From the NCBI RefSeq assembly GCF_015070375.1, contig NZ_JADCLL010000005.1, forward strand, positions 186,001 through 250,000: 64,000 nt of DNA, given 5' to 3'. Every line of letters starts with the position of its first letter. Within the stretch, counting starts at the first letter, position 1. The DNA is from Nocardioides kribbensis. Its GTDB lineage: Bacteria; Actinomycetota; Actinomycetes; Propionibacteriales; Nocardioidaceae. The notes under the pieces were generated by a model. It did not search any database. It saw only the letters and a list, made by a program, of their open reading frames with translations, and was not told the origin of the DNA. Of the stretch, positions 1 through 64,000 are shown one piece after another. A program made the position numbers and the translations under genes.

Positions 1-2
1 AC

Positions 3-2606
3 GTCCTGTGGGGTGCCGATGGTCTGCCACTCGCGGTGGTCGAGGCCAAGCGCACCGCCAAGTCGCCGGAGGTGGGTCAACAACAAGCCAAGCTGTACGC
101 CGACTGCTTAGAGAAGCAGTTCGGCCGCCGCCCGGTGATCTTCTACACCAACGGCTACGAGCACCGGATCTGGGACGACGCCGGCGGCTACCCGCCGCGC
201 GAGACGCAAGGCTTCTACACCCGTGACGAGCTGGAGCTGCTGATCCAGCGCCGCCAGACCAACCTCGCATTGTCGTCTGCGCAGGCGAACACCGACATCG
301 CCGGTCGGCCGTACCAGGTGCGGGCCATCAAGGCCGTGGGCGATGCGTTCGACCGCAAGCAGCGCGAGGCCCTCCTCGTCATGGCAACCGGCTCGGGCAA
401 GACCCGCACCACGATCGCGCTCGTCGATCTGTTGCAGAAGGCGAACTGGGTCAAGCGGGTGCTCTTCCTCGCCGACAGAACCGCCCTGGTCAACCAGGCC
501 GCGAATGCGTTCAAGCAACACCTGCCTGGCTCGACGACGGTCAACCTCGTGACCGAGAAGGCGGTCGAAGGACGCGTCTACGTCTCGACGTACCCAACGA
601 TGATGAACCTCATCAACGAGATCGACGACGGCACTCGCCGCTTCGGGCCGGGCTACTTTGACCTCATCGTGATCGACGAGGCCCACCGCTCCGTTTACGC
701 CAAGTACGGCGCGATCTTCGATTACTTCGACTCACTTCTCATAGGCCTCACCGCGACACCCAAGGACGAGGTCGACCACAACACCTACCGCTTGTTCCAC
801 CTCGAAGACGGCATACCCACTGACAACTACTCCCTCGACGAAGCAGTCGAAGCGGGCTACCTCGTGCCGCCGAAGGGCATCAGCGTCGGCACCCAGTTCC
901 TGCGCTCCGGCATCAAGTACGACGAGCTCACCGAAGAAGAGAAGGACGAGTGGGACGTCCTCGACTGGGGCGAAGACGGGCCCCCCGACGAGGTCGGGGC
1001 CGAAGAGCTCAACCGGTTCCTGTTCAACGAAGACACCGTCGACAAGGTCCTCGAAACCCTGATGATGCAGGGCTACAAGGTCACCAGCGGCGATCGGCTG
1101 GGCAAGACGATCATCTTCGCCAAGAGCCAGAAGCATGCCGAGTTCATCGAGAAGCGGTTCAACCTCGCCTACCCCGAGCTCGCCGGGCGCTTCGCCCGCG
1201 TCATCACCCACGGCACGCCGTACGCCCAGTCGCTGATCGACGACTTCTCGATCAAGGACAAGGCGCCGCACATCGCCATCAGCATCGACATGCTCGACAC
1301 CGGCATCGACGTGCCCGAGGTCGTCAACCTCGTCTTCTTCAAGATGGTCCGCTCGAAGAGCAAGTTCTGGCAGATGATCGGCCGCGGCACCCGGCTCTGC
1401 CCCGACCTGTTCGCGCCCGGCGAGGACAAGAACGACTTCCTCGTCTTCGACTTCTGCGGCAACCTCGACTACTTCAGCCAGGACCTCCCCGGCTCACAGG
1501 GCCAGATCCAGAAGTCGCTCTCCCAGCGGCTGTTCGAGGCCCGGCTCGGCCTGGTGACGGCGCTCAGCGAGGACGAACCCGACCTGCGGGCCTCGACCGC
1601 TGCGACCCTTCACGAGGTCGTCGCCGGCATGAACCTCGACAACTTCGTTGTGCGGCCGCACCGTAGGGCAGTCGAGAAGTTCGGCGCCGCCGACGCCTGG
1701 CAGGCACTGAAGCCGGAGGACTCCGAAGACCTGCTCGGGCTCGCCGGATTGCCGTCCTCGGTCCGCGACGACGACGAGGACGCCAAGCGCTTCGACCTGC
1801 TCATCCTGCGCCGCCAGCTCGCCCAGCTCGACGGGGACGCTGTCCTGGCCGAACGCTTGCGTGAAACGGCGCAGCGGATCGCTGGCGCGCTGCTCGGGAA
1901 GACGACCATCCCCAGCGTCGCCGAGCAGGCCGTCCTGCTGGAGTCGGTCGCTGGCGACGGGTGGTGGATCGACGTCACCCTCCCCATGCTCGAACTCGCC
2001 CGCCTACGCCTCCGCGGACTCGTCAGGTTCATCGAGAAGACTCCACGCAATCCGATCTACACCGACTTCGAGGACACCATCGGCGAAGGAGTCGAGGTCG
2101 TGCTTCCCGGCGTCACGCCCGGCACGAACTTCGAACGCTTCCGCGCCAAGGCCGAGGCGTATCTCCGCGAGCACCTCGAAAACCTCGCCCTCCAGCGGCT
2201 TCGGCGCAACAAGCAGCTCACGTCCGACGACTTGAGCGAGTTGGAGCAGATGCTCGTCGCCTCCGGCGGCCAGCAGGTCGACATCGCCTGGGCCACCGAG
2301 CAGGGCGGCGGTCTTGGCATCTTCGTCCGCAACCTCATCGGCCTGGACCGCTCCGCCGCCATCGAGGCCTTCGAGAGGTACCTCGACGGCACCAGGTTCT
2401 CCGCCGACCAGGTCCGTTTCGTCAACCTCATCGTCGACGAGCTCACCAAAAACGGCGTCATGGAGCCGGCCCGCCTCTTCGAGTCGCCCTACACCGACCG
2501 CGCCCCCACCGGACCCGACTACTTCTTCCCCGACGCCGACGTCGAGGTCATCGTCGACACTCTCCAACACATCAAGCAGACCGCTCTTCCCGAAGAGGTG
2601 GCGTGA
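3..2606 (+). CDS. hsdR: Type I restriction enzyme R subunit (HsdR), 5' partial
   Basis: This is the motor and nuclease subunit of a type I restriction-modification complex, which translocates DNA and cleaves it when the HsdS target is unmethylated. The frame is open from base 3, so the true start lies upstream. The first residues read LWGADGLPLAVVEAK, the D...ExK core of the PD-(D/E)xK nuclease. Next come Walker A ATGSGKT (near nt 390), the DEAH box VIDEAHRS (near nt 676), and helicase motifs MLDTGIDVPEV and QMIGRGTRL (nt 1290-1395). A C-terminal EcoEI-R-like domain follows. No break is seen. HsdM and HsdS are expected upstream, outside the window. A GTG at 36 exists but would remove the catalytic Asp, so it is not the start. 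Confidence 0.93.
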   Translation, partial: VLWGADGLPLAVVEAKRTAKSPEVGQQQAKLYADCLEKQFGRRPVIFYTNGYEHRIWDDAGGYPPRETQGFYTRDELELLIQRRQTNLALSSAQANTDIAGRPYQVRAIKAVGDAFDRKQREALLVMATGSGKTRTTIALVDLLQKANWVKRVLFLADRTALVNQAANAFKQHLPGSTTVNLVTEKAVEGRVYVSTYPTMMNLINEIDDGTRRFGPGYFDLIVIDEAHRSVYAKYGAIFDYFDSLLIGLTATPKDEVDHNTYRLFHLEDGIPTDNYSLDEAVEAGYLVPPKGISVGTQFLRSGIKYDELTEEEKDEWDVLDWGEDGPPDEVGAEELNRFLFNEDTVDKVLETLMMQGYKVTSGDRLGKTIIFAKSQKHAEFIEKRFNLAYPELAGRFARVITHGTPYAQSLIDDFSIKDKAPHIAISIDMLDTGIDVPEVVNLVFFKMVRSKSKFWQMIGRGTRLCPDLFAPGEDKNDFLVFDFCGNLDYFSQDLPGSQGQIQKSLSQRLFEARLGLVTALSEDEPDLRASTAATLHEVVAGMNLDNFVVRPHRRAVEKFGAADAWQALKPEDSEDLLGLAGLPSSVRDDDEDAKRFDLLILRRQLAQLDGDAVLAERLRETAQRIAGALLGKTTIPSVAEQAVLLESVAGDGWWIDVTLPMLELARLRLRGLVRFIEKTPRNPIYTDFEDTIGEGVEVVLPGVTPGTNFERFRAKAEAYLREHLENLALQRLRRNKQLTSDDLSELEQMLVASGGQQVDIAWATEQGGGLGIFVRNLIGLDRSAAIEAFERYLDGTRFSADQVRFVNLIVDELTKNGVMEPARLFESPYTDRAPTGPDYFFPDADVEVIVDTLQHIKQTALPEEVA

Positions 2607-2667
2607 TCAAGCGCCGCCGACACGTGCCTCCTACCCATCCAGGTCGCGGCACCGCTGGAGCGCTGAG

Positions 2668-5301
2668 ATGAGTTCCCGCAAGATGCGACTGAGGCTGCGG
2701 GCGATGGAGTCTCGCCGCTACTGGCGCCTGCTTTCACGGAGCCAGAAGCTTGGAAATCGCCTCAGTTCTGCACGGATCGCCACCGTCTCTCGTGCGGCGG
2801 ATGTCTCGTCCCTCGTCCGTATCGGTGGCCGCGCGCTCGCGAAGTCCCTGGCACTGATTGTCCCGCCGCTACTCGCCCTGGTGCTTACACAAGCGGTCGC
2901 TCATGCCAATGGACACCGACCAGGCTGGCTCAGCTCACTCCCCAACTGGATCGAGCAGAGTTCGGCGTGGCTCACGTCGCGTGTTCCACACACTTTCGAT
3001 TCAGCCGCCTTGCCAACAGCGGCAATCGGAGTGGCCGGGGTGTTCGTCGCGGTCTACTTTGCAACGGTCACCTTCGTTGTCTCGACCACATATAAGGATG
3101 CGACAAAAAACCTGCGAGATCAGATCGTTCGCCAGCCTGAGTCACGCTGGTACGCGGCCTTCTTCACTCCGGCCGTTGTGTACATCGCGATGGTCCTGGC
3201 ACTCCCTGTTATCGGCCGAACGGCAACCCACCTGACGCTGGTGGCCGCAGGTCTGTCCGCCGCGCTCGTCGTGCTCTCCTTCGGACGCATTTGGATCACG
3301 TTGTTCGTGCTGCTGGAGCCGACGTCTCTATTTCCCCAGATTCAGCGCGACCTCAATCGCTGGGTGCACCGCGCCTACAAACTCGGTAAGCGCAAGGCTC
3401 CTTCGCCCGTTGCGGTGCGGCGAGCCAATGCCCGCATCCGAAGCAATCTGGAGACGCTCAGCGACTTGGTCACTCTCATTCTCGACAGGGAGTACGAGAG
3501 GGCCGGGGATCGCGGAATCTCTGCTAGCTACGACCCCCGGGTCAAGTCCGCCGCAATGAACCTCCTGCTCATCTGGGAGTCCTACTCCCAGCGCAAGCAC
3601 ACGATACGAACCCTTCCTGGATGGAACCCGACGCGTACCCAGTCGAAGGACTGGTTCTTGTCGTCCCATTCGGAGGTGAGCGTCGCCTTGGCGACGGGCA
3701 CCACGCTCGTTGGCACAGAGGTCGTGGACGACCTGTGGTTCGAGCGGTGGGTCGCCGACTTCGCCGAGCGTCTGTTGGCTGGCCGAGATCTGCGATCAAT
3801 CGAGAGCGCCCTCCGTGGGTTACCGCCCCTGTCGCGAGCCCTCGCAAGTAGGGGACAGTTCGAAGAACTTCGACTGTGGCTGACCTCGACGACGTTCGCT
3901 GCCATGGCGTCAGTGGGCGAATACACGCGGGAGCAGGGAGCCATAGACGTCTCGCGCGAGGCTGGGCAGCCTGGGTCACGTCTGTCACGAGAGCAGCACT
4001 TTGCGCTCCCCGGCGAGGCAAGTGCACACAATCTCGTCGACCATGTCCTCTTGGAGTTGCTCAGTGCCTGCCTCGGATACATGGACTACTACGAACGCAT
4101 GCGCCAGTTGATACCGGGCGTGGGCGCGCTCGTTGCCGACGCCTCAAAGCGCATCGTCGCAGGAAAGTTGGTCCTTGAGATCACCGCCAATCTCCGCGAG
4201 GCACTCGAAACTGAAGTCGACATCGAGGGCGAACGCGTGACCCCGGATAGCGCGCTGACTCAGCTCGTCTCTCGAGCGTTGGCCACCGAAGCAATCGATG
4301 AAGTGGAGCACCTCGTTTCGTTCCTGGAGAACGAAATCTGGCCGTGGGTTATCGAGATCGGAGGAACCCGGTCTTGGGCAGCTGGGTCCGCGCTCAGCCG
4401 CGCGACGGAGCTGACGGAGAAGCTCGGGACGATGCTTCGCTTCGAACGCCAACTCCTAGACGCGTGCGAATCCGTTCACATCGAGAAGGACGATCGCTGG
4501 CCCGACACCGATACGGCCGCCGTTGACAGACGCGCAGTGTCGCTCACAGAACGACTGGAACTGCCGGTTGCACGTCTCGCGGCGACCGTCGACTCGGCCC
4601 CTGATTCCGACCGGCCAGATCACTTCGGGTGGGCCTACTACCGAGCCCACGAGAACGTCCTGAGACAAGTACTCACGCGCGAACCTGGCGACCCAAACGA
4701 ACTGCGTCAGAAGGTGGGGCTCCTCTACTGGGCCGGAGATGTCGCGACCCAGCGCCTGCTCGCAACGGTTCGCCGTCACGACCGGAGCGTGATCAACTCC
4801 TACGTCGCGGAGCCCTACGTCAGGTTCCTCCAACTGTGCGGCATCGCTCTCACCATGTCCGAGGTCACGCGAGAGCCCGCGATCTTCGCCCCGTTCGAGT
4901 CGCTTTGGGTCGGGCTCTTCACGGACGCCGAGCGGCCTACACAGCTGTTGGGGCGGGCGGCGGCAACCTTGTCCTCAGAGTCGGCACTATTCGCACTCAC
5001 CCCGGGCGGCATCGAGCGCTCGAACATCGAGATCCGCGCCAACCAGACTCTCGATGAGTTGGGCGTGCCGAGAGGACTCTTCGATCTCGGCGGGTTCGGG
5101 TATGACGACGACCCGCAGCCAGAGTCCCTAACGGAGGAAGCGACGAGGATCCTGAGGTCGGTGCGATCTGGCCACTTTGAGGGGATGTTCTACGCACGCT
5201 GGCTGCGCCCGCGCGCGATTTCCGCAGGTGCCGAAGCGCCGACTGAGATCGAGCAGTATCTCCGCCTACTCGACATCGACGAGGAGGATAGCGATGCGTA
5301 G
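2668..5301 (+). CDS. Large membrane-anchored protein of unknown function
   Basis: I do not recognise this 877-residue protein. The ATG at 2668 has a GGAG ribosome site about seven bases upstream; the open frame extends further back, but only over the hsdR tail. The N-terminus is basic (MSSRKMRLRLRAM). About four hydrophobic segments follow (roughly residues 55-75, 108-137, 160-182 and 187-217), then about 650 mostly soluble residues. The membrane part, with GVAGVFVAVYFATVTFVVST, recalls uncharacterised DUF2254-like proteins in topology only. The gene starts 61 bp after hsdR and overlaps the next gene, so it is probably co-transcribed with both. Codon use is less GC-biased than in the chromosomal part of the window, which fits an accessory origin. 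A role in defence is a guess from context. Confidence 0.75.
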   Translation: MSSRKMRLRLRAMESRRYWRLLSRSQKLGNRLSSARIATVSRAADVSSLVRIGGRALAKSLALIVPPLLALVLTQAVAHANGHRPGWLSSLPNWIEQSSAWLTSRVPHTFDSAALPTAAIGVAGVFVAVYFATVTFVVSTTYKDATKNLRDQIVRQPESRWYAAFFTPAVVYIAMVLALPVIGRTATHLTLVAAGLSAALVVLSFGRIWITLFVLLEPTSLFPQIQRDLNRWVHRAYKLGKRKAPSPVAVRRANARIRSNLETLSDLVTLILDREYERAGDRGISASYDPRVKSAAMNLLLIWESYSQRKHTIRTLPGWNPTRTQSKDWFLSSHSEVSVALATGTTLVGTEVVDDLWFERWVADFAERLLAGRDLRSIESALRGLPPLSRALASRGQFEELRLWLTSTTFAAMASVGEYTREQGAIDVSREAGQPGSRLSREQHFALPGEASAHNLVDHVLLELLSACLGYMDYYERMRQLIPGVGALVADASKRIVAGKLVLEITANLREALETEVDIEGERVTPDSALTQLVSRALATEAIDEVEHLVSFLENEIWPWVIEIGGTRSWAAGSALSRATELTEKLGTMLRFERQLLDACESVHIEKDDRWPDTDTAAVDRRAVSLTERLELPVARLAATVDSAPDSDRPDHFGWAYYRAHENVLRQVLTREPGDPNELRQKVGLLYWAGDVATQRLLATVRRHDRSVINSYVAEPYVRFLQLCGIALTMSEVTREPAIFAPFESLWVGLFTDAERPTQLLGRAAATLSSESALFALTPGGIERSNIEIRANQTLDELGVPRGLFDLGGFGYDDDPQPESLTEEATRILRSVRSGHFEGMFYARWLRPRAISAGAEAPTEIEQYLRLLDIDEEDSDA

Positions 5302-6319
5302 CGGCGAGAGCCCTCAGCCAAGACTCAGCGCACATCCCTGGAGTCTGTATCAGGCAGAACACCTCGCTCGGAGACGGTCCAGCTTTGAGCGCGGCGGCTT
5401 CTACACAGGCATGCTCAAGGACGATCTCCGGAAACAGCGCTACGCCTACGAGATTTCGTTGGCTCCAGTGGGTGCCGAGTGGTCCCGAGCATCCGAGGTG
5501 ATGTTCGCCCTGCTGAACGACTTCAACCACACGGGCTACGACCGCGACCCGGCCGCCATCCTTTGCGATTTTGTCGATGGCCTACTTGAGGAGTCAACGG
5601 GCGGCAGGGACTTGCTTCTGGAGCTGCACTCACTCCCCGAGCAGGTAAACCGTGCGAAGTCGCGTCGTTTCGGCCGGCCAGGACCCTCCGAGGGGCAGAG
5701 CGAATCCCTACCGACCCTGGGGTTCATCCCCAACTGGTCGGTGAGACAGATGCGTTCCGGTCTCTCCCAAGTGTCACCTGATGCTGGCCAACCAGCGGTG
5801 ATCATCCCGGGATCCCGCGTTCATCGACTTCGCCTTCGGAGTCCGAACCTCGGCCACTGGGCGCACGCAGTCCGAGAACTCAGGCAAGTCGATGCCACCA
5901 AGGTGATCGGGGCAGATGTCGACCGGCTGTCATGGGAGGGTTACTCGTTCTCCAAGGTTGTAGAAACGCAGAACCTCGCCGTTGCTGCGACCACGGCACC
6001 CATCGGATGGGACGGTCGCGGAACCTTCTCTGAGTTGGTCACCTCTCCGTACATGGCCTTCCGGCGACTCCGGTTCGTTCGATTCTGGGCGGAGGCGGTC
6101 CAGGACTCGGTCGCGTTTCTCAATCAGTTCACGAGTAACGAATCGCTCTACGGTTCCGATGCGTTCACGTTCTCGCTCTCAGGAGTGCCGGCTCCCCAGG
6201 ACCTCACGGCGGCGATGCACGACATCCGAAGGGGTTCGCTGACCGTGGAGCAAGCGCACAACACATACTTCTTTCCGAAATACGCGAAGCGTCGGTCTGC
6301 CTCGCCCGACGAGGACTAG
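5294..6319 (+). CDS. Hypothetical protein, partner of the upstream membrane protein
   Basis: This is a 341-residue soluble protein I cannot assign. The ATG at 5294 lies inside the end of the previous gene (8-base overlap) and is preceded by GAGGAGG, so the two are almost certainly translationally coupled. No signal peptide or membrane segment is visible. The middle has a run rich in Arg, Ser and Pro (residues about 115-145). The C-terminus is charged (KYAKRRSASPDED). I see no catalytic motif. Coupling suggests it works with the membrane protein. The next gene, a relaxase, is separated by a long pyrimidine-rich gap, so this gene probably ends the hsdR transcript. Confidence 0.7.
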   Translation: MRSGESPQPRLSAHPWSLYQAEHLARRRSSFERGGFYTGMLKDDLRKQRYAYEISLAPVGAEWSRASEVMFALLNDFNHTGYDRDPAAILCDFVDGLLEESTGGRDLLLELHSLPEQVNRAKSRRFGRPGPSEGQSESLPTLGFIPNWSVRQMRSGLSQVSPDAGQPAVIIPGSRVHRLRLRSPNLGHWAHAVRELRQVDATKVIGADVDRLSWEGYSFSKVVETQNLAVAATTAPIGWDGRGTFSELVTSPYMAFRRLRFVRFWAEAVQDSVAFLNQFTSNESLYGSDAFTFSLSGVPAPQDLTAAMHDIRRGSLTVEQAHNTYFFPKYAKRRSASPDED

Positions 6320-6425
6320 CCACCCGAACTTCCCGACGGCCGGCACGCTCGTCTGTCGCGGAAGTGTCGCTCCCTTGTCCGTCGGCGCGGACTGGTTCAC
6401 CTTCGACCTCACGCGCGTCTCACCT

Positions 6426-6573
6426 GACCTCCGCCTTCCTTCCCCCTTCCGCCCTTTCCCTTCCCTTCTCCCTCCCCATCCCTCTCGCCCTCCCTCCGTC
6501 CCTCTCTCTCCTTCCTCGCCTCCCCGGTCCATCACCACGCTCTCCTCCTCCCCACACACCTCTTTCATCCACA
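6426..6573. other. Pyrimidine-rich tract in the relaxase upstream gap
   Basis: Most of the 305-bp gap between 6319 and 6625 is almost pure C and T on the + strand for about 150 bases, with only scattered purines. This is unlike any other gap in the window. It lies directly upstream of a MobF relaxase, where an origin of transfer is commonly found. No obvious inverted repeat with a nick site can be read by eye, so oriT is only a candidate. It could also be an untranslated leader or a strand-asymmetric region. Confidence 0.5.
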
Positions 6574-6624
6574 GCTCGGGCGGTGGCCACTCGCGTTCTG
6601 CGCGCGTCCCTTTGGGATGTGACC

Positions 6625-9600
6625 ATGACGCTTCACAAGCTCTCGGCGGGGTCGGGGTATGAGTACCTGACCCGACAGGTCGCCGCGCTCGACTCGACGG
6701 AGAAGGGCGCCACTCCCCTGGCCGACTACTACTCGGGGAAGGGCGAGTCGCCCGGGCGCTGGGCCGGCTCCGGACTCGTCGGCATCGACGGCCTGGAGAC
6801 CGGCGACGTGGTCACAGCCAACCAGATGAAGCACCTGTTCGGCACCGGGTCGCACCCGCTCACGGGCGACCCGCTCGGGGCGGCGTACAAGACCTACGAC
6901 AACACCGGCGTCGACGGGTTCAACGCCGAGGTCGCCCGGCGGATTCGGGTTTCGACAAGCTCAACCACCGAGGGCGGCTCAACCACCGGGGTGCCGCCGT
7001 ACGACGTGGTCGCCCGGGTGCGCTCCGAGGTCGCGCGTGAGCGGTTCGTCGCCGACCACGGTCGAGAGCCGAATTCTGCACGGGAGCTGTCGGATGCGTT
7101 GGCTCGCTACTCCCGGCCACGACAGACGGCGGTGGCCGGGTTCGACCTGACGTTCTCGCCGGTGAAGTCGGTGTCCGCGCTGTGGGCCGTTGCACCTGCC
7201 GACCTCGCCCGGGCGATCGAGGAGGCACACGATGCTGCCGTCCGCGATGCGCTTGCCTTCATCGAGCGCGAGGCGGTCTTCACCCGCGAGGGGCGAAACG
7301 GTGCCCGGCAGGTCGAGACCCGCGGGCTGGTCGCGACCGCGTTCACCCACCGCGACTCCCGGGCCGGCGACCCCGACCTGCACACCCACGTCGCCGTCGC
7401 CAACAAGGTGCAGACGCGCTCGGGCAAGTGGCTGTCGATCTACGGCACGGTGCTGCACGAGCACGTCGTGGCCGCGTCGGAGACCTACAACACCGCGTTG
7501 GAGCGGCGGCTGGTCGATGCGCTCGGGGTGGTGTTCGTCGAGCGGTCGGGTGGCGCGCGGGACAAGCGGCCGGTACGGGAGATCGACGGAGTTCCTGCCG
7601 ACCTGTGTGAGCGGTGGTCGGAGCGGCGCAAGGCGATCACGGCACGGCAGCGGGAGCTGGCGCGGGAGTTCAAGCGGGCGCATGGTCGGCCGCCGACGCC
7701 AGTGGAGGCGGTGGCGCTGGCTCAGCAGGCGAACCTGGAGACCCGGGAGGCCAAGCACGAGCCGAGGTCGGAAGCCGAGCAGCGGACGACGTGGCGGGCC
7801 GAGGCGGTTGAGGTGCTGGGCTCGGCGAGGTCGATCGACGACATGGTGTCCTCGCTCCCCCGCGCCGCGGCTCAACGGTCCGTGACGGCGTCCTGGATTC
7901 GCGAGGCAGCGGGGCGGGTGATCGCGGAGGTGGAGTCGCGGCGGGCGACGTGGCAGGTCTGGCACTTACGGGCCGAGGCGCAGCGGCAGGTGCGCGAGGT
8001 CGCCGTACCGGCTGATCGAGTGGCCGAGGTCGTCGAGTGGATCGTCGAGGACGCCCTCGGCCGGTTGTCGGTCAACCTCACCCCCGACGTAGACCCGATC
8101 CCTGAGCCCACCGGGCTGCGGCGCTCGGACGGCACCAGCGTCTACCGGCACACCGGCCGCGACCACTACACCAGCCGCAGCGTGCTGGAGGCCGAGCAGC
8201 GCATCGTCGCTCTTGCTGGACGGTACGACGGGCTGGCGTGGTCGGCCGATAAGGTCGAGCTGTCGGTGCTGGCCTCCGGACTTGACGGCGTACGGCTCAA
8301 CCGTGGCCAGGAGGTGCTCGTGTCCGCGATGGCCACCAGAGGAGCGCGGGTGCAGCTCGCGCTGGCTCCGGCCGGGTCGGGCAAGACCACCGCGATGCAA
8401 GTCCTGGCGAGTGTGTGGACCGAGGGCGGCTGCAGCGTGCTCGGGCTCGCGCCGTCTGCGGCGGCTGCCGCCGCTCTCGCCGAGGCGACCGGGATGCCGT
8501 GCGAGACGCTGGCCAAGCTCACCCACGACCTTGCCCACGTCCCCGCCTCCGACCTTGTCGGCTCGATCGGGCCGGGCACGCTCGTCGTGATCGACGAGGC
8601 CGGTATGGCCGACACCCTCACCCTGGCGTCCGTCGTCGAGCTCGCGGTGGCGCGGGGAGCGTCGGTGCGGCTGATCGGCGACGACCGTCAGCTCGCCGCC
8701 ATTGGCGCGGGTGGACTGCTGCGCGACATCGCCGCCACCCACGGTGTCATTCGGCTCGACGAGCTGGTGCGGTTCACCGACCGCGCCGAAGGTGAGGCGT
8801 CGCTGGCTCTTCGCGATGGCGACCGGGTCGCGCTGGGTTTCTACCTGGACAACGACCGCGTCCACGTCGGCGACGTGGCGTCGTGCCTCGACGACGTCTT
8901 CGAAGCGTGGTCACGGGAACGTGCCGGTGGGCGCGACTGCACGATGCTCGCGCCGACCCGCGAGCTGGTGCGTGAGCTGAACCTTCGCGCGCAGGCATCG
9001 CGCGGTGTTGTGGGCGGGTCGGTCGGTCTCGCCGACGGCTGCTCGGCGCACCGCGGGGACGTGGTGATCAGCCGACGCAACGACCGACGGCTCGGGGTCA
9101 GCGGCACCGACTGGGTGAAGAACGGCGACCGCTGGATCGTCACCGACGTACGCGCCGACGACGCCCTGATGGTGCGGCACGCCACGTCGCGGCTGCACGC
9201 AACGCTGCCCGCCGCGTACGTGAGCCAGCATGTCGAGCTCGGCTACGCCTCGACCGTTCACACCGCCCAGGGCATCACCACCGACGTCGTCCACGGGATC
9301 GTCACCGGCACCGAGGACCGACAGATGCTCTACACGATGCTCACGCGCGGCCGGGTCGAGAACCACGCCCACATCGTGCTCTCCGACGAGCCGACGCACG
9401 CGCTGCCGTCGCCGACGGTCGAGCGGGCGATGACGGCGGCCGAGGTGCTCGAAGGCATCCTCGCCCGCGACGGAGCCGCCGTCTCCGCCACGTCGACACA
9501 GGCCCGTGCCACGTCGCCCGCCGCGCAGTTGCAGGACGCCGTCGCTCGATACGCGGACGCAGTTGCGCTCGCAACGTCCCAGATGCGAGCCAATCCCGAC

Positions 9601-10218
9601 CTCGCCGAGCCTGGCCCGCTCCCCTGGCTCGCCGGCATCCTTTCCGAGGCGGCGTCGCACTCGGCATGGGGCCCGTACCTCGCCGCCCGGTCCCGCCGAG
9701 TCTCGTCGCTCGCCGCCGAGGTCGCCGAGGATCCCGTGCTGCCGGAGTGGACGGCGAAGTACGACGACATCCTCACCCCGGAACTCAGGCGCGAACTGGC
9801 CGTCTGGCGAGCAGCCTCCGGCGTACCCGCCGACGAGCGAACGATGGCCGGGCCCGTACCGCACGACGACCGGGAAGTGGCGTACCACCGCAACCTCAAC
9901 GGCCGGATCAACGCCGGCTACGGCGAGGCCGTGAAGGTCTGGGCCGACCGCATCGTTGAGTACGTCGGCAGGCGTGACGAGCAGACCGGAGAGCTTGCGA
10001 AGTACCTCGACCATCTTGCCCGCAAGGGCATCGACGCCGGGCGCCTCCTCCACCTCGCCGCCGCACGGAAGCCGCTGCCGATCGACCACCCGACCGCCGC
10101 GCTGTCCTTCCGGGTCAGGGACCTCGCCACGCCGCGGAGGCAGCGCCGGGCGGTGCCGTCGATCGAGCCCTTCCCGCGTCCGAGCCAGCGTCAGTCCGGC
10201 CCGTCGCTGGGGCTGTAG
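6625..10218 (+). CDS. traA: MobF-family conjugative relaxase-helicase (TraA/TrwC type)
   Basis: This 1197-residue protein would nick DNA at an origin of transfer, stay bound to the 5' end and unwind the strand. The N-terminal TrwC domain starts MTLHKLSAGSGYEYL, with candidate catalytic tyrosines, followed by the metal-binding histidine cluster at DLHTHVAVANKVQ (near nt 7380). The C-terminal half is a TraI/RecD-like helicase: Walker A APAGSGKTT (near nt 8367), Walker B VIDEAGMADT (8590), GDDRQLAAIGAGG (8680) and VHTAQGITTD (9257). ATG 6625 was chosen because family members begin here; GTG 6619 is an in-frame alternative. No coupling protein or type IV secretion gene is in the window, so the element may be mobilisable only or extend upstream. 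Residues about 107-124 come from an inserted repeat-like sequence. Confidence 0.93.
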   Translation: MTLHKLSAGSGYEYLTRQVAALDSTEKGATPLADYYSGKGESPGRWAGSGLVGIDGLETGDVVTANQMKHLFGTGSHPLTGDPLGAAYKTYDNTGVDGFNAEVARRIRVSTSSTTEGGSTTGVPPYDVVARVRSEVARERFVADHGREPNSARELSDALARYSRPRQTAVAGFDLTFSPVKSVSALWAVAPADLARAIEEAHDAAVRDALAFIEREAVFTREGRNGARQVETRGLVATAFTHRDSRAGDPDLHTHVAVANKVQTRSGKWLSIYGTVLHEHVVAASETYNTALERRLVDALGVVFVERSGGARDKRPVREIDGVPADLCERWSERRKAITARQRELAREFKRAHGRPPTPVEAVALAQQANLETREAKHEPRSEAEQRTTWRAEAVEVLGSARSIDDMVSSLPRAAAQRSVTASWIREAAGRVIAEVESRRATWQVWHLRAEAQRQVREVAVPADRVAEVVEWIVEDALGRLSVNLTPDVDPIPEPTGLRRSDGTSVYRHTGRDHYTSRSVLEAEQRIVALAGRYDGLAWSADKVELSVLASGLDGVRLNRGQEVLVSAMATRGARVQLALAPAGSGKTTAMQVLASVWTEGGCSVLGLAPSAAAAAALAEATGMPCETLAKLTHDLAHVPASDLVGSIGPGTLVVIDEAGMADTLTLASVVELAVARGASVRLIGDDRQLAAIGAGGLLRDIAATHGVIRLDELVRFTDRAEGEASLALRDGDRVALGFYLDNDRVHVGDVASCLDDVFEAWSRERAGGRDCTMLAPTRELVRELNLRAQASRGVVGGSVGLADGCSAHRGDVVISRRNDRRLGVSGTDWVKNGDRWIVTDVRADDALMVRHATSRLHATLPAAYVSQHVELGYASTVHTAQGITTDVVHGIVTGTEDRQMLYTMLTRGRVENHAHIVLSDEPTHALPSPTVERAMTAAEVLEGILARDGAAVSATSTQARATSPAAQLQDAVARYADAVALATSQMRANPDLAEPGPLPWLAGILSEAASHSAWGPYLAARSRRVSSLAAEVAEDPVLPEWTAKYDDILTPELRRELAVWRAASGVPADERTMAGPVPHDDREVAYHRNLNGRINAGYGEAVKVWADRIVEYVGRRDEQTGELAKYLDHLARKGIDAGRLLHLAAARKPLPIDHPTAALSFRVRDLATPRRQRRAVPSIEPFPRPSQRQSGPSLGL
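6948..6988. repeat. REP-like short repeat inserted in frame in the relaxase gene
   Basis: The segment begins GGTTTCGACAAGCTC and continues AACCACCG. Twelve of its bases (GCTCAACCACCG, 6959-6970) recur at 6977-6988. From memory, this 23-mer is a widespread interspersed repeat of actinobacterial genomes, usually found between genes. Here it is translated as a low-complexity Ser/Thr/Gly stretch between two conserved parts of the relaxase domain and keeps the frame open. Confidence 0.55.
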
Positions 10219-10256
10219 ATCGGCGAAAGCCTCAACGCGGCAGATACGATAGGCCC

Positions 10257-10586
10257 ATGTCCGAGACAGCAGCGCCTGCCCGAAAGCCGCTCAGCGGCCC
10301 CACGGGCCAGCGTGTGGCCGCCCGTCGTGGTGAGCTGCTCGAGGTGTTGCGCCGCCATGGCGTCACGAACCCCGAGATCTTCGGCAGCGCCGCCCGGGGC
10401 GACGACCGCGAAGACAGCGACGTCGACCTGCTTGTCGACTTCCCGGCCGGGACCGACATCATCGACATCATCGGCATCAAGCGCGAACTGGAAGACGTGC
10501 TCGGTGTGCCCGTCGACTTGGTGCCGCGCAACGGCCTCAAGGAGCGCGTGCGCTCACGCGCCGCGAAGGACTTGCTGCCACTGTGA
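10257..10586 (+). CDS. mntA: MntA-type nucleotidyltransferase antitoxin
   Basis: This 109-residue minimal nucleotidyltransferase is the antitoxin of a HepT/MntA pair. In the characterised system it neutralises HepT by adding AMP groups to a toxin tyrosine. The motif GSAARGDDREDSDVD (residues about 42-56) matches the family consensus GS-x10-D-x-D exactly. A hydrophobic DLLVDFPAG strand follows. It starts 38 bp after the relaxase gene. Its stop overlaps the GTG of the toxin gene (GTGA), so translation is coupled. Confidence 0.92.
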   Translation: MSETAAPARKPLSGPTGQRVAARRGELLEVLRRHGVTNPEIFGSAARGDDREDSDVDLLVDFPAGTDIIDIIGIKRELEDVLGVPVDLVPRNGLKERVRSRAAKDLLPL

Positions 10587-10921
10587 GCCGCCCCGACGCC
10601 GACCGCCTCGATGACATCGCCACGGCCATCACGTCGATCCGCTCCCACCTCCAACATGGCCCGATCTCTGTTGAGATCGTCATGGACGCCGTCGCTATGC
10701 GACTCCTGGAGATCGGCGAAGCGGTGAAGGGACTCAGTCCCGAGCTGACAGCGACGGAGCCCGACATCCAGTGGAGCGACATCGCGGGCATGCGCGACTT
10801 CCTCGCTCACCACTACTTCGCGACGAATCCCGAGATCATCCAGCTCACGATCGACAAGCGCCTGGCGCCTCTCGCGGACGCCGTCGAGCGCTTGAAGGGC
10901 CTCCTGCCGCCGCACGGCTGA
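10583..10921 (+). CDS. hepT: HepT-type RNase toxin (HEPN, DUF86)
   Basis: This 112-residue HEPN-domain protein is the predicted RNase toxin of the pair. The catalytic motif is RDFLAHHY (near nt 10791), which fits R-x4-H-x-Y. In that family the Tyr is the residue AMPylated by MntA. Both the nuclease residues and the modified residue are present, so the module looks intact. It starts at GTG overlapping the antitoxin stop by four bases. The antitoxin-first order and the location on a mobile region fit a plasmid or element stabilisation module. Confidence 0.92.
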   Translation: MSRPDADRLDDIATAITSIRSHLQHGPISVEIVMDAVAMRLLEIGEAVKGLSPELTATEPDIQWSDIAGMRDFLAHHYFATNPEIIQLTIDKRLAPLADAVERLKGLLPPHG

Positions 10922-10925
10922 CGGC

Positions 10926-11714
10926 TCACATCGCCAGGTGCCCGCGCTCGGCCTCCTCCCGCATTGCCTTGATGGCACCGGCTGCGTGACGACGGATCGA
11001 GCGGGAAGACATCCCATGGACTTCCTCCACCAGTTGCGTGACCGACGGCGTCATCAGCCCACCTCGACCGCGCCGGCCCGGTGCGTCGATCTGCTCGGCC
11101 GCGTGCGCCAGGTCGAGCAGAAGGTCGCGATCGCCCTGCGCCAGCTTGCCCGAGTCGATCCCGCGCTGGAGCAGATCGGCCAGGACCTTCCTGCCCGCCA
11201 CCTCGTCGTCCGCGGGTCCGGCCGGGATGGACTCATCGAAGGCGTCGACCAGCACCGTCATCGCCCACGCCTCATCACGACGCTTGGCAAGATCGCCGAC
11301 GCCGAGCTCGGCCATCGACTCCCGGTAGACCCGATCGAGGATCTTCTTCGCGACGTACCTGTCGTCTGCGGGATCGTGTTCGCAGATCTGGACCCAGAGT
11401 TGGCCAGCCACGACCGCGTCGATCTCCTCAGCCAGGCGGCTTATGCGGCCGGCGACTCGCGCGGCACCTGGCATCAGGAGCCACGCGAGCGCGACGTACG
11501 CCCGTCGGTCCCCCTCGGCAATCCTCCGGAGAGCCGCCAGCACTTGGTCGCGTCGGGTCGGCTCGGCGTCCTGCATCCAGCGCGGCAGGTCCTTCAGGTC
11601 GGCGACGTCCGGCAGCTCGTTCGACACCTGCCTCCATTGCGGCCACTCGGCTCGTAGTTCTCGCATATTCGGGGCGTTGATGTCGTCAACGCCCAGGCAC
11701 TTGGCAACGCTCAT
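10926..11714 (-). CDS. Hypothetical protein with a sigma-region-4-like HTH end
   Basis: This 262-residue soluble protein is not firmly identified. ATG 11714 has GGAAGGAG about eight bases upstream; a GTG three bases earlier is less well spaced. The C-terminal segment, SVTQLVEEVHGMSSRSIRRH followed by AAGAIKAMR, reads like the helix-turn-helix of sigma region 4. The middle (YVALAWLLMPGAARVAGRIS) resembles the helical core of sigma-like proteins. Similar proteins occur on actinobacterial mobile elements, as I recall. It converges with hepT (4-bp gap) and is divergent from the XRE gene, sharing its promoter region. A regulator of the element is possible. Confidence 0.6.
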   Translation of the reverse strand: MSVAKCLGVDDINAPNMRELRAEWPQWRQVSNELPDVADLKDLPRWMQDAEPTRRDQVLAALRRIAEGDRRAYVALAWLLMPGAARVAGRISRLAEEIDAVVAGQLWVQICEHDPADDRYVAKKILDRVYRESMAELGVGDLAKRRDEAWAMTVLVDAFDESIPAGPADDEVAGRKVLADLLQRGIDSGKLAQGDRDLLLDLAHAAEQIDAPGRRGRGGLMTPSVTQLVEEVHGMSSRSIRRHAAGAIKAMREEAERGHLAM

Positions 11715-11770
11715 CACGCTGCTCCTTCCTGTCCGCCCCGGGTTGGGTGACAGGTAGGTGTGCGAGTGTC

Positions 11771-11816
11771 CCCAGATCGTGGAATTTAGATCTGGGTAGA
11801 TATGTACGATGCAGGT
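11771..11816 (+). promoter_or_regulatory. Inverted-repeat operator and -10 box of the XRE gene
   Basis: A perfect 8-bp inverted repeat, CCCAGATC (11771-11778) and GATCTGGG (11789-11796), has a 10-bp spacer. It is followed by a -10-like TACGAT (11805-11810), exactly seven bases before the GTG at 11817. The layout fits a leaderless transcript whose promoter is covered by a dimeric HTH repressor, probably the XRE protein. No clear -35 box is seen. The gene on the other strand starts 57 bp away and may share the operator. Confidence 0.65.
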
Positions 11817-12362
11817 GTGACCAACTGGAGACCCCAGCCGAGGACGGTCATCGAGGAGGCGCGTCTCGCGAGCGGACTCGGCCAGGCCGAGCTCGCGGCC
11901 CTCGCTGGCACCTCACAACCAACGCTGTCGGCTTATGAACGGGGCAAGAAGAGCCCGGGCCTCGCCGTCGCGGAGCGAATCGTGAACGTCGCCGGCTGGA
12001 ACATCGCGCTCCAGCCGCGGGTGAGCTTCACCGAGCACCCAGAACCGCCCGGATTCCGATTCCCGTTCACCGTCCCCGACCGGCTGTGGCGCCTGGAAGC
12101 CCCCGCATGCTTCCGCACGATCAAGTTCTTCGACCTCATCGACGACGACAACGACAAGTTCTGGTGGGACCTCTCCATCCGCGCGGACCGCAAGCTCGTC
12201 TACGAGCGACTCCTCACGTACGGCGACGAAGGAAGCCTGCGCCTCTACCTCGACGGCGCGCTGCTGATCGACCTCTGGAACGAGATGGAGGTGCCTGAGC
12301 CGATGCGTAGCCACTGGGCCGCGGTCGTCGAGGCCACGGTTCATGCGCCGATCCCAGTTTGA
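11817..12362 (+). CDS. XRE-family helix-turn-helix regulator
   Basis: This 181-residue protein has an N-terminal Cro/CI-type HTH (EEARLASGLGQAELAALAGT then SQPTLSAYERGKKSP) and a C-terminal domain of unknown role with DDDNDKFWWDLSIRADRKL. The C-terminal part suggests an antitoxin-type regulator. An in-frame ATG at 11802 is the longer alternative, but a -10 box lies between the two codons, so the leaderless GTG at 11817 is preferred. It probably represses its own promoter through the inverted repeat just upstream. The short frame after it looks like the remains of a partner gene. Confidence 0.8.
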   Translation: MTNWRPQPRTVIEEARLASGLGQAELAALAGTSQPTLSAYERGKKSPGLAVAERIVNVAGWNIALQPRVSFTEHPEPPGFRFPFTVPDRLWRLEAPACFRTIKFFDLIDDDNDKFWWDLSIRADRKLVYERLLTYGDEGSLRLYLDGALLIDLWNEMEVPEPMRSHWAAVVEATVHAPIPV

Positions 12363-12435
12363 GCACGAGCTGGTCCGTCGCGACGAGGACACCAGGCGCA
12401 CGGCGTTCGACGTCATCAAGCACGCCAACTCCTGA
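12343..12435 (+). pseudogene. 30-codon remnant of a possible XRE-linked partner gene
   Basis: A short frame starts inside the end of the XRE gene (20-base overlap) and reads MRRSQFEHELVRRDEDT and so on to HANS. The start resembles the opening of nucleotidyltransferase-type proteins often encoded right after such XRE genes (MRR-QFEH, from memory). The remainder is too short for that family. I infer an internal deletion that joined the first codons to the last ones. It may instead be a chance frame. Confidence 0.3.
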
Positions 12436-12513
12436 CCAGCGCAGCCAAACAACCTGATTCGTCGGATGTGCCCACTACCGTTGGCCTGACCCGAGAAGCC
12501 CGAGGAAGTGGCG

Positions 12514-13716
12514 ATGGACAACGAGATTCAGCTCGTCAGCGATGGCGATGGCCTTGCGGTCATCGGCGAGCCGAAGGCTGTCGAGAAGTTCTTGCGCGAC
12601 GAAGGTGTCTGGGCGATGTCCCAGGGCTTTGACCTGCGACGGGTCAAGGCTCTCTTGGGTCTCGGCGCCGATATCGCACAGGCAGCATCTGAGCTTTCCG
12701 CCATTTCCGGGCGCTGGATCAAGCTGACGGAGGAGTCCGCCCGACTCGTCAATGAGCACGGTCTCATGGAGACTGACACGGACGGCGTCAGTCACCTCAT
12801 GATCGGGGTGCCCGGCAGAGTGAAGAGCTGGCTCCAGACTGAGCAAAACATGGGGTCGCTGCTCACCAATCCCGCGGCGCTCTCTGGCGTGGCGGGGGTC
12901 ATGGCACAGATCGCTGGCCAGCAGACGATGGCCGAGATCGTGGCCTACCTCGACAGGATCGATACCAAGGTCGATGAGGTCCTCGGCAAGGTTGACGACA
13001 CTGTCCTGAAGGACATGCGTGGCGCACGCCTTCAGATCAGGCGGGCGATGACGATGCGGGACCGGGAGGGGCGCGTCACGGCCGACGCCTGGTCAGAGGT
13101 GCAGAACGCGTCGGGGAAGCTGGCAGATGTGCAGGGCTACGCACTCCTCCAGCTTGAAGCCATCGCCACAAAGATGGAGAGCCGCAAGAACGTTCGCGGG
13201 ATCGCCGCGGCCGCCGAGGACGTCAAGCCTGAGGTCCTGAAGTGGTTGGCGGTCCTGGCTGACACCTTCCAACTCCAGGAGGCTTTCGACGTGCTGGCAC
13301 TCGACAAGGCGATGGACGAGTCGTCGGAGGTGCTCAACGCGCGGCGGGAGGGCCTCGAAGCCGATCGAGCCGATCGCCTCGAGCTCATCACTGGGCACAC
13401 CGCCGAACTGCTGGGGCGGATGGATACAGCGGTCGGCCGTGCCAACAAGCGGCTGCCGTTGACCCGCGACAAGTCGCTGTTCATCATCAACGCCGGGAAC
13501 AGCGTCGCCGCCGATGTCCACGAATTCCTCGGGCTGCTGGGGGTCGATGCGGACCGCCGAGCATGGGAGCCGCGCCCCTTGGCGCCCGTTGTGGAGTTCG
13601 GGTCGAAGGCGATCCAGCAGAGTAAGGACAAGGGGCCGGCCGTCGTGGGCACAGCCGCCTTTGCAGCAACCGCAGTCGGCCTGGGGAGAAAGTACGGAGG
13701 CGGCAACCAGGCGTAG
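12514..13716 (+). CDS. Hypothetical protein with predicted coiled coil
   Basis: This 400-residue protein is unrecognised. ATG 12514 is preferred over GTG 12508 because the GAGGA at 12502 is better spaced for it. It opens with MDNEIQLVSDGDGLAVIGEP. The part near YLDRIDTKVDEVLGKVDD is heptad-like and probably a short coiled coil. The C-terminus has a weakly hydrophobic Ala/Gly/Val stretch (PAVVGTAAFAATAVGLG), possibly membrane-interacting. No catalytic motif is seen. It is the last gene before the repeat-rich end of the accessory region, so it may be element cargo. Confidence 0.65.
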   Translation: MDNEIQLVSDGDGLAVIGEPKAVEKFLRDEGVWAMSQGFDLRRVKALLGLGADIAQAASELSAISGRWIKLTEESARLVNEHGLMETDTDGVSHLMIGVPGRVKSWLQTEQNMGSLLTNPAALSGVAGVMAQIAGQQTMAEIVAYLDRIDTKVDEVLGKVDDTVLKDMRGARLQIRRAMTMRDREGRVTADAWSEVQNASGKLADVQGYALLQLEAIATKMESRKNVRGIAAAAEDVKPEVLKWLAVLADTFQLQEAFDVLALDKAMDESSEVLNARREGLEADRADRLELITGHTAELLGRMDTAVGRANKRLPLTRDKSLFIINAGNSVAADVHEFLGLLGVDADRRAWEPRPLAPVVEFGSKAIQQSKDKGPAVVGTAAFAATAVGLGRKYGGGNQA

Positions 13717-13750
13717 GGCGGCGTACTGCGTTCGTCGCGACTCCGCCAAA

Positions 13751-13837
13751 TTCCGCAGGGATTCCGCAGGAGATCCGTTCGAGGCCGAAATCGGCCAACG
13801 TTGACCATTGCGCCAGATCAGCGTTTCCGCAGGTCAA
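13751..13837. repeat. Direct and inverted repeats near the possible element end
   Basis: TTCCGCAGG occurs three times (13751, 13762, 13825), the first two 11 bp apart. GGCCGA and TCGGCC form a palindrome at 13783-13796. TTGACC (13801) and GGTCAA (13832) form an inverted pair. Such clusters are typical of integrase or excisionase arm sites or of a regulator. No integrase gene is in the window, so the function is inferred. Confidence 0.4.
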
Positions 13838-13931
13838 ACGGCATTTTCGGGAGATTGCCAACACCGGCCAACAGCCCCTACGGTGTTCGAGCTCTACTAC
13901 GACATCTGAGCCACGTCGTCAGCACCAGGAG

Positions 13932-13965
13932 GGCCCCCGATCCGCACCACTGCGGATCGGGGGCC
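13932..13965. terminator. Strong bidirectional hairpin terminator
   Basis: A perfect 15-bp stem, GGCCCCCGATCCGCA with its complement, closes a CCAC loop and is followed by TTCTC. It ends the accessory region. The short open tail just before it, reading TVFELYYDI and stop (13880-13909), could be the displaced 3' end of a host gene. Confidence 0.8.
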
Positions 13966-14107
13966 TTCTCACGCGCCGACCTGCCTGCCTGACGGCACCG
14001 GTCGCCCCACGCCGACCCCGGGCGAGGTCGACGCCTGCCACGGTCTCGGCACGCGACGGCGGAGCACTCGTCCGGCGCGCGCGAGGCTCGTCGGCGGAGC
14101 AACGGTG

Positions 14108-14467
14108 TCAGGCAGAAGCCACAGCGTTGATGCGGTCCACCACGGCACGGGCATCGTCGACCGTGAGGAAGAGCCGGGTGAACGGCGCTTGCGCACCGAG
14201 CTCCACGACGATGGTCTGCCCCCCAGCGCGGACGTTCCAGTAGCTCTTCTGCCCGTCCTTCAGGAAGGTACCGACCCACTTCGTCCCGGGAAGCGCGAGA
14301 CCCGGGAGGCGCAGTCCCTTGCCCGCATGGGTGGCCTCAGGGTCGTACGTCGCCCCGCGCACCTGATCGGTGGGCACCACGATCCGGCGTCGCAGTCCCC
14401 AGAGCTTGTTCAGCCCGATCGGCTCGACGACCAGACGGCTGCTGTCGAGGGTGAGGTTGTTCTGCAC
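14108..14467 (-). CDS. Small PH-like domain protein, hypothetical
   Basis: This 119-residue protein starts at GTG one base after the stop of the TetR gene, so the two form an operon. The sequence (LVVEPIGLNKLWGLRRRIVV, later TKWVGTFLKDG and TIVVELGAQAPFTRLFLTV) has the alternating beta-strand pattern and C-terminal helix of bacterial PH-like proteins. There is no signal peptide. The function is unknown; regulation by the neighbouring TetR protein is likely. Confidence 0.6.
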   Translation of the reverse strand: MQNNLTLDSSRLVVEPIGLNKLWGLRRRIVVPTDQVRGATYDPEATHAGKGLRLPGLALPGTKWVGTFLKDGQKSYWNVRAGGQTIVVELGAQAPFTRLFLTVDDARAVVDRINAVASA

Positions 14468-14468
14468 G

Positions 14469-14837
14469 TCAGTCCTCCGATGGGTGGATGAGGGCCCGGG
14501 CGAGGAGTCTCGCGCCCAGGTCGTGGGCAGTGACGCCGCGTCGGTCCAGCTGGTCCGCGAGCAGGCCACGGACCTCGGGATCCCGAGGAGCGAGCTCGAG
14601 CAGCGCGACGAGCACGAGGTCCATGGCCACGTCGCCGCTCCGGTCCGTGACGACGTGGCGCAGGCAGGCGAGGAAGAGTCCGCGCTTGCTGCCGAAAGCC
14701 TGGTAGAGGCTGCCGCGGTGGAGTCCGGTGGCCGTGACGAGCTCCCCGACCGACGTCCCCTCGTAGCCAGCGACCAGAAAGGCGTGGGTGGCCCGTTGCA
14801 CCACGTCGGCCTCGTTGAAGAGGCGGTTGCGTCCCAC
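14469..14837 (-). CDS. Short TetR-family regulator
   Basis: The 122-residue product has a typical TetR N-terminal HTH (GTSVGELVTATGLHRGSLYQ then AFGSKRGLF), but its ligand domain is much shorter than the usual 190-220 residues in total. The frame stays open to a clear stop, so this may be a natural short form or a shortened gene. It starts at GTG. A TATCGT six bases upstream could be the -10 of a leaderless transcript. Repeated ACCGAT/CGATCGGT sequence around 14848-14866 may be its operator. Confidence 0.8.
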   Translation of the reverse strand: MGRNRLFNEADVVQRATHAFLVAGYEGTSVGELVTATGLHRGSLYQAFGSKRGLFLACLRHVVTDRSGDVAMDLVLVALLELAPRDPEVRGLLADQLDRRGVTAHDLGARLLARALIHPSED

Positions 14838-14917
14838 ACCGCCACGATACCGATTGATGACCGATCGTTCCACAATTCCCGTGGTGGGCGACCTAGCCGC
14901 AGCCGGGCGCGCCGGGC

Positions 14918-15574
14918 TCAGTCCCGGACCCGACCGGTCTCGTGGGCCCACAGGGCGAGCTCGACGCGGTTGCGGGCGCCGAGCTTGGCCATGAGGCTGC
15001 CGAGATGGGTCTTCACGGTGCTGAGGCTGATGTGGAGCTCGCGGGCGATCTCGGCGTTGGTGCGCCCCCGGGCGACGGTGAGCAGCACCTCCTCCTCGCG
15101 CTCGGTGAGCGCGTCGAGCGGCTGGGCGGGAGGCGCCGTGCGGCCCGTGCCGGCGAAGGTCGCCAGCAGCCGGCGGGTGATGCTGGGCGAGATGAGGGCG
15201 TCGCCGCGGGTGGCGGCGCGCACGGCCTCGCCGAGCAGCTCGGGTCCGGCGTCCTTGAGCAGGAAGCCGGAGGCGCCGGCCGCCAGCGCGCCGTGCACGT
15301 ACTCGTCGAGGTCGAAGGTGGTGATGACGACCACCGCGACCGGGTCCTCGACACCCGGTCCGGCCAGCAGCCGGGTCGCCTCGACCCCGTCGAGCACGGG
15401 CATCCTGATGTCCATCAGGCACACGTCGGGGCGCAGCTCGCGGGCCAGCCGTACGGCCTCCTGACCGTCGCGCGCCTCCCCCACGACCTCGATGCCCTCC
15501 AGCGTGCCGAGGATCAGGCGCAGTCCGGTGCGCACGAGGTCCTGGTCGTCGGCGACCAGCACGCGGATGCTCAC
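14918..15574 (-). CDS. NarL/LuxR-type response regulator
   Basis: This 218-residue regulator has a receiver domain (VLVADDQDLVR; phospho-acceptor Asp in VCLMDIRMPVLDG; Lys in FLLKDAGP) and a LuxR-type HTH (LTEREEEVLLTVARGRTNAE then IARELHISLSTVKTHL). It starts at GTG overlapping the stop of the kinase gene (GTGA), so the pair is translationally coupled. Its likely target is the divergent ABC exporter operon starting at 16967. Confidence 0.93.
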   Translation of the reverse strand: MSIRVLVADDQDLVRTGLRLILGTLEGIEVVGEARDGQEAVRLARELRPDVCLMDIRMPVLDGVEATRLLAGPGVEDPVAVVVITTFDLDEYVHGALAAGASGFLLKDAGPELLGEAVRAATRGDALISPSITRRLLATFAGTGRTAPPAQPLDALTEREEEVLLTVARGRTNAEIARELHISLSTVKTHLGSLMAKLGARNRVELALWAHETGRVRD

Positions 15575-16758
15575 GCCGGCACCCGTCGCGGCAGGGTGGC
15601 GGTGACGGCCCAGCCGCGGTCCGGGCAGGGGCCCGCCTGGCAGGTGCCGCCGAGGAGCTGGGCGCGCTCGGTCATGCCGGCGATGCCGAAGCCCGCCGGG
15701 GTGGCATCGGCGGCGCCGAGGTCGGTCGTGCGGGGGTCGGTGGTGCTGAGGTCGGTGGTGCTGGGGTCACCGTCGTCTCGCACGAGGAGGGTGAGGGTCG
15801 AGGTGTCACCGGTGAGGCGTACGTCGACCCGCGTGGCGTGGCGGGCGTGGCGCAGGGCGTTGGTCACCGCCTCCTGCGCGATCCGGTAGACCGCGGCGTC
15901 GATCGCCGCCGGCAGGCCGGCGACGTCACCGGAGACGCCGACCTCCACCCGCGGGCCGGCGGGCGAGGCCCCGGCCAGCCGCGCGAGGTCGGCGACGCCG
16001 GGCTGCGGGGCGTAGGCCACGGGCGCGTCGCTGCGCAGCACCCCCACCATGGCCCGCATCTCCGCCAGCGTGCGCGAGGCCTCCACCTCGATCACCCGCA
16101 GCGCCTCCAGCGGCGCGGAGGGGCTGGTCGCGGCGAGCGCGCGCCCGGCCTGGGCCTGCACGGCGATGGCCGAGACGTGGTGGGCCACGGTGTCGTGCAG
16201 CTCGCGCGCCAGCAGCACCCGCTCCTCCGACTTCGCCTGCGCCAGCCGCCGCTCCCGGGCGCCGTGCTGGGAGCGCACGGCCCAGCCCAGCACGATGGAG
16301 GAGACCAGCACGGCGTAGCCCCCGACCGCGTCGGCGAGCCCGGTCCAGCTGACCACCGCCGCCATCGTGGCCGGCACCAGGATGACGCCCAGACCGGCCA
16401 CCGCCTCGCGCCCCGAGCCCCACCGGACGAGCGCGTAGGGCAGCACCAGGACGTAGAGCATCGAGTAGACGTCGAGCACGGGGGCGCCGACGGCGAGCAG
16501 GCCGAGGTCGACGACCGCGATCGTGCCGAAGGTCGCCGCCACCACCGCGAAGGGGTGCGTGCGTCGCCACAGCAGCAGAGGCGCGAGCCCGAGCGTCACC
16601 ACCACCGAGAGCACCGGCGTCGCCAGGTCGGCACGCAGCGCTCCCTCCAGCAGGACGCAGACCACCACGAACGCCAGGAGCGCCCGATCGCGCCGGACGC
16701 GAGCCGGCGGGGCCGAGGGACGGGGCTCCTCCAGCAGGGAGCGCAGCGGGTTGCTCAC
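15571..16758 (-). CDS. DesK/NarX-type sensor histidine kinase
   Basis: This 395-residue membrane kinase has about five or six hydrophobic segments in the first 160 residues. The HisKA_3 box is LLARELHDTVAHHVSAIAVQ, with phospho-acceptor His in ELHD. The ATPase has N-box EAVTNALRHARHA and G-box GFGIAGM. Between N and G boxes the DDGDP motif is followed by a repeated acidic insert (STTDLSTTDPRTTDL) from a 15-bp tandem repeat. It is first in an operon with the response regulator and divergent from the ABC exporter, a common layout for drug or antimicrobial-peptide efflux control. Confidence 0.92.
   Translation of the reverse strand: MSNPLRSLLEEPRPSAPPARVRRDRALLAFVVVCVLLEGALRADLATPVLSVVVTLGLAPLLLWRRTHPFAVVAATFGTIAVVDLGLLAVGAPVLDVYSMLYVLVLPYALVRWGSGREAVAGLGVILVPATMAAVVSWTGLADAVGGYAVLVSSIVLGWAVRSQHGARERRLAQAKSEERVLLARELHDTVAHHVSAIAVQAQAGRALAATSPSAPLEALRVIEVEASRTLAEMRAMVGVLRSDAPVAYAPQPGVADLARLAGASPAGPRVEVGVSGDVAGLPAAIDAAVYRIAQEAVTNALRHARHATRVDVRLTGDTSTLTLLVRDDGDPSTTDLSTTDPRTTDLGAADATPAGFGIAGMTERAQLLGGTCQAGPCPDRGWAVTATLPRRVPA
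15720..15764. repeat. Three 15-bp tandem repeats inside the kinase gene
   Basis: Three consecutive 15-bp units (GGTCGGTSGTGCKGR-like) lie in frame in the ATPase domain, encoding repeated S/R-T-T-D-L/P pentapeptides. Because the unit is a multiple of three, copy number can change without breaking the gene. Confidence 0.75.
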
Positions 16759-16966
16759 CGGCCCAGCCTAGGGATCCGGCGCCGCGCGGGGACCGGCCGA
16801 AAGTCTGACCCGGCGCCCGGCCGAAGGCACGACGTACGCGCGGCCTCACGGCCGATGCCCCACGACCCCGCGCGCCGCCACGGTGGGGCTCTGGTCCTGC
16901 GCACCCGGCGCGGACCGTCCCAGGAGGCCACCATGCCCGCTGCACCAGACCGTGAGGGTCGAGCCC

Positions 16967-17866
16967 ATGATCACCGTTGAGTCGCTGACCAGGACGTACG
17001 CCGGCGTCACCGCCGTCGACGACGTCTCCTTCACCGCCCGGCCCGGCCGCGTCACCGGCTTCCTCGGGCCCAACGGGGCCGGCAAGTCCACCACCCTGCG
17101 GGTCGTGGTGGGCCTGACCGCGCCGACCTCGGGGTCGGCCACGATCGACGGCGTCCGCTTCGCCGACCTGCCCAACCCCGGCCGCGAGGTGGGCGTGCTC
17201 CTCGACGCCTCCGCGCAGCACGCCGGTCGCACCGGACGCGAGACTCTCGCGATAGCCGCCGCCACCATGGGCCTGCCCGGCTCCCGTGTCGCGGAGATGC
17301 TGGAGCTGGTGAGCCTGACCCCGGCCGAGGCCAGGCGGCGCGTGCGCCACTACTCCCTCGGCATGCGCCAGCGCCTTGGCATCGCGGCCGCGCTGCTGGG
17401 CGACCCCCGGGTGCTCATCCTCGACGAGCCCGCCAACGGGCTCGACCCCGCGGGCATCCGGTGGATGCGCGACCTGCTGACCGACTTCGCCGGCCGCGGC
17501 GGCACCGTGCTGCTGTCGTCGCACCTGCTGCACGAGATCGAGGTCATCGCCGACGACCTGGTCGTCATCGGCGGGGGCAGGATCGTCGCCTCCGGCACCA
17601 AGGAGGAGCTGCTCGCGGCGGCCGGCACGCTGGCCCGCTCGGCGGCGCCGCGCGAGCTGGCCCACGCACTGGAGCTGGCCGGACTGCCCAGCACGCTCGC
17701 CGGCGACGGCTCGGTGCGCACCGACGCCGACCCCTCCCAGGTCGGGGCCGTGGCCCTGGCCGCCGGCATCGCCCTCACCGAGCTCCGCTCCGCCGAGGGC
17801 GCCGGGCTCGAGGACATGTTCCTCTCCCTCACCGCCGCCACCCAACGCGAAGGAGTCGCGGCATGA
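16967..17866 (+). CDS. ABC transporter ATP-binding protein (exporter type)
   Basis: The 299-residue ATPase powers the adjacent permease. Visible motifs are Walker A GPNGAGKST (near nt 17070), signature YSLGMRQR (17355), Walker B VLILDEPANGLDP (17411) and the switch histidine in LLSSHLLHEIE. The C-terminal extension after residue 215 is typical of CcmA/DrrA-like multidrug exporters. ATG 16967 is preceded by GAGGG. The stop overlaps the permease start (ATGA). Divergence from the kinase/regulator genes suggests their control. Confidence 0.93.
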   Translation: MITVESLTRTYAGVTAVDDVSFTARPGRVTGFLGPNGAGKSTTLRVVVGLTAPTSGSATIDGVRFADLPNPGREVGVLLDASAQHAGRTGRETLAIAAATMGLPGSRVAEMLELVSLTPAEARRRVRHYSLGMRQRLGIAAALLGDPRVLILDEPANGLDPAGIRWMRDLLTDFAGRGGTVLLSSHLLHEIEVIADDLVVIGGGRIVASGTKEELLAAAGTLARSAAPRELAHALELAGLPSTLAGDGSVRTDADPSQVGAVALAAGIALTELRSAEGAGLEDMFLSLTAATQREGVAA

Positions 17867-18686
17867 GCGCCACGACCGTCACCCCCACCACCACGACCGC
17901 CCCAGGAGCCGTGCCGGGCCGCAGGCCAGCACGCCCGGTCGCGACCAGGCGGCTCGTGGTGATCGAGCTGCGCAAGATGTTCGACACCCGCTCTGGCTTC
18001 TGGCTGCTGGTCGGCATCGGCGTCCTGGCGGTGCTCGCCACCGGGGCGGTCATCGTCCTCGCCCCCGACGACGCCGTCACCTACGACAGCTTCGCGACCG
18101 CGATCGGCCTGCCCATGTCGGTGATCCTGCCGATGATCGCGATCCTGTCGGTGACCAGCGAGTGGAGCCAGCGCAGCGGGCTCACCACCTTCACCCTCGT
18201 GCCCCACCGCTCACGGGTCATCGGCGCCAAGGCGCTCGCGACCCTCGTGGTCGGGCTGGTCTCGATGGCGCTCGCCTTCGCCGTGGGCGCCGTCGGCAAC
18301 CTGGCCGGCTCAGCCCTCGCCGGCGTCGACACCGTCTGGGACGTCTCGCTCGCCGCCGCACCCCAGATCGTGCTGGGCAACCTGGTCGGCATGGCCATCG
18401 GCTTCACCCTCGGCGTCGTCCTGCGAGCCTCCGCCGCGGCGATCGTCGGCTACTTCGTGGTCTCCCTCGTCATGCCCGGGGTGCTCGAACTGCTCGGACT
18501 GGTGCGGGAGTGGTTCCTCGACCTGCAGCCGTGGATCGACTGGAACTACACGCAGGTGCAGCTCTTCGAGGGCGCCACGGACACGGCCGAGGAGTGGGCG
18601 ATGCTGGCCTCGACCACCGCGCTGTGGATCGGGCTTCCTCTCGTCATCGGGCTGGTGACGCTGCGGCGGTCAGAGGTGAAGTAGCC
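17812..18686 (+). repeat. Left copy of an 875-bp direct duplication (permease)
   Basis: This stretch covers the last 17 codons of the ATPase gene and the whole permease gene. It matches 23302-24176 with no length difference. I count about ten substitutions in the first 95 bases of the permease and three near 18609-18625. The roughly 655 bp between appear identical. The left flank here is intact and matches the operon. Confidence 0.95.
17863..18684 (+). CDS. ABC transporter permease, copy 1
   Basis: This 273-residue inner-membrane protein is the partner of the ATPase before it. After a Thr/Pro-rich cytoplasmic start (about 30 residues) come about six hydrophobic segments, for example FWLLVGIGVLAVLATGAVIV, AVTYDSFATAIGLPMSVILP and the last one near LWIGLPLVIGLVTL. 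It belongs to the ABC-2 class, probably exporting a drug, peptide or lipid. It starts at ATG overlapping the ATPase stop. A near-identical second gene lies 5.49 kb downstream. Confidence 0.9.
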   Translation: MSATTVTPTTTTAPGAVPGRRPARPVATRRLVVIELRKMFDTRSGFWLLVGIGVLAVLATGAVIVLAPDDAVTYDSFATAIGLPMSVILPMIAILSVTSEWSQRSGLTTFTLVPHRSRVIGAKALATLVVGLVSMALAFAVGAVGNLAGSALAGVDTVWDVSLAAAPQIVLGNLVGMAIGFTLGVVLRASAAAIVGYFVVSLVMPGVLELLGLVREWFLDLQPWIDWNYTQVQLFEGATDTAEEWAMLASTTALWIGLPLVIGLVTLRRSEVK

Positions 18687-18851
18687 AGCCGGAGCCGCAT
18701 TTGTCGTGGGTCCTGTACGTACTCATGACCAAGTAACCGCGGTTGCTCAAACGCGGCTGACGGTCAGGTGATGGTCTTTGCGAAGGTGCGTCTCTCCGCC
18801 CCTAAGACGCGCGGCGCCTGAGGGACGTGTCGCTTAGCGACTGACTGCTAG

Positions 18852-19931
18852 ATGTACTCGGCAGAGACGTTGGTGACGGTTCGGGTCTTGTGAAGGAGGA
18901 GAACCTCCCGGCTTAGTGGAGATGTCTAAGTCATCCGCTCGCCCAGGAGGTCCTCGTGGCCCACGCTAACGCTCGTTTGACTCTGCATGGCCGTCGTCTG
19001 CTCGTCTCCCGCGTGATTGACGACCGCAGACCTGTTGCTCACGTCGCCAAAGAACTCGGCGTCTCGCGCCAGTGCGCCCACCGCTGGATCGCCCGATTCC
19101 GCGCCGAAGGCGAGGCCGGCCTGCTCGACCGATCCTCACGACCGCACCACTGCCCACGCCGTGTCGCACCCGAGGTCGAGCAGCAAGTCCTCCAGATGCG
19201 TCGCGACGAACGCCGCGGACAGGACTGGATCGGACCCGAGCTCGGAATCCCCGCGCGCACCGTGGGCCCGATCTTGCGTCGACACCTGGTGCCGCTGCTG
19301 CACACGTGTGACCCGCTGACCGGCGAGGTCATCCGCGCGTCCAAGACCACCGCAGTGCGCTACGAACGCGACACCCCAGGCGACCTGGTCCACGTGGACG
19401 TCAAGAAGATCGGCCGAATCCCCAACGGCGGCGGATGGAAGGCACATGGTCGCGGCGAGCGCCCCAACTACAAACGCCGTGTCGGCTACGACTACGTCCA
19501 CGCCGCGGTCGACGACCACACCCGACTGGCCTACGCCGAGATCCTCACCGACGAGACCGGAGCGACCTGCGCGGCCTTCTTGACCCGCGCCGCCGACTTC
19601 TTCGCCGAGCATGGCATCAGCATCCGCCAGGTGATCAGCGACAACGCCCTGAACGACACCCGCTCGCGCGACTTCGCCGACGCCATCGACTCGATCGGCG
19701 CCCAGCACATCACCATCAAGGCTCACTGTCCATGGCAAAACGGCAAGGTCGAGCGGTTCAACCGAACCGTCCAGACCGAGTGGGCGTACCACCAGGTCTT
19801 CCTCACCAACGACGAACGCGCCACAGCACTGGCGCCCTGGCTGGACTACTACAACACTCGACGACGCCACTCAGCCATCGGAGGCCTACCCCCGATCAGC
19901 CGACTGTCATGAACCTCCCTGCCGAGTACAC
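18852..19931 (+). mobile_element. IS481-family insertion sequence
   Basis: The element is about 1.08 kb with imperfect inverted ends: left 18853-18877 (starting TGTACTCGGCAGAGACGTTG) and right 19906-19930, the complement of TGTACTCGGCAGGGAGGTTC. It carries one transposase gene whose stop lies within the right end. CTAG flanks both ends (18848-18851 and 19932-19935), giving GCTAGA on the left and CCTAGA on the right. Both fit the NCTAGN target reported for IS481 of Bordetella. The element appears intact. Confidence 0.88.
18956..19912 (+). CDS. IS481-family transposase
   Basis: This 318-residue DDE transposase starts at GTG with AGGAGG upstream. An N-terminal HTH (VAHVAKELGVSRQCAHRWIA) is followed by a linker and an rve integrase core. 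The acidic residues are the first Asp in LVHVDVKKIG, the second in QVISDNALND and the Glu in NGKVERFNRTVQTEW. The second motif reads DNAL rather than the more usual DNG, which does not remove the Asp. The frame is complete. Confidence 0.93.
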   Translation: MAHANARLTLHGRRLLVSRVIDDRRPVAHVAKELGVSRQCAHRWIARFRAEGEAGLLDRSSRPHHCPRRVAPEVEQQVLQMRRDERRGQDWIGPELGIPARTVGPILRRHLVPLLHTCDPLTGEVIRASKTTAVRYERDTPGDLVHVDVKKIGRIPNGGGWKAHGRGERPNYKRRVGYDYVHAAVDDHTRLAYAEILTDETGATCAAFLTRAADFFAEHGISIRQVISDNALNDTRSRDFADAIDSIGAQHITIKAHCPWQNGKVERFNRTVQTEWAYHQVFLTNDERATALAPWLDYYNTRRRHSAIGGLPPISRLS

Positions 19932-19936
19932 CTAGA

Positions 19937-20229
19937 ACCGCGGCGGCGGTTGGCATCGAACTGGGTGCGGTCATCTTGGACCGGTTCGATACCGAAAACA
20001 ACGCCCGTCTGCTGTAGATCGACGCCGCGGCGGCCTAAGCACCGATGAAGACCCCGGGCCCTTCATCTCTCCCGAAGACCTAGCAACTGGCTCTCCGTGC
20101 CACACGCGGGCCGCTGGCCAGGCTATTACCTGATAAAAACCACCGGGGACGCCGCCTTGGCCGCAAGCGCTGAGACCAGTCAGATTCGTTGGAGGTACAT
20201 CAACGACGAATTGGGGTTGACCGCCCTAA
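19937..20229. other. Gap between IS481 and the LCP gene
   Basis: These 293 bp have no convincing gene. A fragment reading ELGAVILDRFDTENNARLL and stop (about 19957-20016) may be the remains of a broken gene. Base composition is less GC-rich than in the surrounding chromosome. Confidence 0.4.
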
Positions 20230-21456
20230 CTAAGTACACAGACCCGCAGATGCAAGTTCATCGTCACTGGCGTTGCTCGATGCGCCTCGCCCACTGCGAT
20301 CACCCTGACCATCATTGAGACCGGGCACATTGTCAGCCGAGATCGCGCCGGTTGCAACTCCCTTACTCAAGGGCTGGTCACGGCGAACGGTCTCCCATAG
20401 ATTCTGAGCTTGGGGTAGCCATTCGACTCTACCAGGCTCCGCAGTAGAGTATTCGAATGGCACCGTAACAAATTTTACGTTATCCAGGCCGATGGAGTTG
20501 AAGCTGTACCCCAACTGTCCTAGTTGACGAAGAGATCCGAAGTCGGTCGTCAATGACGCCAACGCTGCCTTCAGGAATGAGATGACCCGAGTCGGCTTGG
20601 TAAGAGTGTCGCTGGAGACCACGCGTTGCGCCATGGCCGCAATGAAGGCCTGCTGCCTCTTGATACGCGATATGTCTGAACCGTCGCCAATATTGCGGAC
20701 TCGCACGTAATTAAGTGCCTCCTGACCGGTAAGACTGCGAGTGCCCGCCGAAATCTGAATGCCATGCTCAGGGTCGGAAATGTCTTCCGGGATGCAGACG
20801 TCGACGCCCCCGATGGCGTCGACCATGGCCGAGAAGCCGGCGAAGTCAACAACTACATAATTGTCGATTCGAATTTCCGTCAGTTGCTCAAATTGCTGGA
20901 TAGTGCAGGCGGCACCCCCAACAGAGTATGCAGCATTCCACATTGCATCTAGCTCACCTGGAATCGTGGATCCACTTTCCGAAGTACACGACGGCCGATC
21001 CACAAGAGAGTCGCGGGGGATGCTGATGCCGTATGCACTCTCGCGGTCACCCGAGAGGTGCATGAGGATTGTAGTGTCCGATCCCCCGCCGGTTTCATTG
21101 TCGATGGCGTTGTCGCCGGAGCGAGTGTCGTCGCCGAGAACTAAAATGTTGAGGGGCTCCTGCGGCGCTTCGACTTCTATCTTTTCAGGCCGGTTGGTCA
21201 GTTGACCGTCGACATCTTCTCGCGTGAACGAACTGTTCAATTCGCGATACAGCCACGCAGCGCCAAGGGCACTGACCATACCGAGCACCAGCAGAGTCGT
21301 TCCAATGACTTTGGCGACGGTGTGCCGCGTCTTGATCCGCGCGCGACGCGTCCCCACCCGAGGGTCGCCGGCACCAATCGCCGAAGGTCGGTCGCCGAGT
21401 TCCGCTGAAGCATCGTCACGTTGCCGTCTTGTGGCGCGCCGCTCAGTCACTGGCAC
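20230..21456 (-). CDS. LytR-CpsA-Psr (LCP) family cell-wall glycopolymer ligase
   Basis: This 408-residue protein attaches undecaprenyl-linked glycopolymers to peptidoglycan on the outer face of the membrane. It starts at GTG. A basic N-terminus (about 45 residues) precedes one membrane helix (VIGTTLLVLGMVSALGAAWL). The LCP domain shows the phosphate-binding signature: LNILVLGDDTR, GGGSDTTILMHLS, YGISIPRDSLV and later GGVDVCIPEDI, LTGQEALNYVRVR and DISRIKRQQAF. It ends soon after the LCP domain with no LytR_C domain, so it is a short form. The codon choice is clearly less GC-rich than in the chromosome, which fits the inserted island. Confidence 0.9.
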   Translation of the reverse strand: MPVTERRATRRQRDDASAELGDRPSAIGAGDPRVGTRRARIKTRHTVAKVIGTTLLVLGMVSALGAAWLYRELNSSFTREDVDGQLTNRPEKIEVEAPQEPLNILVLGDDTRSGDNAIDNETGGGSDTTILMHLSGDRESAYGISIPRDSLVDRPSCTSESGSTIPGELDAMWNAAYSVGGAACTIQQFEQLTEIRIDNYVVVDFAGFSAMVDAIGGVDVCIPEDISDPEHGIQISAGTRSLTGQEALNYVRVRNIGDGSDISRIKRQQAFIAAMAQRVVSSDTLTKPTRVISFLKAALASLTTDFGSLRQLGQLGYSFNSIGLDNVKFVTVPFEYSTAEPGRVEWLPQAQNLWETVRRDQPLSKGVATGAISADNVPGLNDGQGDRSGRGASSNASDDELASAGLCT

Positions 21457-22001
21457 TCATGAAACTGCCCCCGGAGGTTGCAAGACGCCGGTCGGTCCTG
21501 CGCCTGTAGCTGGAGGACGAGTCTAACCTGCGCTGGCCCGTCGAGTAGGTGCACTTAAGGTTTGCAGGGTGGTGCGCAGCAGCCCGGTCCGGCTCGGGAC
21601 TGTGCAAAGACGCTGTGAGTTGCGTCGGCGACCTCAGGTTGCTGACGCCGCAGGTCATGGCGGAGCCCAACCTAATCGCTTCCATTCCGGTGCCGACGGA
21701 CGCGGTCAAACCAGACCGCCCCGCCCGAAGCAGCGGCATCGCTACCTCACAGTACGAAGTGCGGTCCTCCCGCCCACGTACAACACGGCCTGACCCAGCG
21801 CGTTGGTCCGATGTCAATGGCTGGGTGTGACTATTGGTGACGTAGGTCTCGTGGGTGAAAATTTCGACGTGCAAGTGGATATCACTCGCATTTGCGATAC
21901 GCCTCAACGAGCCATTCGCCACGTCCAATTGAATTGTTAGGCAAACGTCGCAGGCGCATCGCAACACCCCATCCACGAAGAGAACTTAACGAAACGAGCA
22001 T
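21457..22001. other. AT-richer gap with no convincing gene
   Basis: About 545 bp separate two divergent island genes. Open frames exist on both strands, but none has coding character or a recognisable family. The gap presumably holds the LCP promoter and the promoter of the small secreted protein. Confidence 0.4.
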
Positions 22002-22037
22002 CTGCGCAAAGCCCTCATTGCCCCCGCCGCTCTGGCA

Positions 22038-22364
22038 ATGACCGGAGCCGTAATCGTCGGCAACATGCCGGCGGCCTCCGCGAACGACATGACCATCACC
22101 CTGCGAAACGGCGCGGTCGTCGGAAAATACATCGACGAGACCGACCAAATCTGTGTCAATAACGGACTGAACGCCTCCGTTGATGCATACGTTTATCTTC
22201 GTCGACCCGATGGGTCAATTCGGGCCGACGTCACCGACCCGACGGCTGGCGATGGAAAGCGCGCCTGCACCGTCAATCTGTCCATCCCCGAGGACGAGTA
22301 CGGCTGGCGAATCGAACTTCACTACGAAAGCGACATGAAGCTCTCCGACCGCTTCTACACGTGA
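22038..22364 (+). CDS. Small secreted protein, start codon uncertain
   Basis: The 108-residue frame from ATG 22038 begins in the middle of a signal peptide. Upstream in-frame codons read HLRKALIAPAALA before MTGAVIVGNMPAASAND, a complete signal sequence with its basic n-region and an ASA cleavage site. No ATG, GTG or TTG lies between the in-frame TAA (21986-21988) and 22038. CTG 22002 is the only near-start. The mature part of about 93 residues has two Cys (DQICVNN, KRACTVN), possibly a disulfide. The family is unknown. Either an unusual start is used or the start has been lost. Confidence 0.55.
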   Translation: MTGAVIVGNMPAASANDMTITLRNGAVVGKYIDETDQICVNNGLNASVDAYVYLRRPDGSIRADVTDPTAGDGKRACTVNLSIPEDEYGWRIELHYESDMKLSDRFYT

Positions 22365-22383
22365 TAACCCGGTTCGTTGAACA

Positions 22384-22419
22384 CCGTGCCCCGTCCCGCC
22401 GATGCGGGACGGGGCACGG
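22384..22419. terminator. Perfect hairpin terminator after the secreted protein gene
   Basis: A perfect 16-bp stem (CCGTGCCCCGTCCCGC and its complement) has a CGAT loop, 20 bp after the stop. There is no long T-run, as is common in actinobacteria. Confidence 0.8.
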
Positions 22420-22759
22420 CGCAATTGCCGCAGATTGTATCCGTCTGTAGTTGGTATGCCCGACAGAGCAGTCCCGAATCCAGGCGCTTGCCCTCCTGCA
22501 AAACCTACAGACGATCTGGTCGACCAATTCGCGGTCCACATTCTTTCGTGATCGCCGCGCCGGACGCCGACTCTCTAGGAGTCCCGAGGCCCACGCATGG
22601 CGGACACAGCCGCGTTGCAGCCCCGTCAAGGCCGAGCGCAACTCCTCCCCAAGACCCCAGGCCGTTGCTTCGCACGAGCACCCCAAGGTCATGGAAAACG
22701 ATGCTCACCCGACGGCGCCAAGCCGTCAGCAAGGGCCTGGAGACCTGCAGCCTCTGTTC
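22420..22759. other. Gap with no convincing gene
   Basis: About 340 bp lie between the terminator and the end of the truncated minus-strand gene. No frame here shows a recognisable product. Confidence 0.35.
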
Positions 22760-23301
22760 CTATCGGGTGTCGACCACATATTCAGCGGTCGAACCATTCT
22801 CTAGAACTTCGACGCGTTTTGGCCGCGAGTCCAGGGGACCAATACGGACCGTCACCCGTGACGCGTCCGCAGTGCACAAGCCTCCTTTACTGCGCGCCAC
22901 GACCACAATTCTTACGACGTTAGCGGTGCTACTCGACGTGGCTATGGCGCCACACGCCGAACTGTAGCTCGCGGAGCTAACGAACTCGAGGCGCCCAGTA
23001 GAGCCATCCCAGTGCGCTCGCGTAACGGTTACTCCGCTTTTGTCGAAAACAAGTCCGGGTTCCACAGCGACTCCGCTGATCACATCGGCCTGCACCTTTT
23101 CTTCGCCCGAGGAAGCTACTTGGCCTTGACCGGGAACCCCGGACGTCAGTTGATAAGCTGAACCGGAGACGACCGCTGCAGCAAGTAGGGCGCCGCATGC
23201 CAGAAGGTTGCGGTGCCGTGTGGAGCGACGGGAGAGGCGGAGCACTTCTTCCAGGGGCGGCGAACTCACCGGCGACTCGATCAACGCGTCACGCCATGCG
23301 C
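22760..23301 (-). pseudogene. Membrane-anchored protein truncated at the duplication junction
   Basis: The minus-strand frame reads inward from the junction: RAWRDALIESPVSSPPLEEV, then one helix (NLLACGALLAAAVVSGSAYQ) and an extracellular domain of about 125 residues ending ENGSTAEYVVDTR. The organisation (short cytoplasmic part, single helix, outside domain) resembles small actinobacterial anchored proteins. The start codon now available, in the antisense of the permease duplication (23335), gives a foreign MGGGGEGEEHV start. The native N-terminus was therefore lost at 23301/23302. The function is unknown. Confidence 0.6.
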
Positions 23302-24176
23302 GGACATGTTCCTCTCCCTCACCGCCGCCACCCAACGCGAAGGAGTCGCGGCATGAGCGCCACGACCGTCACCCCGACCACCACGCCCGCCCCGGGGGCC
23401 GTGCTGGGCCGCAGGACTACGCGCCCGGTCCCGACCAGGCGGCTCGTGGTGATCGAGCTGCGCAAGATGTTCGACACCCGCTCTGGCTTCTGGCTGCTGG
23501 TCGGCATCGGCGTCCTGGCGGTGCTCGCCACCGGGGCGGTCATCGTCCTCGCCCCCGACGACGCCGTCACCTACGACAGCTTCGCGACCGCGATCGGCCT
23601 GCCCATGTCGGTGATCCTGCCGATGATCGCGATCCTGTCGGTGACCAGCGAGTGGAGCCAGCGCAGCGGGCTCACCACCTTCACCCTCGTGCCCCACCGC
23701 TCACGGGTCATCGGCGCCAAGGCGCTCGCGACCCTCGTGGTCGGGCTGGTCTCGATGGCGCTCGCCTTCGCCGTGGGCGCCGTCGGCAACCTGGCCGGCT
23801 CAGCCCTCGCCGGCGTCGACACCGTCTGGGACGTCTCGCTCGCCGCCGCACCCCAGATCGTGCTGGGCAACCTGGTCGGCATGGCCATCGGCTTCACCCT
23901 CGGCGTCGTCCTGCGAGCCTCCGCCGCGGCGATCGTCGGCTACTTCGTGGTCTCCCTCGTCATGCCCGGGGTGCTCGAACTGCTCGGACTGGTGCGGGAG
24001 TGGTTCCTCGACCTGCAGCCGTGGATCGACTGGAACTACACGCAGGTGCAGCTCTTCGAGGGCGCCACGGACACGGCCGAGGAGTGGGCGATGCTGGCCT
24101 CGACCACAGCGCTGTGGATCGTGCTGCCTCTCGTCATCGGGCTGGTGACGCTGCGGCGGTCAGAGGTGAAGTAGCC
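23302..24176 (+). repeat. Right copy of the 875-bp direct duplication
   Basis: This matches 17812-18686, offset 5490 bp. Its left edge begins in mid-ATPase (last 17 codons only) and abuts an unrelated gene. Its right flank runs on into yaeQ. The differences from copy 1 are clustered at the two ends, leaving a long identical centre. Confidence 0.95.
23353..24174 (+). CDS. ABC transporter permease, copy 2
   Basis: This 273-residue protein is nearly identical to copy 1. The differences are a few residues in the Thr/Pro-rich start (PAPGAVLGRRTTRPVPTRR) and one near the C-terminus (ALWIVLPLVIG instead of ALWIGLPLVIG). It has the same predicted membrane helices. Only the last 17 codons of an ATPase gene precede it, so it has no cognate ATPase of its own and probably no native promoter. 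Confidence 0.88.
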   Translation: MSATTVTPTTTPAPGAVLGRRTTRPVPTRRLVVIELRKMFDTRSGFWLLVGIGVLAVLATGAVIVLAPDDAVTYDSFATAIGLPMSVILPMIAILSVTSEWSQRSGLTTFTLVPHRSRVIGAKALATLVVGLVSMALAFAVGAVGNLAGSALAGVDTVWDVSLAAAPQIVLGNLVGMAIGFTLGVVLRASAAAIVGYFVVSLVMPGVLELLGLVREWFLDLQPWIDWNYTQVQLFEGATDTAEEWAMLASTTALWIVLPLVIGLVTLRRSEVK

Positions 24177-24248
24177 CGTCGAGGGGGCGGTGTCCCAGGC
24201 CCTGCGGGCGGCGCGAGAGGTGCCCGTTCCCGGACTAGGCTGAGCCCC

Positions 24249-24788
24249 ATGGCGGCCGGCGCGACGATGCACACGTTTCAAGTCGAGTTGGCCGACACGG
24301 ATCGCGGCGTCTACGAGGAGTTCACGCTGCGCGCGGCGCGGCACCCGTCAGAGACCGAGGCGTACCTCGTGACGCGCGTGCTCGCCTACTGTCTCGAGCA
24401 CGAAGAGGGCATTGCATTCAGCGAGGGCATCTCGGCGACCGACGCCCCGGCAGTGCTGGTCCGGGACCTGAGCGGGAAGCTGCTCGCTTGGATCGAGGTC
24501 GGCGCACCGGATGCCGCGCGGCTTCACACGGGCAGCAAGGCTGCCGAGCGCACGACGATCTACACGCACCGCGATCCGGCCAAGGTGCTCGCGCAGTGGG
24601 CCGGGGCGAGGATCCACCGCGCCGGCGAGATCGTGCTGCACAACTTCGACCCCGGGTTCATCGATGCAGCGGTGGACACGATGGAGCGCCGCAACACGAT
24701 GACGCTCACCGTCACGGAGCGGCAGCTCTACCTGGAGCTGAACGGCGTCCACCTCTCCTCGGCCGTGCACGACCACCCGATCAGTTAG
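24249..24788 (+). CDS. yaeQ: YaeQ family protein
   Basis: This 179-residue protein is close to the 181-residue Escherichia coli YaeQ. The fold is related to PD-(D/E)xK nucleases, but the cellular role is unsettled. Family-typical stretches are ATMHTFQVELADTDRGVYEE, GKLLAWIEVGAPDAARLHTG and HNFDPGFIDA. TAGGCT at 24236-24241, seven bases before the ATG, suggests a nearly leaderless transcript. It lies just after permease copy 2 on the same strand but probably has its own promoter. Confidence 0.9.
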   Translation: MAAGATMHTFQVELADTDRGVYEEFTLRAARHPSETEAYLVTRVLAYCLEHEEGIAFSEGISATDAPAVLVRDLSGKLLAWIEVGAPDAARLHTGSKAAERTTIYTHRDPAKVLAQWAGARIHRAGEIVLHNFDPGFIDAAVDTMERRNTMTLTVTERQLYLELNGVHLSSAVHDHPIS

Positions 24789-24962
24789 CGGGAGCGACGG
24801 CCCGTTGCTGATGATGCTGACGCACGACCTCGAACGCGCGTCAATGCGCCGCTGACGACGCAGCCCGGGTGCACGTTCCGAGCGGGCGACGCCTCGCCCA
24901 AGTCCGTCGGCCGACCGGGGTGCTCGTCGATGCGGGGCGACTCCTGCGAGCCAGTGACGGCC

Positions 24963-25337
24963 TCACTCCCCCGGCGCGGCGCCGCGCATCGAGCCGCCCG
25001 TGAAGCGGCGTACCTCCTGGGGCCAGCCGCAGCCCTCGGCGACCCTGCCGGCCCACCGGCGGGCGGTCTCGTCGTCGGGGACGTCGATGATGGTCATGCC
25101 GCCCAGCCACTCCTCGGTGGTGGTGAACGGTCCGTCGGTCACGACCGGGGTGCCGCTGGTGGCGTCGGCGCTTGCGGCCTGCGCGAGGTCCTCCTCGAGT
25201 CCGCCGGCGAAGACGAGGACGCCCTGCTCCCTCATGTCGCGGACGACGGCGGTCGAGGGCTCGACGCGGGTCTGGTACCACGCCTCGTCGTGGTCGCCGA
25301 CCCACTGCTGATTGAAGAAGATGAGGTAGTGCGGCAT
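24963..25337 (-). CDS. YCII-related (DGPF domain) protein
   Basis: This 124-residue protein has MPHYLIFFNQQ at the start and the family motif VVTDGPFTTTEEWLGGMTII. The fold is ferredoxin-like. Family members are often linked to ECF sigma factors, but none is adjacent. The ATG at 25337 is preceded by AGAGGAA. The biochemical role is not established. Confidence 0.88.
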   Translation of the reverse strand: MPHYLIFFNQQWVGDHDEAWYQTRVEPSTAVVRDMREQGVLVFAGGLEEDLAQAASADATSGTPVVTDGPFTTTEEWLGGMTIIDVPDDETARRWAGRVAEGCGWPQEVRRFTGGSMRGAAPGE

Positions 25338-25539
25338 CTGTCGTTCCTCTCTGACGGCACCGGTCGCGGCCGGGGCGGGAGCGGCCTCGGTCCTGCGAGC
25401 CTCACACCTGCACGGCGCCGGCGCCACGACCTCGTGCCACGTCGTGGCACGTCGTCGCAGCGATCCGTCGTGAGTCGCCCCGCCCCGCGCCGGCGGCCCG
25501 TAGCCTGCGAGCGACACCCCACGACACGAAGGAGCCCCC

Positions 25540-26205
25540 ATGCGCAGCAACCTGTTCGGCACCAACCTCGAGTCCGAGAGCGCGGAGCGCTTCACGCTGC
25601 AGAACCCCCGGATGCTCAAGGTGGCCCTCGACGGCGAGGTGATGGCGCGACAGGGCGCGATGGTGGCCTACCAGGGGCAGGTCGACTTCGCCTACCAGGG
25701 CGCGGGCGGCATGGGGAAGTTCCTCAAGAAGGCCATCACCGGTGAGGGCATGCCGCTGATGAAGGTCACCGGCCGCGGCGACGTCTTCTTCGCCGACGAC
25801 GCCTCCGAGATCCACCTGGTCACCCTCGACAACGACTCGCTCACCGTCAACGGCAGCAACGTGCTGGCCTTCGACAGCTCGCTGACCTGGGACATCAAGC
25901 GTGTCGAGGGCGCCTCGATGATGGCCGGCGGCGTCTTCAACACCACCTTCACCGGCACCGGCACCGTCGCCATCAGCACCCACGGCGAGCCCGTCGTGCT
26001 CAACGTCGACGCCCCGACCTTCGCCGACATCCAGTCGGCGGTGGCGTGGTCGTCCTCGCTCAGCACCTCCGTACGCCGCACCGCGGGCGCCGGCGCCCTC
26101 ATCGGCCGCGGCTCCGGGGAGGCCTTCCAGCTGGCCTTCAGCGGCCAGGGCTTCGTCGTCGTGCAGGCCAGCGAGGGCCGCACGGTCGCGCCGCACACCC
26201 ACTGA
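25540..26205 (+). CDS. AIM24 family protein
   Basis: This 221-residue protein shares the beta-rich fold of the mitochondrial AIM24 proteins, whose bacterial role is unknown. Characteristic parts are LKVALDGEVMARQGAMVAYQ, GRGDVFFADD, HLVTLDNDSLTVNGSNVLAF and the Gly-rich FTGTGTVAISTHG. There is no signal peptide. GAAGGAG lies before the ATG. It converges with jetC across two hairpins and occupies the place where jetD would be expected. Confidence 0.9.
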   Translation: MRSNLFGTNLESESAERFTLQNPRMLKVALDGEVMARQGAMVAYQGQVDFAYQGAGGMGKFLKKAITGEGMPLMKVTGRGDVFFADDASEIHLVTLDNDSLTVNGSNVLAFDSSLTWDIKRVEGASMMAGGVFNTTFTGTGTVAISTHGEPVVLNVDAPTFADIQSAVAWSSSLSTSVRRTAGAGALIGRGSGEAFQLAFSGQGFVVVQASEGRTVAPHTH

Positions 26206-26242
26206 GACCGGGCCACGACAGCGGAACGCAGCCGTCGGAGCT

Positions 26243-26273
26243 CGGCGGGCCCGGTCACCGACCGGGCCCGCCG
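26243..26273. terminator. Hairpin terminator after the AIM24 gene
   Basis: A 13- to 14-bp perfect stem (GGCGGGCCCGGTC and its complement) with an ACC loop lies 38 bp after the stop. It may also stop read-through from jetC. Confidence 0.8.
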
Positions 26274-26367
26274 GGCAACCCCTGCCGATGTGGTCGGACC
26301 ACTGTTCACGGATCACGGTCGCCACACAGGATCGAGACCTGCCGTAGCCCGTCCGCCCCAGGGGTGA

Positions 26368-26398
26368 GGCGAGGGCAGCAGCCTAGGCAGCCCTCGCC
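26368..26398. terminator. Hairpin after jetC
   Basis: A 9-bp stem (GGCGAGGGC/GCCCTCGCC) with a 13-base loop lies just past the jetC stop on the minus strand. It is weaker than the hairpin at 26243. Confidence 0.5.
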
Positions 26399-26415
26399 CG
26401 TGCGTCGAGCCGGCG

Positions 26416-29400
26416 TCAGGCCCCCGCCCCGACCCCGGCCGACCTCGCCTCGGTGGTGATCGGGGTGATCCACGACTGGTGGGTCTCGGGGCTCTTGGTG
26501 ATGGCCAGCAGCTCGTCCATGTGCGGCTCCAGGCCGGTGACCTTGTCGAGCGGCACACCGACGACGAGCTGGAAGCCCAGGCCCTTCCAGGCCCGCACGG
26601 CGCGGCCGGCGAAGTCGGAGTCAGCCTTGACGAAGCCCTCGTCGAGGAAGACCGGGGCGAAGCGGGGCCGCGAGCGCATCTCGTCGCCGAGGCGGAAGCG
26701 CAGCGCCGAGCCGACGATGAAGGCCACCAGCTCCTGGCTCTCCCCGCCGCTCTTCTCCCCCAGCGTGCGGTAGGTCGCGCGCAGCTCGCCGGTGGCGGAG
26801 TCGTAGCGCTCAGCGCTGACCTCGACGTGTCGGCGCACGTCGAGCAGCCGGTCGCGGTCGGTCGGCTCGCCGGCGCGCTCCCCCGACTGCGCGGGCAGGC
26901 GCAGCTGGTCCATGAAGCGGCTCAGGTCGGTGAAGCGGCGCTCGAGGTCGGCTTCCTCCAGCCGGGCCGGGGAGGCGGCCGAGAGCGCGCGGAGGTCCTT
27001 GAGGAAGACCTGCACGTGGGCGGGGCTGAGTCGGCGCAGCCGGATGCGCAGCCGGTCGCCGGCCCCGCCGAACTCCAGGCGCCGCAGGATCGCGTTGATC
27101 GGCTCGAGGCGGTCCTCGATGTCCTCGATCGAGGCTGCCATCGCCCCGACCAGGGGCACGAGGTCCTGCCCGCTCCACTCGGTGAGCCGGCGGCGCCACT
27201 CGGTGCGGCGCTCGGCCAGCCCGGTGCCGCGGATGTCGGCGAGGATGCGGGCGAAGTCGGGGTAGGAGGCCACCGACGTGCCGAGGTTGGGCGACTCCCA
27301 GCGCGCGACGTAGAGCCGGAAGACCGCGCTCAGCTCGTCCTCGACCCGCGCGATCTCGGTCTCGGTGTCGGCCACGGCCGCGCGCAGCCGCTCGGCCAGG
27401 CGCTGGGAGGTCTCGGCGAAGCGGTCGAGGGCCTCGGGGTCGGCCGGGGCGGCGGCCGCGGCGAAGTCGGCGGCCAGGGCGCCCGACTGGGCCTCGGTGA
27501 GGTCGACCGCGCCGGAGGCCAGGATGGTCTCGAGGCGGTCCTTGACCAGGTCCTCGTCGTCGACGAGGCGCCCGTGCACCTCCTCGAGGGTGCGCTGGCG
27601 CTGCTCGAGGGCGAAGCGCCGCCGGCGCGTGTCCTCCAGCCGCGCGGCCAGCGCCTCGACCTGCGACTCGGTGGCGCGCAGCTGGTCGTCGGCGCCGAGG
27701 ATCTCCGCGCGCCGGCGCTCCAGGTCGTCGATGCGCTCCTGGCTGCCCTCGACGTCGAGGTCGGCGAAGCGGGCGGTCACCACGGCGTCGTACGACGAGC
27801 GCTGCAGCTCCAGCTTGCTGCTGCGCCGGTCGAGCTCGACCAGCTCGGCGTCGAGCGCGCCGAGGTCGCGCTCCACCGCGGCGAGCTCGGCGTCGACCTC
27901 GGCCACGGCCTCGTCGTTGGAGAAGCCGATGATGCTGCGGGCCTCCGAGCGCCCGTGGCTGCCGCGGCGACCGCTGCGGGTCTGCCCGGCCAGGGTCACC
28001 CGCAGGCCGGGGCCGGCGAGGTCGGCGGCGTCCTCGACGCACAGCGCGTTGCGCGAGGGCTCGGAGACGTGGGCCTGCACCCACCCGGAGAAGGGCGAGG
28101 AGCGGAAGACCAGCTTGCCCGCGACCCGCTCGGGGTCGGCGGGGCCGAGGTCGGGCAGGTCGAGCGGGGCGCCCTCGAAGCTCAGCCGCCCGCGCAGGCG
28201 CAGCCCGTCGATGGCCGAGGAGAAGTGCTGGAGCCGGTCGAGGGGCACCAGCAGCACCCGGGCGCTGGCGCCCAGCACGGTCTCGACCGCGGTGCGCCAG
28301 CGCGCCTCGTCGGGCGCGACGTCGAGCAGCTCGGCCACGAAGGGCAGCTCCTCGGGGCTCAGCCCGCTGGCGCGGGCGACCTCGGCGCGCAGCTCGTGCA
28401 GCGGGGCCGGCACGCGACCGGCACGGCTCTCCAGCGAGGCGCGCTCGGCGCGCAGGTCCGACTGCCGCTTGCTCAGCGGGTAGCGCCGGTCGCGGGCGGC
28501 GTCGCGCTCGCGGCGGGTCTGCTGCTGGTGACGCTCCCAGCCCGAGAGCCACTGGCGGGCGTGGAGCTGGAGCACGCTGAAGGACTCCGCCGACCGCAGC
28601 GACGCCTCGAGGTCGCGGGCCTCGGAGTCGGCCGCGGCGAGCAGCGGCAGCAGCCGCTCCTCCAGGGCGTCGCGGCGGGCCTGGCGCTCCTGGCGTACGG
28701 ACTGCTCCTGCTCCAGGCCGAGGGCGATCGACTCCAGCGCGGAGCCGCCGGCGTCCTGGTGGGCCTCGCGGGCGGCGTCGAGGTCGGCGACCAGGCGGCG
28801 CTCGTCGCGCGCCGCGGCGGCCAGCTCCCCGGCGGTGGTGGTGCGGTCGCGGCGGTTGGCGTCGGTGGCGGTCTCGATCAGGCGCAGGTGGGTCTGGAGC
28901 AGCCAGCGGCGCAGCGGGGTGTCGCCGGAGCGGGTCACGCCGTAGGAGTCGAGCTCGGCGAGGCGTCGGGTGGCGCCGCGGCGGCGCTCCTCCAGCCCGG
29001 TGATGGGGCCGAGCAGCTCGAGCTTGGCCTCCTCGGTGCGCATGGCGGTGTAGGCGGCCTCGAGGTCGTCGAAGTGCTCGATGGCGCGGTCGGCGGCGGC
29101 GTAGGTGGCGGGCCGCTCGAGCACCATGTCCTTGTAGAGCTCGTCGACGCTGCGCACCTGGTTGCCGGCCTGGATGCGCGCCAGCAGGCGCAGCGCCTTG
29201 GCGCCGTCGCCGTTGGCGCCGATGCCGAGGCGGGCGTGGAGCACGGCGGAGAACTCCGCGTAGGTGCGGTGCACCCGGATGCCGGGGAAGAGCTTCTTCA
29301 GCGTCGTGGCGTGGAAGCGCTCGGGCACCGCGACCTCGAGGCTGGTCAGCTCCAGCCCGGAGTCGTGGGTGACCAGCTGCATCTGCACGTCGGCGGAGCG

Positions 29401-29937
29401 GGTGGCACGCCTCGGCACGTAGTAGGTGCGCAGCACCGTGAAGCGCCCGCCGCGGTCGTTGACGAAGGTCATCGCCACCGCACCCCACGTGTCGCCGCCC
29501 TGGCCGCGCAGCAGCCGCTCCACCGGCCGGCCCGTGCGGGGGTCGTCGACGACGTCGACGGCGCCGCGCAGGTAGGACAGCAGGTTGCGCTGACCCGCGC
29601 CGCGCGCGCGACCGGCCACGGCGTCGTTGGAGGCGCCGTTGAACTTCGCGTCGGAGGGCATCATCAGCGCGGTGTAGGCGTCGAGCACGGTGCTCTTGCC
29701 CACGCCCGAGGCCCCCGAGATCATCGTGGCGTCGCCGCGCAGCGGGATCGTGGTCAGCCCCGAGAAGCCGCCCCAGTTGACCAGCTGCAGCAGGCTGGCG
29801 CGCCACTGCATGGTGTCGTCCTTGGGCGTCGCCACGACGCCGCGGTCGAAGAGGCCCTCGCCGGTCTCGTCGGCCATCTCGTCGGTGGGCTCGTCGGGGA
29901 CCGGGCCGTCGAGCCGGTCGCTCTCGTGCACGCTCAT
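26416..29937 (-). CDS. jetC: JetC/MksB: SMC-like ATPase of a Wadjet/MksBEF complex
   Basis: This 1173-residue ATPase is the SMC-like motor of a condensin-type complex that extrudes DNA loops. In Wadjet systems the complex recognises small circular DNA. Walker A GASGVGKST is at residues 75-83. Long coiled-coil arms rich in Arg, Leu, Glu and Ala flank a central hinge-like region (residues about 500-640). The ABC signature is LGEKSGGESQEL, and Walker B is FAPVFLDEGFVKAD near the C-terminus, followed by FQLVVGVPLDKVTGLEPHMD. It overlaps jetB by four bases. The next gene downstream should be the Toprim-type nuclease jetD, but none is present. Confidence 0.93.
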   Translation of the reverse strand: MSVHESDRLDGPVPDEPTDEMADETGEGLFDRGVVATPKDDTMQWRASLLQLVNWGGFSGLTTIPLRGDATMISGASGVGKSTVLDAYTALMMPSDAKFNGASNDAVAGRARGAGQRNLLSYLRGAVDVVDDPRTGRPVERLLRGQGGDTWGAVAMTFVNDRGGRFTVLRTYYVPRRATRSADVQMQLVTHDSGLELTSLEVAVPERFHATTLKKLFPGIRVHRTYAEFSAVLHARLGIGANGDGAKALRLLARIQAGNQVRSVDELYKDMVLERPATYAAADRAIEHFDDLEAAYTAMRTEEAKLELLGPITGLEERRRGATRRLAELDSYGVTRSGDTPLRRWLLQTHLRLIETATDANRRDRTTTAGELAAAARDERRLVADLDAAREAHQDAGGSALESIALGLEQEQSVRQERQARRDALEERLLPLLAAADSEARDLEASLRSAESFSVLQLHARQWLSGWERHQQQTRRERDAARDRRYPLSKRQSDLRAERASLESRAGRVPAPLHELRAEVARASGLSPEELPFVAELLDVAPDEARWRTAVETVLGASARVLLVPLDRLQHFSSAIDGLRLRGRLSFEGAPLDLPDLGPADPERVAGKLVFRSSPFSGWVQAHVSEPSRNALCVEDAADLAGPGLRVTLAGQTRSGRRGSHGRSEARSIIGFSNDEAVAEVDAELAAVERDLGALDAELVELDRRSSKLELQRSSYDAVVTARFADLDVEGSQERIDDLERRRAEILGADDQLRATESQVEALAARLEDTRRRRFALEQRQRTLEEVHGRLVDDEDLVKDRLETILASGAVDLTEAQSGALAADFAAAAAPADPEALDRFAETSQRLAERLRAAVADTETEIARVEDELSAVFRLYVARWESPNLGTSVASYPDFARILADIRGTGLAERRTEWRRRLTEWSGQDLVPLVGAMAASIEDIEDRLEPINAILRRLEFGGAGDRLRIRLRRLSPAHVQVFLKDLRALSAASPARLEEADLERRFTDLSRFMDQLRLPAQSGERAGEPTDRDRLLDVRRHVEVSAERYDSATGELRATYRTLGEKSGGESQELVAFIVGSALRFRLGDEMRSRPRFAPVFLDEGFVKADSDFAGRAVRAWKGLGFQLVVGVPLDKVTGLEPHMDELLAITKSPETHQSWITPITTEARSAGVGAGA

Positions 29938-30743
29938 GCCTGCTCCTCGCTCGCGTCGTGCTCGGGCGCGACCTCGCCGAAGAGGTCGACCGGCGCCTCC
30001 GGCGCAGCCGGTACGTCGGAGCCGTTGGCGCGCCGCAGCGCCTCCAGCAGCTCTTGGAGCAGCTCGAGCGGCAGCAGCGCCTCGACGGCCTCGCTGACCT
30101 CGAAGCGCTCCTCGGCCGCGGTGGGGATCAGCAGGCCGGTGCGCGCGACGGCCAGCACCGCGTTGCGGGCCCGCTTCTCCTCCGCGGCCTCGTCGGTCAC
30201 GTGGGCGGGACGGAAGGTCGCGACGTGGGCGACCAGGTCGTCGCGGTCGACGTAGACGCGCGCGTCGCCCGCGGCCAGGCCGGCACGCAACCGGTCGCGC
30301 AGGTGCACCAGCACGATGGTCTCCTCGCGCGACCAGGCGGCGTCGTAGAGCAGCGTCGGGAAGCGGGCGCCCGTCTCGGAGGTCGCCTGCCGCTTCCAGG
30401 CGACCTCGCGCTCGCGGTCGACCGCCAGCTCGAGGAAGAGGTCGTTGAGCCGCGAGCGCAGCACCCGCTCGTGCTCCACCAGCACCCGCCAGTCGCGCGG
30501 GTGGGTGCGGGCGCTGACGAAGCGCTGCTTGAGCAGCGTGACCAGCACGTGGCGCTGGGCCAGCTCCAGGCCGCCCTCGTCGCCCTCGAAGAGCGAGACC
30601 GACCCCCCGTCGGGGACCCGCACGTCGAGGTGGGCGGCCAGGTCGCCGTCGGAGTCGTGACCGGACGCAATGCCGGAGTCGTGGGCGGGCTCGGGCGCGA
30701 GGTCGGGGTCGCGGCGCAGGTCGGCGGTGTCGACGTCGGTCAT
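29934..30743 (-). CDS. jetB: JetB/MksE (DUF4194) subunit
   Basis: This 269-residue protein is the MukE/MksE-like winged-helix subunit that bridges the kleisin JetA and the ATPase JetC. The central region GLELAQRHVLVTLLKQRFVS, RDWRVLVEHERVLRSRLNDL and FPTLLYDAAWSREETIVLVH fits DUF4194. The N-terminus is an acidic, His/Asp-rich tail. It overlaps jetA and jetC by four bases each (ATGA), so translation is tightly coupled. The C-terminal 60 residues are acidic and probably disordered. Confidence 0.88.
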   Translation of the reverse strand: MTDVDTADLRRDPDLAPEPAHDSGIASGHDSDGDLAAHLDVRVPDGGSVSLFEGDEGGLELAQRHVLVTLLKQRFVSARTHPRDWRVLVEHERVLRSRLNDLFLELAVDREREVAWKRQATSETGARFPTLLYDAAWSREETIVLVHLRDRLRAGLAAGDARVYVDRDDLVAHVATFRPAHVTDEAAEEKRARNAVLAVARTGLLIPTAAEERFEVSEAVEALLPLELLQELLEALRRANGSDVPAAPEAPVDLFGEVAPEHDASEEQA

Positions 30744-32287
30744 CGGGCCTCGCTCTCGGGTCGGTGCTGCGGGTCGGGGGTCTCGGCGCCGGCCGTGCCT
30801 GCGGTGCCGGCCTCGGCGCTCGGCGGGGAGCCGCGCAGCGGGGTGCGGGGGGCGGTGAAGGTGCGGGTGGAGCCGTCGGCGCGCACGGCGGCGTAGGTCT
30901 CCAGCTCCTGCTCGGCCTCCCAGCCGTGGTCGGCGGCGAGGTGGAGCAGCCCGAGGATCTCGACCGGGCGGCGCAGCGAGGGCTCGAGGCCGGCGAAGAG
31001 CGCGCCCAGGGAGTCGGGCGGGTGGGTGGAGGCCAGGGCGAGGTCGAGGCGCTCGCGCAGCGACCCGAGCTGGGGGCCGCCCTGGGCGCGCAGCGCGTCG
31101 AGGGAGACCGCCGGCGCCTCGTCGGGGCCGGCGGTGGCGATGCGGTCGGGCAGGACGTCGTCGGCGGGGTCGTAGAAGCGCTCGCGCAGGTGCTCGACGC
31201 CGGCCCGGCTGGGCAGCAGGGCCAGCTCGAGGGTGGCGCGGGGCCCGGTGGTGGCCATCCAGGTGGCCAGCTCCGACTCGACCTGGCGCAGCGTCTGCTC
31301 CAGCTCGCGGTCGCGCTCGACGTCGCGGGAGACGATGTAGTCGCGCAGCGTGGCCGTCACCCGGGCGCGCTGGGCCAGCACGCGGTCGAGGCCCTCGCGC
31401 ACCAGGCGCACCGTGCCGCGCAGCTCGGCGCGGTCGGCGTCGCCGAGCACGCCGTCGGCGACGGGGTGCTCGAGCAGCGCGGTGAGGTCGTCGCGCAGCC
31501 GGCCGACCAGCTCCTCGTCGCGCAGCAGCGCGAAGGCGCCCTCGAAGGCGCGGCCCTCGTGGGTGGCGGTCATCAGGGCGTCGGCGCGGGCGAGGTAGTC
31601 GTCGATGACCTCGCCGGCCGGGCGGTCCTCGGCGCGGAAGGCGGCCAGGATCTCGCTGCGGATGGTGGCGAAGCGCTCCTCGACGCGCGCGAAGTCGCTG
31701 GGCAGCGCGGAGACCAGCGAGAGCAGCTCGGTGAAGCCCTCCTGCATGTAGTCCTCGCTCACGCCGACCAGCTCGGCGCCGTCGACGAGACGGTCGCGCT
31801 CGGCCTGGAGCCGGGCGATCTCGGCGTCGAGCAGCTCCACCCGCGAGGCGCGGTCGGGGTTGGCCTCGGCGTTGAAGCGGCGCACGGTGCCGAGCAGGGT
31901 GGCGATGCGGTGCTCGCTGAGGGTGGCGCGGTCACGTGCGAGGTTCTTGACCAGCTCGAGGGCCTGCTGGGCGTGGGAGGTCAGCGTGTAGACCTCGCGC
32001 CCGCCCTCGTCGAGGGAGCGCACCAGCCAGCGTCCGCGCATCCACCGCTGGCAGATCTCGCGCCCCTCCCCGACCGGCACCTCGCCCTCGTCGGCGTGCC
32101 GGATCGCGGCGAGGTGCTCCTCGACCTGCGTGTGCAGCCGCCCGGTGGGGATCGGCTTGTTGTCGCGGCCGAAGGCGGCGCGGAAGATCGTGATCACCAC
32201 CGGCGCCTGACGCTGGTGGAGCAGCGTGAGGGTCGGCTGGGAGAACGCGCCGCGCACGCGCGCGAGCTCCCCCGCGATCTCGCTCAT
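30740..32287 (-). CDS. jetA: JetA/MksF (DUF3375) kleisin subunit
   Basis: This 515-residue protein is the kleisin-like subunit closing the JetC ring. The start MSEIAGELARVRGAFSQPTL (ATG 32287) is typical of DUF3375; the frame extends upstream to 32464 but without family character. Next come FGRDNKPIPTGRLHTQVEEH and GREVYTLTSHAQQALELVKN (winged-helix part), then long helical stretches. The C-terminal tail is Pro/Ala-rich. It is the first gene of the jetABC operon. Upstream is a gap of nearly 200 bp with a small GC-rich hairpin around 32325-32345. Confidence 0.9.
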   Translation of the reverse strand: MSEIAGELARVRGAFSQPTLTLLHQRQAPVVITIFRAAFGRDNKPIPTGRLHTQVEEHLAAIRHADEGEVPVGEGREICQRWMRGRWLVRSLDEGGREVYTLTSHAQQALELVKNLARDRATLSEHRIATLLGTVRRFNAEANPDRASRVELLDAEIARLQAERDRLVDGAELVGVSEDYMQEGFTELLSLVSALPSDFARVEERFATIRSEILAAFRAEDRPAGEVIDDYLARADALMTATHEGRAFEGAFALLRDEELVGRLRDDLTALLEHPVADGVLGDADRAELRGTVRLVREGLDRVLAQRARVTATLRDYIVSRDVERDRELEQTLRQVESELATWMATTGPRATLELALLPSRAGVEHLRERFYDPADDVLPDRIATAGPDEAPAVSLDALRAQGGPQLGSLRERLDLALASTHPPDSLGALFAGLEPSLRRPVEILGLLHLAADHGWEAEQELETYAAVRADGSTRTFTAPRTPLRGSPPSAEAGTAGTAGAETPDPQHRPESEAR

Positions 32288-32483
32288 CCCTGCCCTCTCA
32301 CTGCCGCCTGTCGCCCGTCGCGGCTCGCGCCGCGACGAGCAAGCATCCCAGAGGGCGCCGACGACCCGGGGATCGAGGGGGTCGCACCGGCCGCGGGCGC
32401 TGTGTGCCCCCGGGTGCGGGGCGGGACGTCGTACGAGGTGTGCATGCGCATCCACCGATCGCATGACGCCCCGCGCGTCGTCC

Positions 32484-32747
32484 TCAGGCGAGGGCGAGGA
32501 AGAGCTTCTCCATCTTCTTGGTGTCGACCCCGTCGAGCCCCTCGCCGTCGGCGAGGCACTGCTGCAGGCCGGTGGCGACGATGGCGTAGCCGGCGCGCGA
32601 GAGGGCCTTGTTGACCGCGGCGAGCTGGGTGAGGACGTCCTCGCAGGACGACCCCTCCTCCATCATCCGGATGACGCTGGCCAGGTGGCCGTTGGCGCGC
32701 TTCATGCGCGTGATGATCGCCTTGATGTCGTCGGGCTGCAGGTCCAT
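32484..32747 (-). CDS. cstR: CsoR-family repressor, CstR-like persulfide sensor
   Basis: This is an 87-residue, all-helical CsoR/DUF156 protein. Copper sensors of the family carry a C-H-C triad. Here the first Cys (GSSCEDVLTQL) and last Cys (TGLQQCLAD) are present, but the His four residues before the last Cys is Gly. A two-Cys pattern without His is that of the persulfide sensor CstR, which releases DNA when the two Cys are cross-linked by sulfane sulfur. The divergent sulfide-oxidation genes and the G/C-tract operator support this. It overlaps the DUF302 gene by one base. Confidence 0.88.
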   Translation of the reverse strand: MDLQPDDIKAIITRMKRANGHLASVIRMMEEGSSCEDVLTQLAAVNKALSRAGYAIVATGLQQCLADGEGLDGVDTKKMEKLFLALA

Positions 32748-33157
32748 CAGTGTGCTCCGTCCTCGAGCGCGGTCAGCGCGGTGGTCAAGCGGGTGCGGGC
32801 GTCCTCCGACACCGCGCGCAGGGCGTCGCTGGGCTCCCCCACGAACGACGTCATGACGGCCGGGTCGAAGGCCTCGACCACGGTGGTGGTGTCGTCGACG
32901 GAGCGTACGACGACGTTGCACGGCAGCAGCGCGGCGATCGAGGGCTCGGCCTGAAGCGCCTGGTGCGCCAGCTGCGGGCGGCACGCGCCGAGGATCACCT
33001 GCGGCGCGACGTCGACGTCGAGCTTGGCCTCGAGCGTGGCCGCGAGGTCGATCTCGGCGAGCACCCCGAAGCCGACCTCGGCGAGCTGCTCCCTCACCGC
33101 GGCCACCGCCTCGGCGTAGGGGCGGTGGGTCGTGACGCGGATCGTGTAGTCGCTCAT
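32747..33157 (-). CDS. DUF302 domain protein
   Basis: This 136-residue protein has the DUF302 pattern: TTHRPYAEAVAAVREQLAEV, GFGVLAEIDLAATLEAKLD and LGACRPQLAHQAL, then IAALLPCNVVVRSVDD. DUF302 proteins often sit beside sulfur or metal stress genes; the role is unknown. Two Cys (in GACRP and LPCNV) are conserved in many members. It is first in a two-gene operon with cstR and is divergent from the rhodanese gene, so cstR probably represses both directions. Confidence 0.85.
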   Translation of the reverse strand: MSDYTIRVTTHRPYAEAVAAVREQLAEVGFGVLAEIDLAATLEAKLDVDVAPQVILGACRPQLAHQALQAEPSIAALLPCNVVVRSVDDTTTVVEAFDPAVMTSFVGEPSDALRAVSEDARTRLTTALTALEDGAH

Positions 33158-33216
33158 CAGCGGGGCCTTCCTCGTGCTGTCGATCGTGCTCGTGAGGTGC
33201 TCTCACGGTCGATGCT

Positions 33217-33268
33217 ATATCCCCCCGGGGGGTTATGCTAACGTCGACGACAGGAACCCCCCACGGGG
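33217..33268. promoter_or_regulatory. CstR-type operators between the divergent sulfide genes
   Basis: The first site is ATATCCCCCCGGGGGGTTAT (33217-33236), a C6G6 palindrome with near-symmetric AT flanks. It overlaps a TATGCT that could be the -10 of the rhodanese gene. A second, imperfect site is CCCCCCACGGGG (33257-33268). Paired C/G-tract sites with AT flanks are typical of CsoR and CstR regulators. The same DNA also lies upstream of the DUF302-cstR operon. Confidence 0.8.
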
Positions 33269-33297
33269 ATACTTCGCCCGCACCGGAGAGGACCGAC

Positions 33298-33603
33298 ATG
33301 AGGCAGATCGACATCGACCAGCTCGCCGCCGCGATCGACGGCGGCGCCGTGGTCGTCGACGTGCGCGAGCCCGGCGAGTACGCCGAGGGCCGCGTGCCCG
33401 GCGCCCGCAACATCCCGATGGGCCACCTGCCCTCGCGCCTGGGCGAGCTCGACCCCTCGCGGCCGGTGCACGTCGTGTGCGCCAGCGGCAACCGCAGCGC
33501 GGCCATGACCGACCTGCTCACCGCCCAGGGCCTCGAGGCGGTCAACGTCACCGGCGGCACCACCGCGTGGATCCGCTCCGGCCGCCCGGTCGAGAGGGGC
33601 TGA
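33298..33603 (+). CDS. Single-domain rhodanese sulfurtransferase
   Basis: This 101-residue rhodanese transfers sulfane sulfur. It shows VVDVREPGEYAEGRVPGARN, IPMGHLPSRLGEL and the active-site loop VCASGNRSA with its Cys. The ATG is preceded by GGAGAGG. It is the first gene of the sulfide operon and five bases before the persulfide dioxygenase gene, to which it probably passes persulfide. Confidence 0.92.
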   Translation: MRQIDIDQLAAAIDGGAVVVDVREPGEYAEGRVPGARNIPMGHLPSRLGELDPSRPVHVVCASGNRSAAMTDLLTAQGLEAVNVTGGTTAWIRSGRPVERG

Positions 33604-33608
33604 CCCCG

Positions 33609-35054
33609 ATGACCGCCACCTCCCCCGCCACCTCCTCCCCCGCCGGTTCGACGACCGGCACCACGACCGGCACCGGTCTCACGGTCGTCCCGATCGAGAC
33701 CCCGACGCTGGGCGACCGCAGCTACCTCGTGCACGACGGCGAGGTCGCCTTCGTGGTCGACCCGCAGCGCGACATCGACCGGGTGCTCGACCTGCTCGAC
33801 GCCCACGGCGTGCGGCTGACCCACGTGCTCGAGACCCACCTGCACAACGACTACGTCACCGGCGGCCTCGCCCTCGCGGAGGCGACCGGAGCGTCGTACG
33901 TCGTCAACGGCGCCGACGAGGTCGCCTTCGCGCGCACCCCGGTCGCCGACGGCGAGGTGGTCGCGGTGGGCGAGCGGATGCGACTCACCGCGCTGGCCAC
34001 GCCCGGCCACACCTTCACCCACCTCGCCTACGCCCTGTGCGACGTCGGCACCGGCACCGGCACCGGCACGGACGTCGGGGTCTTCTCCGGCGGCTCGCTG
34101 CTCTTCGGCGCGACCGGTCGCCCCGACCTGCTCGGGCCCGAGCACACCCACGACCTGGTGCGCCACCAGCACGCCTCCGCGCACCGGCTGGCCGCGCTGC
34201 TGCCCGACGAGGCCGAGGTCTTCCCCACCCACGGCTTCGGGTCCTTCTGCTCCGCGACCCAGTCCGACGCCACCTCCTCGACCATCGGCCGGGAGCGCTC
34301 GACCAACCCCGTGCTGACCCAGGACGAGCAGTCCTACGTCGACGAGCTGCTCGCCGGTCTCGGCGCCTGGCCGGCCTACTACGCCCACATGGCCCCGGCC
34401 AACGCCGCCGGCCCCTCGGCACCCGACCTCAGCCCGCCCGCCCGGGCCGACGCCGAGGAGCTGCGCCGCCGCATCGAGGCCGGCGAGTGGGTCGTCGACC
34501 TGCGCCACCGCACCGCCTTCGCCGCGGGCCACGCCCCCGGCACGCTCAACTTCGGCCTCGACGGCGGCTTCGCGACCTACCTCGGCTGGCTCGTGCCCTG
34601 GGGCACCCCGCTCACCCTGCTCGGCGAGAGCGCCGCGGACGTCGCCGCCGCCCAGCGCGAGCTGGTGCGCATCGGCATCGACCGGCCCGCGGCCCACGCC
34701 ACCGGCGGCCCGGAGCAGTGGAGCACCCGTGCCCCCGCGAGCTTCGCCACCGCCACGTTCGCCGACCTCGCCCAGGTGCGTCACCACCGCGACGTGGTGG
34801 TGCTCGACGTGCGCCGCGCCGACGAGCACGCCGCGGCAGCCGTCGCCGGCGCCGTCAACGTGCCGCTGCACGAGCTGCTCGACCGGGTCGGCGAGGTGCC
34901 GCCCGGAGAGGTCTGGGTGCACTGCGCCGGCGGCTACCGCGCCTCGGTGGCGGCGTCGATCCTCGACGCCCACGGCCGGCGCCCCGTCGCGATCGACGAC
35001 ACCTTCGACCAGGCCGAGGCGGTGGGCCTGCACCTCGTCGGCCTCTCGGCATGA
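33609..35054 (+). CDS. cstB: CstB-like persulfide dioxygenase-rhodanese fusion
   Basis: This 481-residue multidomain enzyme would oxidise low-molecular-weight persulfides to sulfite or thiosulfate. Residues about 25-260 are a metallo-beta-lactamase dioxygenase domain with THLHNDYVTGG, ATPGHTFTHLAY and FSGGSLLFGATGRPDL (non-heme iron ligands). Residues about 285-370 form a rhodanese fold without the catalytic Cys. The last 110 residues form an active rhodanese with WVHCAGGYRAS. This order (dioxygenase, pseudo-rhodanese, rhodanese) is that of CstB. A Thr/Ser/Gly-rich tail of about 22 residues precedes the first domain. Confidence 0.92.
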   Translation: MTATSPATSSPAGSTTGTTTGTGLTVVPIETPTLGDRSYLVHDGEVAFVVDPQRDIDRVLDLLDAHGVRLTHVLETHLHNDYVTGGLALAEATGASYVVNGADEVAFARTPVADGEVVAVGERMRLTALATPGHTFTHLAYALCDVGTGTGTGTDVGVFSGGSLLFGATGRPDLLGPEHTHDLVRHQHASAHRLAALLPDEAEVFPTHGFGSFCSATQSDATSSTIGRERSTNPVLTQDEQSYVDELLAGLGAWPAYYAHMAPANAAGPSAPDLSPPARADAEELRRRIEAGEWVVDLRHRTAFAAGHAPGTLNFGLDGGFATYLGWLVPWGTPLTLLGESAADVAAAQRELVRIGIDRPAAHATGGPEQWSTRAPASFATATFADLAQVRHHRDVVVLDVRRADEHAAAAVAGAVNVPLHELLDRVGEVPPGEVWVHCAGGYRASVAASILDAHGRRPVAIDDTFDQAEAVGLHLVGLSA

Positions 35055-35094
35055 GCCGCCCGACCGGGCGGCGACCCGACCGACCGGGCGCCCC

Positions 35095-35928
35095 GTGACC
35101 CCCGAGACGACCCTGCTGGCGGCCCTCCTGGCCGGCGCCCTCATCGGGCTCAGCCTCGGCGCGCTGGGCGGTGGGGGGTCGATCCTGGCCGTGCCGGTGC
35201 TGGTCTACCTGCTCGGCCAGTCGCCCGCCCAGGCCACGACCGGCTCGCTGGTGGTGGTCGCGACGACCTCCCTGGCAGGGGCCGTCGCGGCCGCCCGGTC
35301 CGGCCACGTGCTGCTCGCGCGGGGGGTCGCCTTCGGGGCCGTGGCGACCGGGGGGGCGGTGCTCGGCGCCAAGGCCTCGGCCCACGTCGACGACGACGTC
35401 CTCCTCGCGGCCTTCGCCGCGCTCATGCTCCTCGTGGGTGCCCTGATGGCGGTGCGCCTCGTGCGCCGCCCCGGAGACGGGCCCTCCCACGCCGCGCGAC
35501 CCGCCCTGGACGACCCGATCTTCACCTTCTCCCCCACCTTCGCCTGCGCCTGCCCGCGCGCGCTGAAGGTCCTGCTCACCGCGACCCTCGTGGGCGGGCT
35601 GACCGGCTTCCTCGGCGTGGGCGGCGGCTTCCTCGTCGTGCCCGCCCTGCTGCTGGCCCTCGCCCTCCCGCTGCCCTACGCCGCCGGCACGTCGCTGGTC
35701 GTCATCACGATCACCAGCGCCGCCGCGCTGGCCACCCGCGCCGGTGTGGGCCCGGCCCCCGACTGGGGTCTCGTGCTCGCCCTCACCGCCGCCTCAGCCC
35801 TCACCGCCGTGGTCGGAGCCCGACTCGCCGACTGTGTCGACACCCGTCGACTCTCCGCCGCCTTCACCGCCCTCGTCCTGGCCGTCGCCGCCTACACCGC
35901 GACCCAGGCCCTCCCCGCGCTGCTGTGA
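35095..35928 (+). CDS. TauE/SafE family sulfite/sulfonate exporter
   Basis: This 277-residue membrane protein starts at GTG and has about eight hydrophobic segments in two repeats. The first contains GLSLGALGGGGSILAVPVLV, the second GFLGVGGGFLVVPALLLALA, the typical Gly-rich motif of the family. A cytoplasmic loop with FACACPRALK carries two Cys, unusual and possibly redox- or sulfur-related. Its place after the dioxygenase suggests export of sulfite formed from persulfide, as in cst operons with a tauE gene. Confidence 0.9.
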   Translation: MTPETTLLAALLAGALIGLSLGALGGGGSILAVPVLVYLLGQSPAQATTGSLVVVATTSLAGAVAAARSGHVLLARGVAFGAVATGGAVLGAKASAHVDDDVLLAAFAALMLLVGALMAVRLVRRPGDGPSHAARPALDDPIFTFSPTFACACPRALKVLLTATLVGGLTGFLGVGGGFLVVPALLLALALPLPYAAGTSLVVITITSAAALATRAGVGPAPDWGLVLALTAASALTAVVGARLADCVDTRRLSAAFTALVLAVAAYTATQALPALL

Positions 35929-36011
35929 CCCGGCCGCACCGCGACCGCAGGACCACGCGCTCCGCGCGACCCGACCAGTCCCTCATCCGACGCACCAGGA
36001 ACGGACCGACC

Positions 36012-38249
36012 ATGAGCACCACGAGCCCGCGCCGCGCCAGCGACGCCGACACCCCGCCCGACCAGGAGGCCGGCCGGCGACCCGACCAGCGCGCCGGCCG
36101 GCACTCCGGCCCCGCCGCGGCGGGTCACGCCTCCGAGGCGCGACCCGGGCCGCTGGGGCGCCTCGGCGTCTGGGTCACCGACCACGCCCGCCTCGTCACC
36201 GGGGTCTGGCTGCTGCTCGTCGTCGGCCTCGGCGCCTTCGCCCCGCAGGTCGAGCACAACCTCTCCGGCGCCGGCTGGCAGGCCGACGGCTCGGAGTCCG
36301 TCGCGGCGCGCGAGCTGGCCCGCGAGAGCTTCGGCGGCAACGCCTCCTCCGCGATCCAGGTCGTCGTCCACTCCACCGACGGACCCGTCACCGAGGGCGC
36401 GGGCCGTGACGTCCTGGCCCGGATCACCGCCGTGCTCGAGCGCGAGCCCCGTCTGGCCGACGTCGTGGCCCCGCAGCCGGGCGCCACCCTGAGCCAGGAC
36501 GGCTCGACCGCGATCGTGCTCGCCGGCGCCGGCGTCGACACCGACGAGATGGTGCGGGTGGCCACCGACCTCAAGGAGGAGCTCCAGGACCTCTCCGTCG
36601 ACGGGGTCCAGGTGAACCCGACCGGCTCCTCGCTGCTGTGGTCGGACTTCAACGAGGCCAACCTCGAGGCCATGCTGACGTCCGAGATGGTCTCCTGGCC
36701 GGTGACCATGGCGATCCTGGTGCTCGCCTTCGGCGCCCTCGTGGCCGCCGGCCTCCCCCTGATCCTGACCCTCGCCGGGCTGGTCGCCTCCGCGGGATCG
36801 CTGGTGCTGATCAACGAGCTCGTCCCGGTCTCCATCTGGGCGATGAACTTCGCGATGATGTTCGCCCTCGCGCTCGGCATCGACTACGCGCTCTTCCTCG
36901 TGGTGCGCTACCGCGCCGCCCGGATGGGCGCCGGCCGCTCCGCACGCCAGGCGGTCGCGGAGACCATGGACACCGCCGGCAAGGCGGTGCTGCTCTCCGG
37001 CGCCACCGTCCTGGTCTCGCTGTCGGCGGTGATGCTCGTGCCCTCGCCGTCGTTCCGGTCGATGGCCGGCGGCATCATGCTCTCGGTCGTCTTCGTCCTG
37101 GCCGCCACCCTCACCCTGCTCCCGCTGGTGCTGTTCACGCTCGACCACACGATCAACACGCTCTCGCTGCCCTGGGTCAGGACCGGCGAGCACCGCTCCG
37201 CGGCCTTCGCCGCGTGGGGCGAGCGGCTCTGGAGGCGCCCCGTCGTCTGGGGTCTCGGCGCGCTGGTCGTGCTGCTCGCCCTCGCCGCGCCGATCCTCGG
37301 CCTGACGACGGCGATGCCGTCCATCAAGGTCCTGCCCGAGGACGCGAGCGCCCGCATCGGCTACGACCTGGTCCAGGACTCCTTCGGCGACGGCGCGCCC
37401 GGCACGCTCCAGGTCGTGACCGCGGCAGCCGACTCCGAGGCCGCGAGCAGCGTGCTCGCCTCCGACCCCGGGATCGCGGGCGCCCTGCCCGCCCAGCCGG
37501 CGGCCGACGACAGCGGGCTGGTCCTCCTCCAGGCCGTCCCGACCGTCGACCCCTCCGACCCCGCCCTCGCCGACACCGTCGACCGCCTGCGCGCCGCCCT
37601 GCCCGACAGCGCGCTCGTCGGAGGCGCAGCGGTGGAGAACCTCGACCTCGAGGCCCAGCTCGACGAGTCCACGCCGCTGGTGATCGCCGTCGTGCTCGTG
37701 CTCGGCTTCCTGCTGCTGCTCGTGGCCCTGCAGGCCCCGCTCATCTCGTTGCTCGGCACCCTGGCGAGCCTGCTGTCCACCGCGGCCGCCTTCGGGGTCG
37801 CCCGCCTCGTCTTCCAGGAGGGCATCGGCGCCGACCTGCTGGGCTTCGAGAGCCAGGGCTTCCTCGACGCGTGGGCGCCGGTGTTCTTCTTCGCGATGAT
37901 CTTCGCCATCGCCATGGACTACACCGTCTTCCTGCTGGCCTCCGCCAAGGAGCACTACGAGCGCTCCGGCGACCCGAAGGACGCGATGGTCGGCTCGCTG
38001 GCCCACTCCGGACGCGTCATCTTCGCCGCCGGCGCCGTCATGGTCGCGGTCTTCTTCACCTTCGCGCTCTCCGGGCCGCTGCCGCCCAAGGAGATGGGGA
38101 TCGTGCTCGGCGTCGCCGTGCTGCTCGACGCCTTCCTCGTGCGGCTCGTGCTGCTGCCGGTCATGCTGCGGCTCACCGGTCGCGCCGCCTGGTGGACCCC
38201 CGCCTGGCTGCGACGGGTGCTGCCCACCGTCACGTTCTCGCACGGCTGA
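36012..38249 (+). CDS. MmpL/RND-superfamily exporter
   Basis: This 745-residue transporter of the MmpL class probably exports lipids or drugs. After a cytoplasmic Pro/Arg-rich tail of about 55 residues there is one helix, a periplasmic domain (residues about 75-225), six helices, a second outside loop (after SIKVLPEDASARIGYDLVQD) and five or six more helices. The proton-relay motifs are ALGIDYALFLVVRYR and FAIAMDYTVFLL. It starts 83 bp after the tauE-like gene on the same strand, so co-transcription is possible but not shown. Confidence 0.92.
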   Translation: MSTTSPRRASDADTPPDQEAGRRPDQRAGRHSGPAAAGHASEARPGPLGRLGVWVTDHARLVTGVWLLLVVGLGAFAPQVEHNLSGAGWQADGSESVAARELARESFGGNASSAIQVVVHSTDGPVTEGAGRDVLARITAVLEREPRLADVVAPQPGATLSQDGSTAIVLAGAGVDTDEMVRVATDLKEELQDLSVDGVQVNPTGSSLLWSDFNEANLEAMLTSEMVSWPVTMAILVLAFGALVAAGLPLILTLAGLVASAGSLVLINELVPVSIWAMNFAMMFALALGIDYALFLVVRYRAARMGAGRSARQAVAETMDTAGKAVLLSGATVLVSLSAVMLVPSPSFRSMAGGIMLSVVFVLAATLTLLPLVLFTLDHTINTLSLPWVRTGEHRSAAFAAWGERLWRRPVVWGLGALVVLLALAAPILGLTTAMPSIKVLPEDASARIGYDLVQDSFGDGAPGTLQVVTAAADSEAASSVLASDPGIAGALPAQPAADDSGLVLLQAVPTVDPSDPALADTVDRLRAALPDSALVGGAAVENLDLEAQLDESTPLVIAVVLVLGFLLLLVALQAPLISLLGTLASLLSTAAAFGVARLVFQEGIGADLLGFESQGFLDAWAPVFFFAMIFAIAMDYTVFLLASAKEHYERSGDPKDAMVGSLAHSGRVIFAAGAVMVAVFFTFALSGPLPPKEMGIVLGVAVLLDAFLVRLVLLPVMLRLTGRAAWWTPAWLRRVLPTVTFSHG

Positions 38250-38317
38250 CCATCTCCCGACCACACCACGCACCACCTGCACCTCCCCACCACCACCTCG
38301 AACGAAGGAGCACCACC

Positions 38318-38485
38318 GTGTGCCGAGCAGTCACCTGCAAGCAGTGCGGCAAGACCACCTGGGCCGGCTGCGGCCAGCACGTCGACCAGGTCATGGCCCG
38401 CGTGCCACGCGCCGACCGGTGCGCCGGCCACCCCCGTGAGGAGCGGCCCGGCCTGCTCGGGCGGCTCTTCGGCCGCACGCGCTGA
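38318..38485 (+). CDS. Small zinc-ribbon-like protein
   Basis: This is a 55-residue cysteine-rich protein starting at GTG with AAGGAG upstream: MCRAVTCKQCGKTTWAGCGQ, then HVDQVMARV and a DRCAGH motif. CxxC...CGQH...CAGH could bind one zinc ion. I recall small proteins of this type in many bacteria, with no known function. It is on the same strand, 68 bp after the MmpL gene. Confidence 0.75.
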   Translation: MCRAVTCKQCGKTTWAGCGQHVDQVMARVPRADRCAGHPREERPGLLGRLFGRTR

Positions 38486-38536
38486 GCACCGGGCGCCCCG
38501 CCCTTGCACGGGCCGGACGCCCGGAGCGCTCCCAGC

Positions 38537-38612
38537 GGCCCGGCTCGGCTCGGGCCAGATGGGGCCGGCTCGGCTGAGCCCGGCTCAGCGCGACCCGGTT
38601 CGGCTCAGCGCG
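38537..38612. repeat. CGGCT microrepeat between convergent genes
   Basis: Imperfect repeats of GGCTCGGCTCGG/GGCTCAGCGCGG type fill the gap between the zinc-ribbon gene and the universal stress gene. Alternating self-complementary CGGCT/AGCCG could fold into several short hairpins and act as a terminator for both. Confidence 0.5.
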
Positions 38613-39117
38613 GCGCGGTCCCGGTCGGCACGACGTCGACCGGGGCTGCGGCTCGGGCCACCACCGCGGCCGTGACCGGCTCGCGGCCCTCCGTCGGGTC
38701 CGGGGCCGTCGGGGCGGGCCCGCCTCGCACGGGGTCGGCCGGCGCGCCGCTCGTGCCCACGACCACCAGGTCGGCGCGCCGCGAGGTCTGGAGGATCCCC
38801 TCGAGCACCGAGCCCGCGTAGAGCACGGTGTGGACCACGAGCCCCGGCTGCCACTCGCGCGCAGCGCGCTCGGCCGCCACCAGCAGCGCGTGCTCCTCGT
38901 GGGTGCGCGGCAGCACCGGTCTCGCGGGGCCGACCCGCCCGCCGGAGGCACGGCGGTCGTCCACGTGGAGGATCGTCACGCAGGTCGCGCGCCGCACGGC
39001 CCCCTCGACCGCCCGGCGCAGCACCGCCTCGTCACCGGGCCAGCGGCCCAGGGCCGCGACCACCCCCACGTCCGAGCCGACCCCGCTGGCCCGCTCCGCA
39101 CGCCTGCTGCCTGCCAT
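38605..39117 (-). CDS. Universal stress protein (UspA) family
   Basis: This 170-residue single-domain Usp protein has DVGVVAALGRWPGDEAVLRR at the start, CVTILHVDDRR, a central helix and LQTSRRADLVVVGTSGAPAD. The usual ATP-binding G-x2-G-x9-G(S/T) pattern at the end is only partly kept, so nucleotide binding is doubtful. It is divergent from the flavodoxin-like gene, with 276 bp between. Confidence 0.75.
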   Translation of the reverse strand: MAGSRRAERASGVGSDVGVVAALGRWPGDEAVLRRAVEGAVRRATCVTILHVDDRRASGGRVGPARPVLPRTHEEHALLVAAERAAREWQPGLVVHTVLYAGSVLEGILQTSRRADLVVVGTSGAPADPVRGGPAPTAPDPTEGREPVTAAVVARAAAPVDVVPTGTAPR

Positions 39118-39393
39118 CGCACTCCCCACCTCGGTCGTGCGCCCGGGCCCCCGACGGCCGGGGACGACGCCCTTCGAGCCTGCGCGACGGCGGCCGGGGC
39201 CGACAGGGACGGACGTCCCTCCGCGGCGGACCTCCGTCCCGAGCGGCGCCTTCCCGCGAGCGGGGCCGGCGGACCGGCGGGTCGCAGTGCCGCAGGGACC
39301 TTCGGCCCGCCGGCCCGGGGCGCCCGGCCGGTGCGTCGGCGGGGTCGACGTACGAGCCTGGGGGCAGCAGCCCCCACCCACGAGGAGCACCCG

Positions 39394-40002
39394 ATGGACC
39401 GGCCCGGCCCCGCACCCGACCAGGCCCGCGACCGGGGGGCCGGTGCCCGGGCCCTCGTGGCCCACGAGTCGATGTTCGGCAACACCCGCCTCGTCGCCGA
39501 CGCCGTCGCCCGCGGCCTCGAGCGTGCCGGTGTCAGCACCGACGTGGTCGACGTGGCCGAGGCCGGCGCGGTGGGTCCCACGGTGCCCGACGACGACGTG
39601 CTGGTGGTCGGCGCCCCGACCCACGCCTTCTCGCTGAGCCGCGCCTCCTCGCGCGCGCAGGCGATCGAGCAGGGGGCGCCCCTCGACCACGAGGAGCGCG
39701 GCATGCGCGAGTGGCTGGCCGAGGTGCCCGAGCCCCCGCCCGGGGCGCACCACGCCGCGACGTTCGACACCCGTGTCACCAAGGTGCGGCACCTGCCGGG
39801 CTCGGCCGCGGTGAAGGCCGCGCGGATCCTGCGCCGCCACCACTACCTCGTCGAGGACGCCCCGCGGTCGTTCTACGTCGAGGACCTGCAGGGCCCGCTC
39901 GTCGCGGGCGAGGTCGACCGCGCCGAGGAGCGGGGCGCCGAGGAGTGGGGCGCCGAGCTCGGCGCGGCCCAGGTCGTGCGTGGCCGCTCCCCGCGGGCCT
40001 GA
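39394..40002 (+). CDS. Flavodoxin-domain protein
   Basis: This 202-residue protein has the flavodoxin FMN phosphate loop VAHESMFGNTRLVADAVARG, followed by DDDVLVVGAPTHAFSLSR. The C-terminal 30 residues are Glu/Arg-rich. It probably binds FMN. The redox partner is unknown. A GAGGAG lies upstream of the ATG. It shares a divergent region with the stress protein, which hints at a common stress or low-oxygen response, but no operator is recognised. Confidence 0.85.
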   Translation: MDRPGPAPDQARDRGAGARALVAHESMFGNTRLVADAVARGLERAGVSTDVVDVAEAGAVGPTVPDDDVLVVGAPTHAFSLSRASSRAQAIEQGAPLDHEERGMREWLAEVPEPPPGAHHAATFDTRVTKVRHLPGSAAVKAARILRRHHYLVEDAPRSFYVEDLQGPLVAGEVDRAEERGAEEWGAELGAAQVVRGRSPRA

Positions 40003-40395
40003 GCGCACCGCGACCGACAGGCGCCCGGGACGCCGTGGACCCGGTGAGTCGTGGCACCAGGGCGCCGGCCGACGGGCGCTCCCGCGCAGGTCGAGGGTGG
40101 CGGGAGCAGGCCGAGACCCTGCTCGCCGGGGCCGCGGCCACCACGCTGCCGGTGGTCCACGGCTCCCGCGCACTCCACGACACCCTCGACGGGGCCGAGC
40201 GCCCGCACGCCACCACCGCGCCCGACCCACCGGCCCATCTGCGGCGACCACAGCCGCACCTCGCTCCCCCGCTGCTGGTCGAGGCGGCGGGTGTCACCGA
40301 GTCGGTCCCGACCGGGCGCACGACGTGGGACGATCGCCCCGGAGGAGCCGGGCCGGACAGGGCCCGGCGCACGGCGGGCGGGAGGGGAGGCACGG
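40003..40395. other. Gap before the PAS kinase gene
   Basis: These 393 bp have no firm gene. One frame (from about 40034) reads REQAETLLAGAAATTLPVVH and so on, which has some protein-like character, but it runs into the next gene in another frame and has no ribosome site. It may be a degraded gene. Confidence 0.35.
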
Positions 40396-42663
40396 GTGCG
40401 CGCAGACGACGAGGGATGGCGGCTCTTCCGGTGGGCGGCAGCGGCGGCCGGCACCGTGCTGGTGGTGGCCACGGCCCTCATGCTCGGGCCGTGGAGCGGC
40501 CCCGACCGTGCCTGGATCGCCGCCGACGCCGCGACCATGGCCGCCGACCTCTTCGCCGCGGCCGCCGTCGCCCTGCGGGTGCGGCGGAGCCGGCCCGGCC
40601 CGGCGCGACGCGCCTGGGGCCTGGTGCTGGTGGCCCTGGTCGGCTACGCCGTGGCCGACGGCGTCTGGACGGTCTACGACATCGCCTCCGCCCCGGTGCC
40701 CTACCCCTCGGTCGCCGACCTCTTCTACCTGCTCGCAGCGCCCCCGGCGCTCGCCGGGCTGCTGCTCTTCCCCGTCGGTCGCGGGGTCGCGGTGAGCCGC
40801 GCGCGGGTGCTCCTGGACTCCGCCGTGGTGTGCTGCGCGGTCGTCCTGGTCGCCTTCATGGTGCTGCTGCGCGACGTCTTCTCCTCCCTCGGCAGCGGCC
40901 TCGGCGCGGCGGTGAACGCCGGCTACCCCGTCCTCGACGTCCTGCTGGTGTGCGTCGCGAGCCTGCTGCTGCTGCGCGGCGGCGCGGCCCGGCCACGTGC
41001 CGACCTGGCCCTGCTGGGGCTGGGCTTCATCTGCTACGCCGTGGCCGACTCCGCCTTCGCGCTGGTGACCCTCGACGGGTCCTACGAGTCGATGCTCCTG
41101 ACCGACGTGCCCTACGTCGCCGCCCCCCTGGTGCTCGGCCTGGCCGCCCTCGCCCCACCCCCCGAGCAGCCGGGCACGCCCTCGGCCCGGGCCCGCCTGC
41201 TCAGCGCCGCCGCCCCCGACCTCGCGGTGCTGGCCGCGCTGGCCACGACCCTGGCCGTCGGTGGGTCGGAGGGGGCCAGCGGCCGGCTGGTGCTCCTCGT
41301 GGTCGTCCTCGCCGTGGTGCGCCAGGTCTGGCTGGGGTGGGAGAACCACCGCCTGCGCGTCGGGCTCGAGCAGCGCGTGGCCGAGCGCACCGAGGAGAAC
41401 CTCGCGCTGACCGCGCGCCACGTGCACCTGCTGGAGTCCGTCGGCGAGGGGATCCTCGGCCTCGACGCCCAGGGCCGCATCGACTTCGTCAACGACGCCG
41501 GCGCCCGGATGCTCGGGTCGACGGCGGACGCCCTGGTGGGCGCACCCGCGTGCCGGCGCCTGCACGGTGTGCACACCGCGGCCGAGCACCCGGGCGCCGC
41601 GGCGGAGACGGCGGACCCCGGACCGGTCGTCGAGGCGCCGCTCTGCGCCCTCGACGCCGCGCTCGGCGGCCGGGCCGTGCGCGACGCCGAGCACGGCTTC
41701 CGCCGCTCCGACGGGAGCGTGCTGCCGGTCGAGATCACCGCCGACGGCGCCCGACCCGGGCCCGACGGACGGGCCAGGGGGGCCGTGGTCGTCTTCCGCG
41801 ACGCCACCGAGCGCCGCGCCGCCGACCGGCTGAAGTCGGAGTTCATCTCCGTGGTCAGCCACGAGCTGCGGACGCCGCTGACCTCGATCCACGGCGCGCT
41901 CCACCTGCTGCACGACGGTGACGTCGGCGAGCTGTCGCCCGCCGCCGAGCGGGTCGTCGACGTCGCCCTGCGCGGCACCGACCGGCTGGCCCGGCTGATC
42001 AACGACATCCTGGTCGTCGACCGGCTGGAGTCGGGACGCCTGCCGCTCGACCTCGCCGACCACGACGCCGCTCCCCTCGTGGCCGGCGTGCTCGCCGCGC
42101 TCGAGCCCGTCGCCGACGCCGCCGGCATCGTCCTCGAGGCCGGTCCGGTCGAGGCGCGGGTCAGGGTCGACGCCGACCGGTTCACCCAGGTGCTGACCAA
42201 CCTGGTCGGCAACGCCGTCAAGTTCACCCCCCGCGGTGGGCTCGTGCGCGTCGAGGCGGTCGTGCGCGACGGGGCCGCCGAGGTGAGCGTGACCGACACC
42301 GGCCCCGGCATCCCGCGGGAGGCGCAGGAGACGGTCTTCGAGCGGTTCCGCCAGCTCGACGAGAGCGACGTCAGGCAGCGCGACGGCTCAGGCCTGGGCC
42401 TGGCCATCAGCCGCTCCCTCGTCGAGCACCAGGGCGGGCGGATCTGGGTCGACAGCGAGCCCGGCCACGGGGCCAGCTTCCGCTTCACCGTGCCGCTCGC
42501 CGCGAGCGCGTCGGCGCCCGTCCCGGGAGCATCGGAGGGTGGCGCCGCGGGCGGCTCGGCGCAAGACTCGGACGAGCGCTCCGCCGGGCACCCTGCCGGT
42601 GGCCCGGTCGCGGGTGACGCCGGTGCCGACCGCACGGCGGCGAGCCCCGTTCCCGGTCGCTGA
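40396..42663 (+). CDS. Membrane PAS sensor histidine kinase
   Basis: This 755-residue kinase starts at GTG, with GGAGGGGAGG upstream. About nine or ten hydrophobic segments occupy residues 15-310, forming an integral sensor. A PAS domain (HLLESVGEGILGLDAQGRID) follows. HisKA is SEFISVVSHELRTPLTSIHG, with the phospho-acceptor His. The ATPase shows LTNLVGNAVKFTP, VTDTGPGIP and GSGLGLAISRSLVEHQGGRI. The last 50 residues are low-complexity. No response regulator is adjacent, so it is an orphan kinase in this window. Confidence 0.9.
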   Translation: MRADDEGWRLFRWAAAAAGTVLVVATALMLGPWSGPDRAWIAADAATMAADLFAAAAVALRVRRSRPGPARRAWGLVLVALVGYAVADGVWTVYDIASAPVPYPSVADLFYLLAAPPALAGLLLFPVGRGVAVSRARVLLDSAVVCCAVVLVAFMVLLRDVFSSLGSGLGAAVNAGYPVLDVLLVCVASLLLLRGGAARPRADLALLGLGFICYAVADSAFALVTLDGSYESMLLTDVPYVAAPLVLGLAALAPPPEQPGTPSARARLLSAAAPDLAVLAALATTLAVGGSEGASGRLVLLVVVLAVVRQVWLGWENHRLRVGLEQRVAERTEENLALTARHVHLLESVGEGILGLDAQGRIDFVNDAGARMLGSTADALVGAPACRRLHGVHTAAEHPGAAAETADPGPVVEAPLCALDAALGGRAVRDAEHGFRRSDGSVLPVEITADGARPGPDGRARGAVVVFRDATERRAADRLKSEFISVVSHELRTPLTSIHGALHLLHDGDVGELSPAAERVVDVALRGTDRLARLINDILVVDRLESGRLPLDLADHDAAPLVAGVLAALEPVADAAGIVLEAGPVEARVRVDADRFTQVLTNLVGNAVKFTPRGGLVRVEAVVRDGAAEVSVTDTGPGIPREAQETVFERFRQLDESDVRQRDGSGLGLAISRSLVEHQGGRIWVDSEPGHGASFRFTVPLAASASAPVPGASEGGAAGGSAQDSDERSAGHPAGGPVAGDAGADRTAASPVPGR

Positions 42664-42716
42664 GCGCTGTCGGAGCCCCTCACTACCCTGTGGCACCCAC
42701 ACCGCGAGGAGAGACC

Positions 42717-45095
42717 ATGACCGAGACCACGGCACCTCCTGCGGGGCACCCCGCCGACGGCCACGACCTGATCCGGGTGCAGGGCGCCCGGGAGAACAAC
42801 CTCAAGGACGTGAGCGTCGAGCTGCCCAAGCGGCGGCTCACCGTCTTCACCGGCGTCTCGGGGTCGGGCAAGAGCTCGCTGGTCTTCGCCACCATCGCCG
42901 CGGAGTCGCAGCGGATGATCAACGAGACCTACAGCGCGTTCGTGCAGGGCTTCATGCCCTCGCTGGCGCGCCCCGAGGTCGACCGGCTGGAGGGCCTCAC
43001 CACGGCGATCATCGTCGACCAGGAGCGCATGGGCGCCAACCCCCGCTCGACCGTCGGCACCGCCACCGACGCCCACGCGATGCTGCGCATCCTGTTCAGC
43101 CGGCTCGGCTCGCCGTACGTCGGACCGCCGACGGCGTTCTCCTTCAACGTGCCCACCCGACGGGCCAGCGGCGTGATGTCGACCGAGCGGGCGGGGCGCA
43201 CCGAGAAGAGCGTCGTGAAGGGCGCGGTCTACCTCGGTGGCATGTGCCCGCGCTGCGAGGGCACGGGCAGCGTCAAGGACATCGACCTGACGGCGCTCTA
43301 CGACGACACGCTGTCGCTGGCCGACGGGGCGCTCAGCGTGCCCGGCTACTCCATGGACGGGTGGTACGGCCGCCTCTTCGCCGGGATGGGGCTGCCGATG
43401 GACGCCCCGATCTCGACCTTCACCGCGAAGCAGCTCGACACGATGCTCCACGCGGAGCCGACCAAGATCAAGGTCGAGGGCGTCAACCTGACCTTCGAGG
43501 GGATCATCCCGAAGATCCAGAAGTCGATGCTCTCCAAGGACCCCGAGGCGATGCAACCCCACGTGCGGCGCTTCGTCGACCGCGCGGTCACCTTCCAGAC
43601 CTGCCCGGACTGCCAGGGCACGCGGCTGACCACCGCGGTGCTCGCCTCGCGCATCGAGGGCCGCAACATCGCCGAGCTGTGCGCGCTGCAGATCAGCGAC
43701 CTCGCCGACTGGGTGCGCGCCCTCGACGCCCCGGAGGTCGCGCCGCTGCTCGCGGGCCTGCAGCACCTGCTCGACTCCTTCACCGCGATCGGGCTGGGCT
43801 ACCTCTCCCTCGACCGCCCCGCGGGCACGCTCTCGGGCGGGGAGGCCCAGCGCACCAAGATGATCCGTCACCTCGGCTCCTCGCTGACCGACGTCACCTA
43901 CGTCTTCGACGAGCCCACCATCGGGCTGCACCCCCACGACATCGAGCGGATGAACGACCTGCTGCTCGAGCTGCGCGACAAGGGCAACACCGTGCTGGTC
44001 GTCGAGCACAAGCCCGAGACCATCGCGGTGGCCGACCACGTCGTCGACCTCGGCCCGCGCGCCGGCGCGGCCGGCGGCGAGATCGTCTTCGAGGGCACGG
44101 TCGAGGGGCTGCGCGCCAGCGACACCCTCACCGGGCGCCACCTCGACGAGAGGGTGGCGCTCAAGGCGACGCCGCGCACCCCCACCGGCACCCTCGCGGT
44201 GAACGGCGCGGCCACCCACAACCTGCGCGACGTCAGCGTCGAGGTGCCCCTCGGCATGCTCTGCGTGGTCACCGGCGTGGCCGGGTCGGGCAAGAGCTCG
44301 CTGGTGCACGGCTCGATCGCCGGTCGCGAGGGCGTGGTCGTCGTCGACCAGGGCGCCATCAAGGGCTCACGACGCAGCAACCCCGCCACCTACACTGGTC
44401 TGCTCGAGCCCGTGCGCAAGGCCTTCGCGAAGGCCAACGGCGTCAAGCCCGCGCTCTTCAGCTCCAACTCCGAGGGCGCCTGCCCCACCTGCAACGGCGC
44501 CGGGGCCGTCTTCACCGAGCTCGGCGTGATGGCCACCGTCGAGTCGCCCTGCGAGGAGTGCGAGGGCCGACGCTTCCAGGCCGCCGTGCTCGAGCACACC
44601 CTGGGCGGGCGCGACATCGCGCAGGTGCTCGCGATGCCGGTCGAGGAGGCCCTGGCCTTCTTCGCCGAGGGCGAATCGCGGGTGCCGGCCGCCCACGCCG
44701 TGCTCGAGCGGCTGCGCGACGTCGGCCTGGGCTACCTCAGCCTCGGCCAGCCCCTCACCACGCTCTCCGGGGGCGAGCGCCAGCGCCTCAAGCTCGCGGT
44801 GCAGATGGCCGAGAAGGGCGAGGTCTACGTGCTCGACGAGCCGACCACCGGGCTGCACCTGGCCGACGTGCGCCACCTGCTCGCCCTCCTCGACCGCCTC
44901 GTCGACTCCGGCCGCTCGGTGGTGGTGATCGAGCACCACCAGGCCGTCATGGCCCACGCCGACTGGGTCATCGACCTCGGCCCCGGCGCCGGCCACGACG
45001 GCGGCCGCGTCGTCTTCGAGGGCACCCCGGCCGACCTGGTCGCCGCCCGCACCACGCTGACCGGCCAGCACCTCGCGGCGTACGTCGGGGCCTGA
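42717..45095 (+). CDS. UvrA-like excinuclease subunit, short class II type
   Basis: This 792-residue protein is an ABC ATPase of the UvrA superfamily, shorter than housekeeping UvrA (about 940-1000). It has two ATPase units: Walker A GVSGSGKSS and GVAGSGKSS; signatures TLSGGEAQR and TLSGGERQR; Walker B VTYVFDEPTIGLHP and EVYVLDEPTTGLHL. Zinc-finger Cys pairs are visible (CPRCEGTG, CPDCQGTR, CPTCNGAG, CEECEGR). The first insertion is short, so a UvrB-binding domain is likely missing, as in UvrA2/DrrC proteins linked to drug tolerance. TACCCT (42685) may be its -10. GAGGAGA precedes the ATG. Confidence 0.9.
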   Translation: MTETTAPPAGHPADGHDLIRVQGARENNLKDVSVELPKRRLTVFTGVSGSGKSSLVFATIAAESQRMINETYSAFVQGFMPSLARPEVDRLEGLTTAIIVDQERMGANPRSTVGTATDAHAMLRILFSRLGSPYVGPPTAFSFNVPTRRASGVMSTERAGRTEKSVVKGAVYLGGMCPRCEGTGSVKDIDLTALYDDTLSLADGALSVPGYSMDGWYGRLFAGMGLPMDAPISTFTAKQLDTMLHAEPTKIKVEGVNLTFEGIIPKIQKSMLSKDPEAMQPHVRRFVDRAVTFQTCPDCQGTRLTTAVLASRIEGRNIAELCALQISDLADWVRALDAPEVAPLLAGLQHLLDSFTAIGLGYLSLDRPAGTLSGGEAQRTKMIRHLGSSLTDVTYVFDEPTIGLHPHDIERMNDLLLELRDKGNTVLVVEHKPETIAVADHVVDLGPRAGAAGGEIVFEGTVEGLRASDTLTGRHLDERVALKATPRTPTGTLAVNGAATHNLRDVSVEVPLGMLCVVTGVAGSGKSSLVHGSIAGREGVVVVDQGAIKGSRRSNPATYTGLLEPVRKAFAKANGVKPALFSSNSEGACPTCNGAGAVFTELGVMATVESPCEECEGRRFQAAVLEHTLGGRDIAQVLAMPVEEALAFFAEGESRVPAAHAVLERLRDVGLGYLSLGQPLTTLSGGERQRLKLAVQMAEKGEVYVLDEPTTGLHLADVRHLLALLDRLVDSGRSVVVIEHHQAVMAHADWVIDLGPGAGHDGGRVVFEGTPADLVAARTTLTGQHLAAYVGA

Positions 45096-45205
45096 CCGCG
45101 CCGCCCCCGGCACCGCACCCAGGCACCGATCCGGACGCCCGGCCCGGGCGCCCGGCCACCTCTGGTCCGACCACGCCCGCGCAGCAGCGGCCTAGGCTCC
45201 TCGGC

Positions 45206-45733
45206 ATGAGACGCTCCGCCGCCCTCGCCGCGCCCGTGACGCTGCTGGCCCTGCTCGTCGGGTGCAGCGACGACGACCCGGCCGGCGACGGGGCCGCAGC
45301 CCGCGCAGACGCGACGTCGAGCACGACGCCCGCCCCGTCGGACCCCGGCACGCCCTCCGGGAGCGACGACGGCGCCCCCTCGCAGGACGCCGCGCCCGCG
45401 CCGGGCGACCCCGACGCCGCCGTGCCGGGCGCGTGCCGCCAGGTGGTGCTGGGCATCGACGCCTTCAACCTCGGCGACTACGAGGAGACGGTGCGCCGCT
45501 TCGAGGAGGCCGTGCCCCTGGCCCGGGAGGCCGTCGACGACGACCCCACCACCGAGGCCGCCGACCTGCTGGAGGCCGTGGAGTACTACGCCGAGCTGGC
45601 CCCCGGGGACTACCTCGAGGCCGCCGCCACCTCGCCCGACTTCGCGCGCTACAAGGAGATCACCCTGGGCCAGTGCGCCGCCGCCGGCGCCGGACGCCCC
45701 GTGCAGAGCGAGCCGCCCGGCCAGCTGGCCTGA
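45206..45733 (+). CDS. Lipoprotein, hypothetical
   Basis: This 175-residue lipoprotein has a signal ending in the lipobox LLALLVGC (Cys at about residue 20). A Ser/Thr/Pro/Asp linker of about 55 residues leads to a helical domain (ACRQVVLGIDAFNLGDYEET, VRRFEEAVPLAREAVDDDPT) with TPR-like character. TAGGCT at 45193-45198, seven bases before the ATG, suggests an almost leaderless transcript. The function is unknown. Confidence 0.8.
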   Translation: MRRSAALAAPVTLLALLVGCSDDDPAGDGAAARADATSSTTPAPSDPGTPSGSDDGAPSQDAAPAPGDPDAAVPGACRQVVLGIDAFNLGDYEETVRRFEEAVPLAREAVDDDPTTEAADLLEAVEYYAELAPGDYLEAAATSPDFARYKEITLGQCAAAGAGRPVQSEPPGQLA

Positions 45734-45888
45734 GCGGGCCCCAGTCGCCCACCGGCCCGGGCGGAGGCCCGGTCGTCTGCCTGGGCGTCTGCACGAGCCG
45801 CTGCCCGGGCGCTCGGGCGGCCGACCGGGCGGGCCACCGGCCCTCACTGCCCGGGGGCCGGTGGGGTGCGTACGGTGTCCTCACCGCC

Positions 45889-46947
45889 ATGACCACCGAA
45901 CCGACCGACGCCTCCCCTGTGAGTGCCCCGCCCGTGACTGCGACGCCCGCCCAGGGCCGCAAGCTGCTGCTCGCCGTCGACGCGCCGTCGCTGCTGCACC
46001 GCAACCACCACGCGCGGGCGGAGTCGGCGCTGCTCGACCAGGGCGGTCGCCCGGCGTGGGCGCTGCACGGCATGCTGCGCCAGATCCTCGAGGCCATCGA
46101 CCAGTTCGCCCCCGACGCGGTCGTCTTCGGGCTCGACGACCGCCGCGACTCGGTGCGGGAGCGGATGTACCCGGCGTACAAGGCCGGACGCGCCGCCAAG
46201 GACGCCACCCTCGTCGACCAGCTCGAGCGGGCCGCGGCGCTCCTCGACGCCCTGGGCCTGCAGACCGTCACCCCGGCCGGGCTCGAGGCCGACGACGTGA
46301 GCGCCTCGGCCGCGGTGTGGGCCGAGACCCACGGGTGGGAGTGCGTCATCATCACCTCCGACCGCGACTCCTTCGCCCACATCAGCGAGCACACCCGCGT
46401 GCTGCGGCTGATCAACGGCGGCATCAACGCCTCCCCGCTGCTCAACCCCGCGCGGCTCTTCGCGCTCTACGGCATCGCCGCCGAGCACTACCTCGAGTAC
46501 GCCGCCCTGCGCGGCGACGCCAGCGACAACCTGCCCGGCGTGCCCGGCATCGGGGAGAAGACCGCGCCGGTGCTGCTCTCCCAGATGGGCTCGATGCGCT
46601 CGGTGTGGGCCGACATCGAGCACTGCGACGGCGCCAACCTCGTCGCCGCGCTCGACTCCTACTGCGAGGAGACCGGCCAGCGCCGCATCGGCGCCGGGCT
46701 GCTCAAGCGGCTCACCGCACCGGGCGCCCGGGAGCGCTTCGACTTCAACCTCGCGATCATGTCGGGCCGCCCGGTCGACCTGGGGCTGACCCCCGACGTG
46801 CCCGGCACCCCGGGCCTGCTGCCGCTCGACCCCGACCGCGTCTCGCGCGTGGTCGGCTACCTCGGCGTGCCCGCCACCACCCAGCTGGCGCTGCGCGTGC
46901 TCACCGAGCCGCCGGGCTCGCGACTGGCCGCACCGACCTGGGGCTGA
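45889..46947 (+). CDS. 5'-3' exonuclease (PIN/FEN-like)
   Basis: This 352-residue protein resembles the N-terminal nuclease domain of DNA polymerase I. Visible elements are KLLLAVDAPSLLHRNHHARA, AVVFGLDDRRDSVRERMYPA, YKAGRAAKD, GLEADDVSASAAVWAE, IITSDRDSFAHI and the helix-hairpin-helix GDASDNLPGVPGIGEKTAPV. The acidic metal ligands are present. It is a free-standing exonuclease, common in actinobacteria in addition to polA. Convergent with the kinase at 47511; the 84-bp repeat array lies between. Confidence 0.92.
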   Translation: MTTEPTDASPVSAPPVTATPAQGRKLLLAVDAPSLLHRNHHARAESALLDQGGRPAWALHGMLRQILEAIDQFAPDAVVFGLDDRRDSVRERMYPAYKAGRAAKDATLVDQLERAAALLDALGLQTVTPAGLEADDVSASAAVWAETHGWECVIITSDRDSFAHISEHTRVLRLINGGINASPLLNPARLFALYGIAAEHYLEYAALRGDASDNLPGVPGIGEKTAPVLLSQMGSMRSVWADIEHCDGANLVAALDSYCEETGQRRIGAGLLKRLTAPGARERFDFNLAIMSGRPVDLGLTPDVPGTPGLLPLDPDRVSRVVGYLGVPATTQLALRVLTEPPGSRLAAPTWG

Positions 46948-47035
46948 CGGCCGCCCGCGGGGTGGGGCGCGGACGTCGGTGGTGGCACCGTCCGGGCCTG
47001 GCCGACTCGCCCGAAGGTTCCGCTCGTCCGTCCGC

Positions 47036-47491
47036 GCAATGGCCCCACCCCAGCGGTCGGATCGCGTCGCGCACCGCACCAGCCGCGCACACCCGCTCCG
47101 GCGGCGGGCCGTGCCCGCGCAATTGCGCCAGTTCAGCAACCCGACCGCCCCGGCAACCGCACCACCCGCGCAAACCCGCACCGCAGGCCCATGCCGTCCT
47201 TCGCAATTGCGCCACTCCAGCAGCCCGACCGCCCCCGACACCGCACCACCAGCGCAAACCCGCACCGGCACCCCACCACGCCCACGCAATTGCGCCACTC
47301 CAGCAACCCGACCGCCCCCGACACCGCACCACCCGCGCAAACCCGCACCGCAGGCCCATGCCGTCCTTCGCAATTGCGCCACTTCAGCAACCCGACCGCC
47401 CCCGACACCGCACCACCAGCGCAAACCCGACCCGGCAGCCCCACCACGCCCGCGCAATTGCGCTACTCCAGCAATCCGACCGCCCCGAGCG
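47036..47491. repeat. 84-bp tandem repeat array with GCAATTGC palindromes
   Basis: Six units follow each other with GCAATTGC (or GCAATGGC in the decayed first copy) at 47036, 47119, 47203, 47286, 47370 and 47454, giving a period of 83-84 bp. Each unit continues with GCCACTYCAGCAACCCGACC and a C/A-rich stretch ending in GCGCAAACCCGCACC. Units 3 and 5 are nearly identical over 60 or more bases. The array fills the gap between two convergent genes. It is open in several frames because 84 is a multiple of three, but no start or family is seen. Confidence 0.92.
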
Positions 47492-47510
47492 GCTCAGCCG
47501 CTGAAGCGGC

Positions 47511-49004
47511 TCAGGCGTGGGGGCGGGCGGCCGGGAGGGTGACGACGAAGCGGGCCCCGTGCGGGCCTGCGGGGCCCGACGTACGCCCCCCGGTGTCGCC
47601 GGCCACCGGGTCGAGGACGACGTCGCCGCCGGCGCTGCGGGCGACCCGGCGGGCCAGGGCGAGGCCGAGACCGCTGCTGCCGACCCCGGAGCGACCGGGC
47701 TCGAAGACGGTGTCGGCGTCCTCGGGCGCCACCCCGGGGCCGTCGTCCTCGACGACCACCCGCACGAGGTCGCCGTCGCGCTCGGTGCGCACGAGCACGT
47801 GGTGGGCCAGCTCGACGGCGTTGCGCACTACCGGCGCGAGGGCCCGTACGGCCAGGTCGTGGGAGAGCGCGAGGTCGACGCCGGCCCCGACCCGGGCCTC
47901 GACGCGGCCGTCGGGGTCGACCTCGGCGCACACGCTGGTGACGACCTCCCGCAGCCCGCTGCCGGCCCTGACCGGGCCCGAGCGGTCGCGGGCGAGGTCG
48001 AGGAGCCCGGTCACGGTGGCCGCCATCGCGCGGCAGGCGCTCTGGATGTCGGCGATGTCGGTGCGCAGCTCCTCGTCGAGGTCGCCGCGCAGCGCCACCA
48101 GGTCGGCCGTGGCGAGCACGGCGGTCAGCGGGGTGCGCAGCTCGTGGGCCAGCTCGGAGGTCAGCCGCTGCTCGGCGAGGATCGCGTCCGCGACGCGGGC
48201 GAGCAGCGCGTCGAGGGTGCGGCCGAGCGCGCGGATCTCGTTGGTCGGGGCTCCGAGGTCGAAGCGGCGGTCGAGGTCGTGCTCGCTCCAGTCCTCGGCG
48301 GTCGCGGCCATCGCCGCGACCGGCTGCAGGACGCGCCGGCTGGCCAGCGAGACCAGCAGCGTCGCCAGCCCCACGATGATCAGCCCGGCGACCACCGCCA
48401 CCACCAGCGCGACGTGCTCGTCGGCCTCGTAGGGCGACAGCGACTCCGCGACCACCAGCACGCCACGGGCGGTCACGGGTGCCCCGGCCGCACCCGAGGC
48501 CGAGCCCTCACCGGAGCCGGGGCCGACGCCCTCGCCGGGGCCGGCGGCCTCCTGCTCGACGACGAAGGGACGAGCCAGCGCCCGGTAGCTCTCCCCCCGC
48601 GTGAGGCTGCGCTCGCTGGTGGATCCGGCGAGATCGGCGAAGGTGTCGGCCTGGGCGGGCGGCACGGTGCCCCCGACGAGCCGCCCCCGGTCGTCGTAGA
48701 GCGCCACGGCGGGCCCGAGCAGGTCGTCGGGCACGCTGACCGTGCCTGCCCGCGTGGCCTCGGCCGCGGCCACGACCGTGGCGGCACGGTCGTCGAGCAC
48801 CCGCGCCACGGCGTCCTGCGAGGCCCCGTCGACCACGGCGTGCACCACGCCCACCAGGGCCAGGGCCACCGCCGCGCCGAGCACGGCGGTCCACAGCACG
48901 AGCTGGCGACGCAGGGAGCCCACGTCGGCAGCGGCGCCGGGCCACACCGGCAGTCCGCGGCGGCCGCGCGCACGGGGGCCGCGTGCGCCGTCGGCGCCGC
49001 TCAC
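47511..49004 (-). CDS. Sensor histidine kinase (HAMP, HisKA)
   Basis: This 497-residue kinase starts at GTG one base after the response regulator stop. It has a first helix near LVLWTAVLGAAVALALVGVV, an outside domain of about 125 residues with a Gly/Ser-rich part, and a second helix (ALVVAVVAGLIIVGLATLLV). A HAMP segment follows. HisKA is TSELAHELRTPLTAVLATAD. The ATPase shows VEDDGPGVAPED and SSGLGLALARRVA. The signal is unknown. It pairs with the OmpR-type regulator just upstream. Confidence 0.92.
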   Translation of the reverse strand: MSGADGARGPRARGRRGLPVWPGAAADVGSLRRQLVLWTAVLGAAVALALVGVVHAVVDGASQDAVARVLDDRAATVVAAAEATRAGTVSVPDDLLGPAVALYDDRGRLVGGTVPPAQADTFADLAGSTSERSLTRGESYRALARPFVVEQEAAGPGEGVGPGSGEGSASGAAGAPVTARGVLVVAESLSPYEADEHVALVVAVVAGLIIVGLATLLVSLASRRVLQPVAAMAATAEDWSEHDLDRRFDLGAPTNEIRALGRTLDALLARVADAILAEQRLTSELAHELRTPLTAVLATADLVALRGDLDEELRTDIADIQSACRAMAATVTGLLDLARDRSGPVRAGSGLREVVTSVCAEVDPDGRVEARVGAGVDLALSHDLAVRALAPVVRNAVELAHHVLVRTERDGDLVRVVVEDDGPGVAPEDADTVFEPGRSGVGSSGLGLALARRVARSAGGDVVLDPVAGDTGGRTSGPAGPHGARFVVTLPAARPHA

Positions 49005-49005
49005 C

Positions 49006-49683
49006 TCACGACTCCGCGACCCGGTAGCCGATGCCGCGCACCGTCTCGATGACCACCGGCGACCCGATGCCGGCCAGCTTGGAGCGGATGCGCCGCAGGA
49101 AGCTGTCGACGGTGTTGTCGTGCACCACCGACCCGTCGGGCCAGGCCGCGGCGACCACGACGCGGCGTCGCACCACCTCGCCGGGCCGGGCGAGGATCGC
49201 GGCGAGCATGCGGTACTCGGTGGGGGTCAGCAGCACCTCGCCGTGGGCGGTGCGCGCGGCGTGGGCGACCGGGTCGAGCCGCAGCCCGCCTCGACCCGCG
49301 GCGTCGGCGTGCGCACGGGCCCGCCGGGCCACCAGCACGTCGAGGCGGGCCAGCAGCTCGGCCAGGTCGAAGGGCTTCACGACGTAGTCGTCGGCGCCGG
49401 CGGCGAAGCCCTGGAGCTTGTCGCGCACCTCGCCGAGCGCGGTGAGGAAGAGCACCGGGGCGGTCTGCCCGCCCGCCTGGAGCGCCTGCACCACGTCGCG
49501 GCCGTCGGCGTCGGGCAGGCCGATGTCGACCACGAGGGCGCCCAGGGCCGTGTCGTCGGCGAAGAGGCGCAGCGCCTCCCCGCCGTCGTGGGCGGCCACC
49601 ACGTCGTGACCGGCCTGTCGCAGACCGCGCACGAGCACCTTGCGGATGCTCTCCTGGTCCTCGCAGACCCCGATGCGGGCCAC
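49006..49683 (-). CDS. OmpR-family response regulator
   Basis: This 225-residue regulator has a receiver (GVCEDQESIRKVLVRG; Asp in ALVVDIGLPDADG; Lys in YVVKPFDLAELLARL) and a winged-helix DNA-binding domain (LTPTEYRMLAAILARPGEVV, then HDNTVDSFLRRIRSKL). It starts at GTG. It is the first gene of a two-gene operon with the kinase. The DUF2231 gene lies 28 bp upstream on the same strand and may share its transcript. Confidence 0.93.
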   Translation of the reverse strand: MARIGVCEDQESIRKVLVRGLRQAGHDVVAAHDGGEALRLFADDTALGALVVDIGLPDADGRDVVQALQAGGQTAPVLFLTALGEVRDKLQGFAAGADDYVVKPFDLAELLARLDVLVARRARAHADAAGRGGLRLDPVAHAARTAHGEVLLTPTEYRMLAAILARPGEVVRRRVVVAAAWPDGSVVHDNTVDSFLRRIRSKLAGIGSPVVIETVRGIGYRVAES

Positions 49684-49711
49684 GGCGGCGTGTCCTGGGC
49701 CCGGTCGCGGA

Positions 49712-50188
49712 TCAGCGCGGCGCGGAGGCGCTGACCCGGTCGCCCCAGACCGCCTTCGCGCCCGAGTCGCCCACGCGGTAGACCTGCACCGCGGTGGCCA
49801 GCGCGGCCACGACGGCGAGCACCGCCACGACGGTCGTCAGCCACGAGGGGCCCGGGGCCGGCTTGCCCGCGGCCGAGCGGCGCGCGAGCACCACCATGAC
49901 CAGGGCGAGCACCAGCAGCGGGATCGCGAACCACAGCAGCTGCTCGCCGAGCTCGGCGTGCTCGCCGGGGTCGCCCACCCGCTCCTCCAGCGCCTCTCCG
50001 CTCGAGGTCGCCACCGGCACCAGCACCGTGGCCACCGCGGCGATGCCGACCAGCAGCGGGCCGAAGGTCACCCGCCAGCGGGGCCGGACCGCGAGGGCGA
50101 TGGTGCCGAGCACGGCCAGCGGCAGCAGCACCACCACGGCGTGCACCACGAGCGGGTGGACCGGCAGTCCGTTGATCAGGTCGAACAC
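49712..50188 (-). CDS. DUF2231 membrane protein
   Basis: This 158-residue protein has four hydrophobic segments: LVVHAVVVLLPLAVLGTIAL, FGPLLVGIAAVATVLVPVAT, LLWFAIPLLVLALVMVVLA and WLTTVVAVLAVVAALATAVQ. The start FDLINGLPVHPLVVH, with its conserved His, is typical of DUF2231. A haem or redox role has been suggested for the family but is not established. GTG 50188 is preceded by GGAGG. Confidence 0.85.
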   Translation of the reverse strand: MFDLINGLPVHPLVVHAVVVLLPLAVLGTIALAVRPRWRVTFGPLLVGIAAVATVLVPVATSSGEALEERVGDPGEHAELGEQLLWFAIPLLVLALVMVVLARRSAAGKPAPGPSWLTTVVAVLAVVAALATAVQVYRVGDSGAKAVWGDRVSASAPR

Positions 50189-50373
50189 AGTGGCCTCCAG
50201 GAGCCGTGCGCCGGAGCCGACTCCCGGCCCGGAGCGCCCGGGTGGCGGGCGCCGGGACCGATCATCCCCGCCGCCACCTGCACGCAACCTGACCATGATC
50301 GCCGCCCGCGCGGCCGGCGTCACGCGGCTCGCCGTACCGGTGGGGTGCTGGGGTGGCCCGGGTGCGCGGGTCC

Positions 50374-50437
50374 TACTGGCCGTTGCGACCTCTACCTGAC
50401 AGTCATGACGGTCAGGTAGTGGTCGCAACGGTCAGTA
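50374..50437. repeat. 64-bp near-perfect palindrome upstream of the alcohol dehydrogenase
   Basis: Two 27-base arms (left begins TACTGGCCGTTGCGACC; right ends GGTCGCAACGGTCAGTA) differ at only two positions and enclose a 10-base centre containing GTCATGAC, itself a palindrome. It ends 61 bp before the GTG of the dehydrogenase gene. It could be a cruciform-forming site, a multi-site operator or a mobile palindromic repeat. It is too far from any gene end for a simple terminator. Confidence 0.85.
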
Positions 50438-50498
50438 ACATGCGCCCGCGGCGCCGACCACGGAGCCGCGGACCGTCGCGACACCCAGGGGAGCACCG

Positions 50499-51596
50499 GT
50501 GCGAGCAGTCGTCGTCGAGCAGTACGGGCAGGCACCGGTCGTGCGGGAGGTCGCCGACCCCGAGCCGCCCCCGGGCGGGGTGGTGGTGCGCGTGCACGCC
50601 ACCGGGCTGTGCCGCAGCGACTGGCACGCGTGGGCCGGCCACGACGACGGCGTCACCCTGCCGCTCGTGCCGGGCCACGAGCTGGCGGGCACGGTGGTCG
50701 CCGTGGCCCCCGACGTACGCCGCTGGCGCGTGGGCGCCCGCGTGACCACGCCCTTCGTCTGCGGCTGCGGGCGCTGCGCGTGGTGCACGAGCGGCCAGGC
50801 CCAGGTCTGCCCCGACCAGACCCAGCCGGGCTTCACCCACGACGGCTCCTTCGCTGAGCTGGTCGCGCTGCGGGCCGCCGACACCAACCTCGTGGCCGTG
50901 CCCGACGCCGTCGGCGACGCCGCGGCGGCCAGCCTGGGCTGCCGCTTCGCCACCGCCTACCGCGCCCTGAGCGCCCGCGCCGACCTCCGCCCCGGCGAGT
51001 GGGTCACCGTCGTGGGCGCCGGCGGGGTCGGCCTCAGCGCGGTGATGATCGCGGTGGCCCGCGGGGCGCGGGTCGTGGCCGTCGACCGCTCCCCCGCCGC
51101 CCTCGACCTCGCCCGACGCCTCGGCGCCGAGCACACCGTGCTCGCCGCGGACCCGACCGACGGGCACGAGGCAGGGCGCGACGTCGGCCCCGGGCCGAGC
51201 CGGGTCGCCGAGGAGGTGCACGACCTCACCGGCGGCGGCAGCCACGTGGCGCTCGACGCCGTGGGCAGCGCGGCCACCTGCGCCGACGCGATCCACAGCC
51301 TGCGCCGCCGCGGGCGCCACGTGCAGGTCGGCCTCCTGCCCGCCGTCGACGGCCACCCGCCGGTGCCGATGGACCGGGTGGTGGCCTGGGAGATCGACGT
51401 GCTCGGCAGCCACGGCATGGCCGCGGCCGACTACCCCGCCCTGCTCGCCGAGGTCGAGCGCGGCGCGCTGCGCCCCCAGGACCTGCTCGAGCGGGTCGTC
51501 GACCTCGACGAGGGCGCGAGGCTGCTGCCCGGCGTCGCCACCGCGTCGCCGGCCGGCATCACCGTGATCGACCCGCGCCTGCCGGTCCGCGGCTGA
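50499..51596 (+). CDS. Zinc-dependent alcohol dehydrogenase family
   Basis: This 365-residue medium-chain dehydrogenase starts at GTG. It has catalytic zinc ligands in ATGLCRSDWHAW and VPGHELAG, and structural zinc Cys in CGCGRCAWCTSGQAQVC. The NAD(P) fold is VVGAGGVGLSAVMIAVARG, followed by VVAVDRSPAALDLA, where Asp after the second strand suggests NAD rather than NADP. The substrate is unknown. The unusual 64-bp palindrome upstream is the obvious candidate for its control. Confidence 0.92.
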   Translation: MRAVVVEQYGQAPVVREVADPEPPPGGVVVRVHATGLCRSDWHAWAGHDDGVTLPLVPGHELAGTVVAVAPDVRRWRVGARVTTPFVCGCGRCAWCTSGQAQVCPDQTQPGFTHDGSFAELVALRAADTNLVAVPDAVGDAAAASLGCRFATAYRALSARADLRPGEWVTVVGAGGVGLSAVMIAVARGARVVAVDRSPAALDLARRLGAEHTVLAADPTDGHEAGRDVGPGPSRVAEEVHDLTGGGSHVALDAVGSAATCADAIHSLRRRGRHVQVGLLPAVDGHPPVPMDRVVAWEIDVLGSHGMAAADYPALLAEVERGALRPQDLLERVVDLDEGARLLPGVATASPAGITVIDPRLPVRG

Positions 51597-51701
51597 GCCG
51601 GCGCCGCCGGCGTACCCAGCGCAGGGCCGCAGGGCGCGGCGCGGTGTCCGGACAGGGGGAAGCCTCCCGCGGCGTGGCCCGGCCCTGCCATCATCGGAGC
51701 C

Positions 51702-52712
51702 ATGAGCACCGACAGCGCCGACGCCACCGCCACCGGGGTCACCTGGACCCCCGACCTGCTCGGCGAGGGCTACGAGCAGCACGTGATGGACCTCGGGGAG
51801 GACCCCGACGGCGAGGGCGAGGTCGCGGCGGTGCTCGTGCGGCGCGGCGTGCGCGAGGGCGAGTCCGTGCGCGGCGCGACCCTCTACGTCCACGGCTTCT
51901 CCGACTACTTCTTCCAGACCGAGCTGGCCGACTTCTTCGCCGAGCGCGGCCAGGCCTTCTACGGCCTCGACCTGCGCAAGTGCGGTCGCGCGCGCCGCGA
52001 GGGTCAGACGGCCCACTTCGTCAGCGACCTGGCGCAGTACGACGCCGAGCTCGACCGCTCCCTGGAGCTGGTGGCCGCGGCGCACCCGGGCGTGCCGGTC
52101 ACCGTGGTCGCGCACTCCACCGGCGGCCTCATCGCCCCGCTGTGGCTCGACCGGCGCCGCCGCGCGGGCCGGCTCGCGCCGATCGCCGGGCTGGTGCTCA
52201 ACAGCCCCTGGCTCGACCTCCAGGGCAAGCCGGTCATGCGCGGCCCGGTCACCTGGGCGGTGCGGGCGCTGTCGAGGGTGCGCCCGCTGCGCGCCCTCGA
52301 CCTGCCCGAGGGCACCTACGGCGAGACGCTCCACGTCAGCGGCACCGGGGAGTGGGAGTTCGACACCGTCATGAAGCCGCTCGAGGGGTTCCCCGTCACC
52401 GTGGGCTGGCTCAACGCCGTGCGCCGCGGCCACGCCAGGCTCCACCGCGGGCTCGACGTGGGCGTGCCCTCGCTGGTGCTGCGCTCCGACAAGACCTACT
52501 ACTCCTCGCGCTACTCCGAGCGCAGCGACCGCGCCGACACCGTGCTCGACGTGCGCCAGATCGCCCGCTGGTCGGGCTGCCTGGGCTCCGAGACCACGGT
52601 CGTGCCCGTCGTCGACGCCCGCCACGACGTCTTCCTCTCCCTCGCCGAGCCCCGCGCGGCCGCCTACGCCGCCGTCGACGCCTGGCTGCGCACCCACGAC
52701 CTGGCCGGCTGA
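51702..52712 (+). CDS. Alpha/beta hydrolase (serine aminopeptidase/lysophospholipase-like)
   Basis: This 336-residue protein shows the oxyanion region ATLYVHGFSDYFFQTELADF, GLDLRKCGRA and the nucleophile elbow VVAHSTGGLIAPLW (GxSxG variant with Ala in the first place). An acidic residue is likely in VPVVDARHDVFLS, which also carries the His. The substrate is unknown; the family includes monoglyceride lipases. There is no signal peptide. Confidence 0.88.
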   Translation: MSTDSADATATGVTWTPDLLGEGYEQHVMDLGEDPDGEGEVAAVLVRRGVREGESVRGATLYVHGFSDYFFQTELADFFAERGQAFYGLDLRKCGRARREGQTAHFVSDLAQYDAELDRSLELVAAAHPGVPVTVVAHSTGGLIAPLWLDRRRRAGRLAPIAGLVLNSPWLDLQGKPVMRGPVTWAVRALSRVRPLRALDLPEGTYGETLHVSGTGEWEFDTVMKPLEGFPVTVGWLNAVRRGHARLHRGLDVGVPSLVLRSDKTYYSSRYSERSDRADTVLDVRQIARWSGCLGSETTVVPVVDARHDVFLSLAEPRAAAYAAVDAWLRTHDLAG

Positions 52713-52738
52713 GGCCCCCGGGCGTACGGCGGGCCGCG

Positions 52739-54073
52739 TCAGCCCAGCGTGACCGGGAGCCGGTCGAAGCCGCGCAGGATGCGGGTGGTGCGGCGCCGGG
52801 CGCCGGGGGCGAGCGCGAGGTCGGGGAAGCGCTCGACGACCGCGCGCAGGCCGACCTCGCCCTCCATCCGCGCCAGGGCGGCGCCCAGGCAGTAGTGGCG
52901 CCCAGAGGAGAACGACACGTGGTCGGCGGCGTTCTCACGGGCCACGTCGAAGATGTCGGGGTCGGCGAAGACGTCGGGGTCGCGGTTGGCGGCCGCGAGC
53001 AGCGTGGTGACCGCGGCGCCGCGCGGCACCGGGACCCCGGAGAACGTCGTGTCGCGCAGCGTCATCCGCCCCGTGAGCAGCACGGGCGGGTCGTAGCGCA
53101 GGACCTCGTCGACGGCGTTGGGCCACAGCCCGGGCTCGGAGCGCAGCCGGGCGAGCTGGTCGGGGTGCTGGAGCAGCAGGGCGACGCCGTTGCCGAGGAG
53201 GTTGACCGTGGTCTCGAAGCCCGCGGCGAGCACGAGACCGGCGGTGGCCTTGAGCTCGGCGTCGGTGAGGGCCACGCCGTCGTCGGAGCGGGCGGTGACG
53301 AGCTGGCTCAACAGGTCGTCACCGGGGCTGCGGCGCACCTGGTCGATGTGGTCGCTGAGCCACGCCTCGAAGTCGGTCAGCGACGACTCCACGCGCCGGA
53401 AGCCGCCCCAGGTCAGCCCCAGGTCGAGGCTGGGCGCCGCGCCCGTGCCGAAGTCGAGCACCCGGCCGCGGTCGGCGGCGGGCACCCCGAGGATCTCGGC
53501 GATGACGGTGACCGGGAGCTGGGCGCAGTAGGTCTCGACGAGGTCCACCGCGGCGCCCGGCTCGCGGCGCGCCTGCGCCTCGAGGTCGTCGAGCAGCCCG
53601 GCGGCGATCTGCTCGGTGCGCTCGCGCAGACCCTGCACGGCCTTGACCGAGAAGACCCGCGTGACGAGCTTGCGGTAGCGGGTGTGGTCGGGCGGCTCGG
53701 TCACCAGCAGCGAGGGCGGGGTCAGCGGACCGATCGGCGCCTGCCGGGCGGCCCAGTGGCCGATGCGACCGAGCACGCCGCCGGGTGAGAACTCCACCCC
53801 GGCCCGCACGTCGGCGCTGGTGAGCACCTCCTTGACCACCGGCTGGGAGGCGGTGACGAAGGCGAACTTCGAGCGGTGCAGCGGGCCGTCGGCCCGGATC
53901 GCCTCGAAGAGCTCCAGCGGCACGGTCTCCCCGTCGCGGGTCGCCTCGATCAGGCGCCCGTGCAGGTCGCCCTGCTTGGCCGCGCTGCGGATCGCCGTGG
54001 CCGGCAGCGCGTGGCCGAAGCCCCACCGCACCGCCGAGGCCGCCCGGCCGCCGACCTGCTCCTGGATGCTCAT
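52739..54073 (-). CDS. Cytochrome P450
   Basis: This 444-residue P450 shows the I-helix oxygen-binding LVLAAGFETTVNLLGNG, the ExxR motif in VDEVLRYDPPVLL and the haem loop VSFSSGRHYCLGAALARMEG with its Cys ligand. It is a soluble class I bacterial type. The substrate is unknown. No ferredoxin gene is adjacent. ATG 54073 (MSIQEQVGGRAAS) is preferred over 54097 because of the GGAGAGG spacing. It is divergent from a TetR gene, which probably represses it. Confidence 0.93.
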   Translation of the reverse strand: MSIQEQVGGRAASAVRWGFGHALPATAIRSAAKQGDLHGRLIEATRDGETVPLELFEAIRADGPLHRSKFAFVTASQPVVKEVLTSADVRAGVEFSPGGVLGRIGHWAARQAPIGPLTPPSLLVTEPPDHTRYRKLVTRVFSVKAVQGLRERTEQIAAGLLDDLEAQARREPGAAVDLVETYCAQLPVTVIAEILGVPAADRGRVLDFGTGAAPSLDLGLTWGGFRRVESSLTDFEAWLSDHIDQVRRSPGDDLLSQLVTARSDDGVALTDAELKATAGLVLAAGFETTVNLLGNGVALLLQHPDQLARLRSEPGLWPNAVDEVLRYDPPVLLTGRMTLRDTTFSGVPVPRGAAVTTLLAAANRDPDVFADPDIFDVARENAADHVSFSSGRHYCLGAALARMEGEVGLRAVVERFPDLALAPGARRRTTRILRGFDRLPVTLG

Positions 54074-54111
54074 GGGCCCACCTCTCCTCGCCGACACCGG
54101 CCACGACCTGG

Positions 54112-54127
54112 GATACCGATCGGTATC
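54112..54127. promoter_or_regulatory. Perfect TetR operator between P450 and tetR
   Basis: GATACCGATCGGTATC is a perfect 16-bp palindrome in the 81-bp divergent gap. A related imperfect site, GTACTGGTGAGTATC, follows at 54130-54144. TATCGT (54141-54146) lies eight bases before the TetR ATG and fits a -10 box, so binding would block both promoters. Confidence 0.8.
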
Positions 54128-54154
54128 GAGTACTGGTGAGTATCGTAGCGACCG

Positions 54155-54877
54155 ATGTCAACCTCCCCCGAGCACCGCCCCACCACCGCGGGCGCCGCTG
54201 ATGGCGTTCCCGATCCCGCCGTGCGTCGTCGACCCCCGCGCGACGAGGTCCGTCGTGCCCTGCTCGACGCCGCGGCCGAGCTCTTCGCCCGCGGCGGCAT
54301 CGACGCCACCAGCCTCGACGACGTGGCCCGCGCGGCGGGCTTCACCAAGGGCGCCGTCTACTCCAACTTCGGCAGCAAGGACGGTCTGGTCGACGCCCTG
54401 GCCGAGGACCGGATCTCGGCCTACCTCGACCTGGGCCTGGCCGCCGTCAGCGACGTGGCGGTGCCCCTGGAGCAGCAGGCCCGCGACCTGGGCGACCGGC
54501 TCAGCGCCGCCGCCGAGGAGCAGCGCGACTGGCACCTGCTCTTCCTCGAGCTGTGGCAGCGCGCGGTGCGCGGCGAGGGCTCGCAGGCCTTCCGCGAGCG
54601 CCGTCGTGACCTGCACGGGGCGGTCACCGCCGCCATCGCCGAGCACGTCGACGCCGCCGGGGTCGCCGCCCCGCTGCCGGCCGAGGAGCTGGCCACGGTG
54701 CTCATGGCGCTCTCCAACGGGCTGGCCATTGAGCGGCACGCCGACCCCGGCTCGGTCGCCGACGACCTGCTGGGGCGGGTGCTGGTGGTGCTGATGGGTG
54801 CGGCTCCCCCGGGACGACCCGCTGACGTGGCGCGCGAGCAGACCCGGGGCGAGGCTCAGAGCAGCGTGGACCAGTAG
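54155..54877 (+). CDS. TetR-family repressor of the P450 gene
   Basis: This 240-residue TetR protein has a disordered Pro/Arg-rich start of about 30 residues, then the HTH GIDATSLDDVARAAGFTKGA with VYSNFGSKDGL. The ligand domain covers residues 85-215. It is divergent from the P450, with the palindromic operator between, so it probably represses the P450 and itself until a substrate or product binds. Its 3' end overlaps the convergent VKOR gene by 22 bases. Confidence 0.92.
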   Translation: MSTSPEHRPTTAGAADGVPDPAVRRRPPRDEVRRALLDAAAELFARGGIDATSLDDVARAAGFTKGAVYSNFGSKDGLVDALAEDRISAYLDLGLAAVSDVAVPLEQQARDLGDRLSAAAEEQRDWHLLFLELWQRAVRGEGSQAFRERRRDLHGAVTAAIAEHVDAAGVAAPLPAEELATVLMALSNGLAIERHADPGSVADDLLGRVLVVLMGAAPPGRPADVAREQTRGEAQSSVDQ

Positions 54878-55572
54878 TCCCAGAAGCGCACGCCGATGAG
54901 ACCCACCACGACGACGAGCGCGAGGAGCAGCACCAGCGCGTGGGCGTCGCGCAGCAGCGCGGTGAGCGAGGAGTCGCGGGCCCGCTCCCCCAGCACGCCG
55001 CTGCTGAGGTTGCGCAGCGTGACGTACCAGAAGACCGGCACGACCACGCTCCACACGACCATGCAGTAGGGGCACAGCGCGCCGATGCTGTAGAGGCTCT
55101 GGTCGATCAGCCAGGCCACGAAGACCAGGCCCACGGTGGCCCCGGCCTGCAGCCCCAGCCACCACCAGCGCGGCAGCCGCACCCGGGCCAGCACCAGCGC
55201 CCCCGTCACGACGAGCACGGGGAAGGCCGCGATGCCGATCAGCGGGTTGGGGAAGCCCAGCAGCGAGGCCTGGTCGGTCGCCATCACCGAGCCGCAGCTC
55301 AGCACGGGGTTGATGCTGCAGCTGGGCACGTAGGAGGGATCGGTGAGCAGCTTGATCTTCTCCACCGCGAGGGTGAACGCCGCCAGCCCCCCGACCAGCC
55401 CGCCGAGCAGCAGCAGCCAGCCCAGCGCGCGGTCGGCGTACGCCGCACCGCCGCCACCGGCCGCGGCGCCGCCGTCGTGGTCCGGGTGGTGGTCCGGTCC
55501 GTGGTCCGGGTCGTGGAGGTGGTCGGGCGGGACCGACCCCTGCGGGTCGACGACCTCGGCACGCTGCGACAC
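54856..55572 (-). CDS. Vitamin K epoxide reductase (VKOR) family protein
   Basis: This 238-residue membrane protein helps form disulfides in exported proteins by re-oxidising DsbA-like partners with quinone. About five helices are seen. The catalytic pair is ALCPYCMVVWS; the loop pair is PSCSINPVLSCGSVM. The cytoplasmic N-terminus has a His/Asp-rich stretch (HLHDPDHGPDHHPDHDGG) that may bind metal. GTG 55572 is preceded by GGAGGG. Actinobacteria use VKOR in place of DsbB. Confidence 0.92.
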   Translation of the reverse strand: MSQRAEVVDPQGSVPPDHLHDPDHGPDHHPDHDGGAAAGGGGAAYADRALGWLLLLGGLVGGLAAFTLAVEKIKLLTDPSYVPSCSINPVLSCGSVMATDQASLLGFPNPLIGIAAFPVLVVTGALVLARVRLPRWWWLGLQAGATVGLVFVAWLIDQSLYSIGALCPYCMVVWSVVVPVFWYVTLRNLSSGVLGERARDSSLTALLRDAHALVLLLALVVVVGLIGVRFWDYWSTLL

Positions 55573-55793
55573 GGGGCACCCTCCTGCCACGTCGGGTCGG
55601 GACACTGGGCCCGACGGGCGCATCGGCGCCCTCGGGCATGGTATTCGACCCCGGCCGCGCGCACCTGAGTTCACCCTGAGGGGCTCTTGTGAGGACCCGG
55701 GCACTCCGACATCGTGGATCGGACGGCTTCCGCCGTCAGCCCCACCCCACGCGCACCACCTCCGCTCCACGGAGTCTCAGAAGGAGTCATCTC

Positions 55794-56009
55794 ATGGTCA
55801 TCGGCCTGGGCATCGTCCTCATCGTCGTCGGACTCGTCTTCGTCCTCGACGTCATCACCCTCGACCTCGCCAACGTGGAGGACACCACCCTCGGGTGGAT
55901 CCTGCTCGCCGCCGGCGTGCTCGCGATCGTCGTGTCGCTCATCGTCAACCAGCAGCGCACGCGCAGCGTGCACGTGACCGAGCGTCGCGACACCCTCCCC
56001 CCGCGCTGA
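55794..56009 (+). CDS. Small two-helix membrane protein (DUF6458-like)
   Basis: This 71-residue protein has two helices (MVIGLGIVLIVVGLVFVLDV and WILLAAGVLAIVVSLIVN) and a basic cytoplasmic tail. It resembles the small actinobacterial DUF6458 membrane proteins by pattern; no role is known. AAGGAG lies before the ATG. Confidence 0.7.
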   Translation: MVIGLGIVLIVVGLVFVLDVITLDLANVEDTTLGWILLAAGVLAIVVSLIVNQQRTRSVHVTERRDTLPPR

Positions 56010-56017
56010 GCAGCCGC

Positions 56018-56242
56018 GTGAGCGCCGCCCACTCGCTGGAGGGCCCCACCGACCCGCCCGTGCTCCACCTGGCCACCGCGGCCCCGCTGTCGGCTCCCGA
56101 GCCGCTGCGGGCCGAGGGGGTCCGTCTCGACCTGCCCCGCACCCACCAGCACCTGTGGGACCTGCGCGGCGTGGAGTTCGAGGACGGCCTGACCGTGCGC
56201 TCCTACGAGTGCACGGGCTGCACCGACGTGCTCTTCCGCTGA
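56018..56242 (+). CDS. Small protein with a C-terminal CxxC
   Basis: This 74-residue frame starts at GTG eight bases after the previous stop, so it is probably co-transcribed. It ends GLTVRSYECTGCTDVLFR, with a CxxC close to the C-terminus, possibly a metal or redox site. It is unrecognised. A terminator hairpin follows 29 bp later, which supports it being a real gene end. Confidence 0.6.
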   Translation: MSAAHSLEGPTDPPVLHLATAAPLSAPEPLRAEGVRLDLPRTHQHLWDLRGVEFEDGLTVRSYECTGCTDVLFR

Positions 56243-56271
56243 GCCGTCGTCACGACGGCACCCAGCAGCGG

Positions 56272-56299
56272 GACCCCGCCGGCAGTCGCCGGCGGGGTC
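56272..56299. terminator. Hairpin terminator
   Basis: A perfect 12-bp stem (GACCCCGCCGGC and its complement) with an AGTC loop lies between convergent genes. It probably serves both directions. Confidence 0.8.
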
Positions 56300-56345
56300 T
56301 CGTCACGTCGGGGCCCACCTCCGCGACGACCGCGCCGGGCGGTGC

Positions 56346-57047
56346 TCAGTCGCGCTGCAGCATCCGCGAGCGGTCGGGCTCGAAGCCGTGGGACATGCCG
56401 TAGGCCACGGCCTGGGAGCGGCTGGTGACCTCGAGCTTGCGGTAGGCGGTGCGGATGTAGGTCTTGACCGAGTTGATGCTGAGGTAGGTGCGCTCGGCGA
56501 TCTCCTGGTTGGTCAGGCCCTGCACGATCAGCGCGAGCATCTCGCTCTCGCGGCCCGAGAGGCCCAGGTCGCGGCCGGGCCAGCTGACGGCGTCGCCGGT
56601 GGCGTCGTCCTCGGCGCCCTCGTCGTCGCCACCGCTGCCCATCGGCGGCACGACCCGGGCGCCCGCGTGCACGCGCTCGATCGACTCCACCAGGTCGGCC
56701 GACGACATCGACTTGGCGAGGTAGCCCGACGCGCCGGCCTTGAGGCTGTCCTGCACCAGGGCCTCGTCGACGTTCCAGCTGTAGACGGCCAGGCGGGCAC
56801 CGGCGGAGCCCACCTCGTGGACCAGGTCGCGCAGCTCGGTGCAGGCGCCCTGGGTCTGGGCGAAGCTGTCGAAGAGCACCACGTCGACGTCGCTCTCGAC
56901 CGGCACGTTGACGGCCAGCTCCACGACCTCGACCCGGTCGGCGAAGGGCGCCAAGGCACCCGCGAGGCCCTTCACGACCAGCTCGTAGTCGTTGACGATC
57001 GCGAGGCGGATGGGGGAATCGGTCGACACGAGCCCGACCCTACTCAC
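56346..57047 (-). CDS. LuxR-type response regulator, somewhat atypical receiver
   Basis: This 233-residue protein has a receiver with Asp in VVLFDSFAQ and Lys in SGYLAKSM. The usual paired acids at the start read AIVNDYELV (Asn-Asp), so phosphorylation may be altered. An acidic linker leads to the LuxR HTH LSGRESEMLALIVQGLTNQE with IAERTYLSINSVKTYIR. It starts at GTG. No kinase is adjacent. The GAF gene 55 bp upstream on the same strand may be co-transcribed. Confidence 0.85.
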   Translation of the reverse strand: MSRVGLVSTDSPIRLAIVNDYELVVKGLAGALAPFADRVEVVELAVNVPVESDVDVVLFDSFAQTQGACTELRDLVHEVGSAGARLAVYSWNVDEALVQDSLKAGASGYLAKSMSSADLVESIERVHAGARVVPPMGSGGDDEGAEDDATGDAVSWPGRDLGLSGRESEMLALIVQGLTNQEIAERTYLSINSVKTYIRTAYRKLEVTSRSQAVAYGMSHGFEPDRSRMLQRD

Positions 57048-57102
57048 GCCGCACCCCGGGGGCGAGCCGTCCCACCCGTGGGGAGGTGATCCGCGTGCGG
57101 GG

Positions 57103-57774
57103 TCAGGGTGAGGCGCGGCCGATCACGGCCCGCGCCAGCTCCGCCTCGGTGAGCCCGAGCCCGAGGGCGGTCTCGCGCAGCCGCTCGCGCGCCGACACGA
57201 CATCGAGGTGGAGCAGGGCGGCCCACACGCCCGTGGCCGTGTCGATGGCGGCGCGGTCCTCGGCGCGACGCGGAGCCTCGCAGGCCTCGACGCGTCGGGC
57301 GAAGCCGAGGTCGGCGTCGGACACGGCGCCCGGCGCCCACGCGTCGAAGAGGCGCGCCAGCTCGTCGTGCCGGCCGACGAAGGCGCCGGGCGAGGCGGCG
57401 TAGAGGTCGATCGTGCCGACGACGTCGCCGGCCCTCAGGATGGGCATCGTCAGCGTGCTCCCGACACCGCGGGCGGCCGAGGCGCGACCCGACGTGCTCC
57501 ACGACGACTCCTGGCAAGGATCGTCGGACGCCGCGGGCTGGGCCACCGCGGACGTCGCGGTCTCGAGGCAGGGGCTCGCCGCACGCTCGGCGGCCGAGGC
57601 CTCGACCGTCAGCACGAGACCGAGGTCGGCGTGCTCCCACGTGAGCCCGATGCAGTCGGGCACGACCTCGCGGGCCCGCTCGCCCAGCAGGCAGAGCCAG
57701 CGCAGGACGTCGTCGTCCACCGAGGCCGCGTCGAGGTTGTCGACCGCGGCCACGGACTCGGGGATGGGCTGCAC
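57103..57774 (-). CDS. GAF-domain regulator with ANTAR-like tail
   Basis: This 223-residue protein has a GAF-like sensor region (residues about 25-150, with STLTMPILRAGDVVGTIDLY) and a C-terminal three-helix segment, AAIDTATGVWAALLHLDVVS with ARERLRETALGLGLTEAE, resembling ANTAR RNA-binding domains. Such GAF-ANTAR proteins act as antiterminators in actinobacteria. Matching by eye is moderate. Confidence 0.7.
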   Translation of the reverse strand: MQPIPESVAAVDNLDAASVDDDVLRWLCLLGERAREVVPDCIGLTWEHADLGLVLTVEASAAERAASPCLETATSAVAQPAASDDPCQESSWSTSGRASAARGVGSTLTMPILRAGDVVGTIDLYAASPGAFVGRHDELARLFDAWAPGAVSDADLGFARRVEACEAPRRAEDRAAIDTATGVWAALLHLDVVSARERLRETALGLGLTEAELARAVIGRASP

Positions 57775-57934
57775 GGTGCACCTCCCGCCTCATCTGCCTC
57801 CATGGTGCGGCCGGCTCCGCGGGGACGAACCACCCCTCGGGGTGCCTCCCGGCCCCGCCCGGTCCGTGCGGGGTCGGACCGGTCCGCGACGGCGGGCGGG
57901 ACCGAGCGGGACAGGGCGCGGGGCCGCGGCCCTC

Positions 57935-59215
57935 TCAGGCGGCCGAGCGCCGAGAGGAGCTGCCGGTGCGGGCCAGGAGCACCGCGGTCGCGACGCCCGC
58001 GAGGGCCACCAGGGCGCCGACGCAGGCCACCGTCAGCGGCCAGCCACCGGCGTGCCAGCCGAGCCCGACCAGGGCGCCGAAGACCGACGAGCCGACGTAG
58101 TAGGAGGCGACGTAGAGCGCGCTGGTGCGCGCCGGCTGGGCCGAGCCGACCACCGGGGCCCAGCCGCTGGCCACCGAGTGGGCGCCGAAGAAGCCGGAGG
58201 TCAGCACGACCAGGCCGACGACCACCAGCCACAGCACGTCGGGCAGCGTGAGCAGCAGACCTGCGCCCATCACCGCCACCGACACCACCAGCACGACCGC
58301 TCGCCCGACCCGGTCGGCGGCGCGACCCGCGACCGCGGACGCCGCGGTGCCGGCGAGGTAGGCCAGGAAGACCAGCCCGACGACCGCCGCGGGCAGCTCG
58401 AAGGCCGGACCGGTGAGCCGGTAGGTGAGGTAGTTGTAGGTGGCCACGAAGCCGCCCATGAGCAGGAACGGCAGAGCCAGCACCGCCAGCACCGCCGGGT
58501 CGCGCAGCAGGTCGACCACCCGCCCCGGGGGCGGCGGCACCCCGATGGCGCTGGCCACGCCCGCCGCGGGCCCCGGCACGAGGCGCAGGAAGGCCAGGGT
58601 CGCGAGCAGGGCGCAGACGCCCAGCGCCACCACGGCCCAGCGCCAGCTGCCGGCGAGGTCGACGACCGCGGAGGTCACCACGCGCCCACCGACGCCGCCG
58701 AGGGAGTTGCCGGCGACGTAGAGCCCCATCGCCGTCGCCAGGCCGCGCGGGTGGACCTCGGCCGCGACGTGGCCCATCGCCACGCCCACCACCAGCGCCA
58801 GGGCCGCACCGGTGAGGCCGCGCGCCACGAGGAGCAGCGGGTACGTCGGCGCCACCGCGCTCAGCAGCGTCAGCACCGCGGCGACGAGCAGGCCGAGCCG
58901 CATCGTGGCGACGCGTCCGCGCTGGGCGCCGATGCGGGTGGCGGGGATGACGAGCAGCGCCAGCAGGCCGGTGGTCACCGAGATGGTGAGGCTGGCCCGG
59001 GTGGCGTCGACGCCGAAGTCGGCGCCGATCTCCGGCAGCAGCGGCTGGGTGGCGTAGAGCATGCCGAAGGCGGCCAGCCCCGCCGCGCCCATCGCGAGGT
59101 TGAGGCGGCGGAAGTCGCGCGAGCCCGGGAGGTGCCCCGCGGGACCGGCCGGCGCAGGCGCGACGGGCACGCCGGCGCGGGTGGCCGTGGGGTCCAGGTC
59201 GCTCGGGCGTCTCAC
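57935..59215 (-). CDS. MFS transporter
   Basis: This 426-residue transporter has about 12 hydrophobic segments, the first near LAMGAAGLAAFGMLYATQPL, and the loop motif PATRIGAQRGRVATMRLGL between helices 2 and 3. Length and pattern fit drug:proton antiporters. It starts at GTG. It is divergent from the LysR gene (59-bp gap), which probably regulates it. It could be an efflux pump for an aromatic or drug-like substrate. Confidence 0.9.
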   Translation of the reverse strand: MRRPSDLDPTATRAGVPVAPAPAGPAGHLPGSRDFRRLNLAMGAAGLAAFGMLYATQPLLPEIGADFGVDATRASLTISVTTGLLALLVIPATRIGAQRGRVATMRLGLLVAAVLTLLSAVAPTYPLLLVARGLTGAALALVVGVAMGHVAAEVHPRGLATAMGLYVAGNSLGGVGGRVVTSAVVDLAGSWRWAVVALGVCALLATLAFLRLVPGPAAGVASAIGVPPPPGRVVDLLRDPAVLAVLALPFLLMGGFVATYNYLTYRLTGPAFELPAAVVGLVFLAYLAGTAASAVAGRAADRVGRAVVLVVSVAVMGAGLLLTLPDVLWLVVVGLVVLTSGFFGAHSVASGWAPVVGSAQPARTSALYVASYYVGSSVFGALVGLGWHAGGWPLTVACVGALVALAGVATAVLLARTGSSSRRSAA

Positions 59216-59273
59216 GTGACCCAGTCTCTCGTGCCGCCGCTGATGACTCCAATGCACCGGTCGACCTAGACTC

Positions 59274-60341
59274 ATGCGCGTGCAGCATGACTCCGCCGGC
59301 TTCCTGCGACCGCTCGAGGAGCTGCTCGCCGTGGCGCGCACGGGTCACGTCACCGATGCCGCCGCCGAGCTGGGCGTGCCGCAGCCGACCCTGAGCCGCT
59401 CCCTGGCGCGACTGTCGGCCGAGGTCGGCGCCCCCCTCCTGCTGCGCCGGGGACGCGGGATCGCACTCAGCCGTCACGGGCGACTGCTGGCCGACGCCGC
59501 CGAGCGGGCCGTGGCGGAGGTCGAGGAGGCCCTGCGCGCCATCCGGGCCGAGGTCGACCCCGGGGCCGGCCGGGTGCGGCTCGGCTTCCAGCACGCCCTC
59601 GGCGCCGACCTGGTGCCGCGGGCGCTGCGGGTCTTCCACGACCGTCACCCACGGGTGACCCTGCAGCTGGCCGAGGGCGGCGCCGAGCACCTCGTCGCCG
59701 ACGTGGCCGGCGGCCGTCTCGACCTCGCGCTCGTGGCCGTGCTCGAGCCCTCGACCGGGACGGGGCTGGCCTCGCTGGTGCTCGGCACGCAGCCGCTGCG
59801 CGTGCTGCTCCCCCGCGGTCACCACCTGGCGGGTCCGGGCGACCACGGGGCCTCGGGGCGCGGCTCGCGGGGGGCCGAGGACGGCCGCGCGGGGCAGGTC
59901 GCGCTGACCGACCTCGCCGAGGAGCCCTTCGTGGCGATGGCGACCGGCTACGGGCTGCGCACCATCACCGACGCGATGATGCGCGAGGCGGGCGCTCCGC
60001 GGCGCCCGGCGTACGAGTGCGAGGACCTCGCGACCGCCGGCGGGCTGGTCGCGGCGGGCCTGGGCTTCACCGTCGTGCCGGCCGGTGTCGACTACCCCGG
60101 CACGGTCGAGGTCGCCCTCGACGCCGGGGCGCGGCGCGCGGAGCGCGTCGTGCAGCTGGTGTGGTCGAGCGCCGGGCCACCGGCCCCCGTGACCGCGCTG
60201 CGCGACGTGCTCGAGGAGACCCTCCCGGGCCTCCTCGGGGCGTCACCGCCCCGCGACGACCGCGCGGGTCGCGCCGCAGGCCACGACGCGGGGCCCCGCG
60301 CGGGTCACAGCGCAGAACACGGTGCGGGTCACAGGACGTAG
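59274..60341 (+). CDS. LysR-family transcriptional regulator
   Basis: This protein of about 355 residues has an N-terminal winged HTH ([20 protein letters not shown] with [20 protein letters not shown]) and a periplasmic-binding-like effector domain. TAGACT (59267-59272) lies seven bases before GTG 59280 and only one base before ATG 59274, so a leaderless start at GTG 59280 is likely. The C-terminal 30 residues are Gly/Arg/His-rich. It is divergent from the MFS gene and overlaps glnN by 13 bases at its end. Confidence 0.9.
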
Positions 60342-62506
60342 AGCATCTCCTGGTAGGTCGGCAGCGACCACAGGTCGTCGGCCACGAGGCCCTCGAGGGT
60401 GTCGGCGGCCGCACGCACGGCCGCCATCGCGGGCAGCACCCCGTCGCGCACCGCGGTCGCCGCCGCCAGGGCGTCGGCGGGGTGCTCGTGGGCGAGCGCG
60501 GCGCCGAGGTCGGCCAGACCGGCGCGCAGCGCGGCCAGCGGCTCGGAGACCGACAGCAGCGTGGAGGTGTCGGCCTCGACGCCGGCCGCCTTGAGCGCCG
60601 CGACGTTGCCGGCCAGCTCGGTCTGGTAGCGCAGCGCCGCGGGCAGGACGATCGTCGTGCCCATCTCCAGGGTGAGGTTGGCCTCGACGCCGACGCTGAG
60701 CACGTACTGCTCCAGGCCGATCTCGTAGCGGCTGTGCATCTCGCGCTCGTTGAAGACGCCGTAGGCCGAGAACAGCGCGAGCGCCTCGGGGGCGATCAGC
60801 TCGGGCAGGGCGTCGACGGTGGTGCGCAGGTTCTTCAGCCCCCGCTGCTCGGCCTCGACCGGCCACTCCTCGGAGTAGCCGTTGCCGTTGAAGATCACCG
60901 CACCGTGGTCGCTGATGACCTGGGTCAGCAGCGCCTGCACGGCCTCGTTGAAGTCGGTGCCGGCCGCGACGGCGTCCTCGAGGAAGCTCGCGCAGTGGTC
61001 GAGGGCCTCGGCCATGATCGTGTTGAGCACCACCATCGGGCCCGCCACCGTCTGGTTGGACCCCGGTGCGCGGAACTCGAAGCGGTTGCCGGTGAAGGCG
61101 AAGGGGCTGGTGCGGTTGCGGTCGCCCGGGTCCTTGGTGAGGTTGGGCAGCGTGTCGACGCCGATCGTCAGCGTGCCGCGCTCCTTGGAGCGGGTGGCAC
61201 CGCCCTTGGCGATCTGGTCGAAGACGTCGGCGAGCTGGTCGCCGAGGAAGACCGAGATGATCGCCGGCGGGGCCTCGTTGGCGCCGAGGCGGTGGTCGTT
61301 GGAGGCCGAGGCGACCGAGGCCCGCAGCAGCCCGCCGTACTGGTGGACGCCGCGGATGACCGCGGCGCAGAAGACGAGGAACTGCGCGTTGTCGTGCGGG
61401 GTCTCCCCCGGCACGAGGAGGCTGCCGAGCTCGGCGTTGCCCAGGGAGAAGTTGACGTGCTTGCCCGAGCCGTTGACGCCGTCGAAGGGCTTCTCGTGGA
61501 AGAGGCACTCCATGCCGTGCTTGCGCGCGACCGACTTGAAGGTGGTCATGAGCAGCTGCTGGTGGTCGGAGGCCTCGTTGGCCCGCTCGAACATCGGCGC
61601 CACCTCGAACTGGCCCGGCGCGACCTCGTTGTGGCGGGTCTTGGCCGGGATGCCGAGCTTGAAGAGCTCGCGCTCGGTGTCCATCATGAAGCCGAGCACG
61701 CGCTCGGGGATCGCGCCGAAGTAGTGGTCGTCGAACTCCTGGCCCTTGGGCGGCCTGGCGCCGAAGAGGGTGCGCCCGGCGTTGAGCAGGTCGGGGCGGG
61801 CCATGAAGAAGTGGCTGTCGACCAGGAAGTACTCCTGCTCGGGGCCGCAGTAGGCCACCACGTTGTCGGGGTCGTCGTGGCCGAAGAGCGTGAGCACCCG
61901 CTTGGCGTGGACCGACATCGCCTGCTGCGAGCGCAGCACGGGGGTCTTGTGGTCGAGCGCCTCGCCGGTCATCGAGATGAAGACGGTGGGGATGCACAGC
62001 GTGTTGCCGTTCGGGTTCTCCAGCACGTAGGCCGGGCTCATGACGTCCCATCCGGTGTAACCGCGCGCCTCGAAGGTGTTGCGCAGCCCGCCGTTGGGAA
62101 AGCTCGAGGCGTCGGGCTCACCCTGCACCAGGGTCTTGCCGGAGAAGGACGCGAAGGCCGTGCCGTCGCCGACCGGGTCGAGGAAGCTGTCGTGCTTCTC
62201 CGCGGTCAGGCCGGTGAGGGGGTAGAAGACGTGGGCGTAGTGCGTGGCGCCCTTCTCCATCGCCCAGTCCTTCATGGCCGAGGCCACCGCGTCGGCGACG
62301 TCGGGGTCGAGCGGCGTCGACCGCTCGATGGTGGAGACGACCGACTTGTAGACGCTCTTCGGCAGCCGCTTCTGCATCACGGTGAGGCTGAAGACGTTCT
62401 GCCCGAAGATGGCGCCGGGCTCCTCGCCGGGGTCGAAGCTGATCGGCGGAGCGACGGTGGCCTCGACGGCCCTCATGGCCTGCAGGCGGACGGGATTGGC
62501 GCTCAT
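60329..62506 (-). CDS. glnN: Type III glutamine synthetase (GSIII)
   Basis: This 725-residue enzyme makes glutamine from glutamate, ammonia and ATP. Length and motifs are those of GSIII, much longer than GSI (about 470). Seen are GSIII-type [31 protein letters not shown] (metal Glu), [29 protein letters not shown] and [20 protein letters not shown]. It stands alone, with no PII or adenylyltransferase gene next to it. It is probably an extra glutamine synthetase. There is no obvious regulator site in the 377-bp upstream gap. Confidence 0.95.
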
Positions 62507-62883
62507 CGGTGTCTCCTCGGACGGCGGGGCGGTAGCCGGACCGTAGGGGGCGCGCGTGTCGGGGGTGTTTCGCCCGAGTCACGTGGGCCGCCGGGGCGAC
62601 GCGATACGCGTCACGTGCTCGGAGGCTGGGCCGGGTGGAGGGGCCCGGAGGACGGCGGACCAAGCGGGGCGAGGACGGGTCTCGGAGCGGGGCTCGACGA
62701 GGACGTGTGTGCCAGGCCGCGGCTTCTGGGGGGCATCAGTCGCGACCTGGCTCCCCCAGTGTGACGCGCCGGCATCGGTAAAACACGCGATGACAGGTAT
62801 TGGTCGGAAATTGTGCGCTTCCGGGCTAGACCGGACGCAGTCACCGAGTCGGCCCGAGCCCGACCTGAGCCCGACCCGGGGCC
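62507..62883. other. Gap upstream of glnN
   Basis: These 377 bp contain no convincing gene. A less GC-rich patch (about 62770-62820, with GGTAAAACACGCGATGACAG) stands out and may hold promoter elements or a degraded segment. Confidence 0.4.
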
Positions 62884-63345
62884 TCAGAGAGGGCCGGTCC
62901 TGGTCTGCGCCGCGGGACAGGTGATCGTGCGGACCAGGGGGTCCCCGGTCCATCCGCCGATGCGGCTGGTGACGGTCAGGGTGTAGTCGGTCGACCCGAG
63001 GTCGATCAGTCCGGAGGTGGACAGGGTGGTGGTCGACGTCGAGGTCGCCGCGGTGGCGGTGGCTCGCGGAGCGTTGCCCCCCGTGAGGACCAGGGGGTAG
63101 GAGGCGCCGGCGGGCCCGGGGTCGGCCACCGAGGTGATGGTGACCGAGATCCCCTCCGAGAAGCCGCTGCGCGTGCACGTGTAGGTGCCCGTGACACCGC
63201 TCGGCGCCACCATGCCCGCTGTGCCGACGCTCAGCGAGGCCTGCTGCTGGCCGGAGAAGCGGGCCGAGGCCAGCTGCGGCAGGCACACCAGGAACGCCGT
63301 GAGCGCGACCAGCACCAGCACACGGCGACGCAGGCTGTTGCTCAT
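62884..63345 (-). CDS. Secreted protein, hypothetical
   Basis: This 153-residue protein has a clear signal peptide (MSNSLRRRVLVLVALTAFLV then CLPQLASA) and a mature Thr/Ser-rich beta-type domain with two Cys (TGTYTCTRSGF and RTITCPAAQT), probably disulfide-bonded. There is no anchor. The family is unknown; the pattern recalls small exported surface proteins. It is divergent from the response regulator gene, with 186 bp between, and may be its target. Confidence 0.7.
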   Translation of the reverse strand: MSNSLRRRVLVLVALTAFLVCLPQLASARFSGQQQASLSVGTAGMVAPSGVTGTYTCTRSGFSEGISVTITSVADPGPAGASYPLVLTGGNAPRATATAATSTSTTTLSTSGLIDLGSTDYTLTVTSRIGGWTGDPLVRTITCPAAQTRTGPL

Positions 63346-63472
63346 GGCGTCCTCTCGGCGGGGCGGCGCGGTCGGGTGGCGCGGTCGGTTGGCGCGGTCG
63401 GTTGGCTCGGGGTCGGGTCGTCGGTCGGGTCCTCGCCCACGGGTGGGCGACAGGACGAGTCTGTCCGGAGGG

Positions 63473-63513
63473 CCTCAACCGATCCGCCGACTTGCCTCAA
63501 GGAATCCTCAAGG
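63473..63513 (+). promoter_or_regulatory. 11-bp-phased direct repeats before a response regulator
   Basis: CCTCAAGG occurs at 63495 and 63506, exactly 11 bp apart, and CCTCAACC at 63473, 22 bp before the first. Direct repeats with an 11-bp phase are the usual binding pattern of OmpR/PhoB-type regulators, so this may be the autoregulatory site of the gene starting at 63532. Confidence 0.6.
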
Positions 63514-63531
63514 TCTGAGAGGATCGTCTCG

Positions 63532-64000
63532 ATGTCAGTCACGGGGAGCATGACCAACGGCAGCGGCACCACCACCGAGGAGCGGCGCGCCCTCGTGGTG
63601 GAGGACGACGAAGACATCCGCGCGCTCATCGAGCTCTCCCTGCAGTCGCAGGGCTTCGCGGTCACCACCGTCGACAACGGCCTGGCCGGGGTGGAGACCA
63701 TCCGCACCCTCGACCCCGACCTGGTGACCCTCGACCTCGGGCTGCCCGGCATCGACGGGATCGAGACCTGTCGTCGCATGCGCGAGCTCACCGACGCCTA
63801 CGTCATCATGATCACCGCCCGCGACGAGGAGATCGACAAGCTCCTCGGCCTCGAGACCGGCGCTGACGACTTCCTGGCCAAGCCCTTCTCGGTGCGCGAG
63901 CTCAAGGCCCGGGTCAACGTGCTCTTCCGACGCCCCCGCCGCCTCCCGGTGGGCGAGGGCCGGGCACCGGCGACCGGTGACCCCACCGCGACGCCGCCGG
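63532..64000 (+). CDS. OmpR-type response regulator, 3' partial
   Basis: The frame is open to the window end. The receiver domain is complete: RALVVEDDEDIRALIELSLQ, phospho-acceptor Asp in LVTLDLGLPGIDGIETC, Thr/Ala in MITARDEEIDKLLGLETGAD and Lys in FLAKPFSVRELKARVNVL. The following Arg/Pro-rich linker would lead to a winged helix beyond base 64000. ATG 63532 has AGAGGA eight bases upstream; ATG 63550 in the same frame is less well spaced. Confidence 0.9.
   Translation, partial: MSVTGSMTNGSGTTTEERRALVVEDDEDIRALIELSLQSQGFAVTTVDNGLAGVETIRTLDPDLVTLDLGLPGIDGIETCRRMRELTDAYVIMITARDEEIDKLLGLETGADDFLAKPFSVRELKARVNVLFRRPRRLPVGEGRAPATGDPTATPP

What the first reader, a model, noticed from the sequence alone, without database searches (positions are those of the whole stretch)
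26416..32287. jetABC (Wadjet/MksBEF) operon without an adjacent jetD nuclease
JetA, JetB and JetC are intact, tightly overlapped and have their key motifs. In Wadjet the fourth gene encodes the Toprim-like nuclease that cuts plasmids. Downstream of jetC are two hairpins and convergent AIM24 and YCII genes, with no nuclease. The set may act as a condensin only, use a nuclease encoded elsewhere, or be a decayed defence system.
Basis: partly seen in the sequence, partly recalled or inferred. Interest (0 to 1): 0.72.

Follow-up and report, generated by a model that had tools for sequence, protein, structure and literature searches.

The report
Wadjet-type SMC operon without its nuclease
A bacterial DNA-looping machine that in its relatives can be armed with a plasmid-cutting enzyme is kept intact here, and in more than half of the related genomes examined, without that enzyme, which suggests it is kept for a job that needs no cutting.

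Summary
The window (very probably a Nocardioides genome) carries intact, 4-nt-overlapping jetA-jetB-jetC (26416-32287, minus strand) and no jetD; three JetD models find none in the whole assembly. It is not a local accident. In a genus sample of 147 genomes JetA occurs in 93 and JetD in 20. Of 91 non-canonical jetABC operons read, 8 have jetD and 83 show none (3 of these could not be read past jetC); 74 of those 83 genomes have no JetD anywhere. The operons are not decaying: 79 of 81 not cut by contig ends are intact, and dN/dS between jetD-less neighbours (JetC 0.105) is close to that of the housekeeping kleisin ScpA (0.099). No linked replacement gene was found. jetD-bearing operons are nested among jetD-less ones; one relative has intact jetABC beside a broken jetD. 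Best reading: a JetD-free, MksBEF-like SMC motor descended from a type I Wadjet system, kept for a non-cutting job beside Smc-ScpAB. Loss of JetD giving MksBEF has already been proposed for Pseudomonas, so the kind is known; the series of jetD-plus, jetD-broken and jetD-less operons in one genus is the useful part. Function was not tested.

The parts
30740..32287 (-). jetA (MksF-like kleisin, DUF3375), 515 aa; open frame reaches 32464
   Evidence: Pfam PF11855 374.7 bits; PADLOC JetA1 615.9 bits; relatives align from MSEIAGEL
29934..30743 (-). jetB (MksE-like KITE protein, DUF4194), 269 aa; N-terminal motif LFEGDEGGL
   Evidence: Pfam PF13835; PADLOC JetB1 381.5 bits; motif pattern in 82 of 82 jetD-less JetBs of the sample
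26416..29937 (-). jetC (MksB-like SMC ATPase), 1173 aa, Walker A / signature / Walker B intact
   Evidence: PADLOC JetC1 1416.8 bits; PDB JetC chains 8dk2_C E 1.8e-40 and 8as8_A E 2e-39; motifs
26206..26415 (.). gap between jetC and AIM24: two G+C-rich hairpins, no jetD or detectable remnant
   Evidence: inverted repeats; fold; JetD profile search in six frames finds nothing at E<1 there
25540..26205 (+). AIM24-family gene, convergent with jetC; not a conserved partner
   Evidence: Pfam PF01987; in the genus genomes no other homologue lies within 10 kb of a JetA place
32484..33157 (-). upstream neighbours: CsoR-like repressor (32484-32747) and DUF302 gene (32747-33157); not conserved beside jetA
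   Evidence: Pfam PF02583, PF03625; no flank family in more than 9 of 90 loci, antisense frames overlapping jetA aside

Best explanation
It is a JetD-free, MksBEF-like SMC complex descended from a type I Wadjet (JetABCD) system. JetC dimers, JetA kleisin and JetB KITE subunits should form an ATP-driven DNA-loop extruder. Without JetD the motor cannot cut a circle it has fully extruded; it loads, extrudes and releases, and is kept because holding or organising DNA (chromosome, other replicons or both) is useful in itself, next to the housekeeping Smc-ScpAB. Shown here: intact genes, no JetD, purifying selection, a separate ScpA gene, and presence in more than half of the genus sample. Inferred from the family: loop extrusion. 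Not tested: which DNA it acts on, and the phenotype.
For: No JetD in the assembly by three models. 83 of 91 non-canonical operons read in the genus sample show no jetD, and 74 of those 83 genomes have no JetD_C match at all. jetABC intact in 79 of 81 jetD-less operons not cut by contig ends. Median dN/dS over 18 jetD-less pairs picked by hand as near neighbours (two share one member): JetA 0.098, JetB 0.165, JetC 0.105; ScpA 0.099 over 16 of these pairs. Walker A is kept in 79 of 80 and signature and Walker B in 80 of 80 jetD-less JetC rows aligned; L143 was left out of that alignment. ScpA present in 145 of 147 genomes, the window's included, so jetABC is not the sole condensin. No flank family recurs in more than 9 of 90 loci, antisense frames overlapping jetA aside, so the three genes alone are the conserved unit. 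Origin from JetABCD: canonical operons of the genus (9 of 9) and all 9 JetA places in other genera of a family sample have JetD just downstream; jetD-bearing rows L211, L213, L215 and L216 leave low in the JetC tree; a broken jetD sits beside an intact jetABC in N. flavescens (L100). Precedent: a review states that P. [quoted passage not shown]
Against: No functional evidence: the condensin role is analogy. The closest studied actinobacterial relative that I read about, C. glutamicum MksBEFG, does not fold the chromosome and acts on plasmids (PMC7083940, passages). JetA of any kind is absent from 54 of 147 genus members, 46 of 134 among the better assemblies, which is patchy for a core condensin. 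Its place changes between species, as for defence genes; the only synteny comparison I had (the scp region) is a conserved region and not a fair control. The JetB N-terminal motif is kept alike with and without jetD, so nothing seen in JetABC shows adaptation to working alone. Two jetD-less operons, L138 and L143, have a frameshifted jetC.
Confidence: 0.55

Rival explanations
1. JetABC still senses small circular DNA, and an unrelated nuclease or other effector encoded elsewhere in the genome does the damage; JetD has been replaced in trans.
For: JetB N-terminal motif unchanged in 82 of 82 jetD-less JetBs and in 7 of 8 jetD-bearing ones by the same strict pattern. Defence-like patchiness and relocation.
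Against: No conserved gene near the operon in the 90 loci compared. No JetD-type nuclease in 127 of 147 genomes, the window's included.
Confidence: 0.17
2. It restricts or silences plasmids without cutting them, by compacting or trapping extruded circles (compare Smc5/6 on viral episomes; that comparison is recalled).
For: C. glutamicum Mks lowers the amount of low-copy plasmids (PMC7083940 passages). Retention under selection.
Against: In published work all four Jet subunits were needed to suppress plasmid transformation in B. subtilis (PMC10586767). No direct evidence here.
Confidence: 0.13
3. jetD is a plug-in module: operons switch between cutting and non-cutting states as jetD is lost and regained by recombination, and jetABC survives because the two states alternate.
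For: From 1.4 kb upstream of jetA to the end of the stretch read, L148 (jetD+) and its sister L142 (jetD-) are collinear at 89-97% and jetD is the only gap over 200 nt; all 7 jetD-less operons at that site have the same junction, with jetC and the convergent gene 4-12 nt apart, which fits one old absence and a later gain better than repeated identical deletions. jetD+ rows are nested among jetD- rows: 7 changes of state (6 forced by well supported branches), or 15-26 losses if jetD is never regained. Among the low rows JetD is more alike than JetC (L213/L216 50% against 35%; L211/L215 52% against 39%), which could mean exchange of jetD.
Against: Only 8 of 91 non-canonical operons carry jetD, so most lineages are without it and need a jetD-free benefit anyway. 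Seen from L162, JetD and JetC rank the relatives almost alike.
Confidence: 0.1
4. It is a decaying, non-functional remnant of a Wadjet system.
For: jetD is missing; N. flavescens shows a broken jetD; two jetD-less operons have frameshifted jetC (L138, L143).
Against: 79 of 81 operons not cut by contig ends are intact; dN/dS near 0.1 in JetA and JetC.
Confidence: 0.05

Closest known systems
MksBEF of Pseudomonas aeruginosa
   Same: Three genes (kleisin, KITE, SMC), no nuclease, coexists with Smc-ScpAB; [quoted passage not shown]
   Different: Not compared by sequence here. In Nocardioides the jetD-less state is mixed with jetD-bearing operons inside one genus.
Type I Wadjet JetABCD
   Same: JetC and JetB match the JetC and JetB chains in the Protein Data Bank (that these are from P. 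aeruginosa PA14 and E. coli GF4-3 is recalled). The best PADLOC models of all three subunits are named JetA1, JetB1, JetC1; JetDs of three jetD-bearing relatives match JetD1.
   Different: No JetD nuclease, the signature subunit.
MksBEFG of Corynebacterium glutamicum / EptABCD of Mycobacterium smegmatis
   Same: Actinobacterial, same subunit families.
   Different: Those have a fourth, nuclease subunit and restrict plasmids (PMC10123090, PMC7083940, PMC10586767 passages). Not compared by sequence here. The canonical jetD-bearing class inside Nocardioides is a distant clade, JetC identity to the window 24-30%.
jetD-less jetABC on a Mycolicibacterium fortuitum plasmid (CP089609.1)
   Same: DUF3375, DUF4194 and SMC genes in a row, 46% identity in JetC over 54% of the query, no JetD found in the 15-kb stretch.
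   Different: On a 220-kb plasmid; jetA annotated in two pieces.

Membership tests
Wadjet type I (JetABCD) | JetA, JetB and JetC present in one operon | tested here: met
   PADLOC JetA1, JetB1 and JetC1 models at 615.9, 381.5 and 1416.8 bits; overlapping frames
Wadjet type I (JetABCD) | JetD Toprim nuclease in the operon or genome | tested here: not met
   PF09983, PF11795 and a JetD profile of the genus: no match in the assembly
Wadjet type I (JetABCD) | restricts small circular plasmids | not testable with these tools
   needs transformation assays
MksBEF (nuclease-free MukBEF-like SMC) | three-gene kleisin-KITE-SMC operon, no nuclease gene | tested here: met
MksBEF (nuclease-free MukBEF-like SMC) | SMC ATPase motifs kept under selection | tested here: met
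   motifs; dN/dS
MksBEF (nuclease-free MukBEF-like SMC) | coexists with Smc-ScpAB | tested here: met
   ScpA at G000:C6:25355 and in 145 of 147 genus genomes; smc itself was not searched
MksBEF (nuclease-free MukBEF-like SMC) | contributes to chromosome organisation or segregation | not testable with these tools
   needs deletion strains and Hi-C
Lamassu (LmuB SMC-like) | LmuB-type SMC with an effector beside it | tested here: not met
   LmuB model 20.3 bits against 1416.8 for JetC; no conserved gene beside the operon

The most novel reading that the evidence does not exclude
Within one genus a plasmid-defence SMC system has been, and is still being, converted into a nuclease-free SMC complex: jetD is a removable (and at times regained) module, and related species now hold the cutting, broken and non-cutting versions of the same motor.
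Probability: 0.35. Interest if true: 0.75.

Novelty: new member of a known kind. Interest (0 to 1): 0.52.

Why it matters
Whether MukBEF/MksBEF condensins arose from plasmid-cutting Wadjet systems by losing the nuclease is an open proposal (PMC10586767, section 7). Nocardioides offers related operons with intact, broken and absent jetD, so the step can be tested by direct comparison. It also warns that counting jetABC as a defence system without checking jetD would overcount Wadjet in this genus several-fold (JetA in 93, JetD in 20 of 147 genomes).

Tried and rejected
Short 'JetD' hits at jetC 3' ends were an artefact: some JetD seed frames ran into jetC in another frame. I trimmed the seeds and repeated the search with a profile in six frames, which at E<1 finds only the 18 intact genes.

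Equating the JetB N-terminal [LIV][FWY]..D.G.L motif with the IFDR motif that contacts JetD in a published system: the alignments to the solved JetB chains do not reach that part reliably, so I make no claim.

A conserved partner gene next to the operon: none found. Leaving aside antisense frames that overlap the start of jetA (up to 13 loci), no family is in more than 9 of 90 loci, and that one is a short frame found on either strand. Same-strand open frames close behind jetC occur in 29 jetD-less loci but belong to no shared family; in such G+C-rich DNA most are likely shadow frames.

An empty site for the window's operon: the AIM24 and DUF302 homologues of relatives are not near each other, so none was defined.

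Recent transfer of the operon between distant species: the largest residual is JetC 0.86 against 0.77 for the ScpA-region block; rank correlation 0.37 over 2926 pairs. One query of that block may start with out-of-frame sequence, so the block is rough. On plasmid and phage records only distant relatives (all under 60% identity; 7 plasmid and 1 phage records) were found.

The family-wide and class-wide pairing of JetA with JetD was read by hand from the tables; contig lengths there were not checked.

Full report
What is there. On the minus strand of the window lie jetA (30740-32287), jetB (29934-30743) and jetC (26416-29937), each overlapping the next by 4 nt. Pfam and PADLOC identify all three clearly, and JetC matches solved JetC chains 8dk2_C and 8as8_A at E 1.8e-40 and 2e-39. 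The ATPase motifs are intact. Behind jetC come two G+C-rich hairpins without T-runs and a convergent AIM24 gene; a YCII-domain frame further on is on the same strand as jetC. The genome is very probably a Nocardioides: 61 of the 64 loci found with the window's JetC in named genomes are labelled Nocardioides.

Is jetD really absent? The window's assembly (4.12 Mb, 15 contigs, rated 100% complete) has no match to JetD_C, to DUF3322 or to a profile built from 10 JetDs of the same genus. The first two searches ring in Corynebacterium glutamicum among 14 control genomes. No remnant of jetD is detectable beside the operon.

How common is it? In 147 genomes of the genus, JetA is found at 102 places in 93 genomes and JetD_C in 20 genomes (the same 20 with my own profile). 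I read 100 of the 102 places (99 fetched, plus the window; two fragments, G031:C242 and G143:C302, were not fetched as regions). Nine form a distant, canonical class, and all nine have jetD directly downstream. Of the other 91, 8 have jetD (L148, L162, L194, L210, L211, L213, L215, L216) and 83 show none. For three of the 83 adjacency could not be read: the contig ends inside jetA (L214), inside jetC (L200) or 113 nt after it (L195). Nine of the 83 genomes have a JetD_C match somewhere (G013, G016, G060, G064, G091, G093, G106, G107, G142; only a fragment in G064); 74 have none. In the named set, 4 of 64 loci hold jetD, one of them broken (L100, L102, L107, L114); that set overlaps the genus sample, and a few of its loci end soon after jetC.

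Outside the genus. In a family sample of 245 genomes, all 9 JetA places in 8 genomes of other genera have JetD nearby (G155's is cut by a contig end). In a class sample of 197 genomes I count, by hand, 31 JetA loci over the cut-off outside the window's genus: 15 with JetD within about 7 kb, 15 without (11 of these in genomes with no JetD_C match at all), 1 at a contig end. All 12 with JetA above 440 bits have JetD; 3 of the 19 weaker ones do. So jetD-less operons are not confined to Nocardioides.

Decay or selection? Of 81 jetD-less operons not cut by contig ends, 79 have all three genes open (ORF lengths, coverage). L138 has a frameshift just behind the Walker A part of jetC and L143 several frameshifts; sequencing error cannot be told from mutation. 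Median dN/dS over 18 pairs of jetD-less operons is 0.098 (JetA), 0.165 (JetB) and 0.105 (JetC), against 0.099 for ScpA over 16 of these genome pairs. The pairs were picked by hand as near neighbours, and two share a member. This is the pattern of working genes.

A partner nearby? Leaving aside antisense frames that overlap the start of jetA, no family on either side recurs in more than 9 of 90 loci. Apart from short matches farther out, homology between compared main-group operons stops at the operon edges (L162 against L141: 4438-10091; L194 against L070: 4463-10190, in coordinates of the first). In the genus genomes no other AIM24 homologue lies within 10 kb of a JetA place. The unit that selection keeps is the three genes. 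ScpA is present in 145 of 147 genomes including the window's, so this would be a second SMC complex.

How did jetD go? On the JetC tree (97 rows, quick search, SH-aLRT) jetD-bearing rows are both low (L216, L213, L211, L215, with long branches whose place is unsure) and nested (L194; L162 with L210; L148). The label needs 7 changes (6 forced by starred branches). If jetD can only be lost, there were 26 losses on the resolved tree, 20 or 15 when branches under 80 or 95 are collapsed. Seen from L162, JetD and JetC rank the relatives almost alike (L215 is the exception), which favours common descent of jetD with jetABC; among the low rows, however, JetD is more alike than JetC. One set of eight operons shares a location: L148 has jetD, seven do not. 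From 1.4 kb upstream of jetA onward L148 and its sister L142 are collinear at 89-97%, with jetD the only gap over 200 nt (farther upstream they differ elsewhere too), and in all seven jetD-less operons jetC and the convergent gene end 4-12 nt apart. Independent identical deletions are unlikely, so here one old absence followed by gain in L148, or exchange of alleles between species, is more likely. In N. flavescens (L100) jetABC is intact while jetD has two in-frame stops and about 55 extra codons: jetD can break while jetABC stays whole. Loss and gain have probably both happened.

What it most likely does. JetABC of known systems is an SMC motor that senses circles, by the leading model through loop extrusion, and JetD makes the cut (PMC10586767, passages and section 7). 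Without JetD only the motor remains. The review says that P. [quoted passage not shown] that is the closest precedent. Against a simple transfer of this role, C. glutamicum MksBEFG does not fold the chromosome (PMC7083940, passages), JetA is missing from 54 of 147 genus members, and a conserved JetB N-terminal motif is kept alike in jetD-less (82 of 82) and jetD-bearing (7 of 8, the eighth a near match) operons. I rate the non-cutting SMC reading at 0.55.

In print? Searches for Wadjet/JetD/MksBEF, JetABC/JetD/IFDR, MksB/M. smegmatis/condensin/EptC, JetABC/Nocardioides/Wadjet, MksBEF/MksG/nuclease/actinobacteria (20 of 2,653 listed), jetD-less wording (20 of 25 listed) and MksB/alternate condensin showed, by titles and abstract starts, no paper about jetD-less operons in Nocardioides. 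Seen beyond the listings: passages of PMC10586767, PMC10123090, PMC7083940, PMC4255302, PMC7022226 and PMC12287153 and section 7 of PMC10586767. Most subscription papers are not in the library; the 2011 paper that named MksBEF was not held.

Noticed in passing
L100 (Nocardioides flavescens) 11488-12819: jetD broken by two in-frame stops and an extra stretch of about 55 codons, directly behind an intact jetABC.
   Followed up: partly
L298 (Mycolicibacterium fortuitum plasmid CP089609.1): A 220-kb plasmid carries a jetD-less jetABC; an SMC motor of a plasmid-restricting family on a plasmid is odd and could protect the plasmid or interfere with a host Wadjet.
   Followed up: partly
L049 1501-1743 (G064): Isolated JetD-like fragment about 430 kb from the genome's jetABC operon, probably a remnant of another Wadjet operon. 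Partial JetD_C matches in G032 and G068 were not examined.
   Followed up: partly
L210 (G099) jetA: A jetD-bearing operon whose jetA has an in-frame TAG; jetB, jetC and jetD are open.
   Followed up: partly
L217 (G013:C1:2020000-2039500): A JetD gene with no JetA, JetB or JetC match around it by the window's proteins; G013 also holds a canonical and a non-canonical jetABCD and a jetD-less operon.
   Followed up: no
class sample: About half of actinomycete JetA loci outside the genus lack JetD nearby, all of them among the weaker-scoring JetA sequences; suggests an actinomycete-wide jetD-poor subfamily.
   Followed up: partly
window 26206-26415: Strong G+C hairpins between two convergent genes without T-runs (fold z-score -3.12).
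   Followed up: partly
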